In this document: piece by piece, positions 1 to 64,000 of the stretch
How positions within the stretch are numbered: position 1 is the stretch's first letter
Layout: every line of letters begins with the position of its first letter
From: Thermogemmatispora onikobensis
GTDB taxonomy: Bacteria; Chloroflexota; Ktedonobacteria; Ktedonobacterales; Ktedonobacteraceae
NCBI RefSeq assembly: GCF_001748285.1
Contig: NZ_BDGT01000030.1
Span: 1 to 64,000 of the forward strand
DNA: 64,000 bases
Reading direction: 5' to 3'
Made by a program: the position numbers and the translations under genes
The notes under the pieces: generated by a model
Databases searched by the model: none
Seen by the model: only the letters and a program-made list of their open reading frames with translations
What the model was told of the DNA's origin: nothing

Positions 1-128
<128 letters not shown>

Positions 129-340
129 GAAGATCTATCTGAAAGTCTCCTCTTCTGGAGACCCTCAATGGCATTCTGGTAAAGGCTAGCTGCCTGTATA
201 CCCAGGTTTCCGGTCGTCACTCAACTCAAAGCCTTATCACTCTTCAGTTGTTCAGGTACACCTGGCACTATGGCCATGTGATCCATCGAGCGCCCGGGGC
301 AGGTTTGGTGTTTGTTTCTGCGTTCCCGAGCGCAGTGGAG

Positions 341-369
341 ATGATAGCACTGTTTGGCACGGCTGTCAA
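341..369 (-). promoter_or_regulatory. rRNA operon promoter (sigma-70 type)
   Basis: Minus strand: TTGACA (364-369), 17-nt spacer, TATCAT (341-346). Transcription would start near 334, giving a leader of about 200 nt before mature 16S. The 130-340 leader has no coding potential. Confidence 0.8.
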
Positions 370-542
370 GGGGGTGAGGCGAGGAATTTGGAAAAAAATC
401 CGAAGGTCTTCCCTGCTGGGCCAGTGGACCATACCCAAGGCAGGCATATATTCATCAGGATGGTCGGTCGGCCAGGAGTGGGCAATTGCAGCTCTGCAGC
501 GAGCGCGCTACAACAAGAGGAGAGAGGGCCTGATCCTCTTTC

Positions 543-767
543 TCATCCCAGCTCATGCATGGCGTAGACCCAGAGGGGTAGACGATGCTCCCGTCCCTCG
601 CTTTCCCTGACCGGTCGTTGCTCACACTGATAGCTATGGAGAAACTGATGCAATTGCTGACTATGCTGACTGTCAAGGATATAGCGCCGCTCAGCGATTT
701 CAACGATCAACCCCTCGTGGCTGGTTCGAAAGACGAGTGGTCCCAGCACCAGGCTATCGCGCTCCAT
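543..767 (-). CDS. small hypothetical protein, 74 aa
   Basis: I do not recognise this protein. It reads as a plausible small soluble protein with a short beta/alpha segment in its first half (EGLIVEIAERRYILD, then a helix rich in Q, L and H). Such short proteins occur in Ktedonobacteria. A purine-rich GGAGG lies about 15 nt upstream of the ATG, further than ideal. It lies on the same strand as the rRNA, upstream of the rRNA promoter and downstream of the carbonic anhydrase. An overlapping plus-strand frame is less protein-like. It could be spurious. Confidence 0.4.
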   Translation of the reverse strand: MERDSLVLGPLVFRTSHEGLIVEIAERRYILDSQHSQQLHQFLHSYQCEQRPVRESEGREHRLPLWVYAMHELG

Positions 768-815
768 ACCGCTCTGTTTTTTCCTCCTCCTCAGCGTTCT
801 ATCCGTAGGTAGGGT

Positions 816-846
816 AGGCCCGCCGCTCGGGAGAGACAGCGGGCCT
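816..846 (-). terminator. hairpin after the carbonic anhydrase gene
   Basis: AGGCCCGC (816-823) pairs with GCGGGCCT (839-846), an 8-bp GC-rich stem directly after the stop codon of the minus-strand gene. There is no clear T-run, so it is a weak or factor-assisted terminator at best. Confidence 0.45.
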
Positions 847-847
847 G

Positions 848-1339
848 CTAGTGCACGGGCAAGAGTCGCCCGCTATGCACATCGTAAACGAATCCAATAA
901 TCTCGCTTTCTTTTAGAAGAAAAGGAGAAGAGCGGAGCAGGGCGATGTCATCGCGCACCGACTGCTCCAGATCTTTAAATGGTAAGAAGTCAATCCCAGA
1001 GGCGTCTGCGCCGAATTGCTCTTGCAGGCGTCGTTGCAGATCAGCGTTCTCGAAGGTGAGCATGCCACAGTCGGTGTGGTGAATCACCAGGATAGTTGTG
1101 GTCCCCAATAACTGTTGAGAAATGATGAGTGAGCGCAGGGCCTCCGCCGTGCGTCCCCCAGCGTTGCGAATGACGTGAGCGTCACCTTCCTCTAATCCCA
1201 GGATACGCGCCGGATCAATTCGCGCATCCATACAGGTGACAATCGCTAACCTCCTGGCTGGCGGCAGCGGTAGCTCCCCCTTCTGAAAGGTGGAGGCGTA
1301 ACGTTCGTTGGCCGCCAGCAGCTCCTCAATAAGTGACAT
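848..1339 (-). CDS. beta-class carbonic anhydrase
   Basis: Reversible hydration of CO2 to bicarbonate in the cytoplasm. The protein (163 aa) carries the beta-carbonic anhydrase zinc-site motifs: CMDARID (first Cys, with the Asp-Arg dyad), and HHTDCGM (His and second Cys). IRNAGG follows the first motif as in the short bacterial type often seen in Gram-positives. The ATG at 1339 has a good GGGAGGAG Shine-Dalgarno; an upstream in-frame start would put about 29 residues of non-homologous sequence on the N-terminus, so I reject it. It has its own promoter (1398-1426) and a palindrome in the leader. Bicarbonate supply could serve the CO2-using PurE or carboxylases, but that link is only inference. 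Confidence 0.88.
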   Translation of the reverse strand: MSLIEELLAANERYASTFQKGELPLPPARRLAIVTCMDARIDPARILGLEEGDAHVIRNAGGRTAEALRSLIISQQLLGTTTILVIHHTDCGMLTFENADLQRRLQEQFGADASGIDFLPFKDLEQSVRDDIALLRSSPFLLKESEIIGFVYDVHSGRLLPVH

Positions 1340-1367
1340 GGCTCCTCCCGCCGCAGCTATTGTTGAC

Positions 1368-1383
1368 TTAGTTGATCTACTAA
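1368..1383. promoter_or_regulatory. palindrome just downstream of the carbonic anhydrase promoter
   Basis: TTAGTTGATCTACTAA is an inverted repeat with one mismatched pair around a central GATC. It sits at about +8 to +23 of the predicted transcript, a position where a bound repressor would block transcription. The regulator is unknown. Confidence 0.4.
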
Positions 1384-1397
1384 AAGAACTTGCTCTG

Positions 1398-1426
1398 AGT
1401 ATAGGCCGGCAAGAGAGGACTGTCAA
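1398..1426 (-). promoter_or_regulatory. promoter of the carbonic anhydrase gene
   Basis: Minus strand: TTGACA (1421-1426), 17-nt spacer, TATACT (1398-1403), near consensus. Predicted start about 1391, about 50 nt before the ATG. Confidence 0.8.
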
Positions 1427-1447
1427 GAGATAGGCCCAAAAGGAGGA

Positions 1448-1885
1448 TCAGGGAGGCTGCTCCTCCGGGCCGGTTGTGAGTGGTGGCGTGAGAGGTGGGG
1501 GTGGTCCGCCGCGATCACGGGGTGGCTGCCCATCTTGTTCGAGATAGTAGCTGACTACCAGGGCTGCGCCCACTCCCAGAGGGATCAGGCCCGGTAGCAG
1601 CCAGGGACCGAGGTGAAAGGGGGCAGCAGTCAGAGTCGGAGGGAGCATGAAGCCCAGGGGATAGAGACCAAAAGTCAAGGCCAACCCAACCATCATGGTG
1701 ATGAGTCCCGCCCGTAAGGCTCGCCGGCTGCGATTGCGCCTCTGCAGGTTCTCCAGATCCAGGCCGCGGGCAATCAGCGCCATGCGCTCTCGATGGTCAA
1801 GATAGCGCAGCAGGACGATAAAGCCACAGAAGATTATCAGGGCCAGGAGCCAGCCCAAAAGGGCTGCCAGGACGTTCGATGACAT
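1448..1885 (-). CDS. small membrane protein, DUF6249-like
   Basis: A 145-aa integral membrane protein with three hydrophobic segments: an N-terminal helix right after the start, a second around residues 55-75 and a third around 90-115, ending in a proline-rich cytoplasmic tail. The basic stretch after the first helix (HRERMALIARGLD) resembles DUF6249 proteins, which are often adjacent to ECF sigma factors, as here. The ATG at 1885 is preceded by GAGGTCAG; the longer frame adds residues with no membrane character. Divergent from the sigma factor gene, with an AT-rich shared upstream region (about 1905-1935). The function is unknown. Confidence 0.6.
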   Translation of the reverse strand: MSSNVLAALLGWLLALIIFCGFIVLLRYLDHRERMALIARGLDLENLQRRNRSRRALRAGLITMMVGLALTFGLYPLGFMLPPTLTAAPFHLGPWLLPGLIPLGVGAALVVSYYLEQDGQPPRDRGGPPPPLTPPLTTGPEEQPP

Positions 1886-2022
1886 GCATCTGACCTCGTT
1901 ACTGTTGCCTCGCGTGTATAATATATAAGATAAGTCGGTTGAGAAAGGGTCCTGCACTACGAATTTGTTTCGTTCCTGGCCGAGCTTCGCTCTCCAGTCG
2001 TACCAGGCTTGATGCACAACCT

Positions 2023-2700
2023 ATGAACGAGGATCTGCTGCATTCCGCTCGCAGCCTGAATCTTCCCCTCTCCAGCGCTGCCCGCGCTCGCCTGGAGCAG
2101 GACGACGCTCAGCTCGTGAAAGCCAGCCAGCGTGGAGACCGCGAGGCTTTCGCTCTGCTCGTCCAACGCTACCAGCGACGCATCTTTAATATGATTCTGC
2201 GCATGCTGCAGGACTACGAGGAGGCTTGCGAGATCACACAGGAGGCCTTCCTGGCCGCCTGGCAGGGCCTGCCTACCTTCCGCGGCGAGGCCCGTTTCCC
2301 TACCTGGCTCTATCGCATCGCCTACAATTGTTGCCTGCGCCAGCTCGAACAGCGCAGACGCGATAAGGCCCTCCAGAACGCTATGCAGGAACAGCAGCTC
2401 CTGGATGAAGCCGGTGACCAGAGACGTCAGGCCGAGTCTACTCTCGAAGCCCGTGATCGCCTGGCTCTCGTTCGTGAACAACTGGAGGCGTTACCTACAA
2501 AGTACCGCATTGTTCTGGTGCTGCGACACCTGCAGGAAATGACCTATGAGGAGATGGCGGAGATTTTGATGATGCCGATCGGTACGATTAAAACTCATCT
2601 CTTCCGAGCCCGTAATCTGCTCAAGGAGCGCCTACAGGCTCTACAAGCCCAGCGCCAGGCGGATTCACAGAAAGCGGAGGTGACGAATGCGCTGCAGTGA
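2023..2700 (+). CDS. ECF (group IV) RNA polymerase sigma factor
   Basis: Directs RNA polymerase to a stress-type regulon. Region 2 is clear (FALLVQRYQRRIFNMILR, then DYEEACEITQEAFLAAW, and the -10 recognition helix around TWLYRIAYN), as is region 4 (LPTKYRIVLVLRHLQEMTYEE, then GTIKTHLFRARNLLKE, the -35 helix-turn-helix). There is no region 1 or 3. I chose the ATG at 2023 because the conserved core starts about 30 residues later; a longer frame opens at 1939. The anti-sigma gene overlaps the 3' end by 14 bp, so the two are translationally coupled. A TATAAT at 1917-1922 is a possible -10. Confidence 0.88.
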   Translation: MNEDLLHSARSLNLPLSSAARARLEQDDAQLVKASQRGDREAFALLVQRYQRRIFNMILRMLQDYEEACEITQEAFLAAWQGLPTFRGEARFPTWLYRIAYNCCLRQLEQRRRDKALQNAMQEQQLLDEAGDQRRQAESTLEARDRLALVREQLEALPTKYRIVLVLRHLQEMTYEEMAEILMMPIGTIKTHLFRARNLLKERLQALQAQRQADSQKAEVTNALQ

Positions 2701-3238
2701 GGCTGCCTCTCAGCTTCAGCTCTATCTCGATGGGCGTTTGCCTGGCGAGCGCCTGCCGGCTCTGGAGAGCCATCTGGCGCGTTGCTCACACTGCCGCGCT
2801 GAGCTGGAGCTGCTTGAGGAGGTTGTGCACCATCTGGAGAGTTTTCAGCTGGTTCCTGAGCCAGAGGATCTCTCTCAGCGGATTATGGAGCGCGTTGCTC
2901 TGACCCCGCAGCAACAGCCTGCCTCGATCTTTGCCCAGCTGCGCCCTTCTCCCGGCGAGCTGCTGGCCGCCGCATTGTTGGCAACAATCGCTTCCCTGGG
3001 TAGCCTGCTGACTCAGCCAGCTGTTCTTCGTTTGCTCCCGCTGGAGGGTAGCCCGCTGATCGGTCTCCTGGCCTCCTTCACCCATCTACTGCAATCGATG
3101 GATGCGACGACACTGATGCTGGTCTGCTGGGTAATGGGCACGTTCATCGGCATCTGCATCACGCTGCTGGTAGCTGGAGAGGAGCTGCGTTCACGCTGGC
3201 TGCGCGCCGTTTGGGAACGCCTGCCTGTCCTGCACTGA
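2687..3238 (+). CDS. anti-sigma factor with zinc-finger domain, membrane anchored
   Basis: The 183-aa protein begins with an anti-sigma zinc-finger fold carrying HLARCSHC (His-x3-Cys-x2-Cys, about residues 29-36), the ZAS motif that holds an ECF sigma factor inactive. Two hydrophobic segments follow, around residues 88-115 and 140-165, so the protein is anchored in the membrane. A strong GCGGAGG Shine-Dalgarno lies in the end of the sigma gene. The likely partner is the sigma factor it overlaps. Signal and release mechanism are not visible. Confidence 0.82.
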   Translation: MRCSEAASQLQLYLDGRLPGERLPALESHLARCSHCRAELELLEEVVHHLESFQLVPEPEDLSQRIMERVALTPQQQPASIFAQLRPSPGELLAAALLATIASLGSLLTQPAVLRLLPLEGSPLIGLLASFTHLLQSMDATTLMLVCWVMGTFIGICITLLVAGEELRSRWLRAVWERLPVLH

Positions 3239-3564
3239 GCTCGTTGCTCAGTTGGGCAGGACAGACCCAAACGCTGCCTGCCCTCCCGCTCTTCTTTCCC
3301 TTCCTCGATCCGTGCAGATGGTAGCTCGCTCGCGCCTGGTCCGCCCAGCTCTGGCGGAATATGTCCCTCTGCCTCTGATTTCTGCCACTCGCTCACTGCC
3401 CCTCTGGCCTGAGCCACTCCCGCTCCTGCCGTGCTTCCGCCGCTGTGGGTCGCTCTCCCTGATCCTCCTGCGTGGCGCGCTGGTCGGTCGAGGAATGCCG
3501 CACTCTGACTGGGATCGCGCTTGCGCCGCCTGTCGGAGGGTCAGCTCCTGGCAGCACAACACAC
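3239..3564. other. gene-free interval between anti-sigma gene and tRNA terminator
   Basis: About 325 bp. A short inverted repeat (CTGAGC, 5-nt loop, GCTCAG) right after the anti-sigma stop may help end that transcript. The remaining open frames on both strands have no protein-like composition or ribosome-binding site. I see nothing else. Confidence 0.5.
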
Positions 3565-3597
3565 AAAAAGAGGCACTGGTTTTTCAACCAGTGCCTC
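3565..3597 (-). terminator. rho-independent terminator of tRNA-Pro
   Basis: A 12-bp perfect stem (GAGGCACTGGTT at 3570-3581 with AACCAGTGCCTC at 3586-3597), 4-nt loop, followed on the minus strand by CTTTTTGTG. It lies 7 nt past the tRNA. Confidence 0.88.
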
Positions 3598-3601
3598 GCC
3601 A

Positions 3602-3677
<76 letters not shown>

Positions 3678-3691
3678 CCATTGACAACTGC

Positions 3692-3721
3692 AGTATAGCA
3701 GAATGGCTTTTCCTTTGTCAA
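3692..3721 (-). promoter_or_regulatory. promoter of tRNA-Pro
   Basis: Minus strand: TTGACA (3716-3721), 18-nt spacer, TATACT (3692-3697), about 15 nt before the tRNA. Confidence 0.78.
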
Positions 3722-3797
3722 GCCCTGGTCCGCTCGCCCGGTAGGGCCTCCTTGCCTGCTCAAGGCTGGCTGAGCTGCCCGGTCAGGAAGTCAGGCA

Positions 3798-6700
3798 TCA
3801 GGCGTCAAGCGCCTGGACCGTAATGGCCTCGCGCCCGAGCAGTTCCTCAAGTTTTGCATGCAGCTCTGGCGAATAATGCATCGTGTTATCGCGTGGACGC
3901 AGGCGTACCCGCCAATGGCCGTTTTCGATGATCAGCTCATAGCGGTCGCGCCCGGGCCGTTCCTGAATGTAGCGGTAGAGGTCCTGCAACTTGATGAGGT
4001 CGTCGGAGACAGCGCGCTCGCTCTCGCCGCCGGTGCGGAAGCGCAGGCAGACCTGATGACGGCGGCGATTCAGCTCCTCCTCGGCGGCCTGCAGCGGCTC
4101 GATTTCGTCGCAGATCAGCGTTGGCTCATCGCGACGCAGCTGCACCTTGCCACGCATGAGGACTACCGCCTCTTCAACCCAGCGATCTGCGGTACGCTCG
4201 TAGACACGCGGGAAGACCGTTACTTCGACCGTTCCTGTCAGGTCCTCCAGCTTCGCCACGCACATGGTCTCGCCTTTCTTGGTGGTAATGCGCCGCGCCT
4301 CTAGAATGGTGCCGCCGAGCGTCACTTCCTGGTTCTCCAGTTCTTCGCTGAGCTGGCTGGTGGTATGGGTGGTGCGCTTGCTCAGCAAATCGCTGATGTA
4401 GGCCAGGGGATGGCGGGAAATATAGGCGCCCAGTAGCTCCTTTTCCCAGTTGAGCAGCTGCTTGCGTGGGATTTCGGGTGTTTCAGGATTGAGGCGAAAG
4501 GCGAAACTTTGCTCCAGGCTCAGGCTTTCGCCGAAGAGGCTGACCAGCCCTTTTTCACGGGCAGCGCGCTCGCTCTTGCCGATCTGCATGGCCCGCTCGA
4601 CGCCATCGAGGAGCTGATGGCGTTTGCCATCGCCCAGGCTATCCATCGCTCCGGCTTTGATGAGCGTTTCGATCACGGCCCGGGTCACTGTGCGTGGGTC
4701 GACGCGGATGCAGAAGTCGGCCAGGTCGCGGAAGGGACCACCCTCAGCCCGGGCTTTGAGGATCTCTTCGATAGGGCCTTCGCCGATGCCTTTGATGGCC
4801 AATAGACCAAAGCGGACGCCGCCGTTTTCGACAGTAAAGCCCTTTTGGCTGGCATTGACGTCCGGCCCCCAGACGGGAACGCCAAGGCGCTTGCACTCGG
4901 CTACGGCGTTGGCGATTTTCTTGGCATCTGCCGCCTCCGTGGTCATGGTGGCTGCCATGAATTCTGCGGGGTAGTTGGCCTTGAGGTAGGCGGTATAGTA
5001 CGCCACAACTGCGTAGCTGGCGGCGTGCGCTTTGTTGAAGCCGTAGCCCCCAAAGGGCAGGATCAGCTCAAAGAGCTGTTCGGCTACTTCACGCTTCATG
5101 CCGTTTTTGAGACAGCCCTCCACGAAGTCGCCCTTGTAGCTCTCGACTTCGTCCATCTTCTTCTTGCTGAGAGCCTTGCGGAACTTGTTGACCTTGCCCC
5201 ACGAGAAACCAGCCAGGTTGACGGCAATCTGCAGCACCTGGTCCTGATAGACGATGACTCCATAGGACTCTTCTAGCCACTCTTTGAGGCGTGGATCAAG
5301 GTAGCTGACCTGCTTCCTGCCATGCTTGGCGGCGATGAAGTCGGGAATGCTATCCATCGGCCCGGGACGATAGAGGGCCACCATGGCGGTGATGTCTTCG
5401 ATGCAGGTCGGCTTGAGCTGCTTGATGTACTCGCGCATCTTGGCACCCTCAAGCTGGAAGATGCCTGTGGTCTCTCCTTCAGCCAGTAGGGCGAAGGCGC
5501 GGGCGCGCTTCTCGTTCAGCTCACGACTGCGCTCGTCGATCTCGGGCAGAGGATCAAGCGGCAGCTGCTCCAGGATCACCTCCTCACCGCGCGACTGCTT
5601 GATGAACTTGAGGGTGTTGTCCAGAATGGTCAGGTTGGAGAGGCCCAGGAAGTCGAATTTGATCAGGCCCAGCTCTTCCAGGTGAACCTGCTCGTACTGA
5701 GTCTTCCAACCCTGCGAGGGATCTTTCGGGTTAATGGCCTGCAAGGGCACGAAGTGCTCCAGCGGCTCGTTGGCAATGATGACGCCAGCAGCGTGGACAC
5801 CGGTGCCGCGAACCGACCCTTCAAGGGCCATCGCCTGATCGAGCAGCTCATGTGCCGTGGGACTCTGGTCATAGAGGGCGTGCAGCTCACGGACGCCGTC
5901 AACAGCGCTGCGCAGTGTGACCTTGGGACCTGCCGGGATCAGACGGGCAATGCGATCACCTAACTCCTGCTGCCCCATGACACGCGCAACGTCGCGCACC
6001 GAGTTTTTGGCGGCCATCGTCATGAAGGTGACCATCTGAGCGACACACTCCTGCCCGTACTTGCGCGCTACGTAGTCGATGACCTCAGCACGCCGGTCAT
6101 CGGGAAAGTCCATATCGATATCAGGCATGTCCGAGCGCTCGGGATTGAGGAAGCGCTCAAAGAGCAACTGGTAGCGCAGTGGATCTACGTTCGTGATGCC
6201 GAGCACGTAGGCCAGCAGGCTGCCCGCCGCCGAGCCACGCGCCGAGCAACGGATGCCGTGCTGGCGCGCGTAGTTCACGAAGTCCCACTCGATGAGGAAA
6301 TAAGGAACAAAGCCTTTCTGGACAATCAGGTTGAACTCGTAGTCAAGCTGCTGCTTGATGCGCTCGGTCATCTCGCCGAAGCGCTCCTTGACACCTTGCA
6401 GACAGAGATGATAGAGATAGGCTTCCTGAGAGGGGAATTCGGGGGGAATGGCATAGGCCGGCAGCGAGGCTTTGTACGCCAGAGGATCAACCTCGCAGGA
6501 TTCGGCAAGACGCACCGTGTTCAGCAGCGCTTCCGGCAGATCAGGAAAGAGCTGCAGCATCTCCTCGGGACTGCGTAAGTAGAATTCGTGGCTCTCGAAT
6601 TTGAAGCGCCGCGGATCGCTCAGCTGGCTCTGAGTCTGGACGCAGAGAAGCACCTCATGGGTGTGAGCATCCTCGGCATTGACATAGTGCAGGTCGTTGG

Positions 6701-7316
6701 TGGCAATCAGAGGTACGCCTAGCTCGCGATGAAGCTCGTAGAGGCGCTTATTGACGATCTCTTGCTCGGGATAGCCAGAGTGCTCCTGGATTTCGAAATA
6801 AAAGTTCTCTGGACCAAAGACATCTTGATACCAGCGAATGACTTTGCGCGCCTCGTCAATCTTGTCATGGATGAGAAGCTGCGGGATCTCGCCCCCCAGA
6901 CAGGAGGAGGTGGCGATCAGACCCTCACCGTATTGCTCCAGACAGCGACGGTCGATGCGCGGTTTGTTGAGATGCACCCCTTCGGTGTTGGCAATGGTGG
7001 TCAGCTTCATTAAGTTGCGGTAGCCCGTATAATTCTTCGCCAGGAGCAATAAATGGTTATAATCTTCTTTATAGCGCTTGGTGCGATCATGAAGATCTTC
7101 AGTCAAATAGGCTTCGACACCGATAACAGGGTGAATACCTTCGTTTTTGCAGGCTTTATAGAACTCGATGGCCCCATACATGACGCCGTGGTCGGTAATG
7201 GCCAGATGCTTCATGCCTAGCTCTTTTGTGCGCTTGACCAGGGCGTTGATGCGGCTGAGGCCATCGAGTAGGGAGTACTCCGTATGGACGTGCAGATGGG
7301 CAAAGTCGGGAGCCAT
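3798..7316 (-). CDS. dnaE: DNA polymerase III subunit alpha
   Basis: Catalytic subunit of the replicative DNA polymerase, 1172 aa, a normal length for the DnaE1 class. The N-terminal PHP domain keeps its metal ligands (HLHVHTEYS near residue 8, AITDHGVMYG near 40, TNDLHY near 205). The C-family polymerase active site is PDIDMDFPDDRR near residue 400. A helix-hairpin-helix region follows, and an OB fold lies around residues 985-1065 (EVTLGGTILEARR). There is no intein or frameshift. The ATG at 7316 has a GGAGG about 13 nt upstream. Monocistronic, convergent with nothing, and divergent from the LacI gene. Confidence 0.97.
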   Translation of the reverse strand: MAPDFAHLHVHTEYSLLDGLSRINALVKRTKELGMKHLAITDHGVMYGAIEFYKACKNEGIHPVIGVEAYLTEDLHDRTKRYKEDYNHLLLLAKNYTGYRNLMKLTTIANTEGVHLNKPRIDRRCLEQYGEGLIATSSCLGGEIPQLLIHDKIDEARKVIRWYQDVFGPENFYFEIQEHSGYPEQEIVNKRLYELHRELGVPLIATNDLHYVNAEDAHTHEVLLCVQTQSQLSDPRRFKFESHEFYLRSPEEMLQLFPDLPEALLNTVRLAESCEVDPLAYKASLPAYAIPPEFPSQEAYLYHLCLQGVKERFGEMTERIKQQLDYEFNLIVQKGFVPYFLIEWDFVNYARQHGIRCSARGSAAGSLLAYVLGITNVDPLRYQLLFERFLNPERSDMPDIDMDFPDDRRAEVIDYVARKYGQECVAQMVTFMTMAAKNSVRDVARVMGQQELGDRIARLIPAGPKVTLRSAVDGVRELHALYDQSPTAHELLDQAMALEGSVRGTGVHAAGVIIANEPLEHFVPLQAINPKDPSQGWKTQYEQVHLEELGLIKFDFLGLSNLTILDNTLKFIKQSRGEEVILEQLPLDPLPEIDERSRELNEKRARAFALLAEGETTGIFQLEGAKMREYIKQLKPTCIEDITAMVALYRPGPMDSIPDFIAAKHGRKQVSYLDPRLKEWLEESYGVIVYQDQVLQIAVNLAGFSWGKVNKFRKALSKKKMDEVESYKGDFVEGCLKNGMKREVAEQLFELILPFGGYGFNKAHAASYAVVAYYTAYLKANYPAEFMAATMTTEAADAKKIANAVAECKRLGVPVWGPDVNASQKGFTVENGGVRFGLLAIKGIGEGPIEEILKARAEGGPFRDLADFCIRVDPRTVTRAVIETLIKAGAMDSLGDGKRHQLLDGVERAMQIGKSERAAREKGLVSLFGESLSLEQSFAFRLNPETPEIPRKQLLNWEKELLGAYISRHPLAYISDLLSKRTTHTTSQLSEELENQEVTLGGTILEARRITTKKGETMCVAKLEDLTGTVEVTVFPRVYERTADRWVEEAVVLMRGKVQLRRDEPTLICDEIEPLQAAEEELNRRRHQVCLRFRTGGESERAVSDDLIKLQDLYRYIQERPGRDRYELIIENGHWRVRLRPRDNTMHYSPELHAKLEELLGREAITVQALDA

Positions 7317-7453
7317 GGCTGAATATTTGCCTCCGCCGAAAGAATTTCCAGTACTTCAGGATAGAAGGCGCTATCTGCCCTGTCAATGTGACCATCGGCC
7401 TATGACCTGCACCCGCCCGCCACCTGCTGCCTGCCGACTACGGTCCTGTCCCC

Positions 7454-7482
7454 TTGACACAGCAAGCGTTCGTTATTACACT
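7454..7482 (+). promoter_or_regulatory. promoter of the LacI-family regulator gene
   Basis: TTGACA (7454-7459), 17-nt spacer, TACACT (7477-7482). Predicted transcription start about 7489, immediately before the triple operator. Confidence 0.75.
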
Positions 7483-7489
7483 TTACCTT

Positions 7490-7525
7490 GTAACCGGTTA
7501 CGATACCGGTATCGTAACCGGTAAC
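7490..7525. promoter_or_regulatory. three abutting 12-bp palindromic operators
   Basis: Three palindromes with central ACCGGT lie end to end: GTAACCGGTTAC (7490-7501), GATACCGGTATC (7502-7513) and GTAACCGGTAAC (7514-7525; one mismatched pair). The whole 36 bp is itself nearly palindromic about the middle site. The central CG dyad is typical of LacI/GalR operators. The position at the start of transcription predicts strong autorepression of the downstream gene. Confidence 0.8.
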
Positions 7526-7581
7526 GTCTAGAAGGCGACAGCATGGCAGAGGTTGCATGCAAGACGCAGTGAGGCAGGAGC

Positions 7582-8730
7582 ATGAGCACGCGCATGACGA
7601 TCAGCGATATCGCCCGCCTGGCTGGTGTCTCCAAGGCCACGGTCTCGCGGGTCCTCAACCACAAGCCGGACGTTGATCCGGTGACGCGCGAGCGCATCTT
7701 GCGCATTATGGAAGAACATAATTTTGTGCCGAGCGTGACCGCCTCGGGCCTGGCTGCCGGCAAGGGCCACCTGATCGGGGTTCTGGTGCCGGCCCTCACC
7801 TGGCCGCTGATCCCTGACATCATGCGAGGCATTGCCGAGGTTGTTGAAGAGACCAGCTATGAGCTGGTGCTCTATAGTATTAAGAGCAGCAACCACGAGC
7901 GCGACCGCAGCGACGTCATTAACCGCATTCTGGCGAATCGCCTGATCGCAGGATTGCTGGCGATTTTCCCGGGTCAGTCCGCACGCTACCTGCCTGCACT
8001 GCAGCGGCAGGGCCTGCCTGTGGTCTTGCTCGATGATCAGGGACTGCCGCCCGAGCAGCTTCCGTGGATCACAGCGGATAATCGCGCCGGTGCTTATGCG
8101 GCGACCCGTCATCTGATTGAGCTGGGCCATCGGCGCATCGCTCATATTCAAGGACCGCTCAAGTATCAGGTTTCGCGCGAGCGCTTCCAGGGCTATTGCG
8201 AGGCTCTCCAGGACCATGATATTCCGTTGGAACCGTCGCTGATCCTGCAGGGCGATTTTATGCCCCCTGGAGGCCGGGCCTGCGCCTGCCAGTTCTTCGC
8301 TATGCCGGAGCGGAGCCGCCCAACGGCCATCTTCGCCGCCAGCGATCTGATGGCTTATGGTGTCATGGGAGCCGCCGAGGAGTTTGGCCTACGCATCCCG
8401 GAAGATGTCTCGCTGGTTGGCTTCGATGATATCTCCTCGTCTGGCCATATGCGCCCACCTTTGACTACCGTGCGCCAGCCCCTGGCGGAGATGGGCCGCT
8501 GCGCGCTAGAGCTGCTGCTGTCGCTCTTAGAGACCCCTGACCGCCCTGGGGTTGCTCTGCTACGCGCTTCGCCGCTGTTGGCGCACTTTGCTGGCTCGTC
8601 GCTCCCGCAGTCGCAATCAGCAATGACCACCGCTACGCTGGAGAGCGCGGAGCCGGTGCGCCTCCGTCTGGCAACAACGCTGGTGGTGCGAGCGACAACG
8701 GCTCCCCCTCCTTGCTACGCCCGCTTGTAG
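7582..8730 (+). CDS. LacI/GalR-family transcriptional repressor
   Basis: The 382-aa protein starts with the family's helix-turn-helix and hinge ([20 protein letters not shown] at residues 6-25), followed by a periplasmic-binding-protein-like effector domain (GVLVP at about residue 65; [29 protein letters not shown] near 257-285), as in sugar-responsive regulators. A 45-residue tail rich in A and T follows the usual end. The start is the ATG at 7582 after GGCAGGAG. The operators just upstream suggest that it represses itself. No sugar gene lies next to it, so its effector and other targets are unknown. Confidence 0.93.
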
Positions 8731-8783
8731 TCCAAGACAGATCTGTCGTGGCGATCTCGCTGCCGGCGGGTGCAGCAGCGAGA

Positions 8784-9698
8784 TCAATCGGGCCAGGATG
8801 ATGCTGCCCCTCTCTCGCTAAAGTCAGGATCAGGGCAGACCTTCTTGCCCCAGGCGGTCAGGATGTAACAGAGACCGGCGAAGTCTTCGTCCAACATTTC
8901 TAGAATGGCGCGGCGATACAGGGCGTCAAATTCAGCCGGCGTGGTGACCCCCGCGTCCAGGAGAAAGGGCCGGCTCAGCCATAGCTCGACTTCGTAGCCG
9001 CGCGAGAGGGCTTCATGGGCTTCGCTGCCAGCAGAGAAGTCCAGAACATAGGCCCGCTGCTGGATCTGACCACAGCCCGCTTCGCGCAGGAGGGCGGCCA
9101 GCCGCGGCAGGATGCCGAGATGATGGCTGGGTGGCGGGAAACTGCGCCCCGTACGCTGAAAGGCCCGCCGGGTCAGCTCCTGAAGCTGCATAAAGGCCGC
9201 GCCATTGCTGATTGGTCGCTCAAATTCGGTGAGCCGCAGGATGCCCCCAGGCCGGCAGATACGCCAGGCTTCATGCAAGACTCGTGGCCAGGTGGCAGGC
9301 GTAAGGAGACCCGTCAGGTCGCGGGCATTGATCAGGTCAAAATGGTCGTCGGGCAACGGCAATGGCTCCAAGAGATCCATAACCTCAAAACGCGCGTTGC
9401 TTAGTCCCTGCACCTGCGCCTGGGCTCGCGCATATTGGACGAGGGTCTCACTGATGTCTATGCCCGTGACCTTCGCCCACGGATAGCCCTGGGCCGTCTC
9501 CAGTACCCAGCCCCCAGGTCCACACGCCAGGTCCAGGATGCTTTCTAATCGCAGGCCCTCGACTCCTTCCGGCAGAACTCCCCCCATCGCCTCGTTGACT
9601 AGCCTGTCCCGCAACATGAGACGCGCCGTCTCCGCTGCGTTCTCCGCATCCAGTACGTAGCCGCAGTCTCTCAGGATGTGGTTCTGGGAAGCCACCAT
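8784..9698 (-). CDS. class I SAM-dependent methyltransferase
   Basis: A Rossmann-fold methyltransferase of about 304 aa with motif I ILDLACGPGGWVLE, an acidic end of strand 2 (VTGIDIS) and motif III/IV around FDLINARDLTGLL. It belongs to the broad Methyltransf_11/25 group; the substrate cannot be read from sequence. I use the ATG at 9698, which has AAGGAG 8 nt upstream; a start 7 codons earlier is also open. The promoter is at 9812-9841. It is divergent from the purine operon. Confidence 0.8.
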   Translation of the reverse strand: MVASQNHILRDCGYVLDAENAAETARLMLRDRLVNEAMGGVLPEGVEGLRLESILDLACGPGGWVLETAQGYPWAKVTGIDISETLVQYARAQAQVQGLSNARFEVMDLLEPLPLPDDHFDLINARDLTGLLTPATWPRVLHEAWRICRPGGILRLTEFERPISNGAAFMQLQELTRRAFQRTGRSFPPPSHHLGILPRLAALLREAGCGQIQQRAYVLDFSAGSEAHEALSRGYEVELWLSRPFLLDAGVTTPAEFDALYRRAILEMLDEDFAGLCYILTAWGKKVCPDPDFSERGAASSWPD

Positions 9699-9811
9699 GA
9701 AATGCACTCCTTCATTCACCTCAAACGCCAGTCCTACGGGGTAAGATGGATATCTGCCCCGAGTTCGCGAGAAAATAGTTTTTTCTCTAAAGCAGAGTTT
9801 TACTGCATTGT

Positions 9812-9841
9812 AGTATAGGCTGAAAGGCTATTTTGCATCAA
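9812..9841 (-). promoter_or_regulatory. promoter of the methyltransferase gene
   Basis: Minus strand: TTGATG (9836-9841), 18-nt spacer, TATACT (9812-9817). The leader would be about 107 nt long. Confidence 0.6.
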
Positions 9842-9859
9842 GATATTGTACTGCAAGAT

Positions 9860-9887
9860 GGTAGTTATCGGTCACCGAAACTATACC
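9860..9887. promoter_or_regulatory. imperfect inverted repeat between divergent promoters
   Basis: GGTAGTT-AT-CGGT-C-ACCG-AA-ACTATACC is an imperfect dyad lying between the methyltransferase promoter and the purL promoter. It is a candidate operator. I saw no purine riboswitch in this region. Confidence 0.35.
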
Positions 9888-9931
9888 GATTCTGTTCTGT
9901 AGAAAGCATAGCAGGCTACCCTCCCCCGGCC

Positions 9932-9961
9932 TTGCCAGAGATTACCCGAAAGTGCTACAAT
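9932..9961 (+). promoter_or_regulatory. promoter of the purine operon
   Basis: TTGCCA (9932-9937), 18-nt spacer, TACAAT (9956-9961). Start about 9968. A small hairpin (CTGTCC-TTT-GGACAG, about 9992-10006) sits in the leader close to the first start codon. Confidence 0.6.
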
Positions 9962-10029
9962 GAGGCTGTTCCATTCAATGGAAACAGCAATCTGTCCTTT
10001 GGACAGGACGAAGTGTGGGTAGAAGCACT

Positions 10030-13000
10030 GTGACTGACTACCATATTGAGGTACGGGCAACCTCGCCGCAGTATGACATTCCCGCCCAACAGCTCGCCCG
10101 CGAGCTGTCCTATCTTTCGCGCGCCAGGCTGCCCGCGCTGGTTGCTCTCTCCGAGAGCCATCCCCCCCTTTTTCTCCGCACTGCTCAGCTTTATTCTCTT
10201 AGTGGAGCCTGCTCGCCTGAAGAGATGCTACGCCTCGCCCGCGAGCTGCTGGCCGATCCTGTCACTCAGACCTTCTCTTTGCTGCCTTCTGCTGCGCGCT
10301 CTTCCTCTGGTGCTACTGGCCATATCATAGACGTATTTTTTCTTCCAGGTGTCACTGATACCCTGGCGGAGAGCGTCTTACTTGCCGCCTCATTGCTGGG
10401 AATCGCCGGCCTGGAACGAGTTTCGACGGGCCGGCGTTATTTTCTGGATGAGCGCCTGAGTCGGCAGGAGGTACGTGCTATTGCTGAGGCCTTGCTCTAT
10501 AACCCGGTCATTCAGTTCTACCGCTTGCTGCCGGCAGAAGGCGAGCGAGCAACCGGCAGCCCTGGACGCTCAGCTTCTCGCGTTTCGTTGACTGATCCTG
10601 CTCCTTCTCCTTCCTCTTCCCCCCATGTCGCTCGCCTGGCCCTCTCTGAAATGAACGTTGAAGAGCTGAGCAATTTAAGTAGACAGAGAATGTTGGCGCT
10701 GACGACCGAGGAGATGCAGGCGATTCAGGAGTATTTCCGCCGGCAAGGGCGCGAGCCGACCGATGTGGAGCTGGAGACGCTGGCTCAGACCTGGTCAGAG
10801 CATTGTTCTCATAAGACGTTTAAGGCCACGGTGGCTTACCGCGAGCTGACACCCGCCGGGGAGGTCGCGCTGGAGGAGACGATCCCCGGCCTGCTGCGCT
10901 CTTTCATTATGCGGGCAACGAGTGAGCTGGCTCGTCCCTGGGTGGTCTCGGCTTTCAGTGATAATGCCGGGCTGGTGCAGTTTACGGATGGGTACGATCT
11001 GGCTTTTAAGGTGGAGACGCATAATCATCCGTCAGCGATTGAACCGTTTGGCGGGGCCAATACGGGGGTCGGCGGGGTGATCCGCGATGTGCTGGGAGTT
11101 TCGGCCCGCCCTATTGCCTGTACCGATGTGCTCTGCTTTGGGCCGCCCGATACGCCGGTGGAAGCGCTGCCTCCGGGCGTGTTGGCGCCGCGGCGCGTGG
11201 CTTCGGGCGTGGTGAACGGGGTGCGCGACTACGGCAATAAGATGGGCATTCCGACGGTCAATGGGGCTGTGCTCTACCACCGCGAGTATCTGTGCAATCC
11301 GCTGGTCTTCTGTGGCTGTCTCGGCCTGCTGCCTCACGGGAGTCATCCCCGGCGCGTGGAGCCGGGCGATCTGGTGGTGGTCCTCGGTGGTCGTACAGGG
11401 CGCGATGGAATCCACGGGGCGACGTTCTCGTCCGGCGAGATGAGTAGCGAGACGCAGGCAGTGGCCGGCAGCGCGGTGCAGATCGGGGCGCCGATTACGG
11501 AGAAGAAGGTGGCCGATGTGGTTCTGCAGGCCCGTGAGCGCCGTCTCTATCATGCTATCACCGATTGTGGTGCGGGCGGCTTCTCGTCAGCGATCGGTGA
11601 GATGGGGGCTGAGACGGGGGTGCGAGTGGACCTGGCGCAGGCGCCGCTGAAGTATCAGGGGCTGGCCCCCTGGGAGATCTGGCTCTCGGAGGCGCAGGAG
11701 CGCATGGTGCTGGCTGTGCCGCCGGCCTGCCTCGATGAGCTGCTGGCGTTGTGCGCGCTGGAGGAGGTGGAGGCCACAGTCCTGGGCGAGTTTACTGCCG
11801 ATGGACGGCTGACGGTAACCTGGGGAGAGGAGGTGGTGGCCGACCTGGAGATGGCTTTCTTGCACGAGGGCCGTCCTCAGCGCGCTCTGGAAGCTGTTTG
11901 GCAACAGCGCCCGCTGACAGTCGGATCGGCGACAGCCTCTCCGGAGGCTTTGCCCGATGCGGCTGATGCTCTGTTGACGCTGCTGCGCCACCCGACGATT
12001 GGCTCGAAAGAGGGAGTTGTGCGGCGCTACGACCATGAGGTGCAGGGAGCCACCGTGCGCAAGCCACTGGTGGGACGCGCCGGCAATGGTCCCGGCGATG
12101 GGGCGGTCTTGCAGCCACTGCTGGAGGATCTGACGTTGCCGCGCGCCGCGGTGGTGCTGACGAATGGTCTTAATCCGCTCTACGGCAAGATCGATCCTTA
12201 TCACATGGCCCTCAATGCGGTGGATGAGGCACTGCGCAATCTGACGGCCCTGGGCGGCGACATTGAGCGGACGGCCCTGCTGGATAATTTTTGCTGGGGC
12301 AATCCTGCCGATCCTGAGCAGCTGGGGATGCTGGTGCGGGCGGTGCGTGGCTGCTATGACGCCGCTTTGGGCTTTGGTACGCCTTTCATTTCGGGCAAGG
12401 ATAGCCTGAATAACGAGTATCGCTTTGGCGAGCGCCGTCTGCCGGTGATTCCAACGCTGCTGATCTCGGCGTTGGGGGTGATTGAAGACGCTGCCCACAC
12501 GGTCGATATGGCACTGAAGGCAGCGGGTAATCTGCTTTATGTGGTGGGCCTGACGCGCAACGAGTTGGCGGCTTCCCATTATGCCGAGATGGTGGGTGCG
12601 GAGCTGTTGCCGACAACGGCCCTGCCGCAGGTGGAGCTTGAGCAGGCGCGAAGGACGATGAAGGCACTTGGGGAGGCGATTCGCCACGGCCTGGTGCAGT
12701 CCTGCCATGATCTTTCGGAAGGGGGACTGGCTGTAGCGGCGGCGGAGATGGCCCTGGCTGGCTTGCTCGGCGTGAGCCTCGATCTGGCGCGTCAGCCGAC
12801 GGCTGGCCTGGAGGGAATGGCTGAGGGCTTTCGCCCCACGGTTCTGCTCTTCAGTGAAAGCCCGTCGCGCTTCCTGGTTGAGGTGGCCCCCGGCCAGCGC
12901 GAGGCTTTTGAGTCCCATATGCGCGCTCGTGGGGTGGCGCCCCTGGCGGCGCTTGGCCATGTGACGGCCAGTGGGCGCTTTGTGATCAAGCAGGGGACGG

Positions 13001-13062
13001 CGACGCTGATCGACCTTTCGATTGCTGAGCTGCAGGCCGCCTGGAAGGGGGAGCTGCCATGA
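10030..13062 (+). CDS. purL: phosphoribosylformylglycinamidine synthase, PurS-like plus PurL fusion
   Basis: Step 4 of purine synthesis: ATP-dependent conversion of FGAR to FGAM using ammonia passed from PurQ. The PurL catalytic part starts about residue 205 (NVEELSNLSRQRMLALT, TWSEHCSHKTF, THNHPSAIEPFGGA, TGVGGVIRD) and keeps the normal small-PurL length. In front are about 170 residues with two PurS-like repeats, the second clearest (DVFFLPGVTDTLAESVL then NPVIQFYRLLP). No separate purS gene is seen. The start is uncertain: GTG 10030 puts the first PurS strand (YHIEV) at the N-terminus; GTG 10015 adds five residues. The stop overlaps the next start (ATGA), so the genes are coupled. Confidence 0.93.
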   Translation: MTDYHIEVRATSPQYDIPAQQLARELSYLSRARLPALVALSESHPPLFLRTAQLYSLSGACSPEEMLRLARELLADPVTQTFSLLPSAARSSSGATGHIIDVFFLPGVTDTLAESVLLAASLLGIAGLERVSTGRRYFLDERLSRQEVRAIAEALLYNPVIQFYRLLPAEGERATGSPGRSASRVSLTDPAPSPSSSPHVARLALSEMNVEELSNLSRQRMLALTTEEMQAIQEYFRRQGREPTDVELETLAQTWSEHCSHKTFKATVAYRELTPAGEVALEETIPGLLRSFIMRATSELARPWVVSAFSDNAGLVQFTDGYDLAFKVETHNHPSAIEPFGGANTGVGGVIRDVLGVSARPIACTDVLCFGPPDTPVEALPPGVLAPRRVASGVVNGVRDYGNKMGIPTVNGAVLYHREYLCNPLVFCGCLGLLPHGSHPRRVEPGDLVVVLGGRTGRDGIHGATFSSGEMSSETQAVAGSAVQIGAPITEKKVADVVLQARERRLYHAITDCGAGGFSSAIGEMGAETGVRVDLAQAPLKYQGLAPWEIWLSEAQERMVLAVPPACLDELLALCALEEVEATVLGEFTADGRLTVTWGEEVVADLEMAFLHEGRPQRALEAVWQQRPLTVGSATASPEALPDAADALLTLLRHPTIGSKEGVVRRYDHEVQGATVRKPLVGRAGNGPGDGAVLQPLLEDLTLPRAAVVLTNGLNPLYGKIDPYHMALNAVDEALRNLTALGGDIERTALLDNFCWGNPADPEQLGMLVRAVRGCYDAALGFGTPFISGKDSLNNEYRFGERRLPVIPTLLISALGVIEDAAHTVDMALKAAGNLLYVVGLTRNELAASHYAEMVGAELLPTTALPQVELEQARRTMKALGEAIRHGLVQSCHDLSEGGLAVAAAEMALAGLLGVSLDLARQPTAGLEGMAEGFRPTVLLFSESPSRFLVEVAPGQREAFESHMRARGVAPLAALGHVTASGRFVIKQGTATLIDLSIAELQAAWKGELP

Positions 13063-15065
13063 GCATTGGACCGCGCGCTTTGGTGCTGCGGGCACCGGGC
13101 ATTAACTGCGAACGCGAGACCGCTTATGCCTGTCGTCTGGCAGGCTTCGAGACGGAGCTGGTTCATATCAATGCCCTGCTGCGGGAGCCAGAGCACCTGC
13201 TGAGCTACCATTTCCTGGTCCTGCCAGGAGGCTTCTCGTATGGCGATGACCTGGGAGCTGGCACACTCCTGGCGAAGAATCTGACGGTGCATCTGGGACG
13301 GCAGTTGCAGCGTTTCGTGGAGGAGGGCCGCCCGCTGCTGGGCATCTGCAACGGGTTTCAGGTGCTGGTCCGCGCCGGCTTGCTGCCACACACCGATTGG
13401 GGCAATTTCCAGCAGACGGCCAGCCTGACCTTCAATAGCTCGGGACGCTTTGAATGCCGCTGGATCTCGCTGGTAACTGAGAGCAGCCGCTGTATCTTTA
13501 CGCGCGGCATTTACCGTCCGCTGGAGCTGCCGGTGGCGCATGGCGAGGGCCGCTTTGTCGTGGCCAGTGCAGAGCAGTTAGAGGAGCTGCGCCAGCACGA
13601 GCAGATTGCGCTCCTCTACGACGGCGATGGCTATCCGGCCAATCCCAATGGCTCCCTGGCGAATGTGGCCGGCGTCTGCAATCCGGCTGGCAATGTCTTG
13701 GGCCTGATGCCCCATCCCGAGCGCTACGTGCGCGCGTTGCAGCACCCACAGCAGCGTGGCCCGGCTGATGGTCTCTTGCTGTTCCAGAATGCCTTTGCCT
13801 ACGTCTGTCAGCTGCTGGGCCTGGAACCGCCAGTACCCCCTGTCGAAGGTGGCCCAGGTGCTGATGAGAGCAGTAAGCGGCGCCTTTGGACGCCTGGCCT
13901 GGATGGAGAGAGAGAGAACCAGAGCCATGGGCTGCCTGGGGCCGGGGACCTGCGTACGCCTGCTGCCCCGGCGGCGGTGGCAACGAGCGATCTGCGGGAG
14001 CGAACAGTCGCGCTAGCGGTGACGAGAGATGAGCCGGCCTCGCTCTCGTATGCGACAAGTGGGGTGAATATTGAGGCGGGTGAACATGCTGTTGAGCTGA
14101 TGAAGGCCGCGGTTCGCGCGACTCACGGTTCGGCGGTGTTGGCTGGTGTGGGCGCCTTTGCGGCTGCCTTCCGGGCCGAAATCCTTCAGGAGATGCGCGA
14201 GCCGGTGCTTGTGGCTACCACTGATGGCGTGGGCACGAAAACCTTACTGGCGGTCCAGATGGACCGCTTTTCGACGATTGGCTACGATTTGGTCAACCAC
14301 TGCGTCAACGATTTGCTGACCCAGGGAGCAAAGCCACTTTTCTTCATGGACTATCTGGCTACGGGCCGGCTTGATCCTGAGCAGGCGGCGACAATTGTGG
14401 CGAGCGTGGCCCGGGCCTGTCAAGAGGTCGATTGCGCCCTGCTGGGAGGCGAGACTGCCGAGATGCCCGATATGTATGTGCCCGGTAGCTTTGATCTGGC
14501 CGGGACACTGGTCGGGGTGGTCGAGGCGACGGAGCGCATCGATCCGGCGACAATTCGCGCCGGCGACCTCCTGCTCGGACTGCCTTCCAGCGGCCTGCAC
14601 ACGAATGGCTATTCGCTGGCGCGGCGCGTCTTTGCCGCTTATCCCCTGGAAACAGTCTTTCCTGAGCTGGGGGAGCCACTGGGCGAGGCTCTGCTGCGTC
14701 CCCACCGCTGCTATCTGCCGGAGATTATGCGCCTGCGCGCCGGGCTGGGCCCAGCCCTGAAGGGCCTGGCGCATATTACTGGCGGCGGTTTCCAGGGCAA
14801 TGTCGTACGCATTCTGCCCCCGGGCACACAGGCGGTCATCGAGACCACGGCCTGGACAGTCCCCCCCCTCTTTACGCTGATCGCTCGCCTGGGCCAGATC
14901 AACGATGCCGAGATGTACCGTACCTTCAATATGGGCATCGGCATGGTGCTGGTGGTCGCCGAGGACCAGGCGGACCAGGCCCTGCGCCTGGTGCCCGAGC
15001 TGGTGCCAATCGGCACAATTCGTGAGGGCGAGGGGGTTGTTCTGACCGGAGAGGTGCCTTCCTGA
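13059..15065 (+). CDS. purQM: PurQ-PurM fusion: FGAM synthase glutaminase plus AIR synthetase
   Basis: One 668-aa frame encodes two purine enzymes. Residues 1 to about 258 are PurQ, the class I glutamine amidotransferase that feeds ammonia to PurL (APGINCERET, LPGGFSYGDDL, nucleophile Cys in GICNGFQ, and HPE near the end). A linker of about 65 residues rich in A, G, E and R follows. Residues from about 325 are PurM, which closes FGAM to AIR (SLSYATSGVNIEAGEHAV, TTDGVGTKTLLA, GGETAEMPDMY, LPSSGLHTNGYSL, HITGGGFQGN). These are steps 4 and 5 of the pathway. No stop or frameshift separates the parts. Confidence 0.93.
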   Translation: MSIGPRALVLRAPGINCERETAYACRLAGFETELVHINALLREPEHLLSYHFLVLPGGFSYGDDLGAGTLLAKNLTVHLGRQLQRFVEEGRPLLGICNGFQVLVRAGLLPHTDWGNFQQTASLTFNSSGRFECRWISLVTESSRCIFTRGIYRPLELPVAHGEGRFVVASAEQLEELRQHEQIALLYDGDGYPANPNGSLANVAGVCNPAGNVLGLMPHPERYVRALQHPQQRGPADGLLLFQNAFAYVCQLLGLEPPVPPVEGGPGADESSKRRLWTPGLDGERENQSHGLPGAGDLRTPAAPAAVATSDLRERTVALAVTRDEPASLSYATSGVNIEAGEHAVELMKAAVRATHGSAVLAGVGAFAAAFRAEILQEMREPVLVATTDGVGTKTLLAVQMDRFSTIGYDLVNHCVNDLLTQGAKPLFFMDYLATGRLDPEQAATIVASVARACQEVDCALLGGETAEMPDMYVPGSFDLAGTLVGVVEATERIDPATIRAGDLLLGLPSSGLHTNGYSLARRVFAAYPLETVFPELGEPLGEALLRPHRCYLPEIMRLRAGLGPALKGLAHITGGGFQGNVVRILPPGTQAVIETTAWTVPPLFTLIARLGQINDAEMYRTFNMGIGMVLVVAEDQADQALRLVPELVPIGTIREGEGVVLTGEVPS

Positions 15066-15151
15066 GAGCAAGACGTTCACCCGCTCGGGAAGATTCAGCT
15101 AGTGCTAGCATCAAGAGCACAAGATAGAGAAGGAAAGGAGCAGGTACTAGT

Positions 15152-15922
15152 ATGAGTACAGAGCATGAGGAGCAGGTGACTTTCGGGCCTCTGCTGGCTG
15201 AGGGCAAGACCAAGCGGATCTATGCCCACCCCGAGGACTCGAATCTGGTCTATATGGTCAGCAAAGATCAGATCACGGCGGGCGATGGGGCGCGCCGCGA
15301 CGAGCTGACGGGCAAGGGGCGCTGGAGTACCATCACTACAGCCAATGTCTTCCGTCTGCTGAACGCGGAGGGCATCCCTACCCACTTCGTGCGCCAGATC
15401 AACGATACCACCCTGCTGGTGAAGCGCTGCCAGATGGTACCCATCGAGCATGTGCAGCGCCGCATCGCCACCGGCTCCTATCTGAAGCGTCATCCCGAGA
15501 TCAGCGAGGGAACACGCTTTGATCCCCTGGTCATCGAGACCTTCCTGAAGGACGACGCCCGCCACGATCCTCAGATCTGGGACGAGGATATCATCAAGAT
15601 GGGTCTGGCCACTGCTGAGGAAATCGCCTGGATGGCCGAGCAGGGGCGCCGCGTCTTCGAGACCCTTGAACGAGCCTGGGCGAGCGTGGATGTGACCCTG
15701 GTCGATCTGAAGATCGAGTTCGGGCGCGACAGCGAGGGGAAGTTGCTGGTCGCCGACGTGATCGACAACGATAGCTGGCGACTCTGGCCTGGCGGCGATA
15801 AGAATCGCATGCTCGACAAGCAGGTCTACCGCAATCTTAAGGAGGTCACCGAGCAGGATCTGCAGGGAATCGCCGATCGCTATGCCCTGGTGGCCGATTT
15901 GACTGGGAAACTGCGCATTTGA
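15152..15922 (+). CDS. purC: SAICAR synthetase
   Basis: Joins CAIR and aspartate with ATP to make SAICAR. The 256-aa protein shows the family signatures LAEGKTKRIYA, the DGARRDELTGKG loop, and VDLKIEFGRDSEGKLLVADV with the conserved DxDSWRLWP-type end (VIDNDSWRLW). The ATG follows GGAAAGGAG. It uses CAIR made directly by the class II PurE downstream. Confidence 0.96.
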   Translation: MSTEHEEQVTFGPLLAEGKTKRIYAHPEDSNLVYMVSKDQITAGDGARRDELTGKGRWSTITTANVFRLLNAEGIPTHFVRQINDTTLLVKRCQMVPIEHVQRRIATGSYLKRHPEISEGTRFDPLVIETFLKDDARHDPQIWDEDIIKMGLATAEEIAWMAEQGRRVFETLERAWASVDVTLVDLKIEFGRDSEGKLLVADVIDNDSWRLWPGGDKNRMLDKQVYRNLKEVTEQDLQGIADRYALVADLTGKLRI

Positions 15923-15996
15923 TCGACGCTGTAGGGCGGTGCAGTAGACGTTCTGCACCGCCCGCAGCGTCTTGAAGGAGATGCAGGAAGAAAGCC

Positions 15997-17553
15997 ATGG
16001 AGCGACTGCGCGATGCCTGCGGTATTGTTGGGATCTATGCCAGGCCGGGAGATGAGAGTATCGATGTGCGTCAGTATCTGACATTGGCACTGACGGCTTT
16101 GCAGCACCGCGGCCAGGAGAGCGCGGGCATGGCGGTCTACGATCGGCGGGGCCGCATCGCCCATCGCGTGGGCATGGGCAAGGTGCGCGAGGTCTTTACG
16201 GATATGGGTCAGGGCCTGCCAGCCACGCACTGCGGCATTGGTCACGTGCGCTATTCTACCACCGGCTCTAGCTGCGTAGAGAACGCAGGCCCGTTCGTGG
16301 TTGGCGAGAATGGCGAGGACCCGGATGGCGCCCACCCTGGGGCGATTGCGGTGGCCCACAATGGCAACCTGGTCAATGGCCCGGCCCTGCGCGCGCGCCT
16401 GCCACAGCATCTGCTCTCTTCGACAACGGACAGTGAGGCCATCGCTCTCTTGCTCTTGCTGACGGAGGGTTCGACGCTGCGTGAGCGCATGCTGACAGCT
16501 TTTCCTCTGTTGAAGGGTGCTTACAGTCTGGTGATCCTGGCTGAGGGTAAGCTCTATGCGGTGCGCGATCCCTGGGGCATGCGTCCGCTGTGCCTGGGAC
16601 GTATCGGCGACATCTGGATCGCTGCCTCGGAGTCCTGCGCTTTCGATCGCATTGGGGCCACCTTTGTGCGCAACGTCGAGCCAGGCGAGCTGATCACGAT
16701 CGATGAGCAGGGCCTGCACTCCGAGATTCTGCTCCAGGCCCCGCGCCAGACGCTCTGCGTCTTCGAGTATATCTATTTTTCGGACGCCACCAGCTACGTC
16801 AATGACCGCTACGTCTACCTGGTGCGCGAGGCCCTGGGCCGCGAGCTGGCCCGCGAGCACCCGGTCGAGGCTGATCTGGTGGTGCCGGTTCCCGATTCGT
16901 CGATTCCGGCAGCGCTTGGCTATGCTGCCGCTTCGGGTATTCCCTACGGCCAGGCGATTATTAAGAATCGCTATAGCGACCGCACCTTTATTAAGCCCGA
17001 CCAGCGCCTGCGCCAGATGGAGGTCGATCTCAAATTCAACTTTGTCCGTCCCAAGGTGGAGGGTCAGCGCCTGGTGATTGTCGACGATTCGATTGTGCGC
17101 GGCAACACGATGAAGCGCCTAGTGGCGGCCCTGCGCCATCAGGGAGTGCGTGAGATCCATCTGCGGTCAAGTGCGCCGCCGCTGCGGCATCCCTGCTACT
17201 TCGGCATTGATATCCCTCACGAGAGCGAGCTGGTTGCGGCTGGTCGCAGCATTCAGGAGGTGGCTGATTATATCGGCGTTGACAGCCTGGGTTACCTCAG
17301 TATCGCCGGTCTGGGGCGCGCCATTGCTTCGGTCCGCCGCGTGAGCGGGCGAACGGCCCCGGCAGCGACACAGCCGGGAGAGCGCGACGCGGAGCCAGTT
17401 GAGGAGAGCGAAATGACCGCCTTCTATGAAGAGCTGCTGCATCGCGAGTTTTGCTACGGCTGCATGCGTCGTCAGGGCTGGCCCTTTGATCCCGTCGTGG
17501 CCGCCGACGAGTCGTCCCCTCTGCCGCTCATGCGCCAGCCCTCGCCCTCGTGA
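15997..17553 (+). CDS. purF: amidophosphoribosyltransferase
   Basis: First committed step: PRPP plus glutamine gives phosphoribosylamine. A seven-residue propeptide (MERLRDA) precedes the nucleophile Cys8 in CGIVGIY, so processing exposes Cys, as in Bacillus PurF. The type II glutaminase domain (QHRGQESAGMA) is followed by the PRTase domain with the PRPP loop (LVIVDDSIVRGNT). Cysteines at CVFEYIYF, HPCYFGIDIP and FCYGC match the four ligands of the Bacillus-type 4Fe-4S cluster, so an oxygen-sensitive clustered enzyme is expected. A short acidic insert precedes the final CxxC. Length 518 aa. Confidence 0.96.
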   Translation: MERLRDACGIVGIYARPGDESIDVRQYLTLALTALQHRGQESAGMAVYDRRGRIAHRVGMGKVREVFTDMGQGLPATHCGIGHVRYSTTGSSCVENAGPFVVGENGEDPDGAHPGAIAVAHNGNLVNGPALRARLPQHLLSSTTDSEAIALLLLLTEGSTLRERMLTAFPLLKGAYSLVILAEGKLYAVRDPWGMRPLCLGRIGDIWIAASESCAFDRIGATFVRNVEPGELITIDEQGLHSEILLQAPRQTLCVFEYIYFSDATSYVNDRYVYLVREALGRELAREHPVEADLVVPVPDSSIPAALGYAAASGIPYGQAIIKNRYSDRTFIKPDQRLRQMEVDLKFNFVRPKVEGQRLVIVDDSIVRGNTMKRLVAALRHQGVREIHLRSSAPPLRHPCYFGIDIPHESELVAAGRSIQEVADYIGVDSLGYLSIAGLGRAIASVRRVSGRTAPAATQPGERDAEPVEESEMTAFYEELLHREFCYGCMRRQGWPFDPVVAADESSPLPLMRQPSPS

Positions 17554-17702
17554 GGCCAGTCGGCAGGCAAGCGTCCGATCGATCAAAGGAAAGGATGAGT
17601 AAGAGTGCGAGCTGATGCGAGCTGATCATTCAGTGCTTGAGGCGAGACTCCGCAGAGTCAGGTGTGAGGAGTGAAGAGGGGTATAAGGAGGAGCTAGCGA
17701 TT

Positions 17703-18983
17703 ATGCGTGTACTGGTAATTGGTTCGGGCGCACGCGAGCATGCGCTACTTTGGAAGCTGGCGCAGAGCCGACGTGTCTCGCAGCTCTGGGCCGCTCCAGG
17801 GAATCCCGGCATGGCCGCGCTGGCGGAGTGCGTGCCTATTGGCTTGAACGAGCTGGAGCGCCTGGCCGATTTTGCCGAGCGGCAGGCGATCGAGCTGACG
17901 GTGGTTGGTCCCGAGGCGCCCTTAATTGCAGGTCTTGTCGACGTCTTCCGGGCCCGGGGCCTGCCGATCTTTGGGCCGACGCAGGCCGGCGCCATGCTGG
18001 AGGGTAGCAAGGCCTTCGCCAAAGAGCTGATGGAGACGGCGGGCATCCCTACAGCGCAGCATCGAACCTTTCGTGATCCCGCCGCCGCTTTCGCTTACCT
18101 GGAGGAGCACGGCGCTCCTGTGGTTGTCAAGGCCGATGGCAATGCTGCCGGCAAGGGGGCCATTGTAGCTCTGGATCTGGAGACCGCTCGGACAGCGGTG
18201 CGGCAGATGATGGTCGAGCGGATCTTCGGCGGCGCTGGCGAGGTGGTGGTCATCGAGGACTATTTGCAGGGAGATGAGATCGGTTCGACGGCGCTCTGCA
18301 ATGGGACCAGCTTCGTGCCGCTGGTGCTGACACAGGATCATAAGCGTGCCCTGGATAACGATGAGGGCCTCAATACGGGCGGCATGGGAGCCTATGCCCC
18401 GCTGCCCTTTGTGAGCGCTGAGACCGAGCGAGTCGTGCACGAGCGCATTATCGCGGCGACGCTGCGTGCGCTGCAGGAGCGTGGCATCGCCTTCTCGGGT
18501 GTCCTCTATTCGAATATTATGCTGACCGAGCGCGGACCGATGGTGCTGGAGCATAATACACGCTTCGGCGACCCCGAGACGCAGGCCATGATGCTCTTGC
18601 TGGCAGCCGACCTGCTCGATCTGCTGCAAGCGCCTGAGCGCCTGGCGAGCGCCTCGCTGTGGCATCCAGGCTACGCGGTCAGCTTGACCCTGGCTTCGGG
18701 TGGCTATCCCGGGAGCTACCGCACGGGTCTGCCCATTGAGGGCCTGGCTGAAGCGAGACGACTGGAGCAGGTGCAGGTCTTCCATGCCGGCACCGCTCTG
18801 CACGATGGCAAGCTGGTGACGGCGGGTGGGCGCGTTCTGAGCGTGGCCGCCTACGGCACTACGCTTGCAGAGGCGGTGGAGCGTGCGTACGAAGCGGCCC
18901 GCCTGATCCACTTCGAAGGCATGCACTACCGCCGCGATATCGCCAAACGCGGCCTGCGCGCGCTGCAGTCCCAGACTGGCTGA
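17703..18983 (+). CDS. purD: phosphoribosylamine-glycine ligase (GARS)
   Basis: ATP-grasp enzyme that makes glycinamide ribonucleotide; 426 aa. Motifs: VLVIGSGAREHALLWKLAQS at the N-terminus, VVGPEAPL, the ATP-grasp lysine segment PVVVKADGNAAGKGA, and FGDPETQAMMLLL. The ATG at 17703 has a strong ATAAGGAGGAG site 7 nt upstream; the frame open from 17637 lacks homology. A short direct repeat (GTGCGAGCTGATGCGAGCTGAT) lies in the 150-bp gap after purF. Confidence 0.95.
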   Translation: MRVLVIGSGAREHALLWKLAQSRRVSQLWAAPGNPGMAALAECVPIGLNELERLADFAERQAIELTVVGPEAPLIAGLVDVFRARGLPIFGPTQAGAMLEGSKAFAKELMETAGIPTAQHRTFRDPAAAFAYLEEHGAPVVVKADGNAAGKGAIVALDLETARTAVRQMMVERIFGGAGEVVVIEDYLQGDEIGSTALCNGTSFVPLVLTQDHKRALDNDEGLNTGGMGAYAPLPFVSAETERVVHERIIAATLRALQERGIAFSGVLYSNIMLTERGPMVLEHNTRFGDPETQAMMLLLAADLLDLLQAPERLASASLWHPGYAVSLTLASGGYPGSYRTGLPIEGLAEARRLEQVQVFHAGTALHDGKLVTAGGRVLSVAAYGTTLAEAVERAYEAARLIHFEGMHYRRDIAKRGLRALQSQTG

Positions 18984-19075
18984 GACCAGCGCGCGCCTGG
19001 CTCACAGATACGGCTTCTGAAGGTCTTCTTGCCTGATTTGACTCTCTCAGTAGAAAAGGAGATTATCCGGTCATT

Positions 19076-19573
19076 ATGGCAGCGAAAGTTGTGATCATCA
19101 TGGGGAGCAAAGGCGATCATGGCCATGCGGAGAGCATTGTCAAGACGTTGCAGGAGCTGAACCTTCCTTATGAGCTGCGCGTCTGTTCAGCTCACAAGGC
19201 TACTCGCCGCCTGCTGGAGATCTTGGAGAGCTACGAGGGAAGCAGCGACCCCATTGTCTATATTACCATTGCCGGGCGCTCCAACGCCCTGTCTGCCGTG
19301 GTCGATGCCAACACCCGTTTTCCAGTGATTGCCTGCCCGCCCTATAGCGATCGCTTCGCGGGGATGGATGTCCTGTCGTCGTTGCGCTTGCCGTCGGGCA
19401 TCGCCTCGCCGACGATTCTGGAGCCGGATGGCGCGGCCTTGCTAGCTGCCAAGATGCTGGCGCTCTTTGATCAGGAGCTGGCCCAGCGTCTGGCAACCTA
19501 TCGCGAGCGCTTTGCTGCCGAGCTGGAGCGCGCCGATGCAGAGGTGCGCGGTCATGGTGGAGCCAGTGCCTAG
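19076..19573 (+). CDS. purE: class II PurE, AIR carboxylase
   Basis: Makes CAIR from AIR. The sequence matches class II PurE (CO2-dependent, as in Treponema denticola and animals), not the usual bacterial class I: CSAHKATRRLLE instead of SAHRTP, ITIAGRSNALSAVVD instead of the AGGAAHLPG loop, and ACPPYSDRFAGMDVLSSLR instead of the PVQS/LNGLDSLLS motif. Class II enzymes use CO2 and need no PurK, and no purK is present here. Length 165 aa. The start ATG 19076 has AGGAG about 13 nt upstream. Confidence 0.9.
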   Translation: MAAKVVIIMGSKGDHGHAESIVKTLQELNLPYELRVCSAHKATRRLLEILESYEGSSDPIVYITIAGRSNALSAVVDANTRFPVIACPPYSDRFAGMDVLSSLRLPSGIASPTILEPDGAALLAAKMLALFDQELAQRLATYRERFAAELERADAEVRGHGGASA

Positions 19574-20267
19574 CGCTGAGGTGAACGTGCGTGACAGCCG
19601 CGAGGCCGCAGCAAGCGGGGAAGCCCAGACGTTGCCTCACCTGCGCCTGGGGGTGCTCATCTCCGGCAGCGGGACCAATCTCCAGGCCATCATCGATGCC
19701 TGCGAGAATGGGCGGCTGCGAGCGGCTGAGATTGCCCTGGTCGTGAGCAATGTAGCTGGAGCGCTGGGTCTACAGCGCGCCCTCAAGCATCACCTGCCGG
19801 CGATCTATCTGCCGTGGCGTGGGCGTGAGGAGAGCGAGCAGCGCCTTGCGGCCTTGCTGGAGCTGTTCCGCGTCGATCTGGTCGTGCTGGCGGGCTGGAT
19901 GCGCATCCTGAGCGCAGACTTTCTGGCCCGCTTTCCGCGGCGGGTGATCAATCTCCATCCGGCGCTTTTGCCCGATGATCCCAGCGCCGACGTCTACATC
20001 GCCAGCGACGGCAGCCATATCCCGGCTTTTCGGGGCCTGCACGCTATCCGCCAGGCCCTGGAGGCCGGCGTCAAGGTCACGGGGAGCACTGTGCACTATG
20101 TGACGCCGGCGGTCGATGCCGGGCCGGTGCTCTGCCGGGCCGAGGTCCCCATTCAGGAAGGCGACAGCGAGGAGACGCTGCACGAGCGCGTCAAGGCGGT
20201 CGAGCACTCGCTGGTCATCGAGGCCATCGAGCGCTGGCGCGCACGCGAGCTGCTCCCTCAGCGCTAG
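19554..20267 (+). CDS. purN: phosphoribosylglycinamide formyltransferase
   Basis: Transfers formyl from 10-formyl-THF to GAR. Core motifs: GVLISGSGTNLQAII, the catalytic NLHPALLP (Asn and His), GSTVHYVTPAVDAGPVL (catalytic Asp). Between LHPALLP and FRGLHAIRQALEAG the usual few residues are replaced by an insert of about 16 (DDPSADVYIASDGSHI). The start ATG 19554 has GAGGTG 7 nt upstream and overlaps the end of purE by 20 bp, so the two are coupled. A 28-residue non-conserved leader precedes the core. Last gene of the operon; purH, purB, purA and purK are not in the window. Confidence 0.92.
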   Translation: MVEPVPSAEVNVRDSREAAASGEAQTLPHLRLGVLISGSGTNLQAIIDACENGRLRAAEIALVVSNVAGALGLQRALKHHLPAIYLPWRGREESEQRLAALLELFRVDLVVLAGWMRILSADFLARFPRRVINLHPALLPDDPSADVYIASDGSHIPAFRGLHAIRQALEAGVKVTGSTVHYVTPAVDAGPVLCRAEVPIQEGDSEETLHERVKAVEHSLVIEAIERWRARELLPQR

Positions 20268-20317
20268 CTTAAGCCCCAGCCGCCAAAGAACTTATTCGCC
20301 TCTGGAAAGAATCTGCC

Positions 20318-20353
20318 GAGAAGGAGCAGCGGCGGTACGCGCTGCTCCTTCTC
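20318..20353 (+). terminator. hairpin after the purine operon
   Basis: A 13-bp perfect stem (GAGAAGGAGCAGC at 20318-20330 with GCTGCTCCTTCTC at 20341-20353), 10-nt loop, 50 nt after purN. No strong T-run. It separates the purine operon from the darT promoter. Confidence 0.7.
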
Positions 20354-20389
20354 ATATCATCGGGTACAGCCTTATCTCCTGCAGGCAAG

Positions 20390-20395
20390 TATAAT
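20390..20395 (+). promoter_or_regulatory. -10 element upstream of the DarT-like gene
   Basis: A perfect TATAAT, with only a weak -35 (TACAGC, 19-nt spacing). Start about 20402, giving a leader of only 16 nt before ATG 20418. Confidence 0.5.
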
Positions 20396-20417
20396 AGGTG
20401 GAGCTGTTGCCTGGAAT

Positions 20418-21473
20418 ATGCACAACTTTGTTGAGTCTGCTCGAGAGAGAAGCGCTATGGAGGAGCCGACGCGCCACCCAGATGCGGATGCCATCCTTGC
20501 CCGCCTTAGTCAAGAAGGCATTACTACCCTCTACCACTTTACATCTTTTGACAATATTTACTCTATATGCCATAGAGGTTGTTTATATTCAAAAGAGTTA
20601 TTGGAAGAATTTGGAATTTTAGCTTCTATAGATAGCGGTGGTGATAGTTTGTCCTTTTCTCTAGATAAAGCAAACGGTAACTGGAACAAAGTTTCTTTAA
20701 GCTTCTCTCCATATACACCGATGGCCTATCGGACCAAAAGACGCAAGAATCTTTGTTACTTTTGTATCTCTCCAGAAATAGCGACGCTACAAGGAGTGAT
20801 CTTTACAGACACAAATGCCAATCGTAACGATCATAATAGGAGAACAGGTCTGGATGGGCTAGATCTCGTACATTTTCAGATTATCCGCTCCATGACGAGG
20901 ATCGATAAAGAGACCTGGAAGCGGTTTGTTCAAGCTGAGGTCCTGATTCCTTGGCAAGTTCCGCTACGCTTTGTCCAACGAATTGCATTCGTGAGCCAGG
21001 CGAATGTTGAGGAAGCCCAGCGGTTGTGTTACCGCCTGACACATCCTCCTTTTGAGGTTGACAAAAGACTTTTTACTGATTCCCGAGGGGAGCCACCAGA
21101 GAATATTCACTTTCCTTACGTAGAGCACTTGCATTTTTTTGACGAGGGACATCCTGCCAGTTCTATGTTATACTTAGATCAAGGGGCTATGAACATCTAT
21201 TCTAGAAGTGAACATCCCTTTCTGCGAGTAGCCCTGACGCTTAGGCTTATCCTAGGGACGGAGATCTATCTCAGACTATATAGCCTGGATCATCCCACTG
21301 AGGCTCTCGTCTGGGAGCAACATGAGCCTTCCGATCCTATCTTATACCCTAAACCTTTTCATATTAGAACTTACAATATACCTACCGAGAAATTAACTCC
21401 TGGTCGGTACTTATTTGAGTGTTATCTCGATAAGATCAGGCGGGCTTCTTATCTTTTCTATCTCACGGAATAG
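20418..21473 (+). CDS. DarT-like DNA ADP-ribosyltransferase with C-terminal beta domain
   Basis: Likely a toxin that links ADP-ribose from NAD+ to DNA bases. Residues about 35-205 match the DarT (DUF4433) fold: LYHFTSFDNI with NAD-binding His40 and an early arginine/lysine-rich strand (SPYTPMAYRTKRRK), the variable substrate loop (about 125-150), and RFVQAEVLIPWQVPL with Glu174 at the place of the catalytic glutamate of the RKQAEFLV motif. A further 140 residues (about 212-351) form a predicted beta-rich domain not usual in DarT; its role is unknown. The gene is AT-rich: 20521-20580 is 33% G+C, against about 60% in its neighbours, which suggests transfer. The partner gene starts 14 nt later. 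ATG 20457 is an alternative start. Confidence 0.78.
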   Translation: MHNFVESARERSAMEEPTRHPDADAILARLSQEGITTLYHFTSFDNIYSICHRGCLYSKELLEEFGILASIDSGGDSLSFSLDKANGNWNKVSLSFSPYTPMAYRTKRRKNLCYFCISPEIATLQGVIFTDTNANRNDHNRRTGLDGLDLVHFQIIRSMTRIDKETWKRFVQAEVLIPWQVPLRFVQRIAFVSQANVEEAQRLCYRLTHPPFEVDKRLFTDSRGEPPENIHFPYVEHLHFFDEGHPASSMLYLDQGAMNIYSRSEHPFLRVALTLRLILGTEIYLRLYSLDHPTEALVWEQHEPSDPILYPKPFHIRTYNIPTEKLTPGRYLFECYLDKIRRASYLFYLTE

Positions 21474-21487
21474 CCAGGAAGAGAGCC

Positions 21488-22984
21488 ATGCAGCTAGAAC
21501 TCTTTGGTGACGAGCCACAGCGCCGGCGCCCACCCCAGGGGAATGCTCTCCCTCCCCGCGAGCGCTTCGAGGCTGCTATGCTTTACAGCTCTATCGGCGA
21601 TGCCCTGGGCTGGCCGACAGAGTTCCTGATTCCGGGAAGAAGCCGTCAGCCCCCCTTTCAGCTTCCTCTTCAGACTTTTGTCAATTGGAAAAAGCGCGTT
21701 GGCGGGAGATGGTGGGGTTATGAAGATAAGGTTGGCCCTGGAGAGTACTCGGATGACACGCAGTTGACGCTGGCGGTTGCCCGTTGCATCAATGAGGAGG
21801 GGCGCTTTGAGCCGGAGCGCTTCGCCTATGAGGAGCTACCGCTATGGCTGCAGTACGAGCGCGGCGGCGGTCGCACCGTCAAAACCGCTGCTCGCAAGCT
21901 TGTGGCCCGGCAAGCTCACTGGCTCCATAATTTCTATCATCAGGGCGACCTTGACTATCGAGAAGCCGGGGCCAATGGAGCCGCCATGCGCAATCTCCCG
22001 ATTGCCCTGGTCAATGTACATGACAAGCAAGCGCTTATTCGCGATTCCTTCTACAACGCTATTATTACCCATGGTCACCCACGTGCGATTCTGGGAGCGA
22101 TCCTCTTCGGCCTGGCAGTTCACTGCGCCCTCACGCTGACAGCGCCTCCCCCTCCTGCCCGCTTTATCGAGTGCCTTCTTGACGGCCTGCGCCAGGTTCC
22201 CCAGGTTATGCGGGGAGACGAGCGCCTGCAGCGCTGGATCAACACCTGGAACCGCGGTTGCTTGGATAAGGAGCTGGACTTTGCCCAGCTTTACCACCGC
22301 ACTCTACAAGAGGCTGTGCAGTATCTGAAGCACATCCCGGCCTTTCTCTCACGGGACCCCAAAGACTACTATACCTTTGTAGGCGCTCTCGAACCCGCCA
22401 CAAAAGGCTCGGGAATTGCTACGGTCTGCGTCGCCATCTACCTCTTTCTGAGGTATCTCCAACACCCCCAGCAAGGCATCATCGTCGCCGTCAATACTTT
22501 CGGCAGCGACACCGACACGATTGCTCTTTTCCTCGGCAGCCTACTGGGCGCTTTTCATGGCTTGCAGGTCATTCCTCCAACGCTGATGAACCAAGTTCAA
22601 GATCATCATTTCCTGATGGCAATCGCTCGCCGGCTGTATGAGATCGCCTCTGCCTCCACAACTTTTGCTGCCTCAATTGAAGCAAAGAGCGATCGTCGGG
22701 CATTCTACTTCAGCATTCTCTCCTGGGAAGTCGCTTTTCACGAAATGTTCCACCAAGAATACCAGGACGGCAATATCTTGATCCATCCAGCCCTCGGCCT
22801 GGGAACCATCCAATCGCAAGAGGCACAGCCTCTACGCCGCGATGGCTATGTGGCCCGCCTGATTCGTGTCCAGTTCAAGTGTGGCCAGACCTGCGTTTTC
22901 CATTCACGAGTCAAAGGGCACGAATCTCCCTCGGAAAGCCTTGCCGGCGAGGTAGCCCGCGCCTTGCAAGAGCGAGAAGAGTGA
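21488..22984 (+). CDS. ADP-ribosylglycohydrolase (DraG/ARH family), putative antitoxin
   Basis: Predicted to remove ADP-ribose. The 498-aa protein has the all-helical DraG fold with its metal-binding motifs: GDALGWPTEF (37-46), YSDDTQ (87-92), GANGAAMR (161-168) and GSDTDTIA (339-346). These are the residues that hold the two Mg/Mn ions, so an active enzyme is expected. Residues about 425-470 (HPALGLGTIQSQ, then RLIRVQFKCGQTCVFHSRV) resemble the SH3/Tudor-like tail of UvrD and CarD proteins. It begins 14 nt after the DarT-like gene with its own AGGAAGAG site, so the two form an operon. Known DarT antitoxins are DarG macrodomain proteins, so this partner is different. G+C is normal for the genome. 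Confidence 0.85.
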   Translation: MQLELFGDEPQRRRPPQGNALPPRERFEAAMLYSSIGDALGWPTEFLIPGRSRQPPFQLPLQTFVNWKKRVGGRWWGYEDKVGPGEYSDDTQLTLAVARCINEEGRFEPERFAYEELPLWLQYERGGGRTVKTAARKLVARQAHWLHNFYHQGDLDYREAGANGAAMRNLPIALVNVHDKQALIRDSFYNAIITHGHPRAILGAILFGLAVHCALTLTAPPPPARFIECLLDGLRQVPQVMRGDERLQRWINTWNRGCLDKELDFAQLYHRTLQEAVQYLKHIPAFLSRDPKDYYTFVGALEPATKGSGIATVCVAIYLFLRYLQHPQQGIIVAVNTFGSDTDTIALFLGSLLGAFHGLQVIPPTLMNQVQDHHFLMAIARRLYEIASASTTFAASIEAKSDRRAFYFSILSWEVAFHEMFHQEYQDGNILIHPALGLGTIQSQEAQPLRRDGYVARLIRVQFKCGQTCVFHSRVKGHESPSESLAGEVARALQEREE

Positions 22985-23178
22985 GCAGTCCAGGGGCTTC
23001 CTGTTGCAGGAAGCGGTAGGTCGCAGCCTTGCTCACGAGTTAGCAAGCGAGTGGTGGCAAGGGCAAAAGCGAGCGAGCGTTGGGACTGGTCGAGGAGCAT
23101 TCAGAGGTTATAGAATGTAAACAGAGTTCGCGCCGGATGCCGCCCGACTGTCCCTGTTCGTGGAGGTAGCCTTGCCAA

Positions 23179-24777
23179 ATGAGAGTTGTCAAACTGCTCT
23201 TCATTTGCCACCTGGCGGCGCTCGTCTTCGCCCTGGGTGGCCTTCTCATCATTCTGCCTCATCCTGAGCTGTGGAACAGCACACCCATCGGAGTGCGCAT
23301 CTTCCAGTTCGCCCTGCACTGGGCCGGCTCGCTGCACATCCTCTTTGGGGCAGCGACAATGCTGCTCTTCGGCTTGCTCTGTATCGACGCGCGGCGTACG
23401 CTGGTCTTCTTCGCCGCCTCGGTTCTGATCTCTATCGTTGTGAGCCTGCTCAGTCTGACCGGCATTCCCCTGAGCACCGCCTCCTTCTCCGCCTTCCCGG
23501 GTCCGAAGCTGGCCGGCATCGTCCCCTACTCGCTCCCGCTCTCATGGTTCTATATGGGCTTTACATCCTACCTGTTGGCCAGCAAACTGACGGACCGACT
23601 CGGGCTGGAGCGGCAGACGCTCTGGTCGCTGGTGCTCGGCACCTACTTTCTGACAGTCTGGGATCTGGCGCTGAACGCGGTTCTGGTGAGCGGCCACCTC
23701 ACCACCTCCACTGGCCTGCTGAACAGCTACAGCAGCGCCTACGGCCTGCCGGTGGGCAATCTCTTCCTGTGGATCTGCAACTGTCTGCTCCTGATGGTTA
23801 TCAGTCGCTGGCTGTGGCGCTCCAACCTCGATGCGCACCATCTGGCGATCTGGCTGCCCTTTGCCGTCTACACTGCCAACACTGGCTTCATCATGGCTCT
23901 CAATCTGGGCAGCGGCCTCTGGTCGCCTCTGCTCTTGACAGCGGTCTTCGTACTGGTACCGGAATCGCTGGTAGTCTTTCCGCGCGAGGAGGCGCACCCG
24001 CGTCCCCAGCATCCTGGGCGTCGGGCCTTAAGCCAGTCGACCTGGCTGCTGATGCGCTCCGGCGCGCGCGCAATCTCGTACTGGGCGGTCCGTATCCGCG
24101 TCGAGGGATTGGAACAGGTACCGCGCAAGGGGCCGGTGTTGATCGCAGCCCGCCACTTCCACTACTTTTACGATGGCTACGCCCTGCTGCGAGCTATTCC
24201 GCGCCGTCTGCACACGGTGGTAGCCCTCGACTGGCTGCGTTCGAAGCGCCTGCGTTTCGCGATCGAGCTGGGCTGCTCGCTAGTCGACTGGCTTGTCGTA
24301 TTGCGCAGCGAGCAGTTCCGCGAGCAGCAGGCCAGCGACACATCCCGCGCCTACAGCCCGCGCGAGGTTCGGCACTACCTGCGGCAAATGGCCAGGCGCG
24401 CTGCCAGCCTGCTACGTGCTGGCGAGGTGCTGGTGATCTTTCCAGAGGCTTACCCCAATATTGACCCGCATCCCTCGCCGAAAGGGGACCTGCAGCAGTT
24501 CCTGCCCTTCCGCCCCGGCTTCGTCAAATTGGTCGAGCTGGCGGAGCGCGATGGCCGCACTCAGGTGGCGGTTGTGCCTGCCGGCCTGGCCTACACTTCT
24601 GAAGGCGGGCGACGCCGACGTTGGCGGGTGACCGTGCGCTTCGGCCCCCCGCTTTACCGCAAAGATTTCGCTTCCGCTGAGCAGATGCGGCGCGTCGTCG
24701 AGGAGCAGGTGCAGCGGCTCTCCGCCGCTTCGCCACCTCCCTCCGCTCCACAGACGAAAAGCCCACTGCCAGTCTAG
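23179..24777 (+). CDS. CruF-like membrane protein fused to an acyltransferase
   Basis: Residues 1 to about 270 are a seven- to eight-helix membrane domain resembling the DUF422/CruF carotenoid hydratase family (LPLSWFYMGF, TVWDLALNAVL, AYGLPVGNLFLWICN). Residues about 290-520 are a PlsC/LPLAT-type acyltransferase (VRIRVEGLEQVPRKGPVLIA, VIFPEAYPN, VAVVPAGLAY). The acyltransferase catalytic box is atypical: RHFHYFYDG gives H-x5-D or H-x3-D in place of H-x4-D. With three glycosyltransferase genes downstream, a role in hydroxylation, glycosylation and acylation of carotenoids (compare CruF, CruC, CruD) is a reasonable inference. GGAGGT lies about 11 nt before the ATG. Confidence 0.65.
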   Translation: MRVVKLLFICHLAALVFALGGLLIILPHPELWNSTPIGVRIFQFALHWAGSLHILFGAATMLLFGLLCIDARRTLVFFAASVLISIVVSLLSLTGIPLSTASFSAFPGPKLAGIVPYSLPLSWFYMGFTSYLLASKLTDRLGLERQTLWSLVLGTYFLTVWDLALNAVLVSGHLTTSTGLLNSYSSAYGLPVGNLFLWICNCLLLMVISRWLWRSNLDAHHLAIWLPFAVYTANTGFIMALNLGSGLWSPLLLTAVFVLVPESLVVFPREEAHPRPQHPGRRALSQSTWLLMRSGARAISYWAVRIRVEGLEQVPRKGPVLIAARHFHYFYDGYALLRAIPRRLHTVVALDWLRSKRLRFAIELGCSLVDWLVVLRSEQFREQQASDTSRAYSPREVRHYLRQMARRAASLLRAGEVLVIFPEAYPNIDPHPSPKGDLQQFLPFRPGFVKLVELAERDGRTQVAVVPAGLAYTSEGGRRRRWRVTVRFGPPLYRKDFASAEQMRRVVEEQVQRLSAASPPPSAPQTKSPLPV

Positions 24778-24915
24778 TCTGGCCGGCCCTTCCACGTTGG
24801 CTTGAGCGCCTGTCGTTGCTCAGGGCTCTGGCTCTCTCTGGGGCCCTGCTTGTGCTTGAAAACAGCACGCTTGCTTTGCTACTTACAGTATGTAAAAGGC
24901 GGAATCATAGAGGGT

Positions 24916-26124
24916 ATGCAGAAAGTCACGCGCTTCCTGAGCGCTCTACGCACCACCCTGCTCGGGGCCAGCGTGCTGCTGGGACTCTGGCAGGACTATC
25001 GCATGCAGAAGGCCATTCGCGAGACGGCCACACTGCAGGCGCGACGCTTGCCCAGGCCGGCCCCGCGCGTCTCGATTATTCTACCCGTGCGCAACGAGCA
25101 GGAGAATATCGATGACTGTCTCGCTTCGCTGCTGGCTCAGGACTATCCTGACTTCGAGGTCATTGTGATCGATGACGGCTCCACCGACGACACGCCCGCT
25201 CGCCTGGCAGAGTGGCAGCAGCGCGAGGCCCGCCTGCGCGTGCACCGCATTGAGGAGCTGCCTGCCGGCTGGGCCGGCAAGGCCCATGCCCTGCACACTG
25301 GCGCCACCCTGGCGAGCGGCGAGTGGCTGCTCTTTACCGATGCCGACACACGCCACGCTCCCCAGACCCTGCGTCTCATGGTGGCTCATGCCATTGCCCA
25401 CCGCCTCGATCTGCTCTCGATGTTCACCGAAATGCAGATCCTGGGTCTGGCCGCCCGCCTGCTCACGCCGATGACAGGGCTGCTCTTGACGGTCCTGGTC
25501 ACGCCCGGCGAGATTCGCAGCGCCGCCCGCCCGCGCCAGGCTTTTGCCTTCGGTCAGTATATCCTGGTACGGCGCGAGGCCTACGAGGCCACCGGCGGCT
25601 TCTCAGCTCCCGAGGTACGCGCCTCCTTCACCGAGGACATGGGCATCGCTCAGGTCTTGAAGCGTCAGGGCTGGCGTGAGGACATCGTCGGTGGCTGTGG
25701 CCTGGTGAAAAACGTCCAGTGGACCACCTGGCGTAGCGCCTGGCGCGGCTTGCGCAAGGGCGCCTACGGGAAACTGGCCCCCTATCCGCTGCTGGGCTTC
25801 GCCGGTGGTTGCTTCCTGGTCTATTATGGCCTGGCCCCCCTCCTGACCTTGCGTGCAGCCCTGCGGCCCGGGCACTTGCGCCAGGAGCGCCTCTCGGCCT
25901 TGCTGGCCCTGTTGGCCCTTTGCCTGCAGGTCGACAGTAAGCGTCGCTTCGGCCAGGCTTTCGGCTTGCCAGCGCGTTGGGCTCTGTTGGCACCTGTCGC
26001 CAGCACAGCGTTCGGTTTCCTGCTGCTGGATACTATGCGCCTGGCCATCAACGGCCAGGGGGCCGACTGGAAAGGCCGTCGCGCTCCCCGCCTGACGAGA
26101 ACCAATATGCTACCTTTATTGTAG
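24916..26124 (+). CDS. GT2 glycosyltransferase (CruC/CrtQ/HpnB-like), copy 1
   Basis: A 402-aa membrane-associated family 2 glycosyltransferase. One N-terminal hydrophobic segment anchors it; the catalytic domain has VSIILPVRNEQENI, VIDDGSTDDTP, LPAGWAGKAHALHTGA, the DxD metal site TDADTRHAP, and two to three C-terminal helices. PAGWAGKxxAL is the hallmark of the group with CruC, CrtQ and HpnB, which act on lipids such as carotenoids or hopanoids. First of three tandem paralogues. I start it at ATG 24916 (GAGGG close upstream) since the longer frame adds cysteine-rich, non-homologous sequence. Confidence 0.78.
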   Translation: MQKVTRFLSALRTTLLGASVLLGLWQDYRMQKAIRETATLQARRLPRPAPRVSIILPVRNEQENIDDCLASLLAQDYPDFEVIVIDDGSTDDTPARLAEWQQREARLRVHRIEELPAGWAGKAHALHTGATLASGEWLLFTDADTRHAPQTLRLMVAHAIAHRLDLLSMFTEMQILGLAARLLTPMTGLLLTVLVTPGEIRSAARPRQAFAFGQYILVRREAYEATGGFSAPEVRASFTEDMGIAQVLKRQGWREDIVGGCGLVKNVQWTTWRSAWRGLRKGAYGKLAPYPLLGFAGGCFLVYYGLAPLLTLRAALRPGHLRQERLSALLALLALCLQVDSKRRFGQAFGLPARWALLAPVASTAFGFLLLDTMRLAINGQGADWKGRRAPRLTRTNMLPLL

Positions 26125-26275
26125 GACGGCTCTAGGATAAGCACAGCTCCGCTGCGCAGGTCCGTGGCACAGGCCCGTGGACAGCAGGCGCTGCTCCTTC
26201 AGCGGCGACAGCGGAGCTCCGGTATATCGTGACTGCCCCTTGGCGGGCCTGCCTTACACAGGCGAGGTGTCTAGC

Positions 26276-27715
26276 ATGAAACTCTCGCAGTTCTTCTTAC
26301 AGCTGCAGCTGATTTTCCTGCTCTTCATCGCTCTGGTTGCTTTCTGGCAGCGCCATCGCATCAAGAAGGGCATTAAAGAGCTGACCAGACTCGATGAGGC
26401 TCCTCTGCCGGAGCCACCTCCTCACGTCTCCATTATTCTGCCCGTGCGCAATGAGGAGGCACACATCGACGACTGCCTGGCCTCGCTGTTGGCCCAGGAC
26501 TATCCCGACTTCGAGATTGTGGTCATCGATGATGGTTCAACCGACGCCACGCCCGCTCGCCTGGCGGAGTGGCAGCAGCGCGATAGCCGTCTGCGGGTCT
26601 ACCGCATCGAGGAGCTGCCCGCCGGCTGGGCCGGCAAGGCTTACGCCCTGCATACCGGCGTCTTGCTCACGCAGGGTGAGTGGCTGCTCTTCACCGATGC
26701 CGATACACGCCACGCTCCCCAGACCCTGCGCCGGGCCGTAGCCCATGCTATCGCCCATCGCCTGGATCTGCTGACCCTCTTTACCGATACTCGCCTGCCC
26801 GGCGCCGCCGCTCGCCTGCTCACGGCGATCGGCGCAACGCTGCTGGCTATGCTGGCAACGCCGGGCGAGATGCGCGATTCGCATCAGCCAACGCGCGTAC
26901 TGGCCGTCGGGCAATATCTGCTGGTGCGCCGTTCGGCCTACCAGGCTTGCGGCGGCTACAGCGCTCCCGAGCTGCGCTCAACCTTCTCAGATGATATTAC
27001 ACTGGCCTGGTATCTCAAGCGTCGCGGCTGCCGTGAAGATATTGTGGCTGAGCGGGGGCTGGTCTTTAACGACCAATGGACGACCTGGAAGAGCGCCTGG
27101 GAAGGCATGCGCAAGAGCAACTATGGTCTGGTAGCCAGCAGCCCGCTGCTCGGGGTGCTTCTGGGCCTGGCCCTGATCCTTTACGGCCTGTTGCCCCCTT
27201 TCACTCTGGCACGCCAATTGTGGCAGGGACGGCGCCGGGTCCGCCAGCGGCAGCGAGGCCCTCTATCGTTACTAGCGAGCGCACTGGCGACGCTTGCTCT
27301 CTTCTTCCAGGTCGATACGAAGCGGCGTTTCGAGCGCGAGTATCGCTTGCCCCTGGTCTGGTCGCTGACCGCTCCCGTGGGCTGGGCCACGTTTGGCCTG
27401 CTGATGCTCGATACCACACGGCTCGTGTTGAGGGGGCGTGGCGCAACCTGGAAAGGTCGCACGGCTCCGCCCCAGCATCGCGCCATTCAGCCGCTGGCTT
27501 TTACAGGTCACGCTCTTGAGGGCCTCCGCCCAGGCCGAAGCGGCACCGGGCGCCTCAGCTGCCACGCCCACTACCTGACAGGACTTTGCAATGGAGAAAC
27601 GCTTTCATCTTCTCTCCTGGCTGCACAGCGCCTATCTGTGCCTGACCGTGCTGGGAGCCGGCTGGCAGCTCTGGCGCGTTCGACGCACACTCAGAGAGAC
27701 AGCGCCACCCGTTGA
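26276..27715 (+). CDS. GT2 glycosyltransferase (CruC/CrtQ/HpnB-like), copy 2
   Basis: Paralogue of the preceding gene with the same motifs (VSIILPVRNEEAHIDDCLAS, VVIDDGSTDATP, LPAGWAGKAYALHTG, TDADTRHAP). ATG 26276 follows GAGGTG by 8 nt. The conserved part ends around GRGATWKGRTAP, where copies 1 and 3 stop within about 25 residues. Copy 2 instead runs on about 85 residues of low-homology sequence and overlaps the start of copy 3 by 125 bp. That tail may be real, or the original stop may have been lost by mutation or a sequencing indel. Confidence 0.75.
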   Translation: MKLSQFFLQLQLIFLLFIALVAFWQRHRIKKGIKELTRLDEAPLPEPPPHVSIILPVRNEEAHIDDCLASLLAQDYPDFEIVVIDDGSTDATPARLAEWQQRDSRLRVYRIEELPAGWAGKAYALHTGVLLTQGEWLLFTDADTRHAPQTLRRAVAHAIAHRLDLLTLFTDTRLPGAAARLLTAIGATLLAMLATPGEMRDSHQPTRVLAVGQYLLVRRSAYQACGGYSAPELRSTFSDDITLAWYLKRRGCREDIVAERGLVFNDQWTTWKSAWEGMRKSNYGLVASSPLLGVLLGLALILYGLLPPFTLARQLWQGRRRVRQRQRGPLSLLASALATLALFFQVDTKRRFEREYRLPLVWSLTAPVGWATFGLLMLDTTRLVLRGRGATWKGRTAPPQHRAIQPLAFTGHALEGLRPGRSGTGRLSCHAHYLTGLCNGETLSSSLLAAQRLSVPDRAGSRLAALARSTHTQRDSATR

Positions 27716-28847
27716 GGCGGCCCTGCCGAACCCGGCCCCCCACGTCTCGATCGTCGTGCCAGTGCGCAACGAGGAGCAGCATCTTGGCTCCTGCCTGGCC
27801 TCACTGCTGGCCCAGGATTATCCTGACTTCGAAGTGTTCGTCGTTGACGATGGCTCGACCGATGCAACACCAGCCCTGCTGGCGATCTGGCAGCAACGCG
27901 ATGCGCGCCTGCGGGTCTACCGCATCGAGGAGCTGCCCGCCGGCTGGGCCGGCAAGGCCCACGCCCTGCATACTGGCGCCAGCCTGACACGTGGCGAGTG
28001 GCTGCTCTTCACCGACGCCGATACGCGCCATGCGCCCGATGCGCTGCGCCGCGCAATGGCCCATGCTCTGGCGCAAAGGCTGGACTTCCTTTCAATGTTG
28101 ACGGACGCCCGTCCTGTGGGCAGCGGCTCCCGCTTGCTGACCCCTGCAGGGGCCGTGCTGATGACCCACTTTGCAACCCCCGGTGAAATGCGCGACCCAC
28201 GGCAGCCACATCGCGCGCTGGCCGTCGGTCACTATCTGCTGGTCCGTCGCCCGGCCTACGAAGCAAGCGGAGGCTACAGCGCCCCTGAGCTGCGTTCCAG
28301 CTTCGGCGACGACGTGGGCCTGGCGCAGTTTCTCAAACAGCGAGGCTGCCGCGAAGACTTCATCGACGGGCGCACCCTGGTCTTCAATGAGCAGTGGACC
28401 ACCTGGCGCAGCGCCTGGCAGGGCTGGCGTAAAAGCGTTTACTCGGTGACGGCCTCGGCCCCCTGGCTCTGTCTCGGGGCTGGCCTGGGCTTGATCAGCT
28501 ATGGCCTGGTGCCAGTGCTCAGCGCACTGATAGCCCTGCTCCAGCTGCTCGTTCGACGCCACCGGCGAGGCCGCTCCTTGCGAACACTGCTCCCGGCCTT
28601 CTTGACGCTGATCTTGCAGGTCAGGGCCCGCCGCAGTTTCGAGCGTGAGCAGCGGCAGCCATTTGCCTGGTCACTGCTGGCTCCCGTGAGCTGGGTCGCC
28701 TTCGGCCTGTTGATGCTCGATACGGTGCGGCTCGCCCTGAGCGGACGCGGGGCCGAGTGGAAAGGGCGCCAGGCTCCTCGTCAGCCGTCGAGCATCCAGG
28801 TATTGGGTCTGCCCCTGCAGCGCCTCGGTAGCGCCCGCCGACGCTGA
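27591..28847 (+). CDS. GT2 glycosyltransferase (CruC/CrtQ/HpnB-like), copy 3
   Basis: Third paralogue, 418 aa: N-terminal anchor (LLSWLHSAYLCLTVLGAGW), then VSIVVPVRNEEQHLGSC, VVDDGSTDATP, LPAGWAGKAHALHTGA, TDADTRHAP, and a C-terminal membrane region ending in GRGAEWKGRQAP. The start ATG 27591 lies inside the tail of copy 2 and has only a weak GGAC site. The three copies probably act on related lipid acceptors, or are redundant after recent duplication. Confidence 0.78.
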   Translation: MEKRFHLLSWLHSAYLCLTVLGAGWQLWRVRRTLRETAPPVEAALPNPAPHVSIVVPVRNEEQHLGSCLASLLAQDYPDFEVFVVDDGSTDATPALLAIWQQRDARLRVYRIEELPAGWAGKAHALHTGASLTRGEWLLFTDADTRHAPDALRRAMAHALAQRLDFLSMLTDARPVGSGSRLLTPAGAVLMTHFATPGEMRDPRQPHRALAVGHYLLVRRPAYEASGGYSAPELRSSFGDDVGLAQFLKQRGCREDFIDGRTLVFNEQWTTWRSAWQGWRKSVYSVTASAPWLCLGAGLGLISYGLVPVLSALIALLQLLVRRHRRGRSLRTLLPAFLTLILQVRARRSFEREQRQPFAWSLLAPVSWVAFGLLMLDTVRLALSGRGAEWKGRQAPRQPSSIQVLGLPLQRLGSARRR

Positions 28848-28932
28848 GCGGCGCCTCGCCCTTCGCGCATCAGCTCATTGTCTCTCTGCTTGAGAGCGGT
28901 GCAGCTGCTTACTTATCAACCATTGCCTGTGG

Positions 28933-28938
28933 TAGAAT
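28933..28938 (+). promoter_or_regulatory. possible -10 element
   Basis: TAGAAT about 10 nt before the next ATG, with a poor -35 (TACTTA at 28910). If used, the transcript would be nearly leaderless. Weak evidence. Confidence 0.3.
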
Positions 28939-28947
28939 AGGTTCACC

Positions 28948-30261
28948 ATGCATGACCTGTGGGCAGATGTCGATCAAGAATATTCTCAGATGGCAGCACG
29001 CGCGGGAACGCGGGCCCGCTCCGTTCGCCAGGGAGATCTGCTCACCTCCTTGCGCCTCTGGCTCCAGGAGGAGTACCTTGCTGGCTATTGCCGGGCATTG
29101 CGCCAGAATCCACTCTATCGGCGCTGCTACTGGATCGATGCCCTCGGAGGCGAGCCAGAGCGAGGAGAGCAGGCCACCAGCAACAGCGAAGCAGAGAACG
29201 GGAGTGAGAACGCCCCCGGCGCGCGCCAGGTCTCCCGTGGCAGGCGAAGCGCCCAGGCTCAGCGGCAGCATCCGTGGCTGCAATCGCTGAGCGCCCTCCA
29301 TGCTCGCCTGCTCGCTGAGGGACGGCCTTTTGCCCTCTATGGGCTGCTGCTGACAGGTTCAGCCAGCGGGCGCAGCGCCAGCGCTCATGCGACCAGCCTG
29401 GCGATCCCCAGAGAAGGCGGCCTGGTCGCCGCTGGCTGGCCAGAAGCCGCCGCGGCTATCCTGCAGGTCCTTGACCAGGCGCCGGCAGTTTTTACACTGA
29501 ACCCCCTGGCTCCAGCCCTCTTCCGCTATGAGGACCTGGAGCCGCTTTTGCAGCGCGCCGCACCAACAGAACTCTGCCTGCTGATCATGCATCGCCAACT
29601 GGAGAGCCGCTTGCGCGCCGCCCGCCGCCTGGAGCACCAGGCCACCGCTCTGCTCAATCTGCTGCGCAGCGATCGCTGGCGGGCCCTGGCGCCTCGCGAT
29701 GAGGCGGCGTCGCTCTCGCCGGAGGCGCTCGCCGAATTGCTTGATCTTTTGTTATCCCAGATTCAGCGCCATTTTCCCCTGACGCAGCGCATCGCTTTGC
29801 CACGAGCAAGCGGTCCGGCCCACATTGAGGCAGCACCCTATACCCTGCTCTTTGCCACACGCCGCCAGGATAGCCTGCTGGTTATGAATGACGCCGTATG
29901 CAGCTCCTGGCGCCGGCTTGAGGAGCAGAGCCAGGCGGACCTGCTGGCCAGCGCCTGGTTCCAGGCCCGGCGCGAGGAGCGTCGGGCCAGCGCCCGCGAG
30001 CAACTCTATCAGCGAACCCTGCAGACCGGGCGCGCTCTGCGGAGCCGGCGCTGGCCCGACTTGCGTCAGCAGCTCATCAGCAGCACCTTTGGCCAGTTCA
30101 CTCAGGCCGAGCACGATGCCATCATTCAACGCCTGCTGCGCGAGGGCCTGGTCCGCTGCGAATGGCGACGTCCTCGTCCTACCCCGCCATCAGTAGAGGC
30201 CGAGCACCCAGAGCCGGTACCCGGTCCAGACGATGTGCTGATCTGGCCCGGCCCACGTTAG
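28948..30261 (+). CDS. hypothetical protein, remotely TcmP-like, winged helix C-terminus
   Basis: I do not firmly recognise this 437-aa protein. The N-terminal part (LRLWLQEEYLAGYC, then YRRCYWIDALGGE) and the middle (PAVFTLNPLAPALFRYEDLEPLLQR, then LCLLIMHRQLESRL) resemble the layout of three-Cys-motif partner (TcmP) proteins, which have a degenerate methyltransferase-like fold; here the usual DAFAGPG and DPFG motifs are eroded. The middle has a low-complexity, charged insert (about 68-108). The C-terminus (FGQFTQAEHDAIIQRLLREGLV) looks like a winged helix. It sits 240 bp before a DNA methyltransferase gene on the same strand. Confidence 0.45.
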   Translation: MHDLWADVDQEYSQMAARAGTRARSVRQGDLLTSLRLWLQEEYLAGYCRALRQNPLYRRCYWIDALGGEPERGEQATSNSEAENGSENAPGARQVSRGRRSAQAQRQHPWLQSLSALHARLLAEGRPFALYGLLLTGSASGRSASAHATSLAIPREGGLVAAGWPEAAAAILQVLDQAPAVFTLNPLAPALFRYEDLEPLLQRAAPTELCLLIMHRQLESRLRAARRLEHQATALLNLLRSDRWRALAPRDEAASLSPEALAELLDLLLSQIQRHFPLTQRIALPRASGPAHIEAAPYTLLFATRRQDSLLVMNDAVCSSWRRLEEQSQADLLASAWFQARREERRASAREQLYQRTLQTGRALRSRRWPDLRQQLISSTFGQFTQAEHDAIIQRLLREGLVRCEWRRPRPTPPSVEAEHPEPVPGPDDVLIWPGPR

Positions 30262-30502
30262 CGCAGAGACAGCCGCACGGACAGTCGCCTGCGGCCAACA
30301 CCGCGCGCCTGACATGGGCAAGAGAGAGGAACACAGAAGAGAAAGAAGGCGTTGCCAGGGGGAAACGTCGGTCAATGGGGCAACCGACGTTGTTGGTAAC
30401 GCCTCCTAGAGGAGAACGCAGGAGACGACCAGAATCAGAGCAGCAACCTGCTGCTCCAAATAGCCCCTCGCCCAGCAACGCCACTACCAACGGGAGGGTG
30501 AT

Positions 30503-31354
30503 GTGGATACCGAGAGCGTCTCTGAGAAAAATACATTAAATGAATTGACAGGGGCCGAGTGGCTCTATTTCACCAAAAGTGTACTCATCACAAACTATCC
30601 TTCCGTCTATGGGCATGACCTCCGTAAAGCGCACGGGGCGAACAAGCCGCCGCAGCTGATGAGTCAGCTCATCGAATTCTTTACCAAGCCTGGCGAGTGC
30701 GTGCTTGACCCTTTTGCGGGCGTCGGCGGCACCCTCATTGGGGCCTCCATCTGTAAGAAGCCGCGCCGGGCCATTGGCATCGAAATCAATCCCCGCTGGG
30801 TAGAGATCTACCAGCGCATCCTGAGCGAGCACCGCGACTCGCTGCAGCCCCAGACCTTGATCCAGGGCGACTGCCTGCAGGTGATGCAGGACTTTGCCGA
30901 GCACTCATTTGATTTCATTGCCACCGATCCCCCCTACAATATCCATCTGGCCCAGACCATGAGCAACGGGCGCTATGCCGCTACCTTCCCTAACCGCCGC
31001 ACCGATTATTATATGCGCTCAGATGACCCGCGCGACCTCGCCAATCTGGCCAGCTACGAAGCCTATCTAGAGGCAATGGAACAGGTTTTTGCCCAGTGCT
31101 TCCGCGTCCTGAAGCCGCGCAAATATATGGTTGTGATCGTACGCAACGCCTACCAGCATGGCGAATATATTTTTACGCACGTGGACCTCGCCCGACGCGC
31201 CCGCCAGCAGGGCTTTATTCCAAAGGGAGAGATCATCTGGTACCAGGCTGGCACTCGTTTGCGCCCCTACGGCTACCCAACTGCCTACGTTCCGAATATC
31301 GCCCACCAGTATATCGTTGTCCTGCGCAAGCCGGCAGCGAACCGGCGCAGCTAA
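30503..31354 (+). CDS. site-specific DNA methyltransferase (DPPY type)
   Basis: Methylates adenine N6 or cytosine N4 in DNA. The 283-aa protein has the SAM-binding motif LDPFAGVGGTLIGA, then GIEINPRW, and the catalytic TDPPYN about 80 residues later; there is little room for a separate target-recognition domain between them. The GTG start at 30503 has GGGAGG 7 nt upstream. There is no restriction endonuclease beside it, so it looks like an orphan enzyme. The upstream TcmP-like gene may be a partner. Confidence 0.82.
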   Translation: MDTESVSEKNTLNELTGAEWLYFTKSVLITNYPSVYGHDLRKAHGANKPPQLMSQLIEFFTKPGECVLDPFAGVGGTLIGASICKKPRRAIGIEINPRWVEIYQRILSEHRDSLQPQTLIQGDCLQVMQDFAEHSFDFIATDPPYNIHLAQTMSNGRYAATFPNRRTDYYMRSDDPRDLANLASYEAYLEAMEQVFAQCFRVLKPRKYMVVIVRNAYQHGEYIFTHVDLARRARQQGFIPKGEIIWYQAGTRLRPYGYPTAYVPNIAHQYIVVLRKPAANRRS

Positions 31355-31409
31355 GCTCAACAGCGTAGCCTGGCCTGAGCTGGTTCCCTGGCGAGTGGAC
31401 AGCATAGGT

Positions 31410-31415
31410 TATAAT
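31410..31415 (+). promoter_or_regulatory. -10 element of the DUF6909-like gene
   Basis: Perfect TATAAT with no clear -35, 86 nt before the ATG. Confidence 0.45.
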
Positions 31416-31501
31416 TACCAGAAAGCAGCGAACAGGAACAGGTAGCGCTCAGATCTGCTTGACAGCAGTGCAGCAGAGGAGAGAAGAAGGGGACAGAGCC
31501 T

Positions 31502-33496
31502 ATGCCAAGGAAGAAGCCAACACCTCCACGTCGTATCCCCGACCCCGATGCCTTTGAACCACGCGAGCGTATCGAGGAGTTTGTCAATGAGGAGGAGGAT
31601 AGCGAACGGCTGCAGGAGGAAGTAGCGCGGGAGAGCAGCGATGAATACATGGTAGAGCGTGGTGAGGGGCGACATGAGGCGGGTAAGCGCGATGTTGAAC
31701 TCTACATTCGGACCTATAATACGCTGTTGCGCAGCTCGGGCGAGGTAAGTTTGAAGGCCCTGGTCCAGGCCCATTACAACATTGACTCTAGCCTGCACCC
31801 AGATGCCCGCTCACCCTACCCCGATATGTCCGCCCTCATCTACTGCGCTCTGCGCCTACCCTCGGCTATTCTCTACTGCACGCACGTCCTGCTTGGGCAG
31901 TCCGAAGAGGTCTTTCTCAAACAGGGCTTCCAGGTTGATCGCTGGCAAGCCGTGACAGCTCCAGCCCGCCGCCGCAAGTGGTTCTACGATGGCAAGGAAA
32001 CGCTGGCGGTCTACGTGGCAAGCGTGAGCGATACCGATGACATAGTTCCGATTCTGGTGGCTTTCCAGATCGAGTGGAACAAGCTCTATTATCTGATCAA
32101 TGCGGACCCGACAACGATCCAGCTGCTCTCGACGCGCATGGACCGCTCTTCGCCGGTCTTCGCAGAGATCACGCGGGTGCTGCGCCAGCGCCTGCACATC
32201 GCCGCCGACGACTGGCGCCGTCTGGAAGTGGTCTGGGGTGACCGTCTGTGGGAAAATCTGCTGATCATCGGACGCCAGCGCAAGAGCTTCACCCTGCGCA
32301 TGCTCGGCGGCTCCCACGTCGGCTTCGTTCGCGCGACACGGAAATGGTGGGCACCAGTCGAGCGCCTGCTCGACTCGCTGGGGCTGCGCGAGCGCCCGGT
32401 CTACTTCGTCTCCAGCAATACGCATAGCCTGGTCAATCTGACCTCCGGCTCGGTGCTACGGCGTGAGGCTGAGCTGATCGATTTCGCCCTCAGCGGTCAG
32501 GACCAGTATCTGGCGAAAGAGTGCCGCAAGCTGCAGTCCGGCGAAGTGCCCGGCAACTGGCAGAATTTCTTGTACTTCGCCGCCCGCGAGTGGACCCGCA
32601 CGCCCGAGGGCCAGGAGGCTATGCGCCAGCGCGTTGCCGAGGAACAGGAACGCGGCATCTGGCACGTTGGCGCCCGCCACGGCCTGGAGATCGATGCCCA
32701 GATCTTCGAGCTGGCTCGCCTCCATCCGACCGATGTTGATCCGCGCTGCCGCATGCCCGGCATGGATCTGCTGGCCAAGAGTAAGGCCATTATTCTCAAT
32801 ATCGATTATCCACTGGGCATGGCTGCCTATCGTATGCTGCGCGAGATCATGGAGAATACGTCGACAATCCTCGGAATCTATATCCTGGGCAAAGCGGCCA
32901 CCCTCAATGGCAGCATCGGCGATGTGATGATCTCCAACGTAGTGCTGGATGAGCATAGTCAGAATACCTATTGGCTTGATAACTGCTTCTCCGCCCAGGA
33001 TGTACAGCCATATCTGATCTATGGCTCGGTCCTCGATAATCAGAAAGCTGTTTCGGGCAAAGGCACATTCCTTCAAAATCGCCAGTACTTCGACTTCTAC
33101 TACAGCGCTAACTACACGGTCGTGGAGATGGAGAGTGGCCCATACCTCAACGCCGTCTACGAGGACCAGTATCTCACACGTTACCCCATCGGCGAGAATA
33201 TTAACTTTGCGCGCCTGCCCTACGACCTCGGCATCCTCCACTATGCCTCGGATACCCCATACACCCGCGGCAAGAATCTGGGCGCCGGCAGCCTCTCCTA
33301 CTTCGGCATGGATTCGACCTATGCTTGCGCCGTGGCGATCGTCCGCCGCATCTTTGCGCACGAGATCCGTTACGTGCAGGAGAGGCATGGGAAGACGGAG
33401 CAGCGCGAGGGGGCAGCCGTGGCGCGCGACGGAAGACAGTCGCCACCAGAACCGGGCCAGGACGATTCGCGCCCGATGGAGGCTTCTCTCACTTAG
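31502..33496 (+). CDS. large conserved hypothetical protein (DUF6909-like)
   Basis: A soluble 664-aa protein with an acidic N-terminus. I recall similar proteins in Ktedonobacteria as DUF6909; the function is unknown. The C-terminal third has a faint nucleoside-phosphorylase look: GIYILGKAATLNGSIGDVM resembles the GxxG...GDV strand-loop of that fold, and VVEMESGPY resembles its EMES/EMEG base-ribose motif. The central part has many tryptophan- and arginine-rich segments with no family I know. AAGGGG lies before the ATG. The stop overlaps the convergent pseudokinase stop by 4 nt. Confidence 0.6.
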   Translation: MPRKKPTPPRRIPDPDAFEPRERIEEFVNEEEDSERLQEEVARESSDEYMVERGEGRHEAGKRDVELYIRTYNTLLRSSGEVSLKALVQAHYNIDSSLHPDARSPYPDMSALIYCALRLPSAILYCTHVLLGQSEEVFLKQGFQVDRWQAVTAPARRRKWFYDGKETLAVYVASVSDTDDIVPILVAFQIEWNKLYYLINADPTTIQLLSTRMDRSSPVFAEITRVLRQRLHIAADDWRRLEVVWGDRLWENLLIIGRQRKSFTLRMLGGSHVGFVRATRKWWAPVERLLDSLGLRERPVYFVSSNTHSLVNLTSGSVLRREAELIDFALSGQDQYLAKECRKLQSGEVPGNWQNFLYFAAREWTRTPEGQEAMRQRVAEEQERGIWHVGARHGLEIDAQIFELARLHPTDVDPRCRMPGMDLLAKSKAIILNIDYPLGMAAYRMLREIMENTSTILGIYILGKAATLNGSIGDVMISNVVLDEHSQNTYWLDNCFSAQDVQPYLIYGSVLDNQKAVSGKGTFLQNRQYFDFYYSANYTVVEMESGPYLNAVYEDQYLTRYPIGENINFARLPYDLGILHYASDTPYTRGKNLGAGSLSYFGMDSTYACAVAIVRRIFAHEIRYVQERHGKTEQREGAAVARDGRQSPPEPGQDDSRPMEASLT

Positions 33497-34548
33497 CCGG
33501 TTGAGGAGAAGCCCTCTCGGTTTCCAGGGCCACGCAGGCGTCTGAGCAAGCGGCGCCAGAAGGAGGCTCGTCCGCTCCTGGCCTCCCCGACAATAGACGA
33601 GGCCGGAGTAGCTTCTTCTGCCGGTTGCTCCCCGAGAGTCGTTTCCTCGGAGGATGAGCTGGTGCTCTCTTCGACTCGCTCGGCAGCATCGGCGCGCAAG
33701 CCAACGGCCTGGCGATAGGCCGCGACAAGCTCGCTGGGACGCTGGAAGCGCCGGGCTGGTTCCTTCTCCATCGCCTGCCTGATGACCTCGTCCAGGGCCT
33801 CGGGCAAGTCGCTGCGCCAGCGCTGGAGCGAGGTAACGGGCGCATGGAGATGCTGCGCGTAGACTCCTTCGCGGGAACTGTCACGAAAGACCGCATGTGT
33901 GGTCAAGAGTCGGTAGAGGACGGCCCCCAGGGCGTAGACATCGGTGTAAGGTCCACAGGAGCGCTCTTGCAGTTGCTCTGGCGCTCGCCCCTCGCCGCTG
34001 CCATAGTCGGGATAGCCTTGCCCTGCGGGTGTGGCCAGCTCTAGCAGGTGCATGACCCCGAAATCGCCGATGACGAGGCGTCCATCGCGCAGCAGGAAGA
34101 TGCAATCCGTGCTGAGGTTCCGGTGAACAATCCCTTGCTCGTGCGCATATTCCAGCCCCTGGGCAAGCTGCTCCAGGTAGTCGCCGATGGTGCTCAAGCT
34201 GGGTGGGCCACTCTTGGTGAGCGCCGAGATCAGGGTCTGCATCGGCAAATTGGGCGTTACCAGGTACGACCCTCCCAAATAGCTCCCATAGTCGACCAGG
34301 GGCAGAATGTGACGATGCTGGAGTGCCACTATTTCGCCCGCCACCTGCAGAAAGCGCTCTTGATATGCCGCACGTTCCTCGGCCTCTAGAGCGCACGGAG
34401 CAAGAATGAAACGCACCAGGTAGGTGCTTCCTTCGTCGGTGCTGCCCAGAAAAACCGGTCCCAGCTCGTTGCGTCCAATGAGTTGCTCCAGATAGTAGTT
34501 CCCCAGGGTGGTACCGATTAAGCTCTCGCTTGGTGGAAATGCCAGCAT
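33493..34548 (-). CDS. protein kinase-like protein, probable pseudokinase
   Basis: An eukaryotic-like kinase fold of about 350 aa without transmembrane segment. The key catalytic residues are replaced: HRD is HRN (IVHRNLSTDCIFLL), the following metal-binding Asn is Cys, and the VAIK lysine position reads YLVRFI. DFG (IGDFGVM) and an APE-like motif (GRAPEQL) with DVYALGAVLYRLL are kept. So nucleotide or partner binding may persist without phosphotransfer. The tail after about residue 270 is low complexity (S, E, A, R). ATG 34548 follows GGGAGAGGAAGG; the longer frame is arginine-rich filler. Confidence 0.78.
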   Translation of the reverse strand: MLAFPPSESLIGTTLGNYYLEQLIGRNELGPVFLGSTDEGSTYLVRFILAPCALEAEERAAYQERFLQVAGEIVALQHRHILPLVDYGSYLGGSYLVTPNLPMQTLISALTKSGPPSLSTIGDYLEQLAQGLEYAHEQGIVHRNLSTDCIFLLRDGRLVIGDFGVMHLLELATPAGQGYPDYGSGEGRAPEQLQERSCGPYTDVYALGAVLYRLLTTHAVFRDSSREGVYAQHLHAPVTSLQRWRSDLPEALDEVIRQAMEKEPARRFQRPSELVAAYRQAVGLRADAAERVEESTSSSSEETTLGEQPAEEATPASSIVGEARSGRASFWRRLLRRLRGPGNREGFSSTG

Positions 34549-34981
34549 AGCCTTCCTCTCCCTTTCCCTTCGGCCTCGCTCTCTATCTCTTGGACAGACC
34601 TGAGTGACGCCCGGCCTCAAAACTGTCACACCTTCTCTCCCTCATGTGTAACGTGATTCTGGCACCCTCTAGACCTGGTCTTACCATCAGCAAAAACGCA
34701 AGGGCAAGGTGCTTTTGGTGGGCATGGCGACCATTGCACCGGCCACCACCCTCCCTCTCCTGTGCTCTGCCAGTACTATAATAAGCTACGCACCTGAACT
34801 ACATAGGGTGGGCAATTTTGGCTGGCACTGGAGCGGGCTGTTCGGCCTCGTCCATCTGCAGTGCTCTGTTACTGTCGCTCCACCTTCTCATAACTCGTCA
34901 GCGATGGCCAGCAGGATCATGTTTGATCCTGCCTGACCTGGCCAACTTTGAGCAACGGGCGGCAGAGCCAGTCAGATCAGG
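34549..34981. other. gene-free interval with one hairpin
   Basis: About 430 bp between two minus-strand genes. At 34911-34932, GCAGGATCA, loop TGTT, TGATCCTGC forms a 9-bp perfect stem 50 nt past the DUF58 gene; no T-run, so a possible weak terminator. The promoter of the pseudokinase gene should lie here, but I see no convincing box pair. Confidence 0.45.
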
Positions 34982-36292
34982 CTAAGCAGAAGAATCGGCA
35001 GTATCCTGCCCTCGCTCAAACGAGGCGAGAATGGCCCGCCAGGTCCCTTCACCCCCAATGTGCTGGACCAGGATGCCGGGCACTGTTGTCACCGGGACCT
35101 GGCCAACACAGAGCAGACAGACACTATGACCACTGCGCTGCAAGCGCTGCAGGACCGAGAGCAGCGTCTCGCTGATGCTACTGGTCACCAGGATGACGGT
35201 GGCCCCAAAGGGCAGGCGCGGATGCTCGGTCTGCAAGACCGCCTCGATCGGCTTGCCATAGTGAGACTCGACGCGCGCGAGGGCTTCTAACATACGCTGA
35301 CGCTGCCTGGCGCCACTGGCTGGAGGCAGGCGAATGATGTCTGACTGCGGCTCCAGATGGTCCCGCGGTTGCTCCACAGGGAGGGTCTCCGGGAGAGCGC
35401 TGCCGCCCTCCAGGCCAGCCAGCATGCCATTGCAGTAGAGGCCAACGGCGTAGCCAGCCTGCAGTCCCCAGTCGGCGACTGAGGCCGCCGCGCAGATGGC
35501 CAGCTCCTGCAGCTCCCGGCTTTCCCCCAGATCCAGCAGAGAGAGGGCCGGCGGCATATCCAGAAAGATCGCCAGTGTATAGGTGGCACTGGCTTCGTAG
35601 ACCTTGCTCTGCAGGCGCATGGCACGCGCCGAGGCCTTCCAATGCACTCGCCTGAGTTCATCGCCCTGCTGATAATCACGGATGCCACAGACACGCGCCG
35701 GATCTTCTAGCAGGCGCTGGGGCGTGGGCCGCTCACCAAAGGGATGGCGCGCCGGCAGCCCCAGCTGGCTGAGCGAGACAAGGGGAGGATAGACAAGGAT
35801 CTGCTCCCGGTTGTCCAGTTCCTGACCCCGGCTCACAAAGCCAAAGAGATCGCCGCTGCGCAGGACGGTGGGACCAAAGGTGTGCACTCCTCGCGCCAGA
35901 CAGCGTAGCCGATAGCTGCGCGCGATACGCTCGTACCAGCGTGGGCTAAAGAGGCTCTCAATGATGGCCCTCCCGCCATCTGGGATGAGATGGGGGCTGA
36001 GGCCACGAAAGACCAGCGCCAGCGGCACCCGATCACTCACTTCAACCCAGGAGAGCGGCAGCAGCTTGGCATTCTCCAGCACCTGGGTCAGGACGATCTC
36101 TTCGCCAAAGCTAGCCCGCTGCTGGCTGAAAGAGCGCCGATAGCGCAGGTTTACCAGACAAAAGGTTCCCCAGACATCGATCAATAGTAGTATGAGGAGT
36201 AACAGTAGCCCACCAATCACGAGCAATAGCTGATGGAAAAGAATGCTGGCCACCAGGACACCGAGCGCAAGAAAGTACCAGCTACGTTTCAT
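34982..36292 (-). CDS. DUF58-domain membrane protein
   Basis: The 436-aa protein has two N-terminal helices (residues about 5-45), a beta-rich domain and the DUF58 core (RDYQQGDELRRVHWKASAR near 210-228), which has a von Willebrand-A-like fold (FLDMPPALSL). DUF58 proteins pair with MoxR ATPases, thought to act as chaperones for membrane or secreted complexes. It overlaps the MoxR gene by 4 bp (ATGA), so the two are co-translated. Confidence 0.88.
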   Translation of the reverse strand: MKRSWYFLALGVLVASILFHQLLLVIGGLLLLLILLLIDVWGTFCLVNLRYRRSFSQQRASFGEEIVLTQVLENAKLLPLSWVEVSDRVPLALVFRGLSPHLIPDGGRAIIESLFSPRWYERIARSYRLRCLARGVHTFGPTVLRSGDLFGFVSRGQELDNREQILVYPPLVSLSQLGLPARHPFGERPTPQRLLEDPARVCGIRDYQQGDELRRVHWKASARAMRLQSKVYEASATYTLAIFLDMPPALSLLDLGESRELQELAICAAASVADWGLQAGYAVGLYCNGMLAGLEGGSALPETLPVEQPRDHLEPQSDIIRLPPASGARQRQRMLEALARVESHYGKPIEAVLQTEHPRLPFGATVILVTSSISETLLSVLQRLQRSGHSVCLLCVGQVPVTTVPGILVQHIGGEGTWRAILASFERGQDTADSSA

Positions 36293-37248
36293 GGCTCAAC
36301 AGGCACCGGCATGCTTTCTACGATCGAGGTTATGAGCTTCTCCAAGGACTGACCACGCAAACTTGCTTGACCCGTTGGTAACAGGCGATGAGCCAGGACA
36401 GGTACAGCCAGGCGCTTGATATCATCAGGCAGCACGTAGGCGCGCCCTTCGATCGCAGCCAGCGCCTGGGAGGCACGATAGAGGGCCAGGGTACCGCGCG
36501 GACTGACTCCTAGCTCGATGGCTTTGTGCTGCCTGGTGGCCCGCACGAGATCTATCAGATAGCCCTCAACACTCTCTTCAACCTCTACTTTGCGCACTAC
36601 CTGCTGGAAACGGGCAAGCTGCTCACTGCTGAGCACAGGCTGCAGCCCGGTCAGCGGCTGCCGCTGGCGAAAACGGCGCAGAATCTGGCGTTCTTCCGCC
36701 GCCGTAGGATAGTCCAGGCGCAGGCGCATAAAGAAGCGGTCGAGCTGGGCCTCTGGCAGCGGGAAGGTACCCTCCAACTCAATAGGGTTCTGGGTGGCTA
36801 TCACCATAAAGGGTCGAGGCAGAGCAATTGTTTCGCGCTCGACGCTGATCTGGCGCTCCTCCATCGCTTCGAGCAAGGCGGATTGTGTGCGCGGCGTGGC
36901 CCGGTTAATTTCGTCGGCCAGAACGATCTGAGCCAACAACGGCCCGGGACGAAATTCGAAGGTGCCCCGCTGCTGGTTGAAAAAGGTGATCCCTGTGATG
37001 TCAGAGGGCAACAGATCAGGCGTAAACTGAATGCGCTGGAAAGAGCAAGCCAGCGAGCGAGCCAGGGACCTGGCCAAGGTGGTTTTGCCGGTCCCTGGGA
37101 CATCTTCAAAAAGCACATGCCCCTCACACAGGAGCGCCACTAACAGAAGATCAATGACCGCTTCCTTGCCGACCATGACCTGCCCAATGTTATCGCGCAG
37201 TGCCCTGGCCGCCTCACTGACTTGAACAAGCTCTTCCGGTTGAATCAT
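36289..37248 (-). CDS. MoxR-family AAA+ ATPase
   Basis: A 319-aa AAA+ ATPase: Walker A EDVPGTGKTTLA, Walker B IVLADEINRATPRTQSALLEAMEE, sensor 1 IATQNPIELEGTFPLPEAQLDRF and the MoxR lid domain. It probably remodels or loads metal or protein partners for the DUF58 protein. I start it at ATG 37248 (AGAGGA about 9 nt upstream); a start 15 codons earlier lacks a ribosome-binding site. Confidence 0.92.
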   Translation of the reverse strand: MIQPEELVQVSEAARALRDNIGQVMVGKEAVIDLLLVALLCEGHVLFEDVPGTGKTTLARSLARSLACSFQRIQFTPDLLPSDITGITFFNQQRGTFEFRPGPLLAQIVLADEINRATPRTQSALLEAMEERQISVERETIALPRPFMVIATQNPIELEGTFPLPEAQLDRFFMRLRLDYPTAAEERQILRRFRQRQPLTGLQPVLSSEQLARFQQVVRKVEVEESVEGYLIDLVRATRQHKAIELGVSPRGTLALYRASQALAAIEGRAYVLPDDIKRLAVPVLAHRLLPTGQASLRGQSLEKLITSIVESMPVPVEP

Positions 37249-37430
37249 AGTCTTTGTCCTCTGACTGGCAGAAGGGCCAGCCATCAGATTCATGCCGGCT
37301 CGACAGGACTGCCAGCCGTAGAGCAGATCTTGTCTTCGACCCGATGGCTAGAGACTAGAGAGGCTGGCCATCACAGGTCAGGCAGCCCCTGACCCCAACC
37401 AGCCAGCCGGGACAGACGAGATTAACGCTG

Positions 37431-39746
37431 TTAGGAGCCAGGCGGTAAGGAAGGCAGACCGACGATCGTAATGGCAGCGGCGCTGGCCGGCAAATGCTTA
37501 CCCCAGAGAGGCGCCAGTTGTAGATTCCTGGTTTTGGCATGAAAACGCTTGAGGAGGAGCGCCCGCGCCTCCTCCTGAGAGAGGCCGGCAATGCTCTGCG
37601 CCACCGCCTGCCGCCCAGCAGCATCGAGCTGCAACACCCACTGACCGCTGGCGATCACCACAAACTGCGACGCCTGGATCAGTCCGAGCGAGGCCGCGGT
37701 TTGCAGCTCACCTACCCGTCCAAAATGGGCCCCCAGACGCTGCTCGACCCGCTGCTGTAGATCCTGCTGTATCCACTGAATCAGGGCCTGGGCATCGTAG
37801 GCTACGGCTTTACAAGTCAGCTGCTCAGTCACCGTGACGTTGGCAGCGCGGTCGCCCGCGCGATGATTGGCCTGCTCCTGAGCTGAGCAATCGAGCACGT
37901 CTCCGCCAAGGCTCAGAAAGTCCTCTCCGGGGTGCAGCTGGGTCTGCAGCTGCTGCCTTGCCTCCTGGCGCAGCTGCAGCTTCAGATCCTGTTGAGCGCT
38001 ATCGATGTCCTGCTGAGTAACCTCTGGCCCATTGTAAGCGTCAGCGCCTCCGGTGAAAGGGGCTGGATTAGAGATGTAGGCGGTAAAACCGGCCCTCGTT
38101 GCGTTCCCCACGAATTGATAGAGGCCATCCACAAAATGAGCGGGGATATTGCCCTGACTGCCGGCCTGTTCGACCATAGCATTGACAGTCGTCGAACCTT
38201 GAGCGCTAATCAATCCGTGATTGACGACAATAAGGGCTAAGCCATTGTTAAGATGGATCAGCAATGGCTCGTCAGGCTGAATGTCGCGGCTCACGGAGGA
38301 GAAGACGAGTTGTCCGTGGGCATAGGTGGCCGGAATGTTCGCGTGGGCGATACTGCCCGGCACCGTTTTAGAGCGCTTGGGAGTCGTATAGCTGAGCACG
38401 CGCGTCGCGACCTGACGATTGGCAAAATTGCTGCTTTGAGCGCGGAAGAAATTGTAAGACTGTACGACTGCCTGACGTACCGGCACGATAGTCACAGTTG
38501 CGGCAGTAGCTGGCAGGAGGTCGTACAGCCATGTTCCTCCCCAAATGAGCAGCAAAACGAGTACAATGGCAGCGGCTGCGCTCAGAGCCTGCCTGCGCCT
38601 GGGGGGAGAGAGCGAAAAGAGGCGCCGTACAGGGAGTCGCCCTATGATGCGCGGCTTTGTCGGCCCGGGCGCCGCCTGGGTCATAGTGATCCCGGTGGGG
38701 GTGGGGCTTTGCTCCTCACTGGCCCCAGGCAGCGAGCCTGCTCCTTCTCTCGGAGAAGACTCGGGAAGGAAAGGCCCAGACCACGAGACTGGCGCCGCCG
38801 GCGTCGGCGTCAAGGGGAGAGCTGGTGTGACTGGCCCAGAGCTGCCTCCGCTCGCTGGAGGAGAGGCGAGCAGCGTCGGGACTGGGGTGCCCTCCGGCAA
38901 GGGAGTGAGCGGCAGCTGTGCCGAAGGCTGCCCCTCGGCAAGGGCCCGACGCTTATCGGTATCCTCTGCGCCCGCTTCAACCGATCGCTCCCAGCGCTCC
39001 AGGGGGCTCTCCACGAGGGGCACTTCGCAGCCGAGGGCCCGCAGAAAGGCACGCACCGAGGCGAAGCGCCGCTGGGGATCAGGATCGGTGGCTGGCTCCA
39101 AGGCAGCGAGATTGAGGCCAGGATCTGCCTGCTGCGACGTAGAGATGGCTCCGCTGAGCATATCGCGCACCAGCATGGCCAGGGCATATTGGTCGCCGCG
39201 CTTGCTGATCCGGCCCTCGGGCGGACGGTAGCGCGGATCATCCTGATCTGGTACGGCAAAGGGCGGTTTCAGGCCGCTCAGAAGAATGCGCCCGTCAGCG
39301 GTCAGCAGGACCCACTGCGGCGCTAGCTGGCCATGCACCAGGTCCAGCCCGTGGACCGCCACAAGCCCTCGACCGACCTGCTCTATCACCTGGCGCACCA
39401 GGTCACTCGACAATGGCTCCTGGCCCTTACGCGCCAGCCGCAGCGTTAAGGTCTCACTTCTGGTGACCAGCTCACTTCCCTGGACAAGGTAAGGATGGTC
39501 CTCGACTACATCTCCTTCGAAGACTGGCAGTAGCGCTGGATCTCGCAGGTTAACCGCTGCTTTCATCCACTCCACAAATTCGATATAGGCTTGCCTGGAT
39601 TGCAGAGCAATGGTCGGCCAGAGCTGTAGGGCATAGAGGGTGCCCGGGGCCTCACCATGTTCCACAAGATAGAACTGACACTGAGGGGTCTGCCGCAAGC
39701 AGCTCAACAAGCGATAGTGTCCAATGTAGTCACCCGGCATCTTCAC
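37431..39746 (-). CDS. membrane pseudokinase with extracellular baseplate J-like domain
   Basis: A 771-aa protein. Residues about 8-250 are a kinase fold that has lost its catalytic residues: VHGQLAPQWVLL replaces HRDLKPxN and LSGLKPPF replaces DFG. A proline-, serine- and alanine-rich linker (about 270-365) leads to one transmembrane helix (AAAAIVLVLLLIWGGTWL). The outer part has repeated beta segments resembling the baseplate J-like domain (AMVEQAGSQGNIPAHFVDG) seen in surface proteins. The GTG start at 39746 has GGAGG about 10 nt upstream; ATG 39740 is possible. It lies behind the MoxR/DUF58 pair on the same strand. Confidence 0.72.
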   Translation of the reverse strand: MKMPGDYIGHYRLLSCLRQTPQCQFYLVEHGEAPGTLYALQLWPTIALQSRQAYIEFVEWMKAAVNLRDPALLPVFEGDVVEDHPYLVQGSELVTRSETLTLRLARKGQEPLSSDLVRQVIEQVGRGLVAVHGLDLVHGQLAPQWVLLTADGRILLSGLKPPFAVPDQDDPRYRPPEGRISKRGDQYALAMLVRDMLSGAISTSQQADPGLNLAALEPATDPDPQRRFASVRAFLRALGCEVPLVESPLERWERSVEAGAEDTDKRRALAEGQPSAQLPLTPLPEGTPVPTLLASPPASGGSSGPVTPALPLTPTPAAPVSWSGPFLPESSPREGAGSLPGASEEQSPTPTGITMTQAAPGPTKPRIIGRLPVRRLFSLSPPRRRQALSAAAAIVLVLLLIWGGTWLYDLLPATAATVTIVPVRQAVVQSYNFFRAQSSNFANRQVATRVLSYTTPKRSKTVPGSIAHANIPATYAHGQLVFSSVSRDIQPDEPLLIHLNNGLALIVVNHGLISAQGSTTVNAMVEQAGSQGNIPAHFVDGLYQFVGNATRAGFTAYISNPAPFTGGADAYNGPEVTQQDIDSAQQDLKLQLRQEARQQLQTQLHPGEDFLSLGGDVLDCSAQEQANHRAGDRAANVTVTEQLTCKAVAYDAQALIQWIQQDLQQRVEQRLGAHFGRVGELQTAASLGLIQASQFVVIASGQWVLQLDAAGRQAVAQSIAGLSQEEARALLLKRFHAKTRNLQLAPLWGKHLPASAAAITIVGLPSLPPGS

Positions 39747-40234
39747 GCTTTTTCCCCCTCCTTCTCAGGCCGGAGCGCTGGTGGTCTATCTGCTACTGGA
39801 AGCACCTGCTGGAATGATCGCGAGTAGAGTAGGCCCCTTCCTTTCATTCCACTAGAGCAAGGGCAGGACGGTTATAAGCTTGCTTCTACAAGATACCATA
39901 TGCTGCAGCAGGTGTGAAGCAGGTGAGCAGTCCTGGATTTTCCAGTGGCGAGGTGAACAGCAGCCAGGTCAGGAAGAGAGGCCAGAGCCAGGGCAGGTCA
40001 GGCAGCCTTCTCTTCCTTTCAAACCAAAGGGAAAAAGCCTGGCAGAGCGCATTCACCAACGCCAGGCCAGGCTCACCTCTTTCAACTCCGGCCTCTGGAG
40101 CATACTCTTGCCAGCGCAGTGTTGCCAGTGGCCACTGTGCTGCTCAGGCCCGGGTACAGAGCGGCGAAGCGGGACAGCTCCCTGGCGACAGAGCGATCAG
40201 TCAGGAGCCAGCAGATATCTGAAGCTGGCTCGGG
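39747..40234. other. gene-free interval, with terminator-like hairpin at its end
   Basis: About 490 bp. GAGCCAGC (40205-40212) pairs with GCTGGCTC (40224-40231), 3 nt past the stop of the minus-strand gene, a likely terminator lacking a strong T-run. A 128-codon plus-strand frame (39880-40266) is rich in Q, S, W and C and has no good start, so I treat it as non-coding. Confidence 0.5.
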
Positions 40235-41053
40235 CTAATTGGCAGGAGCAAAAGCACTCGTTGTAATGCGCACGGTCACAGTATTCGAGCTAGCAGCGCC
40301 ATTGGAGCCGAACACAGTCGCATGGACGCGGGCCTGGGCGCGTTTGCTCGCAGAGAAAACCTGCACGTGCCAGGTCAGTGTAGCCGTACCGGAAGCATCG
40401 GTATTTCCATTGACTACGGTCACAAAGGGCGCCACATTATAGGTGACCTGGAGCTGGACGAAGCTGTTGGGCTGATTGGTGATGACCGTGACCACCACAT
40501 CGCTGTTGTTAGGCACGCTACCGGGGAGGCCAGTAATCTGCACTGCTCCGTTAGTGGCGCCATTCCCGTTATCAGTGGTGCGGGTTGGTTTCAGCGAGGG
40601 GGTACTCTGCATAGGAGGCTGGCTGCTCTCATTACTTCCCTGACCACTTGGCGTAGGGAAAGTTGGACGCAGGTCTACAGTGCCCGTTGGAGCCACGCCT
40701 GGGGGTGGGGTCAAAGGCACCCGGGCCTCCATGTTAGAGCTTCCCTGAAGGAGAGTGTTACCGATAATGACCGAGAAGATTACCCCGGCGATCAGCACCA
40801 ACACGCTGGCAACCATCAAGACCTTGTAGGCCGGGTCCTTTTGCCAGAAATAGCTGATCTTCCCCAATAGCGTCGGCGGCGCGCTCTGCCGCGGACGCCG
40901 GATCAGCATCTCTGGAGCGATATAGGTTGTTTGCTGCTGTGGATCAGCAGACCACTCTCCTGGCTGTGCTCCGGGCGCCGCCGGCAGGACCAACTTACCA
41001 GAGAGCGGTTGGCCTCTCACTCCTTGCTCATCTCGTTGCTCTTGATCTAGCAT
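40235..41053 (-). CDS. membrane-anchored protein with extracellular Ig-like domain
   Basis: The 272-aa protein has a 90-residue cytoplasmic part, one transmembrane helix (VLMVASVLVLIAGVIFSVIIG), a proline/threonine-rich stalk and a C-terminal beta domain (about 170-272) with VNGNTDASGTATLTWHV, which resembles bacterial Ig-like or carbohydrate-binding modules. I do not recognise the family. GAGGAT lies 8 nt before the ATG. Confidence 0.6.
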   Translation of the reverse strand: MLDQEQRDEQGVRGQPLSGKLVLPAAPGAQPGEWSADPQQQTTYIAPEMLIRRPRQSAPPTLLGKISYFWQKDPAYKVLMVASVLVLIAGVIFSVIIGNTLLQGSSNMEARVPLTPPPGVAPTGTVDLRPTFPTPSGQGSNESSQPPMQSTPSLKPTRTTDNGNGATNGAVQITGLPGSVPNNSDVVVTVITNQPNSFVQLQVTYNVAPFVTVVNGNTDASGTATLTWHVQVFSASKRAQARVHATVFGSNGAASSNTVTVRITTSAFAPAN

Positions 41054-41217
41054 CGCGCGTTATCCTCAATCTCAATCAACATTTCAGTATCGCTGTGCAG
41101 ATCGACACCCCTGCAACCGCCGCCGGTAGAGGAGGCACCGAGCGAGATACTTCTCCCTATCTCATAACGATCGAAGCCCTGCTTTTTGGCATCTGAGCAC
41201 CTCATTTGGGCTCCTCC

Positions 41218-42195
41218 TCATCTCCGCAAATCTCCGGCCACCGTGCTTTCCAGCTGCGCGATGTGCCGTACAACTACCTCAACAGCCAGTTGATCCAGTG
41301 GCTGTGACCGCACGGCCACCACTGCAGGCCCCAGGGGACGCCAGACTGCCGGGTCCGTGGGACCAAAGAGGGCTACGGTCGGTACCCCGAGCAGGCCAGC
41401 CAGATGGCTGAGTCCGCTATCGTTGCCCAGATAGCAGCGGGCCCGTTGAATCTGGGCAGCGACCCGTAGCAGCGGCAGATCAACCAGCACTTGTATCCTA
41501 TCAGGCAGTGGCGCTGGCAACGCGCCCAGCAGCGCCGCCAGCGGCCCATGATCGGCAGGTCCGGCCAACACCAGCACCGGCCAATCGCGCGCCCAGGCCC
41601 AGCGCACCACAGCTGCAAAGTGGGAGGCAGGCCAGCATTTGCGTGCAGAGCCACTGCCCGGATGAATGACCAGAGGCGCTACGCTGAAGAGCGGCAGCTC
41701 CTGCTCAAGCACAGCAGGAGGCAGCCGATAGCAGCTGGCCCCCGCACTGGCAACCTCAAAGGCCAATCCCAGCGTCTGCGCCAGATAAGATGCCACATGG
41801 AGACGTGTCCCCGCTGGTGGATGACCAGGTCGGACCGTGGCCGCAGTCACGCCGGCCTCGCGCAAATTGCGCTCTACGAGGCCCTCGATATCAGTCAGCC
41901 AGCAGACCACTCGCTCCGCCCGGCGCAGGCGTGGGGCCAGCCCACTTTGATCCAGACCTCCTTCTGCAAAGAGCGCGCTCCAGCGCAGGTCAGCATAGTC
42001 CTCAACAGCGTCGGCCACTCCAAGCCAGCGCGCCAACGGCAGCACCTGCGCATTGCCTACGAGCGTCAGGCGGGCCGACGGCGAGGTCGCCCGTAGAGCG
42101 GACAGGACCGGGAACGTCAGCAGCGTATCGCCAATCGCCCCAGGACGAATTACCAGCAGCTCCCTGCTCTTTTCATCAGCCCTGCTCACATTCAT
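41218..42195 (-). CDS. family 9 glycosyltransferase (heptosyltransferase-like)
   Basis: A GT-B enzyme of 325 aa: LVIRPGAIGDTLLTFPVLSAL at the N-terminus and HPGSGSARKCWPASHFAAV, then LGNDSGLSHLAGLLGVPTVALFGPTDP at the nucleotide-sugar site. GT9 enzymes usually build lipopolysaccharide core, but this lineage is thought to lack an outer membrane, so the acceptor may be a cell-wall glycan or glycolipid. The next gene on the same strand lies only 3 bp upstream. Confidence 0.87.
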   Translation of the reverse strand: MNVSRADEKSRELLVIRPGAIGDTLLTFPVLSALRATSPSARLTLVGNAQVLPLARWLGVADAVEDYADLRWSALFAEGGLDQSGLAPRLRRAERVVCWLTDIEGLVERNLREAGVTAATVRPGHPPAGTRLHVASYLAQTLGLAFEVASAGASCYRLPPAVLEQELPLFSVAPLVIHPGSGSARKCWPASHFAAVVRWAWARDWPVLVLAGPADHGPLAALLGALPAPLPDRIQVLVDLPLLRVAAQIQRARCYLGNDSGLSHLAGLLGVPTVALFGPTDPAVWRPLGPAVVAVRSQPLDQLAVEVVVRHIAQLESTVAGDLRR

Positions 42196-42198
42196 GGC

Positions 42199-42594
42199 TC
42201 ACCACTTCTTGGCCAGCGAGAGAAGCTCAACAAGGGCCGCGGCAGCTACAATGGCCAGGGCCGCCAGGATGCTCCAGCTATGGAGGGCGCGAAGGATTAG
42301 ATTGAGCACAATACAGAGCGAGAGGAGACTACCCTGACGCAGCGCATGCCGGATCGTCGCCCGGTAGAGACGCGACGAAATGAAGAGCAGGCCGAAGAGG
42401 TAGGCAAGAGGCGCAAAAGTGCAGATGAGTGCACCTAACAGGAGGACAAAAAAAGCGACGAAGGCCAGGAGTCCACGCGGTGGAACAAAATAGGTAAAGA
42501 GGAGGAAGGCCGCCCACACTGGAAGGGCCAGCCCGCCCAGGAGAGAGAGCGCAGCGCGATTAGAGATGCGATAGCGTAGCTGTTGCTTAGCCAT
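42199..42594 (-). CDS. small membrane protein, four helices
   Basis: A 131-aa hydrophobic protein with about four transmembrane helices and basic loops. No family recognised. It starts 3 bp after the HerA gene's stop and ends 3 bp before the GT9 gene, so it is in the same transcript. Confidence 0.6.
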   Translation of the reverse strand: MAKQQLRYRISNRAALSLLGGLALPVWAAFLLFTYFVPPRGLLAFVAFFVLLLGALICTFAPLAYLFGLLFISSRLYRATIRHALRQGSLLSLCIVLNLILRALHSWSILAALAIVAAAALVELLSLAKKW

Positions 42595-42597
42595 AGC

Positions 42598-44343
42598 TTA
42601 TTTCAACAGACTGAACCCCTGGTTGTTCCCCAGGGGCGCCTCCTGGAGGCGGCGGCTTGCGCGGGCCTCGGAGCTAAAGTACTTCTGCCAGATATCCGGG
42701 GCGTCCTTACTTTCGCCTCCGTGCCGGGTCAGGCGCTGGCGAACACGACAGATCACTGGCGTGTTGACCGCAGCTCCGGCCACAATGACCTGACCCTTCG
42801 AGAGCGCAGGCAGATTGTCCAGCAGATCACGACCGACCCCCTCAATGGCGGCGGCTACGCTCTTCTGATCGATCTCGTTGACAATGCGCATGATGCACTG
42901 GGTCTGGCACTGGCTCAGGACATCGGCGTCGAGCTTGCCGGGCCGCTGACTGATGATGCCCACACCAATGCCGAACTTGCGTCCCTCGGCCAGGACCTGT
43001 TTGAGAATCTGGGTTGAGACCACTTCGGTGCCGCTCGGCGCAAAATGATGGCCTTCCTCCAGCAAGACAAAGACCGGATAGGGCAGATAGGATTCACCAG
43101 AGTGCACTTTGCCACGCTCAGTATTCATGCGCGCCTGATAGAGCCGACGCAGGAGTGTGGCAACAATGACCTGTTGATCACGCTCATCTACTTCGTTCAG
43201 CTGCAATACTGTGCACTGACCGGGCTTGAAGATCTCACGCAGATCCAGATGCTGGACATCATCGAAGGTGAAGCTATCGACAAAGCGCTGCTCGATACGC
43301 CACATCAAAGCGTGCACGGTACTGGAGTCGTCCGCCCCCTCACCGTCTTCGTCGTTCTTGCTGCGCGCCACCTTGCGAATGGCCTCCATCAGGTCCTGCG
43401 CGCTCCAGGGCGTACCTCGCTTCATCTCGTTCACCTTGCGCAAAGCCCGGCTCAGCAGATGCTGCTGCTTCTCAGTCATTTCGGGCAGAAGGTGACGCAT
43501 GTCTCCCATGTTCAGAGTTGAGAGACGGACCTTGACCTGCTCGGGGCGGTAGACGCGCACCTGGGCCCGGTAGCCCTCGACGCCCTCTTCGCCGCTCTCC
43601 TCAGAGAATTCGGGAAGGTTGGGCAATTGATCGAGCGTGCCATACTCGCCATGCGGGTCGACGATGAGCACGCAGGCCTTATTGTAGGGCCGCATCAGCT
43701 CTTCGATAATCACGCTGGCCAGGTAGCTCTTGCCAGCGCCGGTGCTGGCAATAATGGCCAGATGGGTACTGACAAAATCCTTGACTGAGAGGACGATGGG
43801 CACCGCCCCCGGCGTCCGCGTCAGCAGCGAGCCGATGGTCGCCGAGCCAGGCTGACTAACGCGCCTACGGCAAAGGATCTGCGAGAGCATCTCATCGTCC
43901 GCCAGGAAAATCTGCTTGCCCGACTGGGGGGGTATCCAGGGGTTGATAAAGGAGCCGCTTGCGGGATCATAGTAGCCCATGATGGCGACGTGCAGCTCGA
44001 AGAGTTCGTTGGCTCGCGCATCGTAGCCGACCATCGCCGCAACCTGGGCCGGCGAGACCTCCGGCTCTGCCAGGAAGGTGTCAGGATAGAGCTGCAGGGG
44101 AACACGCTTGATAATGCGGCCCAGCACGCGCCGCGCCACCGGCTGGGCGCCGTTCTGACCCCACTCATCAGGCTCATTGAGTTCATAATAGACATACTCG
44201 CCGTTTTTTAGGACCTGCTCATCGTCGCGCGAGACAAAGGTATATTCGTGGGCCGACTCGCCCGGTCCTTTGGTAATGCCCACAGGCTTGCGACCCGTGC
44301 GCCCTGGCGAAACAGGTGGCACATTGGCAGAATCGCTTACCAT
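42598..44343 (-). CDS. herA: HerA-like hexameric DNA translocase/ATPase
   Basis: A 581-aa FtsK/HerA-superfamily ATPase: Walker A IIASTGAGKSYLASVIIEEL, Walker B CVLIVDPHGEYG, a central helical insert (about 240-330), PVFVLLEEGHHFAP with a catalytic acid, and the arginine-finger region IISQRPGKLD. HerA ATPases pump DNA and act with NurA nuclease in end resection, or with various effectors in phage defence. No NurA is nearby; instead a separate HAS-barrel protein lies just upstream, as if the N-terminal HAS barrel had been split off. Confidence 0.87.
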   Translation of the reverse strand: MVSDSANVPPVSPGRTGRKPVGITKGPGESAHEYTFVSRDDEQVLKNGEYVYYELNEPDEWGQNGAQPVARRVLGRIIKRVPLQLYPDTFLAEPEVSPAQVAAMVGYDARANELFELHVAIMGYYDPASGSFINPWIPPQSGKQIFLADDEMLSQILCRRRVSQPGSATIGSLLTRTPGAVPIVLSVKDFVSTHLAIIASTGAGKSYLASVIIEELMRPYNKACVLIVDPHGEYGTLDQLPNLPEFSEESGEEGVEGYRAQVRVYRPEQVKVRLSTLNMGDMRHLLPEMTEKQQHLLSRALRKVNEMKRGTPWSAQDLMEAIRKVARSKNDEDGEGADDSSTVHALMWRIEQRFVDSFTFDDVQHLDLREIFKPGQCTVLQLNEVDERDQQVIVATLLRRLYQARMNTERGKVHSGESYLPYPVFVLLEEGHHFAPSGTEVVSTQILKQVLAEGRKFGIGVGIISQRPGKLDADVLSQCQTQCIMRIVNEIDQKSVAAAIEGVGRDLLDNLPALSKGQVIVAGAAVNTPVICRVRQRLTRHGGESKDAPDIWQKYFSSEARASRRLQEAPLGNNQGFSLLK

Positions 44344-44437
44344 AGCCGCTTAACTCCATCTTCTCTGTGAGAGTTCCTGTCCTGAACTGCACGCCAGACG
44401 GCAGTCTTGCATTGCTCCCGGCCCCGGCACCCCCGAT

Positions 44438-45136
44438 TTAGCCGGTGGTTTCAACTTTGAGACGCCAGGCGAAGTTTCGCTTGACAATCGATAGCAGAGA
44501 GAGGTTTTGCGGAAATAGGCGTTCAAGCTGATCAATGATGCAAAGCGCGACCATCGGCAGTAAGCTATTGCGCTGGGCGATGATGTGAGGCAGATAGCCC
44601 ATATGGAGATAGGGCGGCTCGCCCAGCCTGTCAGGGTCGCTGAAGAAGTGGAAAGCGCGCACCTGCTCGTCATCCATCGTCTCAATCTCGCTCCCCAGCT
44701 CCAGCGAAAGCAGGGGAACCCCATGCATGATAGAGAAGACTTCTGTCTGGCCTTCGGAAGTGGTCCTCTCCTGCATCATTCCGAGCACCATGACATAGAT
44801 CAGCACGGCCCGCTCGGCAATGTAGTCCGGCGAGAATAGCTCAACCTGGGTTTCATTGGAGAGACGCGGCCCCAGAGAGCCAAAGCTCGGATTGAGCAGG
44901 ATGGTATCGTAGATCACGCCTACAGCGTAGGTTCTTGGCTCTGTGCTCATACCCAGCACGCGATGCAGCTCCGCCTCGGGATCGTCGCCGCCCTGGCGTG
45001 CACGCACAGCAATGCGCACAAAGCGTCCGAAGGCGTAGTCTTCAGGCGCCGGCTCGACTTCGACCTCGCGCGGTCCATAAATCTGGCAGACGTAATTGAT
45101 ATGGGAATCGGATTTGACGATCTTTCCTATAAACAT
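44438..45136 (-). CDS. HAS-barrel domain protein, HerA partner
   Basis: A 232-aa protein whose start (GKIVKSDSHINYVCQIYGPREVE) looks like a HAS barrel, the beta-barrel domain normally at the N-terminus of HerA and related ATPases. The rest is alpha/beta with no motif I know; no nuclease motif (NurA) is visible. It is transcribed with herA (94-bp gap). ATG 45136 has GAGG 9 nt upstream; GTG 45169 would sit only about 5 nt from the predicted transcription start. Confidence 0.65.
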   Translation of the reverse strand: MFIGKIVKSDSHINYVCQIYGPREVEVEPAPEDYAFGRFVRIAVRARQGGDDPEAELHRVLGMSTEPRTYAVGVIYDTILLNPSFGSLGPRLSNETQVELFSPDYIAERAVLIYVMVLGMMQERTTSEGQTEVFSIMHGVPLLSLELGSEIETMDDEQVRAFHFFSDPDRLGEPPYLHMGYLPHIIAQRNSLLPMVALCIIDQLERLFPQNLSLLSIVKRNFAWRLKVETTG

Positions 45137-45180
45137 GCCGATGCCTCGTGTGCGGGCATGGAGGAGCACGCCCTGTATCT

Positions 45181-45210
45181 ATTGTACCTGCTACTTCTCT
45201 CTCTTGAAAA
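45181..45210 (-). promoter_or_regulatory. promoter of the HAS-barrel/HerA genes
   Basis: Minus strand: TTTTCA (45205-45210), 18-nt spacer, TACAAT (45181-45186); start near 45174. Confidence 0.5.
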
Positions 45211-45228
45211 ATGACCTGGCTTTATCCT

Positions 45229-45258
45229 CTCCTGAAGAGCGTCTCTTGCTCTCAGGAG
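45229..45258 (-). terminator. hairpin between helicase gene and HerA promoter
   Basis: CTCCTGAAGAGC pairs with GCTCTCAGGAG (11 bp with a one-base bulge; 7-nt loop). It lies about 190 nt past the helicase stop, so it could end that transcript. No T-run. Confidence 0.4.
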
Positions 45259-45451
45259 TACTCAAGCCAGACTGGGTCATCCTCTCGGAAGCGACGGGCA
45301 GCGCTGGCCCGTCTCACCTGGCGGCCATTATACCATACTAATCCTGGCGGGAGGAGGCAAATCAGCCCTCTTGCTCTGCCGGCCCAGGCCAGGCCATAGG
45401 CCCTTTGGTCAGGCCCGGTATGACGGGCAAGGGGAGATAGGAGGAAAGACT

Positions 45452-48400
45452 TCAGGCCGGGCAGATAAGAAAGAAGGGGCAGGTGGGACAGCGTCCCGGA
45501 TCAGCGGGGGCCGCGGCATAATCGTGCTCTTTGAGCCGCTCCAGGCTCTCGACCAGCCTGGCGTAGAGGCTCTGCTCGCGTCGTTGCCCCAGTTTCACGG
45601 CTCTGACCTCGCCCGTGGTCAGGTTGTCGCTGTGGAGCTCGGCCTCCTGTCCAGGATAGTGCTCATGGTAGGCGCGCATATAGAGCAGCTCGCGCGTGTC
45701 AGGCTCTGGCTCTTGCTTACGCCGGCCAAAGCGTGTACGTACAAAGCGCACCGCTTGCTCTGGCTGCCGTGGCATCTCGACGCGATCGACATCGACGCGA
45801 ATGGTTTGGCCAGCAATCTCTATGGTGAAGCCACGCCAGAGCTGCCAGTGCTGGGTCTCGGCGCTCTCTAGCAGCTTGCGATGGAGCTGCTCGGTGACCT
45901 CACGTCCATGTCGCTCGTACAGCGAGGCAAAAGGGGATTCATGGCCGCCAAGCTCGCGCCAGTGTTGGCCATAGAGTTCATGCACCTCTTCGCGCGTCGG
46001 CAGGGCCGCTGACAGCTGCTGCCCCTCAGCGACAGCTCGACGCGCCCGCCCGACCCATTCATAGAGCGCCTCGAGCGTCTTGCGCGTGGCTTGCACAAAG
46101 AGGGCATAGCCTTCTTGAAGCGGCTGAAAACGATAGATGTAGGTGTAGAGATACTTACGCGGGCATTGCTGATAGCATTCGATAGCGGAGGCATTGAGCA
46201 CCCCCGGCTGCATAGCCTGGATAAATTCCTCATGGGGCTGGCGCAGCAGAGCAGCCTCGGACTCCTCGCGCCTCTGCCTCTCTGCTGCGCCAGCGGCAGC
46301 TGATCCGTCCTGTTGTCTGCGCCATTCCGTCCTGACGAGGCGTTCCGGCGGCAGAGCGGCCAGCAGTGGCTCCAAAAAGACTGAGGGTTTGGCTGTACGC
46401 TTGCCTGGACGACGACTATAGCTCAACACGAGATGGTCGCGGGCGCGCGTGATGCCGACATAGAAGAGACAGGCTTCGCCAATCTCGTGCAGGGTGGCCT
46501 CGTCGCTTTCCAGGGAGAGCATGCCATCGGGCGGCGGTATCGGATTATGGCGCCGTGTGGCAGGAAAGCGCTGCTGATTCAGCCCGGGCAAATAGATGAC
46601 AGGAAATTCCAGACCTTTGCTGGCATGGACGGTCATGACTCGCACGACATCGGCCTCGCCGCCCTGGCTCTCCTCAAGACTCTGCTGGCGCGTGCTGCTA
46701 TCCTGGCGTAGCATGAAAAGGACGCGCAAATATTCCAGGAAGCTGCGGACCTGTTCATAGAGAGGGCCAGCCTGAGCTGCGCTGAGAGGCTGGCTTTCGG
46801 CTGGCGCGGGTTCTTCACGCTGCTGACGCTGTTGCTGCAGGTCGAAACGCCGCGCTAGCTGGAGCAAGAGGGCATAGTCAGCCAGGATCGCCCGCGCCTG
46901 GGCGTCGTCGCGAGCCAGGAGGCGGCGCACCTGATCTGTTTCGATGAGGAGATACTGAGCGAGCAGAGACCAGATATCGGGTGCCGTAGTCAGGCGTTGC
47001 AGCAGCTCGCTGAGCAAACGCAGTGCGCGGCGTCCGCCTTCGCTCAGCGTCTCAGGAATGTCGCCACGCAGCACGAGCAGACCCGGGGCCACCTGCTGCG
47101 TGCGCGCCGCCAACAGCAGGGCCTCGATATCGGCCTGACAGAGAGAGTACTCCGGCCAGCGTGCCGCGCGGAGCAGCCCCATGCCATCCGGTCCCGCCAG
47201 CAACAGCAGTGGGGCCAGAGCATCTTTGACGTGTTCCTGCTCCAAAGTGCCCCCGCTCTCGATGACAGGCAGGTCCGCTGCCGCCAGAGCTTGCGAGATG
47301 CGCCGGGCCTGAGCGCGTGTGCGACAGAGCACGACCAGGTCGCGATAGCGATAGCCCTGGCGAGAGCGCTCCTGCAGATCAGCGACCAGGCCCGCCAGCT
47401 CGGCGGCCTCATCTTCCGCTACCGCCAGCGTCACATACGGTTCCGGCAGGGAGGGGCGCACCGCTTCGTTGTGCCGCAGCGCCGCCTCTTCGCCGAGTTG
47501 GCCAGCCTCCAGGCGCTGGAGGCGAAAGGCTTCGGCCAGCGCGACAATATCGGGGCGCGAGCGATAGTTGCGGCTCAGCGAGAGGACCACGGCCCCCGGA
47601 TAATCTTCGCGGAAGCGGACAATGTTGGCTGGGGAGGCCCCGCGGAAGCCGTAAATGGCCTGATTTGCATCTCCCACAACCCAGACGCGACGTGCCTCTC
47701 CTGCTAATAGACGCAGGAGAACTCCGCTGGCTCGGTTGATATCCTGAAATTCATCGACAAGGATGTGTTGGTAGCGATGCTGCAGCTGCTGCAGGAGATC
47801 GCTGTGGCCTTCGAGGAGCTGCACAGTCAGCATAATCAGGCCACCAAAATCGATGTCGCCACGCCGCTCTAGCTCCTCCTGATAAAGAGCATAGACGGAG
47901 GCAATTTCGCGAGCACGCTCTGCTTGCTCACGCTCTTCGACCGTCTGGGCCTGCTCGAGCATCTGCTCCGCCAGCTGACGATAGCGCTCAGGAGTCACCA
48001 GCTCGTCCTTGGCGCGCGAGATGGCCTTGAGTATGTCGGGGAAATAGAGGGTGGGCTGTGTCAGATGATGATAATAATAGAGGGGAAGACGAGGCGTCAG
48101 GCTGCGCAGCAAGAAATACCCTTCGGCGTCGTCGACCAGCGTAAAGTCAGGACGAAGACCAGCCAGCTCGCTATACTGGCGCAGAAACTCGGCGCAGAAA
48201 GCGTGAAAGGTGCTGACCGTCGGCAGCTCCCAGGCGACGGACTTCGGTCCCGCCGAGGTCCGCAGAGCCTGCCCCAGACGCTCCTGCATTTCTTCAGCGG
48301 CTTTGCGCGAAAAGGTGAGGGCCAGAATCGAGCGCGGCGCGACGCCGCAGGAGCGGATCAGATACTCGGCGCGCCCGATAAGGGTGCTGGTTTTGCCGCT

Positions 48401-49240
48401 GCCCGGCCCGGCGATCACCAGGGCCGGTGTCTCCGCCGCAATGGCCGCCTGCTGAAACTCATCGTATGATCGGCCAGCGCCCGCTGGGGCTGGCACAGAT
48501 ACACAAGCAGGCTCAAGACGCCGCTGCGGCGGCTCTGGCAGTTGTTGCTCTGGCTGTGCCCGTGACTCCATGACAGGAGGATATTCTTTGAGGAGCCCGG
48601 TCAGGCGGTTAAGCATGGCCGCCTGCGAGACCCCAAAGCGGTTCGCCAGGGAGGCCGGCGGGAGACCTTGCTCTACATAGAGCGCGCGCACTGACTCCAG
48701 GGGCATCAGCAGCTCGGCGGCGAAGAGATTGGCCGCCAGCTCGCGCTGACTGCGGGGACTATAGGACTGACCAGGGCCGAGTAGCTCCTCGACGCTCCCC
48801 TCATCAGCCAGAGCCCCGATCTCCTCACGGATCTCTCCTTCTCCGCAGCGTTCAGTCTGGTCTTGCTCCTCCTGAGCAAGCGCCGCCAGCCTGCTCGTCA
48901 GAGGTCCCAGGATTTCTTCCAGCCCGGGCAGCAGGAGACGCATCGTCTCCGTTACAGGGCGATGGAGGATGACATGGCCAAGTTCATGCGCGAGCGTAAA
49001 GCGCCGCTGTGGCTCTGGCAGATTGCGGCAGATCCAGATCAGATTGTCGCCCGGCTCCAGATAGCCATAGGTACCTGGGGGGTGATCAGCAGGGTGAAAG
49101 GTGGCGACCTCCAGTCCCAGCCAGGCGACCAGCTCATCTAGCGGCAGGGCCTCGGCCTCCCACAACGACCTGTCGTAGCAATAGCGCTGGCGCAAATAGC
49201 GAGCGGCCAGCGTGGCCAGTGCGCGGGTCTCTTGCTCCAT
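45452..49240 (-). CDS. ImmA/IrrE peptidase - UvrD helicase - PD-(D/E)XK fusion
   Basis: A 1262-aa three-part protein. Residues about 1-220: ImmA/IrrE (DUF955) metallopeptidase with HELGH at 85-89, the downstream acid in ANLFAAELLMP, and a helix-turn-helix-like end (LANRFGVSQAAMLNRL). From about 258: SF1A (UvrD/PcrA) helicase with Walker A AGPGSGKTST, DEFQDIN, GDANQAIYGFRGA, SRNYRS and ASKGLEFPVIYLPG. From about 1035: RecB/AddB-like nuclease domain with an iron-sulphur staple (CPRKYLYTY, and CPTCPFFLIC near the end, C-x2-C-x5-C). The usual D-x-K of the nuclease is RTR in VRFVRTRFG, so cleavage may be lost. GAGG lies about 10 nt before the ATG. Likely a DNA-repair or defence enzyme. Confidence 0.88.
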   Translation of the reverse strand: MEQETRALATLAARYLRQRYCYDRSLWEAEALPLDELVAWLGLEVATFHPADHPPGTYGYLEPGDNLIWICRNLPEPQRRFTLAHELGHVILHRPVTETMRLLLPGLEEILGPLTSRLAALAQEEQDQTERCGEGEIREEIGALADEGSVEELLGPGQSYSPRSQRELAANLFAAELLMPLESVRALYVEQGLPPASLANRFGVSQAAMLNRLTGLLKEYPPVMESRAQPEQQLPEPPQRRLEPACVSVPAPAGAGRSYDEFQQAAIAAETPALVIAGPGSGKTSTLIGRAEYLIRSCGVAPRSILALTFSRKAAEEMQERLGQALRTSAGPKSVAWELPTVSTFHAFCAEFLRQYSELAGLRPDFTLVDDAEGYFLLRSLTPRLPLYYYHHLTQPTLYFPDILKAISRAKDELVTPERYRQLAEQMLEQAQTVEEREQAERAREIASVYALYQEELERRGDIDFGGLIMLTVQLLEGHSDLLQQLQHRYQHILVDEFQDINRASGVLLRLLAGEARRVWVVGDANQAIYGFRGASPANIVRFREDYPGAVVLSLSRNYRSRPDIVALAEAFRLQRLEAGQLGEEAALRHNEAVRPSLPEPYVTLAVAEDEAAELAGLVADLQERSRQGYRYRDLVVLCRTRAQARRISQALAAADLPVIESGGTLEQEHVKDALAPLLLLAGPDGMGLLRAARWPEYSLCQADIEALLLAARTQQVAPGLLVLRGDIPETLSEGGRRALRLLSELLQRLTTAPDIWSLLAQYLLIETDQVRRLLARDDAQARAILADYALLLQLARRFDLQQQRQQREEPAPAESQPLSAAQAGPLYEQVRSFLEYLRVLFMLRQDSSTRQQSLEESQGGEADVVRVMTVHASKGLEFPVIYLPGLNQQRFPATRRHNPIPPPDGMLSLESDEATLHEIGEACLFYVGITRARDHLVLSYSRRPGKRTAKPSVFLEPLLAALPPERLVRTEWRRQQDGSAAAGAAERQRREESEAALLRQPHEEFIQAMQPGVLNASAIECYQQCPRKYLYTYIYRFQPLQEGYALFVQATRKTLEALYEWVGRARRAVAEGQQLSAALPTREEVHELYGQHWRELGGHESPFASLYERHGREVTEQLHRKLLESAETQHWQLWRGFTIEIAGQTIRVDVDRVEMPRQPEQAVRFVRTRFGRRKQEPEPDTRELLYMRAYHEHYPGQEAELHSDNLTTGEVRAVKLGQRREQSLYARLVESLERLKEHDYAAAPADPGRCPTCPFFLICPA

Positions 49241-49365
49241 CGATGGCGCCTCTTTTCCCGCAACTCGTTCCTTGCCTCTCGCTCTTCCTGGTCTTCTACT
49301 GCCTCATTTGAGAGCACAGGCTGGATCGGAGAGAGGAGAGAAGAGGAGATCACAGGTTCAGCAGC

Positions 49366-49394
49366 ATTATATCATGCCTGCCTACGGGGGCCAA
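49366..49394 (-). promoter_or_regulatory. promoter of the helicase fusion gene
   Basis: Minus strand: TTGGCC (49389-49394), 17-nt spacer, TATAAT (49366-49371), with TG one base before the -10 (extended -10). Confidence 0.65.
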
Positions 49395-49453
49395 ATACTG
49401 GCCAGCCCAGAGCGGAGAGCGAGCAGAAACCTTCTGCGCAGTGGCCCTGATTT

Positions 49454-49462
49454 TGCTATAAT
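49454..49462 (+). promoter_or_regulatory. extended -10 promoter
   Basis: TGCTATAAT (TGnTATAAT) with a weak -35; start about 49469, some 110 nt before ATG 49580. Confidence 0.5.
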
Positions 49463-49579
49463 TGAGGGAGACAGGCAGGCGGCTAGTCCTACCTGGTGCG
49501 CGCGGCGGGCGAGACGGCCAGGCGTAGCGCGGCGGCAAGGGAGCGGACACGTCCTCACACCTATGGGAGGTTCCTGGTC

Positions 49580-50251
49580 ATGGAAGCATCCGAAATATTG
49601 ACTCGCGCCAGAGCGGGGGAAGACAAGCCCGATGGCTGGATTGTGCTGCCGTTGCAGCGCGGCAGAGTGATCCTCTCGATCGTCGGCTGGCTCTTTGGGG
49701 CGGCTGTGGGTCTCATCTTATTCGCAGCCTTCTTTCCTGTCATGGTACCCGAAAACTATCACAGCACCTTCGGAGCCATTGCCAGCACGATTTCACTTGG
49801 TATGCTCCTCTTCATCGGTCTGGGCAGCGTTTGGTGTCTGATCAGCGACGCACGTCGTCTCATCAGAGCGCAGGACTATCTGATCGTCATCACACCCGAG
49901 GACTTTGTGCAGCAAGCGGGGAGCAAAGTCGTCCACGTCCCCTTGATCAACGTCCGTTACGTGACAGCCAGAGGCCGTGCCAGGCCAGACCGCACGCCCC
50001 CCACCAACCAGCTTGCCCAAGTTGGCAGCGCCAGCGAAAACATGGTGGGCTTTCTCTTTGGGCGTGGCATGACCCAGTCTCCGGAAGAGCGGCGCAAGGT
50101 GATGAGTTCTCGGGCCCCTACCTCGCTCGCTTTCATCGACACGCGCACCGATACCGAGGTCGTTGTCACGACGGATACAGCCTACGGCGATCCTTTCCTA
50201 ATCGCTGCTTTGCTGAAACAATACGCCGCCAGAGCGCAGCAGATCGCCTAA
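49580..50251 (+). CDS. membrane protein with PH-like domain
   Basis: A 223-aa protein. Two transmembrane helices (about 32-55 and 70-90) are followed by a soluble beta domain with DYLIVITPEDFVQQAGSKV and INVRYVTARG, the pattern of bacterial PH/YdbT-like domains. ATG 49580 has GGGAGG 9 nt upstream. Function unknown. It is followed by coaX in the same direction. Confidence 0.6.
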   Translation: MEASEILTRARAGEDKPDGWIVLPLQRGRVILSIVGWLFGAAVGLILFAAFFPVMVPENYHSTFGAIASTISLGMLLFIGLGSVWCLISDARRLIRAQDYLIVITPEDFVQQAGSKVVHVPLINVRYVTARGRARPDRTPPTNQLAQVGSASENMVGFLFGRGMTQSPEERRKVMSSRAPTSLAFIDTRTDTEVVVTTDTAYGDPFLIAALLKQYAARAQQIA

Positions 50252-50377
50252 GCTGTCGGTGCCGGATTGACGAGCGAGTTTCCTTCTCTCTTGCCTTGCC
50301 TGTGGGCCGTGCGCATACGCATGCATCTCCTCATTGTCCTTTCCGCGCCATCTTTTGGCCACCGATAGGAGTGCCCT

Positions 50378-51181
50378 ATGCTGCTGGCTATTGACATCAG
50401 CAACACCAATATCAAGTTTGGCCTCTACAACAGTGAGGCCCTCAAACATCACTGGACCGTCTCCACTGTGCGCCAGCGTACTGCTGACGAGTACGCGATG
50501 CTGTTGGGCACGCTCATGAACCATAGCGGGCACACTTTCGGCGATGTCCACGCTGTTATTTTCTCGTGCGTCGTGCCACCGTTGACGCCGGTCTTCCAGG
50601 AACTGGTCCAGCGCTATTTTCACCAGGAAGCCATTATTGTCGATCACACACTGGACCTGGGTCTGCGTCTGCTGGTTGATAACCCGTGGGAAGTTGGCTC
50701 TGACCGTATTGTCACGGCCATCGCCGCTCACGAGCTGTATGGTGGCCCCGCCATAGTGATCTCTTTCAGCACAGCCGCCACCTTTGACGTGATCTCGGTC
50801 CGGGGCGACTTTCTCGGTGGTGCCATAGCCCCAGGGTTGATGATCTCCGCCGAGGCCCTCAGCAGCGCCGCTGCGCGCCTCTTCCGTGTCGAGCTGACTC
50901 CGCCGCGTTCGGCCCTGGGCAAGAACACAACAGAGAACATGCAGTCCGGCATCATCTACGGCCATGTAGGTCTTGTTCAGGGACTGATCCATCGCTTGCG
51001 CGCTGAGATCCCCGAGGTACCCGATCAGGGCGAGGTCAAAATCATCGCCCACGGCGGCCTGGCGAATTTCATGGCTCCGCTCATCCCTGAAATTCAATAT
51101 GTCAACCAGTTCCTCCCTCTGGAAGGTCTGCGCATTGCCTATGATCGCCTGCGCAATGGCTACCGCCAGCGGGAACGCTAG
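50378..51181 (+). CDS. coaX: type III pantothenate kinase (CoaX family)
   Basis: First step of coenzyme A synthesis, pantothenate to 4'-phosphopantothenate. The 267-aa ASKHA-fold protein has DISNTNIKFGLY at the N-terminus, NPWEVGSDRIV, and GGAIAPGL. However the second phosphate motif, normally D-x-GTATT-x-D (with the catalytic Asp), reads SFSTAATFD: Asp to Ser, Gly to Ser, Thr to Ala. The N-terminal motif also has Ser for Gly. It may be an altered or inactive member. AGGAG lies 8 nt before the ATG. Confidence 0.85.
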   Translation: MLLAIDISNTNIKFGLYNSEALKHHWTVSTVRQRTADEYAMLLGTLMNHSGHTFGDVHAVIFSCVVPPLTPVFQELVQRYFHQEAIIVDHTLDLGLRLLVDNPWEVGSDRIVTAIAAHELYGGPAIVISFSTAATFDVISVRGDFLGGAIAPGLMISAEALSSAAARLFRVELTPPRSALGKNTTENMQSGIIYGHVGLVQGLIHRLRAEIPEVPDQGEVKIIAHGGLANFMAPLIPEIQYVNQFLPLEGLRIAYDRLRNGYRQRER

Positions 51182-51295
51182 GGACCGGTGGCGCTTGCAG
51201 CGAGATCGCCTGCGTCCTTCCCCAACCGACCGGTATTGGCACGCTCCTCTGCCGTCTAACCAGGCAGCCGGGTCAGAGGCAGAGGCTCCCAGAAG

Positions 51296-51340
51296 AGCAA
51301 CAGAAAGGGAAGAGGATGAACCTCTTCCCTTTCTGTTGCT
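51296..51340. terminator. bidirectional terminator, 20-bp stem
   Basis: A perfect 20-bp inverted repeat with a 5-nt loop (ATGAA) between the convergent coaX and secreted-protein genes. The stem runs 51296-51315 and 51321-51340, centred on AGAGG/CCTCT. Confidence 0.85.
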
Positions 51341-51374
51341 ATGGACCCTGTTCCCACACTGTGTTACGAGGAGA

Positions 51375-52136
51375 CTAGTTCTTCAGCAGTTGGGCAATCT
51401 GATGGAGATCGCTGGCGGCCTGATGCAGGGCTGTATGGGCCGTTTTCTCGGCGCTGCGCACCTTTGTGAGGTTGCTGGTGTAGGCGGTGCGGTCCTGATT
51501 ATAGTTCTCAGGGGTCAGTGTAGGAAGAGTGCTCTGCACGGTATCAAACTGGGCTTCCGCCGTTGCAAGCTGGGCCTTGAAGTCGTTGTAGAGGCTCTGC
51601 AGCTGGGCCTGTTTGCCGGCAGGGGCGGCTGCGATGGCCTTCTCAATGGAAGTCTTGGCTGACTCCATCTTGTTGGCCAGCTTCTGCTCGATAGCAAAGT
51701 GGAGCTGCTGATAGTCACGTGGCAGTACCACCGCATAGATACGGAACTGCCAGAAAATGTTTTTGACATCCTGGCGGGCAGCCTGGGCCGAAGTCTCGGC
51801 GTCGAGCTTGCTCTGCAGCGACTTCAGGCCGTTTTGGTTGGTGGCAATGTCAGCCTGGAGAGCGCTGGCAGCATCGGCAGTGATGTGTCCAGCCTGCTGC
51901 TGCTGCGTCACTCGACTGCTGAGGGTATTCAAGGCATTCAGGCGCGCCGTGATGAGCTGGTTCCCAATGTTGATGACGCATTGGACATCGTTGCGAGCAC
52001 ACTGACCGCCCGAGGCCGGCGCCGCCTGGGCAATGACCGGCAGCGCCAGATAGGCAACAAGGCCCGCCAGCATGAGGTTAACCAGAGTCAGGAGGGTAAG
52101 CTGACCGGGTCGCTTCAGCCCCTTGAAGAGTTTCAT
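51375..52136 (-). CDS. secreted helical protein
   Basis: About 253 aa. A signal peptide (basic start, hydrophobic core LTLLTLVNLMLAGLVAYLAL, cleavage near AQAAP) is followed by a short stretch with two cysteines (GQCARNDVQC) and a long, mostly helical, glutamine- and alanine-rich coiled-coil region. No family recognised. Three ATGs in a row follow AAGGAG; I use the third (52136) for spacing. Confidence 0.62.
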   Translation of the reverse strand: MKLFKGLKRPGQLTLLTLVNLMLAGLVAYLALPVIAQAAPASGGQCARNDVQCVINIGNQLITARLNALNTLSSRVTQQQQAGHITADAASALQADIATNQNGLKSLQSKLDAETSAQAARQDVKNIFWQFRIYAVVLPRDYQQLHFAIEQKLANKMESAKTSIEKAIAAAPAGKQAQLQSLYNDFKAQLATAEAQFDTVQSTLPTLTPENYNQDRTAYTSNLTKVRSAEKTAHTALHQAASDLHQIAQLLKN

Positions 52137-52278
52137 CATCATCTCCTTGGCCTCTTACGCTTATTCTTCCTTCCTTGTTCGCTTGTTCGCCTGGATGTAT
52201 GTGACAAATGAATGGTCAGGAAATAGTAGGATCTTCCACGAGACGCCAGCAGGCCAGCCAGTCGCGTTCCTCTGGCGC

Positions 52279-52626
52279 TTAGGGGAGAGGAGCGTTATCC
52301 TGGCCCTGATCGCTAGAGTTAGCGTCGTTCTGAGACTGGTCCAGCGATGGCAGCGTACCCTGAACCTGCTGATCGATCGATTGCACCTGCTGCGCCGGAG
52401 CGCCATTTCCTGTTGATGTCGATGGCGTAGTGCTGTCCTGACTGCTCGTGCTTGCCGGTAGCGATTGACTCTGCGAGCTGGCCGGAGCGGCCTGGTCTTG
52501 CGAGCGCAGAGCATGCCCGGCGCAGGCCGTCAGGGTCAGCGTTGCCACCAGCAGAGTCAACAACAAAGTGAGACTGAGTAGAGGGCGCAGGGCGGTAGCG
52601 CCCAGGGTTGTTGACTTTTTGTTCAT
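52279..52626 (-). CDS. small lipoprotein, low complexity
   Basis: A 115-aa protein with a lipobox at LTACAGH (Cys about residue 35), so it is probably anchored to the membrane outer face. The mature part is S/Q/T/D-rich and without fold. ATG 52626 follows GGAGAAA; an alternative start is three codons upstream (52635). It lies upstream of, and on the same strand as, the secreted helical protein gene (142-bp gap). Confidence 0.6.
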   Translation of the reverse strand: MNKKSTTLGATALRPLLSLTLLLTLLVATLTLTACAGHALRSQDQAAPASSQSQSLPASTSSQDSTTPSTSTGNGAPAQQVQSIDQQVQGTLPSLDQSQNDANSSDQGQDNAPLP

Positions 52627-52955
52627 TTTCTCCATAGCCTTTTCTCTATAGCTCTATAGCAGTAATGGCCTGAAAGCTGATCAGTGATGGCGTCATGCAT
52701 GGACCAGAAGGACCTGGTCCGAGAGAGTCCCGTGGTGTTGTCACAGCGCAACGACAGATCACGCTTTGAAAGCGCCTGCGCTTTTCACTCCGCAGGGTAG
52801 TGTAGCAAAAAAACCTCAAGAATAGCTCAAGGTCAACCAAAGATTTGCTCAATGCGGCCCGCCGGGCTGGTCTTCGTGCCCCTGGTTCGGCCCCGACAGC
52901 TCTCTGGCCCTGGAGCGCGGGGGCTAGCGGGCAGGTCAGAGCCAGCGGAGTGCAC

Positions 52956-52998
52956 AAAAAAAGGGGCAGTCAGCCGAGCTGGCTCGGCTGACTGCCCC
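52956..52998 (-). terminator. rho-independent terminator of the superoxide dismutase gene
   Basis: A 16-bp stem (52963-52978 with 52983-52998; loop CTGG), followed on the minus strand by seven T residues (52956-52962). Confidence 0.92.
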
Positions 52999-53046
52999 CT
53001 GTCCTGTTCCGCAGTGGGACCAGGGAGAAAACGTCGTGTCAGGCTG

Positions 53047-53667
53047 CTACTTCTGCTGGCTCAATCCCTCAGCGTAGCGGCGCTCAACCTCTTCCCAGTT
53101 GACCACGTTCCACCAGGCTTTCAAGTAGTCGGCGCGGCGGTTCTGATACTTCAGGTAGTAAGCATGCTCCCAGACATCGTTACCCATCACGGGATAGAGG
53201 CCATCCATGTAGGGGCTATCCTGATTGGCAGTCGAGATGATCTGCAGCTTTCCCTGCTTGTCCAGAACCAGCCAGGCCCAACCCGAGCCGAAGCGCTTCA
53301 GGCCGGCATCGATGAACTGATCCTTGAAGTTCTCGAACGAGCCAAAGGTCTGCTCGATAGCCTTCGCCAGATCGCCACTGGGCTGGCCGCCGCCATTCGG
53401 CTTCATGATGCGCCAAAACATGCTGTGATTGGCATGCCCACCACCATTGTTGCGCACCGCCGTGCGCACATTCTCCGGTACCTCGTTGATGCGCCGCAGC
53501 ACCTCCTCAACCGGCAGACTGGCAAAGGGATGGCCTTCCAGTGCCTTGTTAAGGTTCTCGACGTAGGTGCCGTGATGCTTATCGTGGTGGATCTGCATCG
53601 TCTGCGCGTCGATGTGCGGCTCCAGAGCATCGTAGCTATAGGGCAGAGGTGGAAGTTCAAATGCCAT
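53047..53667 (-). CDS. sodA: superoxide dismutase (Mn/Fe)
   Basis: Dismutates superoxide. The 206-aa protein has all four metal ligands: His in QIHHDKHH, His in [11 protein letters not shown], and Asp and His in [17 protein letters not shown]. The pattern ([15 protein letters not shown]) fits the manganese or cambialistic type. ATG 53667 follows AAAAGGAGAAGG; the longer frame is a GC-rich shadow. The promoter lies about 280 nt upstream, the terminator directly after. The long leader has no visible function. Confidence 0.96.
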
Positions 53668-53942
53668 AGACCTTCTCCTTTTTATACCCAAGAGATTACC
53701 AGAATGGCGCTTCAGAGAGCATGCTCGCCCTGGCCCACCTTGTTCCCACTCGCCTGCGCTCGCGCTAGCTGGCTGGCAAAGGAGAGAAAAGCGAACCGGA
53801 CCCGGCAGCAGGGCAGCAGGTCCGGCAAGCGGGCAGACACAGATGCGCATGTACACGAGCACGCGCGCGCCCGAGCACATGGGGCAGTCGAGGGACCGGC
53901 CAGAGCGTCGCGTCAGCCAGCACTAGAGCACTCTCCTGTTTA

Positions 53943-53972
53943 GTTGTATTCGATAAGATATGCGATTGTCAA
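53943..53972 (-). promoter_or_regulatory. promoter of sodA
   Basis: Minus strand: TTGACA (53967-53972), 18-nt spacer, TACAAC (53943-53948). The -10 is not perfect. The rest of 53668-54223 shows no gene. Confidence 0.5.
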
Positions 53973-54223
53973 GCAGATGCATACCTTTCCGTCAGGCCAC
54001 ACAGGAGCGCTGACCCGCCCCGTCTCTGGCTGCCCGCCGCCCCCCTCCAACGATTGCGCGCCTCAGCATCTCCTCGCAAGCCAGGTTAAGCCTGCCTCGT
54101 TTATTAGTATAGCGTAAAGAGCGCTGGCCGCCTCTGAACGAAAGGACAGTGCTGCGGCAGGTAACCAGTCAGTCCGATGCCACCGCGAGGCTTACCTTGC
54201 CAGCGCCGGGTCCGCGAGGGCGC

Positions 54224-54760
54224 TCAGTGCCACCAGGGGAGTGTCAGACCTCCGTACAGCAGCAAGCCGGCCCCAGCGGCCAGCAGCAGGATGACAAAGA
54301 CGTGCACGCGCCGACTCAATGCTAGCAGGCAGGCAGCGGCCCCGATGATCCAGGCCCGCCAATCGCTGGCGCTATGGCCGATGATCGTCCAGGTATTGCC
54401 CACAGTGATCCCGACCACCGCCAGCGAGACCCCACGCATCAGCGCCTCGACCCAGCGCAATCCCCCAAGGCGTTGATACAGCCCCTCCCAGATCAGCGCC
54501 ACAAACGGCGGGATCATGATCGCCAGCAGCGCCAGCGCCGCACCCAGATAGCCATAGGTCAGATAACCCAAGGCAATGACCCAGAGACCGTTTGGCCCAG
54601 GACTCAACTGGCCAATGACCAGGGCCTGGCTAAAGTCGCTCTCTTCAGCCCAGTGGTTGGCCAGCAAATCCTGATGCAGGCTGAGAAAGTTGCTGAAGCC
54701 GCCAGTTGAGAAGAGCGAGGCCTTGAGAAACAGCCAGAAATAGAGGAGCGGATTCTTCAT
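54224..54760 (-). CDS. chromate transporter, short CHR subunit (second)
   Basis: A 178-aa membrane protein of the CHR family (four to five helices): KASLFSTGGFSNFLSL, then FSQALVIGQLSPGPNG, the CHR signature, and GITVGNTW. Short CHR proteins work in pairs, and the partner gene overlaps it by 4 bp (ATGA). They export chromate or related oxyanions by proton exchange. Confidence 0.88.
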   Translation of the reverse strand: MKNPLLYFWLFLKASLFSTGGFSNFLSLHQDLLANHWAEESDFSQALVIGQLSPGPNGLWVIALGYLTYGYLGAALALLAIMIPPFVALIWEGLYQRLGGLRWVEALMRGVSLAVVGITVGNTWTIIGHSASDWRAWIIGAAACLLALSRRVHVFVILLLAAGAGLLLYGGLTLPWWH

Positions 54761-55458
54761 GGCCGCTCCTCCCTCTCAGGCGGCTGCCCTTCCGTGGCCA
54801 GCGACGGCGCTCGGACAAAGAGCAACCTACCGGCGAGGGCGGAGGCCACCACAACGAACACTACAGCGATTTTGCCAACGATGAGCGCCAGGGTCACCAG
54901 AGCAATAAACGCCAGACTGAGCGCCAGCATGGCGAAGCCTTCCTGATAGCCTTGCTTGAGCAGCGGACGAGCAAAGTTGATGGCCACCACCAGCATGATT
55001 CCTGCCGTGGCAGGCACTACCCCGCGGAACATCGCTTCGACAAAGGCCAGGTGCTGGATTTCCTGAAAACCGGCGGCGATGAGGGTCGTGATCGCCGCGC
55101 TCGGGAGCAGCAAACCCAGGAGCGAGACCACTATTCCCCAGGCTCCAGCAAGCTTACGTCCAATGAGGACGGTGATGGCCACCAGATTGATGCCTGGGGT
55201 CATAATGCAGAGATTCCAATCACGGGCAAATTCTTCGATGGTCAGCCAGCGATGTTTTTCGGTAAACTCTCGTTGGATCAGCAAGAGCGTCGAAGAGCCG
55301 CCGCCGAAGGACTGCAGGCCGATCAAGACCCAGATACGCAGCAGCTCCCAGACCGATGGCGGCGGCTCCCTGGTCTCTCGAAGGGGAGGCGTCGCTTTCA
55401 CTGTAATAGATACAGGCTGAGTCGGTGGCTTCTGTTGATCTGCGTGGAAATTGTCCAT
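54757..55458 (-). CDS. chromate transporter, short CHR subunit (first)
   Basis: A 233-aa partner of the next gene. After a 40-residue cytoplasmic leader come LRIWVLIGLQSFGGGSSTLLL and WNLCIMTPGINLVAI, the CHR motif pair, and about five helices. I use ATG 55458 (weak ribosome-binding site); a longer frame to 55536 is possible. Promoter not found. Confidence 0.85.
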   Translation of the reverse strand: MDNFHADQQKPPTQPVSITVKATPPLRETREPPPSVWELLRIWVLIGLQSFGGGSSTLLLIQREFTEKHRWLTIEEFARDWNLCIMTPGINLVAITVLIGRKLAGAWGIVVSLLGLLLPSAAITTLIAAGFQEIQHLAFVEAMFRGVVPATAGIMLVVAINFARPLLKQGYQEGFAMLALSLAFIALVTLALIVGKIAVVFVVVASALAGRLLFVRAPSLATEGQPPEREERP

Positions 55459-55638
55459 AAGCGTATGCCAGAGTAGAGAAGTTATCAGGAGGAGTTTGGC
55501 AGTAACCAGCTCACAGCTCAGCCTCCATTCTAGCACATAGCTTCAGGGATCAGCCAGCCAGCAGCAGGCCCCCAAAGCCTGGGAGCGGTCCAGGGAGGTT
55601 CTTCCCAGCCGGACCGTATCACGGATGACAACGAGCAG

Positions 55639-55981
55639 TCAGTCGGCAAGCAAGGCAGGTAGCTCTGCCTCCAGAGCAGTCAGGCGCTGGAGGCAGTCCT
55701 GCAGGAGCTGGCGCTTTTGTTGCACAAGATAGAGCTGCGCCTGACCACACAGCAGAGCTTGCTCCTGCAGGCAAGCTGCAGCCGCAGCCAGGCCGGCCTC
55801 GCTCACGAAGAGAGCGGCATCGAGCAGGCGTCGCGAGGCGAGAGGCAGGGCAAAGCTCACCGCAACTCCAGCCAAGAGTCTTCAGTGCCAGCGACAGCCC
55901 CTGATTGGGATCGATAGCAGCGTTAGAGAAGAAGATCTGTGGCCCGCCTGGCAGTTCCAGGTAGAACTTGCCGAAAGGCAT
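55639..55981 (-). pseudogene. small broken gene, probable frameshift
   Basis: Two overlapping frames look like parts of one protein. From ATG 55981 the frame reads as a neat 37-residue start (GKFYLELPGGPQIFFSNAAI); after about 55875 the protein-like pattern moves to another frame (FALPLASRRLLDAALFVSEA, then a helical, glutamine-rich tail ending at 55639). No slippery sequence is visible. A real small protein with a mutation, a sequencing error, or two chance frames are all possible. There is no good ribosome-binding site. Confidence 0.3.
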
Positions 55982-56117
55982 GGTAGTCAGGCATTCGAGG
56001 AGGGGGAGGGAAAGCGAGGAGAGTGGCCCAGGCCCGGGTGCGAGCCAAGGGAGAAACGCACCCGGGCCACGAGAAGAAAGAGAGACCGACGCTTCCACAA
56101 GGCAGCGAGGAAACAGG

Positions 56118-57125
56118 TTACAGCTCGCTGCGGAACAGAGACAGATAGACCACCTCAGAGCCAGCGTAGACGATCTGGCCGAGCCACTCGCCCTGGCTGA
56201 TAGAGAGCAGGCGCAGGCCGGCATGTTCCTCAGCGGGACGAGCCCGCTTATAGAGCGAAGCCAGCGAGGAGAGCTGCGTCAGGCGCTGCTCCTGCTCCTG
56301 GCGACGGGCCTCAGCGAGGCGCTGCTGCAGATCATCCAAATCGCGCAGGCCCTCCAGATCGAGGACCGGGCGCGCTGGTGCGCGATGCTGGTGCTCGGCC
56401 AGCAAGGCAGCAGAGCCATAGCAGTAGATCAGCAGGACAGGCAGCATCTCGGTCCAGTAAGCGCTGTTCGGAGTCACCTCCACGCCGACCAACCTACCGG
56501 CCAGGAAGAAAGCAGCGCCGACCTGACCAGGCAGCCACTCCAACGCGTGGCGGTAAGGCAGCAAACTGGCGAAGTTAGGACGCAGCCAGCGATCCAGATG
56601 GCCGCCGTAATTGATCCCGTAGCGGCGCGAATAGGCGGCGATTGCCGTCCAGAGGCGCCTGAAATCCTTGATTCCCTGCAACTCGAAGGCAGCGCGGCGG
56701 AGCCCGAGAGGCAACATAGAGAAGCGCTGCTGGGCCTGGCGCAGCGTGCCGCTCTGGGTCTGCTGGATGCAGTAGCAGTCGTCTGCTGTCAGCGTTTCAT
56801 CGGCATCAAGGATCAGCACACGGCTGGTCGCGTGATTCTGCACCCCTGGCTGGAAGAACGCCACATGCATAGGCAGCACCAGCACTCCCTCTGTGGCCCG
56901 ATTGCGCAAAACGAGCGTTCCATAGTTGGGGGAGCCGACCACCTCCAGGGAGCGCATAGGAGGAACAAAGCGCGCACGGCTCTGCTCCAGCTCGGTGCAG
57001 ACCGGAAAAAGGCCGATGACCTCCAGCACACCCCAGGAGACCAGCGGACCAGGGGCCAGGTGGGCCAGCAGCCCTGTAAGAGGAGAGGTCTCCGCCGCCT
57101 CCTGCTTGACCTGAATCTCCATCAT
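56118..57125 (-). CDS. ARPP-1-like protein (DUF6569-like)
   Basis: The 335-aa protein has a central beta-rich region (about 60-130) like ARPP-1 domains: TLVLRNRATEGVLVLPMHVAFFQPGVQNHATSRVLI resembles the conserved strand with a glutamine-asparagine pair (GG-QN in relatives) and then the C-x-E region, here DDCYCIQQTQSG. ARPP domains were described by association with ADP-ribosylglycohydrolase and phosphatase systems and are suspected RNA or nucleotide processing factors. A coiled-coil region is at about 265-310. ATG 57125 has GAGGTG 6 nt upstream, inside the end of the VWA gene. The two genes are coupled. Confidence 0.55.
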   Translation of the reverse strand: MMEIQVKQEAAETSPLTGLLAHLAPGPLVSWGVLEVIGLFPVCTELEQSRARFVPPMRSLEVVGSPNYGTLVLRNRATEGVLVLPMHVAFFQPGVQNHATSRVLILDADETLTADDCYCIQQTQSGTLRQAQQRFSMLPLGLRRAAFELQGIKDFRRLWTAIAAYSRRYGINYGGHLDRWLRPNFASLLPYRHALEWLPGQVGAAFFLAGRLVGVEVTPNSAYWTEMLPVLLIYCYGSAALLAEHQHRAPARPVLDLEGLRDLDDLQQRLAEARRQEQEQRLTQLSSLASLYKRARPAEEHAGLRLLSISQGEWLGQIVYAGSEVVYLSLFRSEL

Positions 57126-57130
57126 AGCTA

Positions 57131-58504
57131 TCACCTCGTAAGCAAGAGTTGTTGCACCTGTTCCGCCTCAACCGAAGAGATAGACTCAGCCGCGTAATCA
57201 AGGAAGAGACGTGTCAGCACCTCACGCACTCCCTGCTCATGTTGCACAGGCAACAGCACGAAATCGTCGCCCAGACGGCGCCGGGTCAGCTGCTCAGAGC
57301 TGGTATAGACGGGCACTACCTGATAGACAGGCATGGTCAGACCGAGCAGGCGCAAGCCCTGTAAGATCAGGGCGGCATCGCCTTGACGCAGATTCTCGTA
57401 GCCGTCGGTAATCAGCAGAATCGCCTGCGGCTGCCTGCGAGCAGCCTCCAGCAAAGCGCTGGCCAGATCGGTCATACCCCGCGGCTGGGGCAACAGCTCC
57501 TCACTGGCCGGCATACTGCCACCGACCTGATAGAGCGTCAGCGAAGTCACACGCTGCTGCAGCAGGCGCACCAGGGCCAGCGCCAGAGCTACCGGATGAC
57601 AGGCCCGCTCGCCAGACGAGGCCATCGAGGCCGACAGATCAAGAACCACTGCCAGCCGCGCTTCAACCAGAGGGAGCGAGGCCACGGCCTGCTCCGTGCG
57701 CCGCCACAGCTCTTCACAGTACTCCTCCCCCTTCAACTCCTGAAGGAGCGCTTCTCTATAGAGCCTGGTCAACGGGCCATCCTGGCGTGCAACTCGCGCC
57801 GTCGAAGTGGAGAGCGAGCGCACACGGCTGGCAGGGACATCGCGGTGATAGATGCCGCGCAGGCCGAAGAGGGTCTCGCGTGGGAGACCCTCCCCCTGCT
57901 CTAGCTGCTCACGAGCGGCCATACGCTTTGCCAACGTCGGATCAGTTGGATCGAAAGGCACCCCCGCCAGGAAGCACAGCGTCTCCCGGGCGATCGCTGG
58001 GTCGGGAGCGTAGTGCAGCAACTCGCGCCGCAGGAACTTCTCACCGACCTCGCTCGGCTGCGCCAGGAAGCGCCGGACCGAAGACCAGGTACGCTCTCCC
58101 AGCAAATGCTTCAACAAGAGCGTCACCCGCTGTCGCCGTGTCGCCGCCAGCTGTGGGAATTGCTCATGACCGATCAGCAGCTGCAAACCAATCTCTCGTG
58201 CGCGCCGGTTATTGATGCGCCGCTGCCGGATCACATCGGCAACCAGCAAAGCCTCCTCAGCCGGCAGCACGCGCAGCTGCTCTACAATGCGCTGCCTGGT
58301 AACAGTGTGGGCTGCTGGCAAGCGAATCAGATTGGCCAGCATCTCTCGCTTGTGCGAGAGATCTGCAAATGGATCAGCCAGCAGAAACAGGTAGAATTCG
58401 GGAGCCGCCTCGCACAATCTCTGATGCAATGTCACCATTTGTTCCTGTCCGGTCAGCGGAATCTGGCGGCTATTCAGGTACTCAATGAGCAACTTCTTGT
58501 CCAT
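57131..58504 (-). CDS. VWA-domain protein with TROVE-like helical N-terminus
   Basis: The 457-aa protein has an all-helical first part (about 1-270, with LLIGHEQFPQLAATRRQRVTLLLKHLLG) recalling the TROVE/HEAT-like ring of Ro60/Rsr, and a C-terminal von Willebrand A domain with an intact MIDAS (DLSASM, Thr in GMTDLAS, Asp in ITDGYEN). Rsr proteins bind small Y RNAs in RNA quality control. I cannot prove the TROVE relation by eye. ATG 58504 follows GGAGA by about 9 nt; the GTG 18 nt earlier has no site. A candidate RNA gene lies upstream on the same strand. Confidence 0.65.
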   Translation of the reverse strand: MDKKLLIEYLNSRQIPLTGQEQMVTLHQRLCEAAPEFYLFLLADPFADLSHKREMLANLIRLPAAHTVTRQRIVEQLRVLPAEEALLVADVIRQRRINNRRAREIGLQLLIGHEQFPQLAATRRQRVTLLLKHLLGERTWSSVRRFLAQPSEVGEKFLRRELLHYAPDPAIARETLCFLAGVPFDPTDPTLAKRMAAREQLEQGEGLPRETLFGLRGIYHRDVPASRVRSLSTSTARVARQDGPLTRLYREALLQELKGEEYCEELWRRTEQAVASLPLVEARLAVVLDLSASMASSGERACHPVALALALVRLLQQRVTSLTLYQVGGSMPASEELLPQPRGMTDLASALLEAARRQPQAILLITDGYENLRQGDAALILQGLRLLGLTMPVYQVVPVYTSSEQLTRRRLGDDFVLLPVQHEQGVREVLTRLFLDYAAESISSVEAEQVQQLLLTR

Positions 58505-58895
58505 AGGCAGCTTCTCCGTCACAGTACTACATGACGATAAGAGTAGAAAGCGTATAAAGCGCGCAAAACGAGAAAGATCACGACGACAGCATGTCGCGGT
58601 GGATCACGCGCGCGCGCGCAGGCAAAGACGGATACAGGAACCAGAGAACACGGGTCGACTGGCGCTGACAGCTCTGGGAGTTACGCCTGCCGCCTTCGCA
58701 GAAAGTGTTGACGAATATTGAGGAGACTTCTGCAGAGGAAGGTGGCGGAAGCGCATCCCACCAGGTAACCCCAGGTATCCCTCTTAAACGGATATTCCGT
58801 CGAAGGCATCGTTTGTAGGCAATATCCCGGACCCGGTACACCTTTGAGTATGGTCAACATATACGCTTCCCGCCCTGTAGAAGATGGTGAACAAC

Positions 58896-59152
58896 AAAAA
58901 ACAGTAAACTGCCTTGTCCCATCAGGAGGGACGGAGCCGGACAGGCAATCGATAAACTACTCAGGGGAAACAGCGCCGCCAAGCTGGGCTGCCCCAGAAT
59001 CCATCGCGATATGGCGCGTAATCACCCTTTTTCGCAGATGACTTGGTTGGCTGGCGCAGGAGGGGTCATTTGAATGCAGAACGTCTTTCCAGACTTGTGC
59101 TCGTAGGCAACAGGTACCATGCAGGGACCACTGCATCCAAAAAGTTCCTGAC
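58896..59152 (-). ncRNA. candidate structured RNA, about 257 nt
   Basis: No protein is encoded, but the minus strand has a near-consensus promoter (59159-59187) and, about 250 nt on, a GC-rich hairpin (TTGCC...GGCA with inner GTCCC/GGGAC) followed by TTTTTT (58896-58901). Internal hairpins: ATGCAG/CTGCAT, GTCT-GGAA-AGAC, CTGGG-GCAG-CCCAG. The first seven bases (GTCAGGA) can pair with TCCTGAT at 58921-58927, bringing the ends together as in Y RNAs. It could be a Y-RNA-like partner of the VWA/TROVE-like protein, or an attenuator in its leader. It has no tmRNA, SRP or RNase P signature. Confidence 0.5.
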
Positions 59153-59158
59153 AGGCTC

Positions 59159-59187
59159 TATATAACATACCTCTGGCTGTTTGTCAA
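59159..59187 (-). promoter_or_regulatory. strong promoter facing the VWA gene
   Basis: Minus strand: TTGACA (59182-59187), 17-nt spacer, TATATA (59159-59164). It is about 650 nt from the VWA start codon, much further than a normal leader. Confidence 0.7.
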
Positions 59188-59459
59188 GTATTTCCTCCAC
59201 CACTTTGAGAGAAGTCCGCCAGGAGATTTGTCATGAAGGAAGCCGAGGGATGGCCGTAGTGCTCGCTTGATGATGGCCTTGGGTTGGGCGGTTCCTCTGT
59301 TTCTTTCGCTCCTGGCCAGACAGTCATGCTTTCTCGCTGCAGAAGGCTCTCCAAAGGGGGCGCTGCTGTGGGAATGGAATCGCTCAGCCAGTTGTAATCA
59401 CCTATGGAAGCTAGCCAGGACGTGGTTGTGATACGCTACGCTCACTGCCAGCTTTTATT

Positions 59460-59505
59460 GGCTCCTTAGTGAGAGGAGCCAGATGGTTTCGCCTGAAAGC
59501 AGGCG
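59460..59505 (+). promoter_or_regulatory. two hairpins just before the trehalose synthase start
   Basis: GGCTCC (59460-59465) pairs with GGAGCC (59475-59480), and CGCCTG (59490-59495) with CAGGCG (59500-59505; loop AAAG), directly before the AAGGAGAGGG ribosome-binding site. They could influence translation or stabilise the message. The flank 59188-59459 shows no gene. Confidence 0.4.
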
Positions 59506-59517
59506 AAGGAGAGGGCC

Positions 59518-60765
59518 ATGACGATTGTGACAACGCCTGGGTTGGAACGCTTTCGTGGTCTGGTGAGCGACGCTTTGCTCTCCGAGATTTACGATCTGGC
59601 GCGTCCTCTCCAGGGCGTGCATGTTCTGCACATTAATACGACGGCGCAGGGCGGTGGTGTGGCTGCTTTACTGCGTGTGCTCCTGCCATTGGTCAGGGAG
59701 CTGGGCATCCCTCATACCTGGCGAGTGGTTCAGCTTGACGAGTTCGCCGCCACTTTTATGGCGCGGCTGACCGACATGCTGCAGGGCGGCGAGCCGGGCC
59801 TGATTACTCCCCAGGACCAGCGCCAGTTTTTGGATTCGCTGCGGTCCGCCATGCAGCCGCTCGTCGCTGAGCGCGCCGATCTCTACTATATCCACGATAT
59901 TCAGCTTGTCCCTCTGGGGCAACTGTTCCCATACATGCGCCCGGCTCTCTGGTTCAACCACATCGATACTGCCCGGCCTGATCCAGCGGCGCTCACCTAC
60001 ATCAGTCAATTTCTAGATGCCTATGCCTTATGCACCTTCAACACGCCTTTCTCGGTCTTCCCGCAGTTGCCTGCCGGGCGCGCCGCAGTGATTACCCTGG
60101 GGATCGATCCCTTTAGCGAGCGCCATGCGCCCTTGAGCGAGGCTGAGGGGGCTGCTCTCCTGGCTGGCTGTGGGATTGATCCAGGTCGTCCCCTGATTAC
60201 CCAGGTCTCGCGCTTCGGGCGCTGGAAGAACCCGTGGCAGGTGATCGAGATCTATCGCCTGGTGAAGCAACGTCATCCGGAGGTCCAGGTAGCGCTTGTT
60301 GGAGCATTGGAGGCCAGCGATGACATCCGTGCCCAGGCTATTCTCGCCGATCTGCAACAGCGGGCGGGCGATGATCCCGATATTCATCTGCTCTGGGACC
60401 CGGCCCAGCTGACCGCGCCGGTGGTCAATGCCTTCCAGCGCTTTTCGCAGGTGATCTTGCAGCGCTCTAGTCGGGAAGGGTTCGGTCTGACGGTAACAGA
60501 GGCGATGTGGAAGTATCAGCCAGTAGTGGGGACCTCGGCGACTGGGGTGCGCTACCAGATCACTCATGGGTACGACGGCTTCCTTGCCGATGATGCGGAG
60601 AGCGCGGCGGCCTATACACTGCGCTTGCTAGAGGAGCGTGAGCTGTGGCGCCAGATGGGTGAGGCTGCCCATCGCAGCGTTCAGGAGCGTTTTCTGTTGC
60701 CCATGATGCTGCGCGACTACCTGGCAGCCCTGCTGCGCGTCCAGCAGCTGGTTGGTAGTGCCTGA
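59518..60765 (+). CDS. treT: trehalose synthase, TreT-like GT4 glycosyltransferase
   Basis: The 415-aa protein matches the length and pattern of TreT (nucleotide-sugar plus glucose to trehalose): HINTTAQGGGVAALLRVLLP near the start, TQVSRFGRWKNPWQVIEIY in the Rossmann C-domain, and the GT-B donor site QRSSREGFGLTVTEAMW. The N-terminal GGG loop binds the sugar nucleotide. GAAGGAGAGGG precedes the ATG. Trehalose would protect against heat and drought, as expected in this lineage. Confidence 0.85.
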   Translation: MTIVTTPGLERFRGLVSDALLSEIYDLARPLQGVHVLHINTTAQGGGVAALLRVLLPLVRELGIPHTWRVVQLDEFAATFMARLTDMLQGGEPGLITPQDQRQFLDSLRSAMQPLVAERADLYYIHDIQLVPLGQLFPYMRPALWFNHIDTARPDPAALTYISQFLDAYALCTFNTPFSVFPQLPAGRAAVITLGIDPFSERHAPLSEAEGAALLAGCGIDPGRPLITQVSRFGRWKNPWQVIEIYRLVKQRHPEVQVALVGALEASDDIRAQAILADLQQRAGDDPDIHLLWDPAQLTAPVVNAFQRFSQVILQRSSREGFGLTVTEAMWKYQPVVGTSATGVRYQITHGYDGFLADDAESAAAYTLRLLEERELWRQMGEAAHRSVQERFLLPMMLRDYLAALLRVQQLVGSA

Positions 60766-60795
60766 GTCCAGCACACCGTTCTGGCGCCTCCTTTT

Positions 60796-60831
60796 CTGAT
60801 TGGCAGCCTTGGGGGCCGGGCTGCCAATCAG
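60796..60831 (+). terminator. hairpin after the trehalose synthase gene
   Basis: CTGATTGGCAGCC (60796-60808) pairs with GGCTGCCAATCAG (60819-60831): 13 bp, 10-nt loop. No T-run. It lies between convergent treT and plsC. Confidence 0.7.
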
Positions 60832-60936
60832 GGACGAAAGGAGCAAGTCGGGCCCGGGTCGCCTGGTTGGCCAGACCGGGCCTGCGGCCTCATCATCCTT
60901 CTCTTCCTCGCTCTCCTTCCCCACCCCGATGGTGCA

Positions 60937-61725
60937 CTACTCATCGCTGACCAGCTTGCCTGCCTCAGCCTTTTCTTCAGGCGCGGGAGAGAGTCCTTCG
61001 GCGTAGACGCCGCGGTAGGAGGCCGGCAAGAGGGCGGCGATGCTGCGCATGACGCGCTCGGTGGCCTCTTCGATCTCCTCGCGCGTGATCTTGGAGCCTT
61101 GGGGCTTAAAGAGCAATGGCTCGCCGTAGACAATATGGATTTCGGGACGGAACTTCTTAAAGAGGTCCTCGCTGCCCCAGATAGCCACAGGCAGAACTGG
61201 CACGCCAGCGCGCAGGGCAATCATTCCCAGGCCGGCGTGAGCGCGGGCCAGCGTGCGTGTGCGGCTGCGCGTGCCCTCGGGGAAGATGACCAGCACCCGA
61301 CCGGCTTTCAGCACGGCCTCCGCCGCGCGCAGAGCCTGGCGATCCCCCTCGCCGCGGCGGACGGGGAAGGCTCCAAGAAAACGCGCCAGCCAGCGCAAAC
61401 GTCCCTGAAAGACCTCTTCCTTGGCCATGTAGACGACCTTCTGGGGCACATAGATCGGAATGAGAGGAATATCGGTCCAGGCGAGGTGATTAGAGGCGAT
61501 AATGTAGGGGCCCTGACGCGGAATATGGTGGCGACCGCGCGGGCGCATGCGCGCGATCACGGCCAGCAGGAGCACAGCCAGGATGCGCAGAATCTCATAG
61601 ATCAGCGTCGGTGTCTCGTAGGGTTGATAGAGGTCCCTGTCGCTCCGGCTGGAAGCCGTGCGCTTCAGTGGCTGCCGGCTCTCCGGCTGCTCCTGGTCGG
61701 AGGAGAGGCTGACTTCCTGTTTCAT
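60937..61725 (-). CDS. plsC: 1-acyl-sn-glycerol-3-phosphate acyltransferase
   Basis: Adds the second acyl chain in phosphatidic acid synthesis at the inner membrane. The 262-aa protein has the catalytic NHLAWTD (H-x4-D), VYMAKEEVFQ, FPVRRGEGD, the acceptor site FPEGTRSR and VLPVAIWGSEDL. An N-terminal helix (IYEILRILAVLLLAVIARM) anchors it. It overlaps cmk by 4 bp (ATGA), a common pairing in bacteria. Confidence 0.93.
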   Translation of the reverse strand: MKQEVSLSSDQEQPESRQPLKRTASSRSDRDLYQPYETPTLIYEILRILAVLLLAVIARMRPRGRHHIPRQGPYIIASNHLAWTDIPLIPIYVPQKVVYMAKEEVFQGRLRWLARFLGAFPVRRGEGDRQALRAAEAVLKAGRVLVIFPEGTRSRTRTLARAHAGLGMIALRAGVPVLPVAIWGSEDLFKKFRPEIHIVYGEPLLFKPQGSKITREEIEEATERVMRSIAALLPASYRGVYAEGLSPAPEEKAEAGKLVSDE

Positions 61726-62408
61726 CGCTTTCCCCGAAAGTGGTGACAGATGCGTTCCAAAACTTGCGCGATGCTGAGATGGTCGGTGTTGATGACTATG
61801 GCATCGGGCGCCGGCTGCATGTTCTCGCGGTCAATCTCGTCACGGCGCCGAATGTCAGCGAGCACTTCCTCAAAGGAGGGAAGGGCCGGGTGATCATGGC
61901 CGAGGTGCTCCAGCAGTTCGGCATAGCGTCGACGTCCGCGCTCCTCGAGGCTGGCCGTCAGATAGATTTTCAGCTCGGCGTCGGGCAGGACCACGGCGCC
62001 GATGTCGCGTCCAACCATGACGACGCGGCCAGGGCGAGCCAGCGCGCGCTGGGCCTCAATCAGGACGCTGCGAACTTCGGGATGGGCAGAGACCAGCGAG
62101 ACGGTACGGGTTACATCAGGGCTGCGAATGGCCCAGGTGACGTCTTCGCCGTTGACGGTTACTGTGTACTGACGCCCGTCCTCAATATGAGGATGGCTGA
62201 TGACGATCCTGGCCTCGCGCGCCAGGCGCCCAAGAGCCTCCCCATCGTGCGGGTCGAGATCCCGCTCTAGGGCCAGCCAGGTCAAAGCCCGATACATGGC
62301 CCCGGTGTCAATATAGAGATAGCCCAGACAGCGCGCTAAGCGCTCCCCCACGGTGCTCTTACCGGCGCCGGCTGGTCCATCGATGGCAATGCGTTCCGCC
62401 TGCTCCAT
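61722..62408 (-). CDS. cmk: (d)CMP kinase
   Basis: Phosphorylates CMP and dCMP. The 228-aa protein has the P-loop IDGPAGAGKSTVGERLA, YIDTGAMYRALTWLAL, RSPDVTRTVSLVSAHPEVR, VMVGRDIGAVVLPDAELKIYLTA and RRRDEIDRENMQPAPDAI. ATG 62408 fits homology; the frame open to 62474 adds non-conserved residues. Co-translated with plsC. Confidence 0.95.
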   Translation of the reverse strand: MEQAERIAIDGPAGAGKSTVGERLARCLGYLYIDTGAMYRALTWLALERDLDPHDGEALGRLAREARIVISHPHIEDGRQYTVTVNGEDVTWAIRSPDVTRTVSLVSAHPEVRSVLIEAQRALARPGRVVMVGRDIGAVVLPDAELKIYLTASLEERGRRRYAELLEHLGHDHPALPSFEEVLADIRRRDEIDRENMQPAPDAIVINTDHLSIAQVLERICHHFRGKR

Positions 62409-62714
62409 GTGGGTTCCGAGCCTTTCTGGTCGGCTTGCAAATGTCGCTAAGATTATACCATAGCTCCTCAGCAAAGCAGGCCCCCCTTGACTTTCCTGTC
62501 CCTCTGACTCACCTCCACCGCCGCCTCCCCCCTATAGCTTTAGTCTTCCCTTTGAGCTTCGTCCATTGAATGAAAAGGGAGCGTTCTTTCGTCAGAAATG
62601 GTATCCTTCTTATGGCACGTGCTATCCTCCTGATGAAGGAGGCCATCAGAAGAAGAAGAAGAAGGACGGCATAGGCGCCGGCTTTCCCCCATTCCAGTGA
62701 AGGAGGTTGCAACG

Positions 62715-63431
62715 ATGAGCAAGCGATCCGAACACGTTGAGGTACAGCGCCCTGCGCGCCGCGAGAGCGTCTATGCACGCTATCTGCGGCTCTCTGAACT
62801 GTTATCCTTACAGAAGCCAGAGGAGGAGCTGGCCCATCACGATGAGCTGCAATTTCAGATCGTTCATCAGGTGTTCGAGCTATGGTGGAAGGAAACAGCC
62901 TTCGAGCTGCGCAGCATCAGCCGCCTGCTCAAGGAGGCGAACCTCCATGAGGCGCTGCGTTTGCTGCAGCGTGTGATCCGCATCCAGTATCTGCTGCTGG
63001 AGAATATGCGCATGCTCGAAACAATGTCCCCCTGGGACTTTCACGCTTTTCGCAAGCTGCTGGCCGGGGGGGCAGGCAGCGATTCGCCAGGCTATCGCGA
63101 GCTGCAGCGCCTCTCGCCGCCGCTCTGGGACGACTTCCGCTCCTTGCTGGCCGCGGCAGGCGCTTCGCTCAGCGACGTCTACCTCCAGGCCGGACGCTAT
63201 CCCTTACTGCATGCCTTCGCCGAGGCCCTCATCGATTACGATGAGGTGATGCAGACCTTCCGCTTCCGGCACTATAAGCTCGCCGAGCGTATGATTGGCG
63301 CGACGACAATGGGCACTGGCGGCACACCTATGCCCCTTCTCGAACGTACTACTCATGATATGTTCTATCCCGAGCTCTGGGAGGTGCGCAATCGCCTGAG
63401 TGCGCTTGCTCAGGAACAGGGCCAGATCTAG
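62715..63431 (+). CDS. tryptophan 2,3-dioxygenase family protein
   Basis: Heme enzyme family that opens the tryptophan ring to N-formylkynurenine. The 238-aa protein keeps the pattern YARYLRLSELLSLQKP, HHDELQFQIVHQVFELWWKE (distal His region), FRFRHYKLAERMIG (proximal His) and TTMGTGGTP. ATG 62715 has GGAGG 9 nt upstream. No kynureninase or kynurenine formamidase genes are adjacent, so the pathway role is open. Confidence 0.8.
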   Translation: MSKRSEHVEVQRPARRESVYARYLRLSELLSLQKPEEELAHHDELQFQIVHQVFELWWKETAFELRSISRLLKEANLHEALRLLQRVIRIQYLLLENMRMLETMSPWDFHAFRKLLAGGAGSDSPGYRELQRLSPPLWDDFRSLLAAAGASLSDVYLQAGRYPLLHAFAEALIDYDEVMQTFRFRHYKLAERMIGATTMGTGGTPMPLLERTTHDMFYPELWEVRNRLSALAQEQGQI

Positions 63432-63490
63432 CCAGACAGCAGAATGCGCTTCTTTCTGGCAGGTCTGGCACAAGTACCAGATTTTGGCTC

Positions 63491-63519
63491 TTCACATTTT
63501 TCGTCATTTGTCATATGCT
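63491..63519 (+). promoter_or_regulatory. possible promoter of the final reading frame
   Basis: TTCACA (63491-63496), 17-nt spacer, TATGCT (63514-63519). Moderate match. Confidence 0.4.
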
Positions 63520-63580
63520 TTGAACGAGTCTAGCAATCAATCGTTCAACAGTAGAAGCTCCTGGAAAAGGCATATTGACA

Positions 63581-64000
63581 GTGAGTTCAGAACACGAGAA
63601 AGTCACACATGCGTCAGAAGAGACGCCGACTCAGCCGAAGCAGCCGCCCTTGCCGGTGGAGCAGAGAGCGGATCAGCCGCTTCCTGAGCAGCCAGTGAGT
63701 GGGGAGAAGGCCCCAGCAACGGGGACCGCGCCGGCAGCCGGGGCTGGACAGCTGGCAGCTCCAGGGGAGCAGGGGGCTGTCTCTGTGAATCAGGCGGTCA
63801 ACCAAATGGCACCTGGCCCGGCGCAATTTACCTATTGGGAGCATGCTGGTTCCAGTCCGGTGATCCCTGGCGGCAGTGGACCAGGATGGGGCTGGGGTGT
63901 CTGGCCCTCACCGTCGACGTCACCTGCGCCCCCTATGTCAGCGCCGATGGCTCCGGCAGCTTCGGGGTACGCATCCCAGCCAGCCTACGGCGGAGCACCC
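63581..64000 (+). CDS. proline-rich protein, C-terminus beyond the window
   Basis: A frame opened by GTG at 63581 stays open to the last base (140 codons). The start region is rich in E, Q and P, then G, A and P, with PAQFTYWEHAGSSP and a GWGWGVWPSP tract. Such P/G-rich leaders often precede membrane domains, but none is visible yet. AAAAGG lies 11 nt before the GTG. Function unknown. Confidence 0.55.
   Translation, partial: MSSEHEKVTHASEETPTQPKQPPLPVEQRADQPLPEQPVSGEKAPATGTAPAAGAGQLAAPGEQGAVSVNQAVNQMAPGPAQFTYWEHAGSSPVIPGGSGPGWGWGVWPSPSTSPAPPMSAPMAPAASGYASQPAYGGAP

Follow-up and report, generated by a model that had tools for sequence, protein, structure and literature searches.

A single gene of Thermogemmatispora onikobensis joins a metallopeptidase, a helicase and an iron-sulphur domain in one polypeptide, and it is fairly probable that the product is a regulatory protease which responds to DNA, rides on its own helicase and cuts an XRE-like HTH protein. 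The gene resides at 45452..49240 of the window, the whole stretch of 64,000 nucleotides analysed, and is open from an ATG for 1262 aa. The strand, not given in the earlier note on this DNA, is minus; all features described below lie on it. The earlier note had recognized a peptidase, a UvrD helicase and an Fe-S domain in a single frame, and both Pfam profiles and homologs agree. All three domains exceed the Pfam curated cut-offs: Peptidase_M78 scores 64.7 bits against a cut-off of 22, UvrD-helicase 238 bits (aa 262-548), UvrD_C 115 bits (aa 554-943), PDDEXK_1 39 bits against a cut-off of 22 (aa 1015-1261). The architecture is not a product of chance, since full-length homologs sharing 31-92% identity retain the HExxH motif, the helicase motifs and the cysteine staple. 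The same domain order could have been that of a widely described enzyme, as the note allowed. It is indeed widespread, occurring in Chloroflexota and in plasmids of Proteobacteria and Cyanobacteria, but is annotated as UvrD/PcrA only, and no description of an M78-helicase-pseudo-nuclease fusion was found in the literature searched.

The C-terminal region (aa 1015-1261; 45458..46198) has a PD-(D/E)XK fold, as indicated by Pfam PDDEXK_1, by an AlphaFold2 model (pLDDT 87.5) and by Foldseek, which matches it to ACE1/Cas4, AdnA and AddB. The C-x2-C-x5-C staple of the AddB type noticed earlier is formed by C1251, C1254 and C1260 (45461..45490), and is completed by C1026, the first Fe-S cysteine (46163..46165); these residues are invariant in 23/23 aligned orthologs. 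Of the iron-sulphur nuclease originally proposed, the fold and the four-cysteine staple typical of AddB, RecB and AdnA are thus preserved, the catalytic D-x-K is not. In the degenerate motif (45731..45787) D1152 is kept, and the catalytic D and K are replaced by R1168 and R1170, which gives R-x-R in the window protein. The D-x-K has been lost in all of the 58 members carrying the peptidase, Asp being mostly changed to Arg, and is intact in 20/20 relatives lacking the peptidase. The term nuclease domain therefore holds for the fold only, cutting of DNA is not expected, and processing of DNA ends by an active nuclease, as previously suggested, is not supported. Peptidase gain and nuclease loss fall on a single branch of the tree; their association consequently reflects one event, not many.

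The protein could still be a recombination or end-processing helicase of the AddAB/AdnAB kind, in which the C-terminal domain only binds DNA, cutting is perhaps left to a separate nuclease, and the M78 part is an accessory regulator, or autoregulates expression of the gene via the HTH protein. The fold shared with AdnA and AddB fits such a scenario, as does the outcome of searching the window's genome with the fusion protein, which gave no other full match of the AddA/RecB-like kind; a helicase of the PcrA type and one weak match were all that it returned. A gene for a HerA-type ATPase, moreover, is located downstream of the fusion gene. Yet, the HerA linkage ends at the genus boundary, the D-x-K is lost in all members, and the presence of an HTH/sigma pair wherever the fusion occurs is left unexplained, so that this alternative appears unlikely. 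End resection of the HerA/NurA type, involving the downstream HerA, was discarded because the linkage is confined to the genus.

The central region (aa 262-943; 46412..48457) is a helicase of the UvrD/Rep/PcrA type, matched by PcrA (1pjr) with an E value of 1e-71. The SF1A motifs reported in the earlier note form a complete set: motifs I to VI are all intact, as judged by the two Pfam profiles and by invariant residues, and the ortholog alignment places Walker A (GPGSGKT, aa 278-284) at 48389..48409 and Walker B (DEFQD, aa 496-500) at 47741..47755. The genome-wide named scan was dominated by ordinary UvrD genes.

The N-terminal region (aa 1-225; 48566..49240) includes a Peptidase_M78 (ImmA/IrrE) domain and, at its C-terminal side, an HTH-like part, as supported by Pfam, AlphaFold2 (pLDDT 85.6) and Foldseek. 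PprI complexed to ssDNA (8sln), IrrE (3dti) and CapP (7t5t) are the best Foldseek matches, with a probability of 1.0, yet a TM of only ~0.41; CapP is also the best phmmer match. The features of M78 enzymes, namely HExxH, a downstream Glu within an ExxAN helix, profile score and fold, are all found. HELGH is located at aa 85-89 (48974..48988), as first reported, and H85, E86 and H89 are invariant. E167, in RExxAN (48740..48742), is invariant as well, and comparison with the M78 family makes it a candidate third metal ligand. C132 (48845..48847) is invariant in the 23 aligned orthologs and has D/E four residues further; a C-x3-D motif between HExxH and the third Glu is common to the fusion and to CapP. 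A cysteine-switch role is reported for CapP, but is not claimed for C132. All members of the fusion family keep the HExxH and the Glu of the protease site. Given the invariance of HExxH and E167, and the loss of the nuclease D-x-K in 58/58 proteins, no hydrolytic site other than those of the protease and the ATPase is conserved.

Known targets of M78 peptidases are HTH proteins. A metalloprotease with an intact HExxH attached to a DNA motor might otherwise act on DNA-protein crosslinks, as eukaryotic SPRTN does, with the helicase running up against DNA-bound obstacles of protein, to be cut by the M78 domain. This is very unlikely, as the best relatives of the M78 domain are repressor-specific proteases, no SPRTN-like homology was seen in the fusion, and a dedicated substrate is suggested by how strictly the fusion is paired with a small HTH protein and with a sigma-like gene.

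In most relatives outside the clade of the window, the fusion gene follows a gene encoding a sigma-70-like protein and one encoding an XRE-like HTH protein. The three genes are adjacent and co-directional at several loci (L057-L059, L061, L075, L076, L091-L095, L195), and are similarly arranged in the plasmid loci L201-L206. The HTH/sigma pair is present also in the window's genome (G000), unlinked to the fusion gene. Both genes map to contig C13, the sigma-like gene at 25342-26193 (Sigma70_r4_2, 33.9 bits, cut-off 25.7), the HTH gene at 26159-26881 (HTH_31, 32.3 bits, cut-off 27). In the former, Pfam recognizes no sigma region other than region 4, and the putative sigma factor may therefore be another HTH regulator. 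By using an HTH-partner profile built from the linked examples, fusion and HTH gene were found together in 40 of the 301 genomes of the phylum sample, the HTH gene without the fusion in 5, the fusion without the HTH gene in none, and neither in 256. Every genome of the sample in which the fusion was detected thus hosts the HTH partner, and presence or absence of the two covaries within five families (f5, f10, f15, f29, f53). In the tree, the unlinked clade is nested among linked forms. A protease accompanied by a dedicated HTH partner, as in CapH+CapP, is therefore found in linked form in relatives, and in trans in the window's genome (co-occurrence 40/40 overall). A similar separation is found in Deinococcus, where irrE and ddrO are unlinked. 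No operator shared by the fusion promoter and the sigma/HTH promoter was seen. A conserved near-palindrome, CATCCAGCTAGATGATAACG, lies upstream of the sigma-like gene; its exact copy occurs once in the genome, and the single match found with 3 mismatches equals in number that obtained with the reversed control.

Nearly all of the relatives sampled carry the fusion as an inherited gene, and in the family of the window it is single, chromosomal, vertically transmitted and set in a stable context. Its annotated neighbours are HerA-like, GT9, CoaX and SOD genes, and none is GajA-like by annotation. The situation is different in plasmids of Proteobacteria and Cyanobacteria, where the trio heads a multiubiquitin/ThiF/DUF6527 operon, and the cassettes adjoin Shedu, AbiEii, restriction-modification and CRISPR-like genes. 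In these cassettes the fusion occupies the slot of CapW, CapH+CapP or CapK+CapS in Bub/CBASS operons (cf. PMC13373217), and location upstream of an immune operon is thus a property of the plasmid relatives, and not of the window gene. The plasmid forms could accordingly be immune operons, and the window copy a domesticated or solitary descendant still recognizing foreign DNA as an anti-phage sensor or effector. PADLOC scores go in the same direction, GajB ranking first and other defence helicases being also scored. However, the matches to GajB span the UvrD core only, no GajA was found among the neighbours read, the vertical inheritance described above does not favour an anti-phage role, and protection from phages by Bub-type operons has not yet been demonstrated (PMC13373217). 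All this renders the hypothesis quite unlikely. Membership in Gabija likewise appears improbable, the PADLOC matches being confined to the helicase core. A phage origin was similarly dismissed, as no match was found in annotated phages, and one possible contig (L207) among viral contigs. LexA is present in the window's genome, and the system is therefore not a replacement of SOS.

As the fusion is always accompanied by an HTH gene-switch protein, it probably senses damaged or foreign DNA, and responds by cutting that switch. In the regulatory scheme we favour, the SF1A motor and the dead Fe-S nuclease domain would grip, and move on, DNA containing breaks or single-stranded stretches. Engagement of DNA would activate, or position, the M78 peptidase, which would cut the XRE-like HTH protein; the companion sigma-70-like factor could be freed, and/or genes de-repressed. 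The scheme is akin to CapP/CapH or PprI/DdrO, with the addition of a built-in motor. That the protein might be a sensor linking contact with DNA to signalling by proteolysis had been envisaged from the sequence, and the idea gains strong support from the intact peptidase site, from the closest solved relatives of the M78 domain, PprI/IrrE and CapP, which respond to ssDNA, and from the constant company of an XRE-like HTH protein in the phylum sample. PprI is activated by ssDNA of at least 8 nt, and cuts DdrO (PMC10904395); for CapP, likewise activated by ssDNA, the target is CapH (PMC13373217). A broader picture is offered tentatively. The fusion might belong to a widespread, undescribed signalling system, in which a processive motor detects damaged or foreign DNA, a nuclease has turned into a clamp for DNA ends or ssDNA, and the M78 protease cuts an HTH anti-sigma or repressor to free a dedicated sigma factor; plasmids would exploit the system to turn on operons for ubiquitin-like conjugation, and in the lineage of the window it would persist on the chromosome, as a response to DNA damage that runs in parallel with LexA.

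The DNA-damage regulators known from bacterial immunity (CapW, CapH+CapP, CapK+CapS, PprI-DdrO) are passive, in that they wait for ssDNA to appear. If the scheme is true, a protease with a built-in helicase would rather sense active DNA processing, and the gain of a protease, coupled to the loss of nuclease residues, would represent the conversion of a DNA-degrading machine into a signalling one. The fusion also provides a candidate regulator for multiubiquitin operons, and a transcriptional target open to testing in a bacterial group that has been little studied.

The single parts have well-known counterparts. The fusion shares with PcrA, UvrD and Rep the entire SF1A core with every motif, but adds an N-terminal peptidase and a C-terminal pseudo-nuclease, and PcrA itself is encoded by a separate gene in the window's genome. 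It shares fold and four-cysteine Fe-S staple with the AdnA/AddB/Cas4-family (ACE1) domains, but has the catalytic D-x-K replaced. The similarity to GajB, the top PADLOC score, is limited to the generic UvrD-type core, the fusion being larger, fused to a peptidase and without a GajA nuclease among the neighbours read. The multiubiquitin, E2-like, ThiF/JAB and metal-binding protein genes found at L094 and in the plasmid loci recall the polyUbl operon type 6e of Iyer, Burroughs and Aravind (2006, PMC1779556), whose text mentions neither a helicase or UvrD nor a sigma factor; the window gene has no such operon alongside, and a regulatory trio upstream of polyUbl-type operons appears to be unreported. 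IrrE/PprI-DdrO of Deinococcus resembles the system in the M78 fold (8sln, 3dti), in the HTH-type partner and in the regulation in trans seen in the window's genome. In contrast, PprI has a GAF-like domain in place of the helicase, PprI-DdrO lacks a sigma-like partner, and the HTH partner of the fusion is built otherwise, with long N-terminal and C-tail regions. CapH+CapP, an HTH repressor paired with an M78 protease that ssDNA activates, located upstream of CBASS/Bub operons (PMC13373217), is similar in that CapP (7t5t) is the M78 protein closest in sequence to the fusion, the HTH partner is encoded just upstream in linked members, and linked forms also head ubiquitin-like operons. It differs in that the fusion protease shares its polypeptide with a UvrD helicase and with an Fe-S pseudo-nuclease, the system has a sigma-70-like protein as third partner, and in the family of the window the fusion is unlinked to the HTH gene and does not lie upstream of an immune operon.

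The M78-helicase fusion at 45452-49240 (minus strand, 1262 codons, ATG start) opens with an N-terminal Peptidase_M78 domain, continues with UvrD-helicase and UvrD_C (residues 262-943), and ends in PDDEXK_1 (residues 1015-1261), all above the Pfam cut-offs. The earlier note had read HELGH, SF1A helicase motifs and an Fe-S staple in one frame, and all are borne out: HELGH lies at residues 85-89, Walker A at 278-284, DEFQD at 496-500, the Fe-S cysteines at 1026, 1251, 1254 and 1260. In an alignment of 23 orthologs H85, E86, H89, C132, Y160 and E167, the helicase motifs and the four cysteines are invariant. Full-length orthologs are present in nearly all relatives sampled (81-92% identity among congeners, about 50% across the family, 31-45% further out), and some related families host a longer paralog (L057-L061). 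A genome search with the protein identified no other of its kind in T. onikobensis, which encodes a PcrA-type helicase as a separate protein, one further M78 protein, and LexA. Two co-directional genes lie downstream, encoding a HerA-type ATPase (DUF87; 42598-44343, minus) and a 243-aa protein that no Pfam family matches (44438-45169, minus), linked to the fusion within the genus only. Throughout the family, a divergent gene for a small membrane protein of no Pfam family (49574-50251, plus) is conserved next to the fusion.

AlphaFold2 models the last 301 residues with confidence (pLDDT 87.5), and the domain is assigned to the nuclease fold because Foldseek matches the Cas4-family ACE1, AdnA and AddB. 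In this nuclease superfamily, a metal-binding Asp and a Lys are required for cleavage. Alignment of 78 C-terminal domains revealed that the Asp of the D-x-K motif is replaced by Arg or other non-acidic residues in all 58 members bearing M78, and that D-x-K is kept in the 20 relatives lacking M78, the Fe-S staple being kept in all 78. The iron-sulphur nuclease proposed earlier thus stands as to fold and staple, not as to catalytic site, and the nuclease is predicted to be dead. When the M78 part is left out of the tree, a single, fully supported branch separates the two groups, so that nuclease was swapped for protease in one evolutionary switch; the association of D-x-K loss with M78 (Fisher's p = 5e-19) is therefore not a tally of many independent events.

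To judge from its residues, the M78 protease looks alive. It matches CapP (7t5t) and IrrE/PprI by sequence, and its model (pLDDT 85.6) matches ssDNA-bound PprI, IrrE and CapP, with modest TM-scores of about 0.41. The Cys-x3-Asp found between HExxH and the third Glu is present in CapP too, its counterpart in the fusion being C132 followed by D or E at 136.

Outside the clade of T. onikobensis, same-strand genes run in almost every lineage from a sigma-70 region 4 gene through an XRE-like HTH gene (~190-260 aa) to the fusion. Both partners precede the fusion at L057, L058, L059, L061, L075, L076, L091-L095 and L195, the last an outlying ortholog; at L074 and L071/L296 an HTH gene is immediately 5', and L060 is the exception among the loci read. 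Pfam detects both HTH_31 and Sigma70_r4_2 in L075, and the latter in L058 as well; proteobacterial forms were identified chiefly by alignment. In T. onikobensis an HTH profile search retrieved a 241-aa protein encoded elsewhere on the chromosome (G000:C13:26159-26881; HTH_31, 32.3 bits), directly preceded by a sigma-like gene (25342-26193; Sigma70_r4_2, 33.9 bits). This pair likely represents the partners of the fusion, the trio being split, yet present. The split clade is nested among linked forms in the tree. Deinococcus irrE and ddrO are likewise unlinked, as the fusion and the pair are here. The pair (25342-26881; L185:5343-6882) adjoins methyltransferase-like and Ffh-like genes. Upstream of the sigma-like gene lies a near-palindrome conserved in the genus, CATCCAGCTAGATGATAACG (G000:C13:25072-25091; L185:5073-5092), with one exact copy in the genome, possibly an autoregulatory site; a search for an operator common to the fusion and sigma-like/HTH promoters found none. 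Several genomes of the family host a second type of pair (L187:5833-7406, L189:5702-7265, L192, L193, L194) in another context, near a glycogen-synthase-like gene and unlinked to any M78-helicase.

The same 301 genomes of the phylum were scanned with both profiles. HTH matches occur in 45, M78-helicase matches over most or all of the length in 40 (one cut by a contig end); all 40 fusion genomes host both genes, and 256 neither (Fisher p = 1e-44, kinship ignored). The five genomes with HTH only (G019, G023, G032, G035, G038) all belong to the same order and are incomplete. Beyond the order both genes occur in seven genomes of six families, and in f5, f10, f15, f29 and f53 sister genomes carry neither.

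The switch for PprI is ssDNA at least 8 nt long; once activated, the protease cleaves its repressor target, DdrO (PMC10904395), and CapP cleaves CapH in like manner (PMC13373217). By analogy, the motor and pseudo-nuclease would engage broken, single-stranded or in-process DNA, engagement would activate M78, M78 would cut the HTH protein, and cleavage would release the sigma-like factor and/or the promoter. We infer trigger, cleavage and release alike, and hold the whole route, with moderate confidence, to be the most likely mechanism. SPRTN-like cutting of proteins stuck on DNA, or end resection by an AddAB/AdnAB-like helicase, would both leave the partner genes unexplained.

The M78-helicase resides also on 86 of 72,556 plasmids, in Acinetobacter, Rhizobium, Agrobacterium, Mesorhizobium, Xanthomonas, Leptolyngbya and other hosts. 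A cassette of the order sigma-like, HTH-like, M78-helicase, multiubiquitin, (E2), ThiF, DUF6527 is present in Rhizobium (L201, L306), Leptolyngbya (L202), Cereibacter (L203), Sinorhizobium (L205), Mesorhizobium (L206), Acinetobacter (L091) and Klebsiella (L304), and, with a divergent ubiquitin part, in Robbsia (L204); partners were assigned from position and size only in L304 and L306, and HTH and sigma genes of divergent plasmid forms from alignment and position. Pfam detects Multi_ubiq, Prok-E2_E and ThiF in Sphingomonas (L094). HExxH is kept and D-x-K absent in 6 of 6 plasmid proteins checked. Shedu, AbiEii and restriction-modification genes occur near the cassettes. Several of the cassette plasmids (L201-L206, L091, L304, L306) are conjugative. 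At L298 (genome G179) some 0.9 kb separates the trio from Cas3-like and Cse1-like genes of a type I CRISPR-Cas system. PADLOC does not list the cassette, from sigma-like gene to DUF6527, as a system, and the 2006 survey that defined polyUbl operons mentions neither helicase nor sigma factor (Iyer, Burroughs and Aravind, PMC1779556). In Bub operons elsewhere the regulators are CapW, CapH+CapP or CapK+CapS, which respond to ssDNA or damage (PMC13373217), and the plasmid trio therefore most likely takes, by analogy, the regulatory position that these hold.
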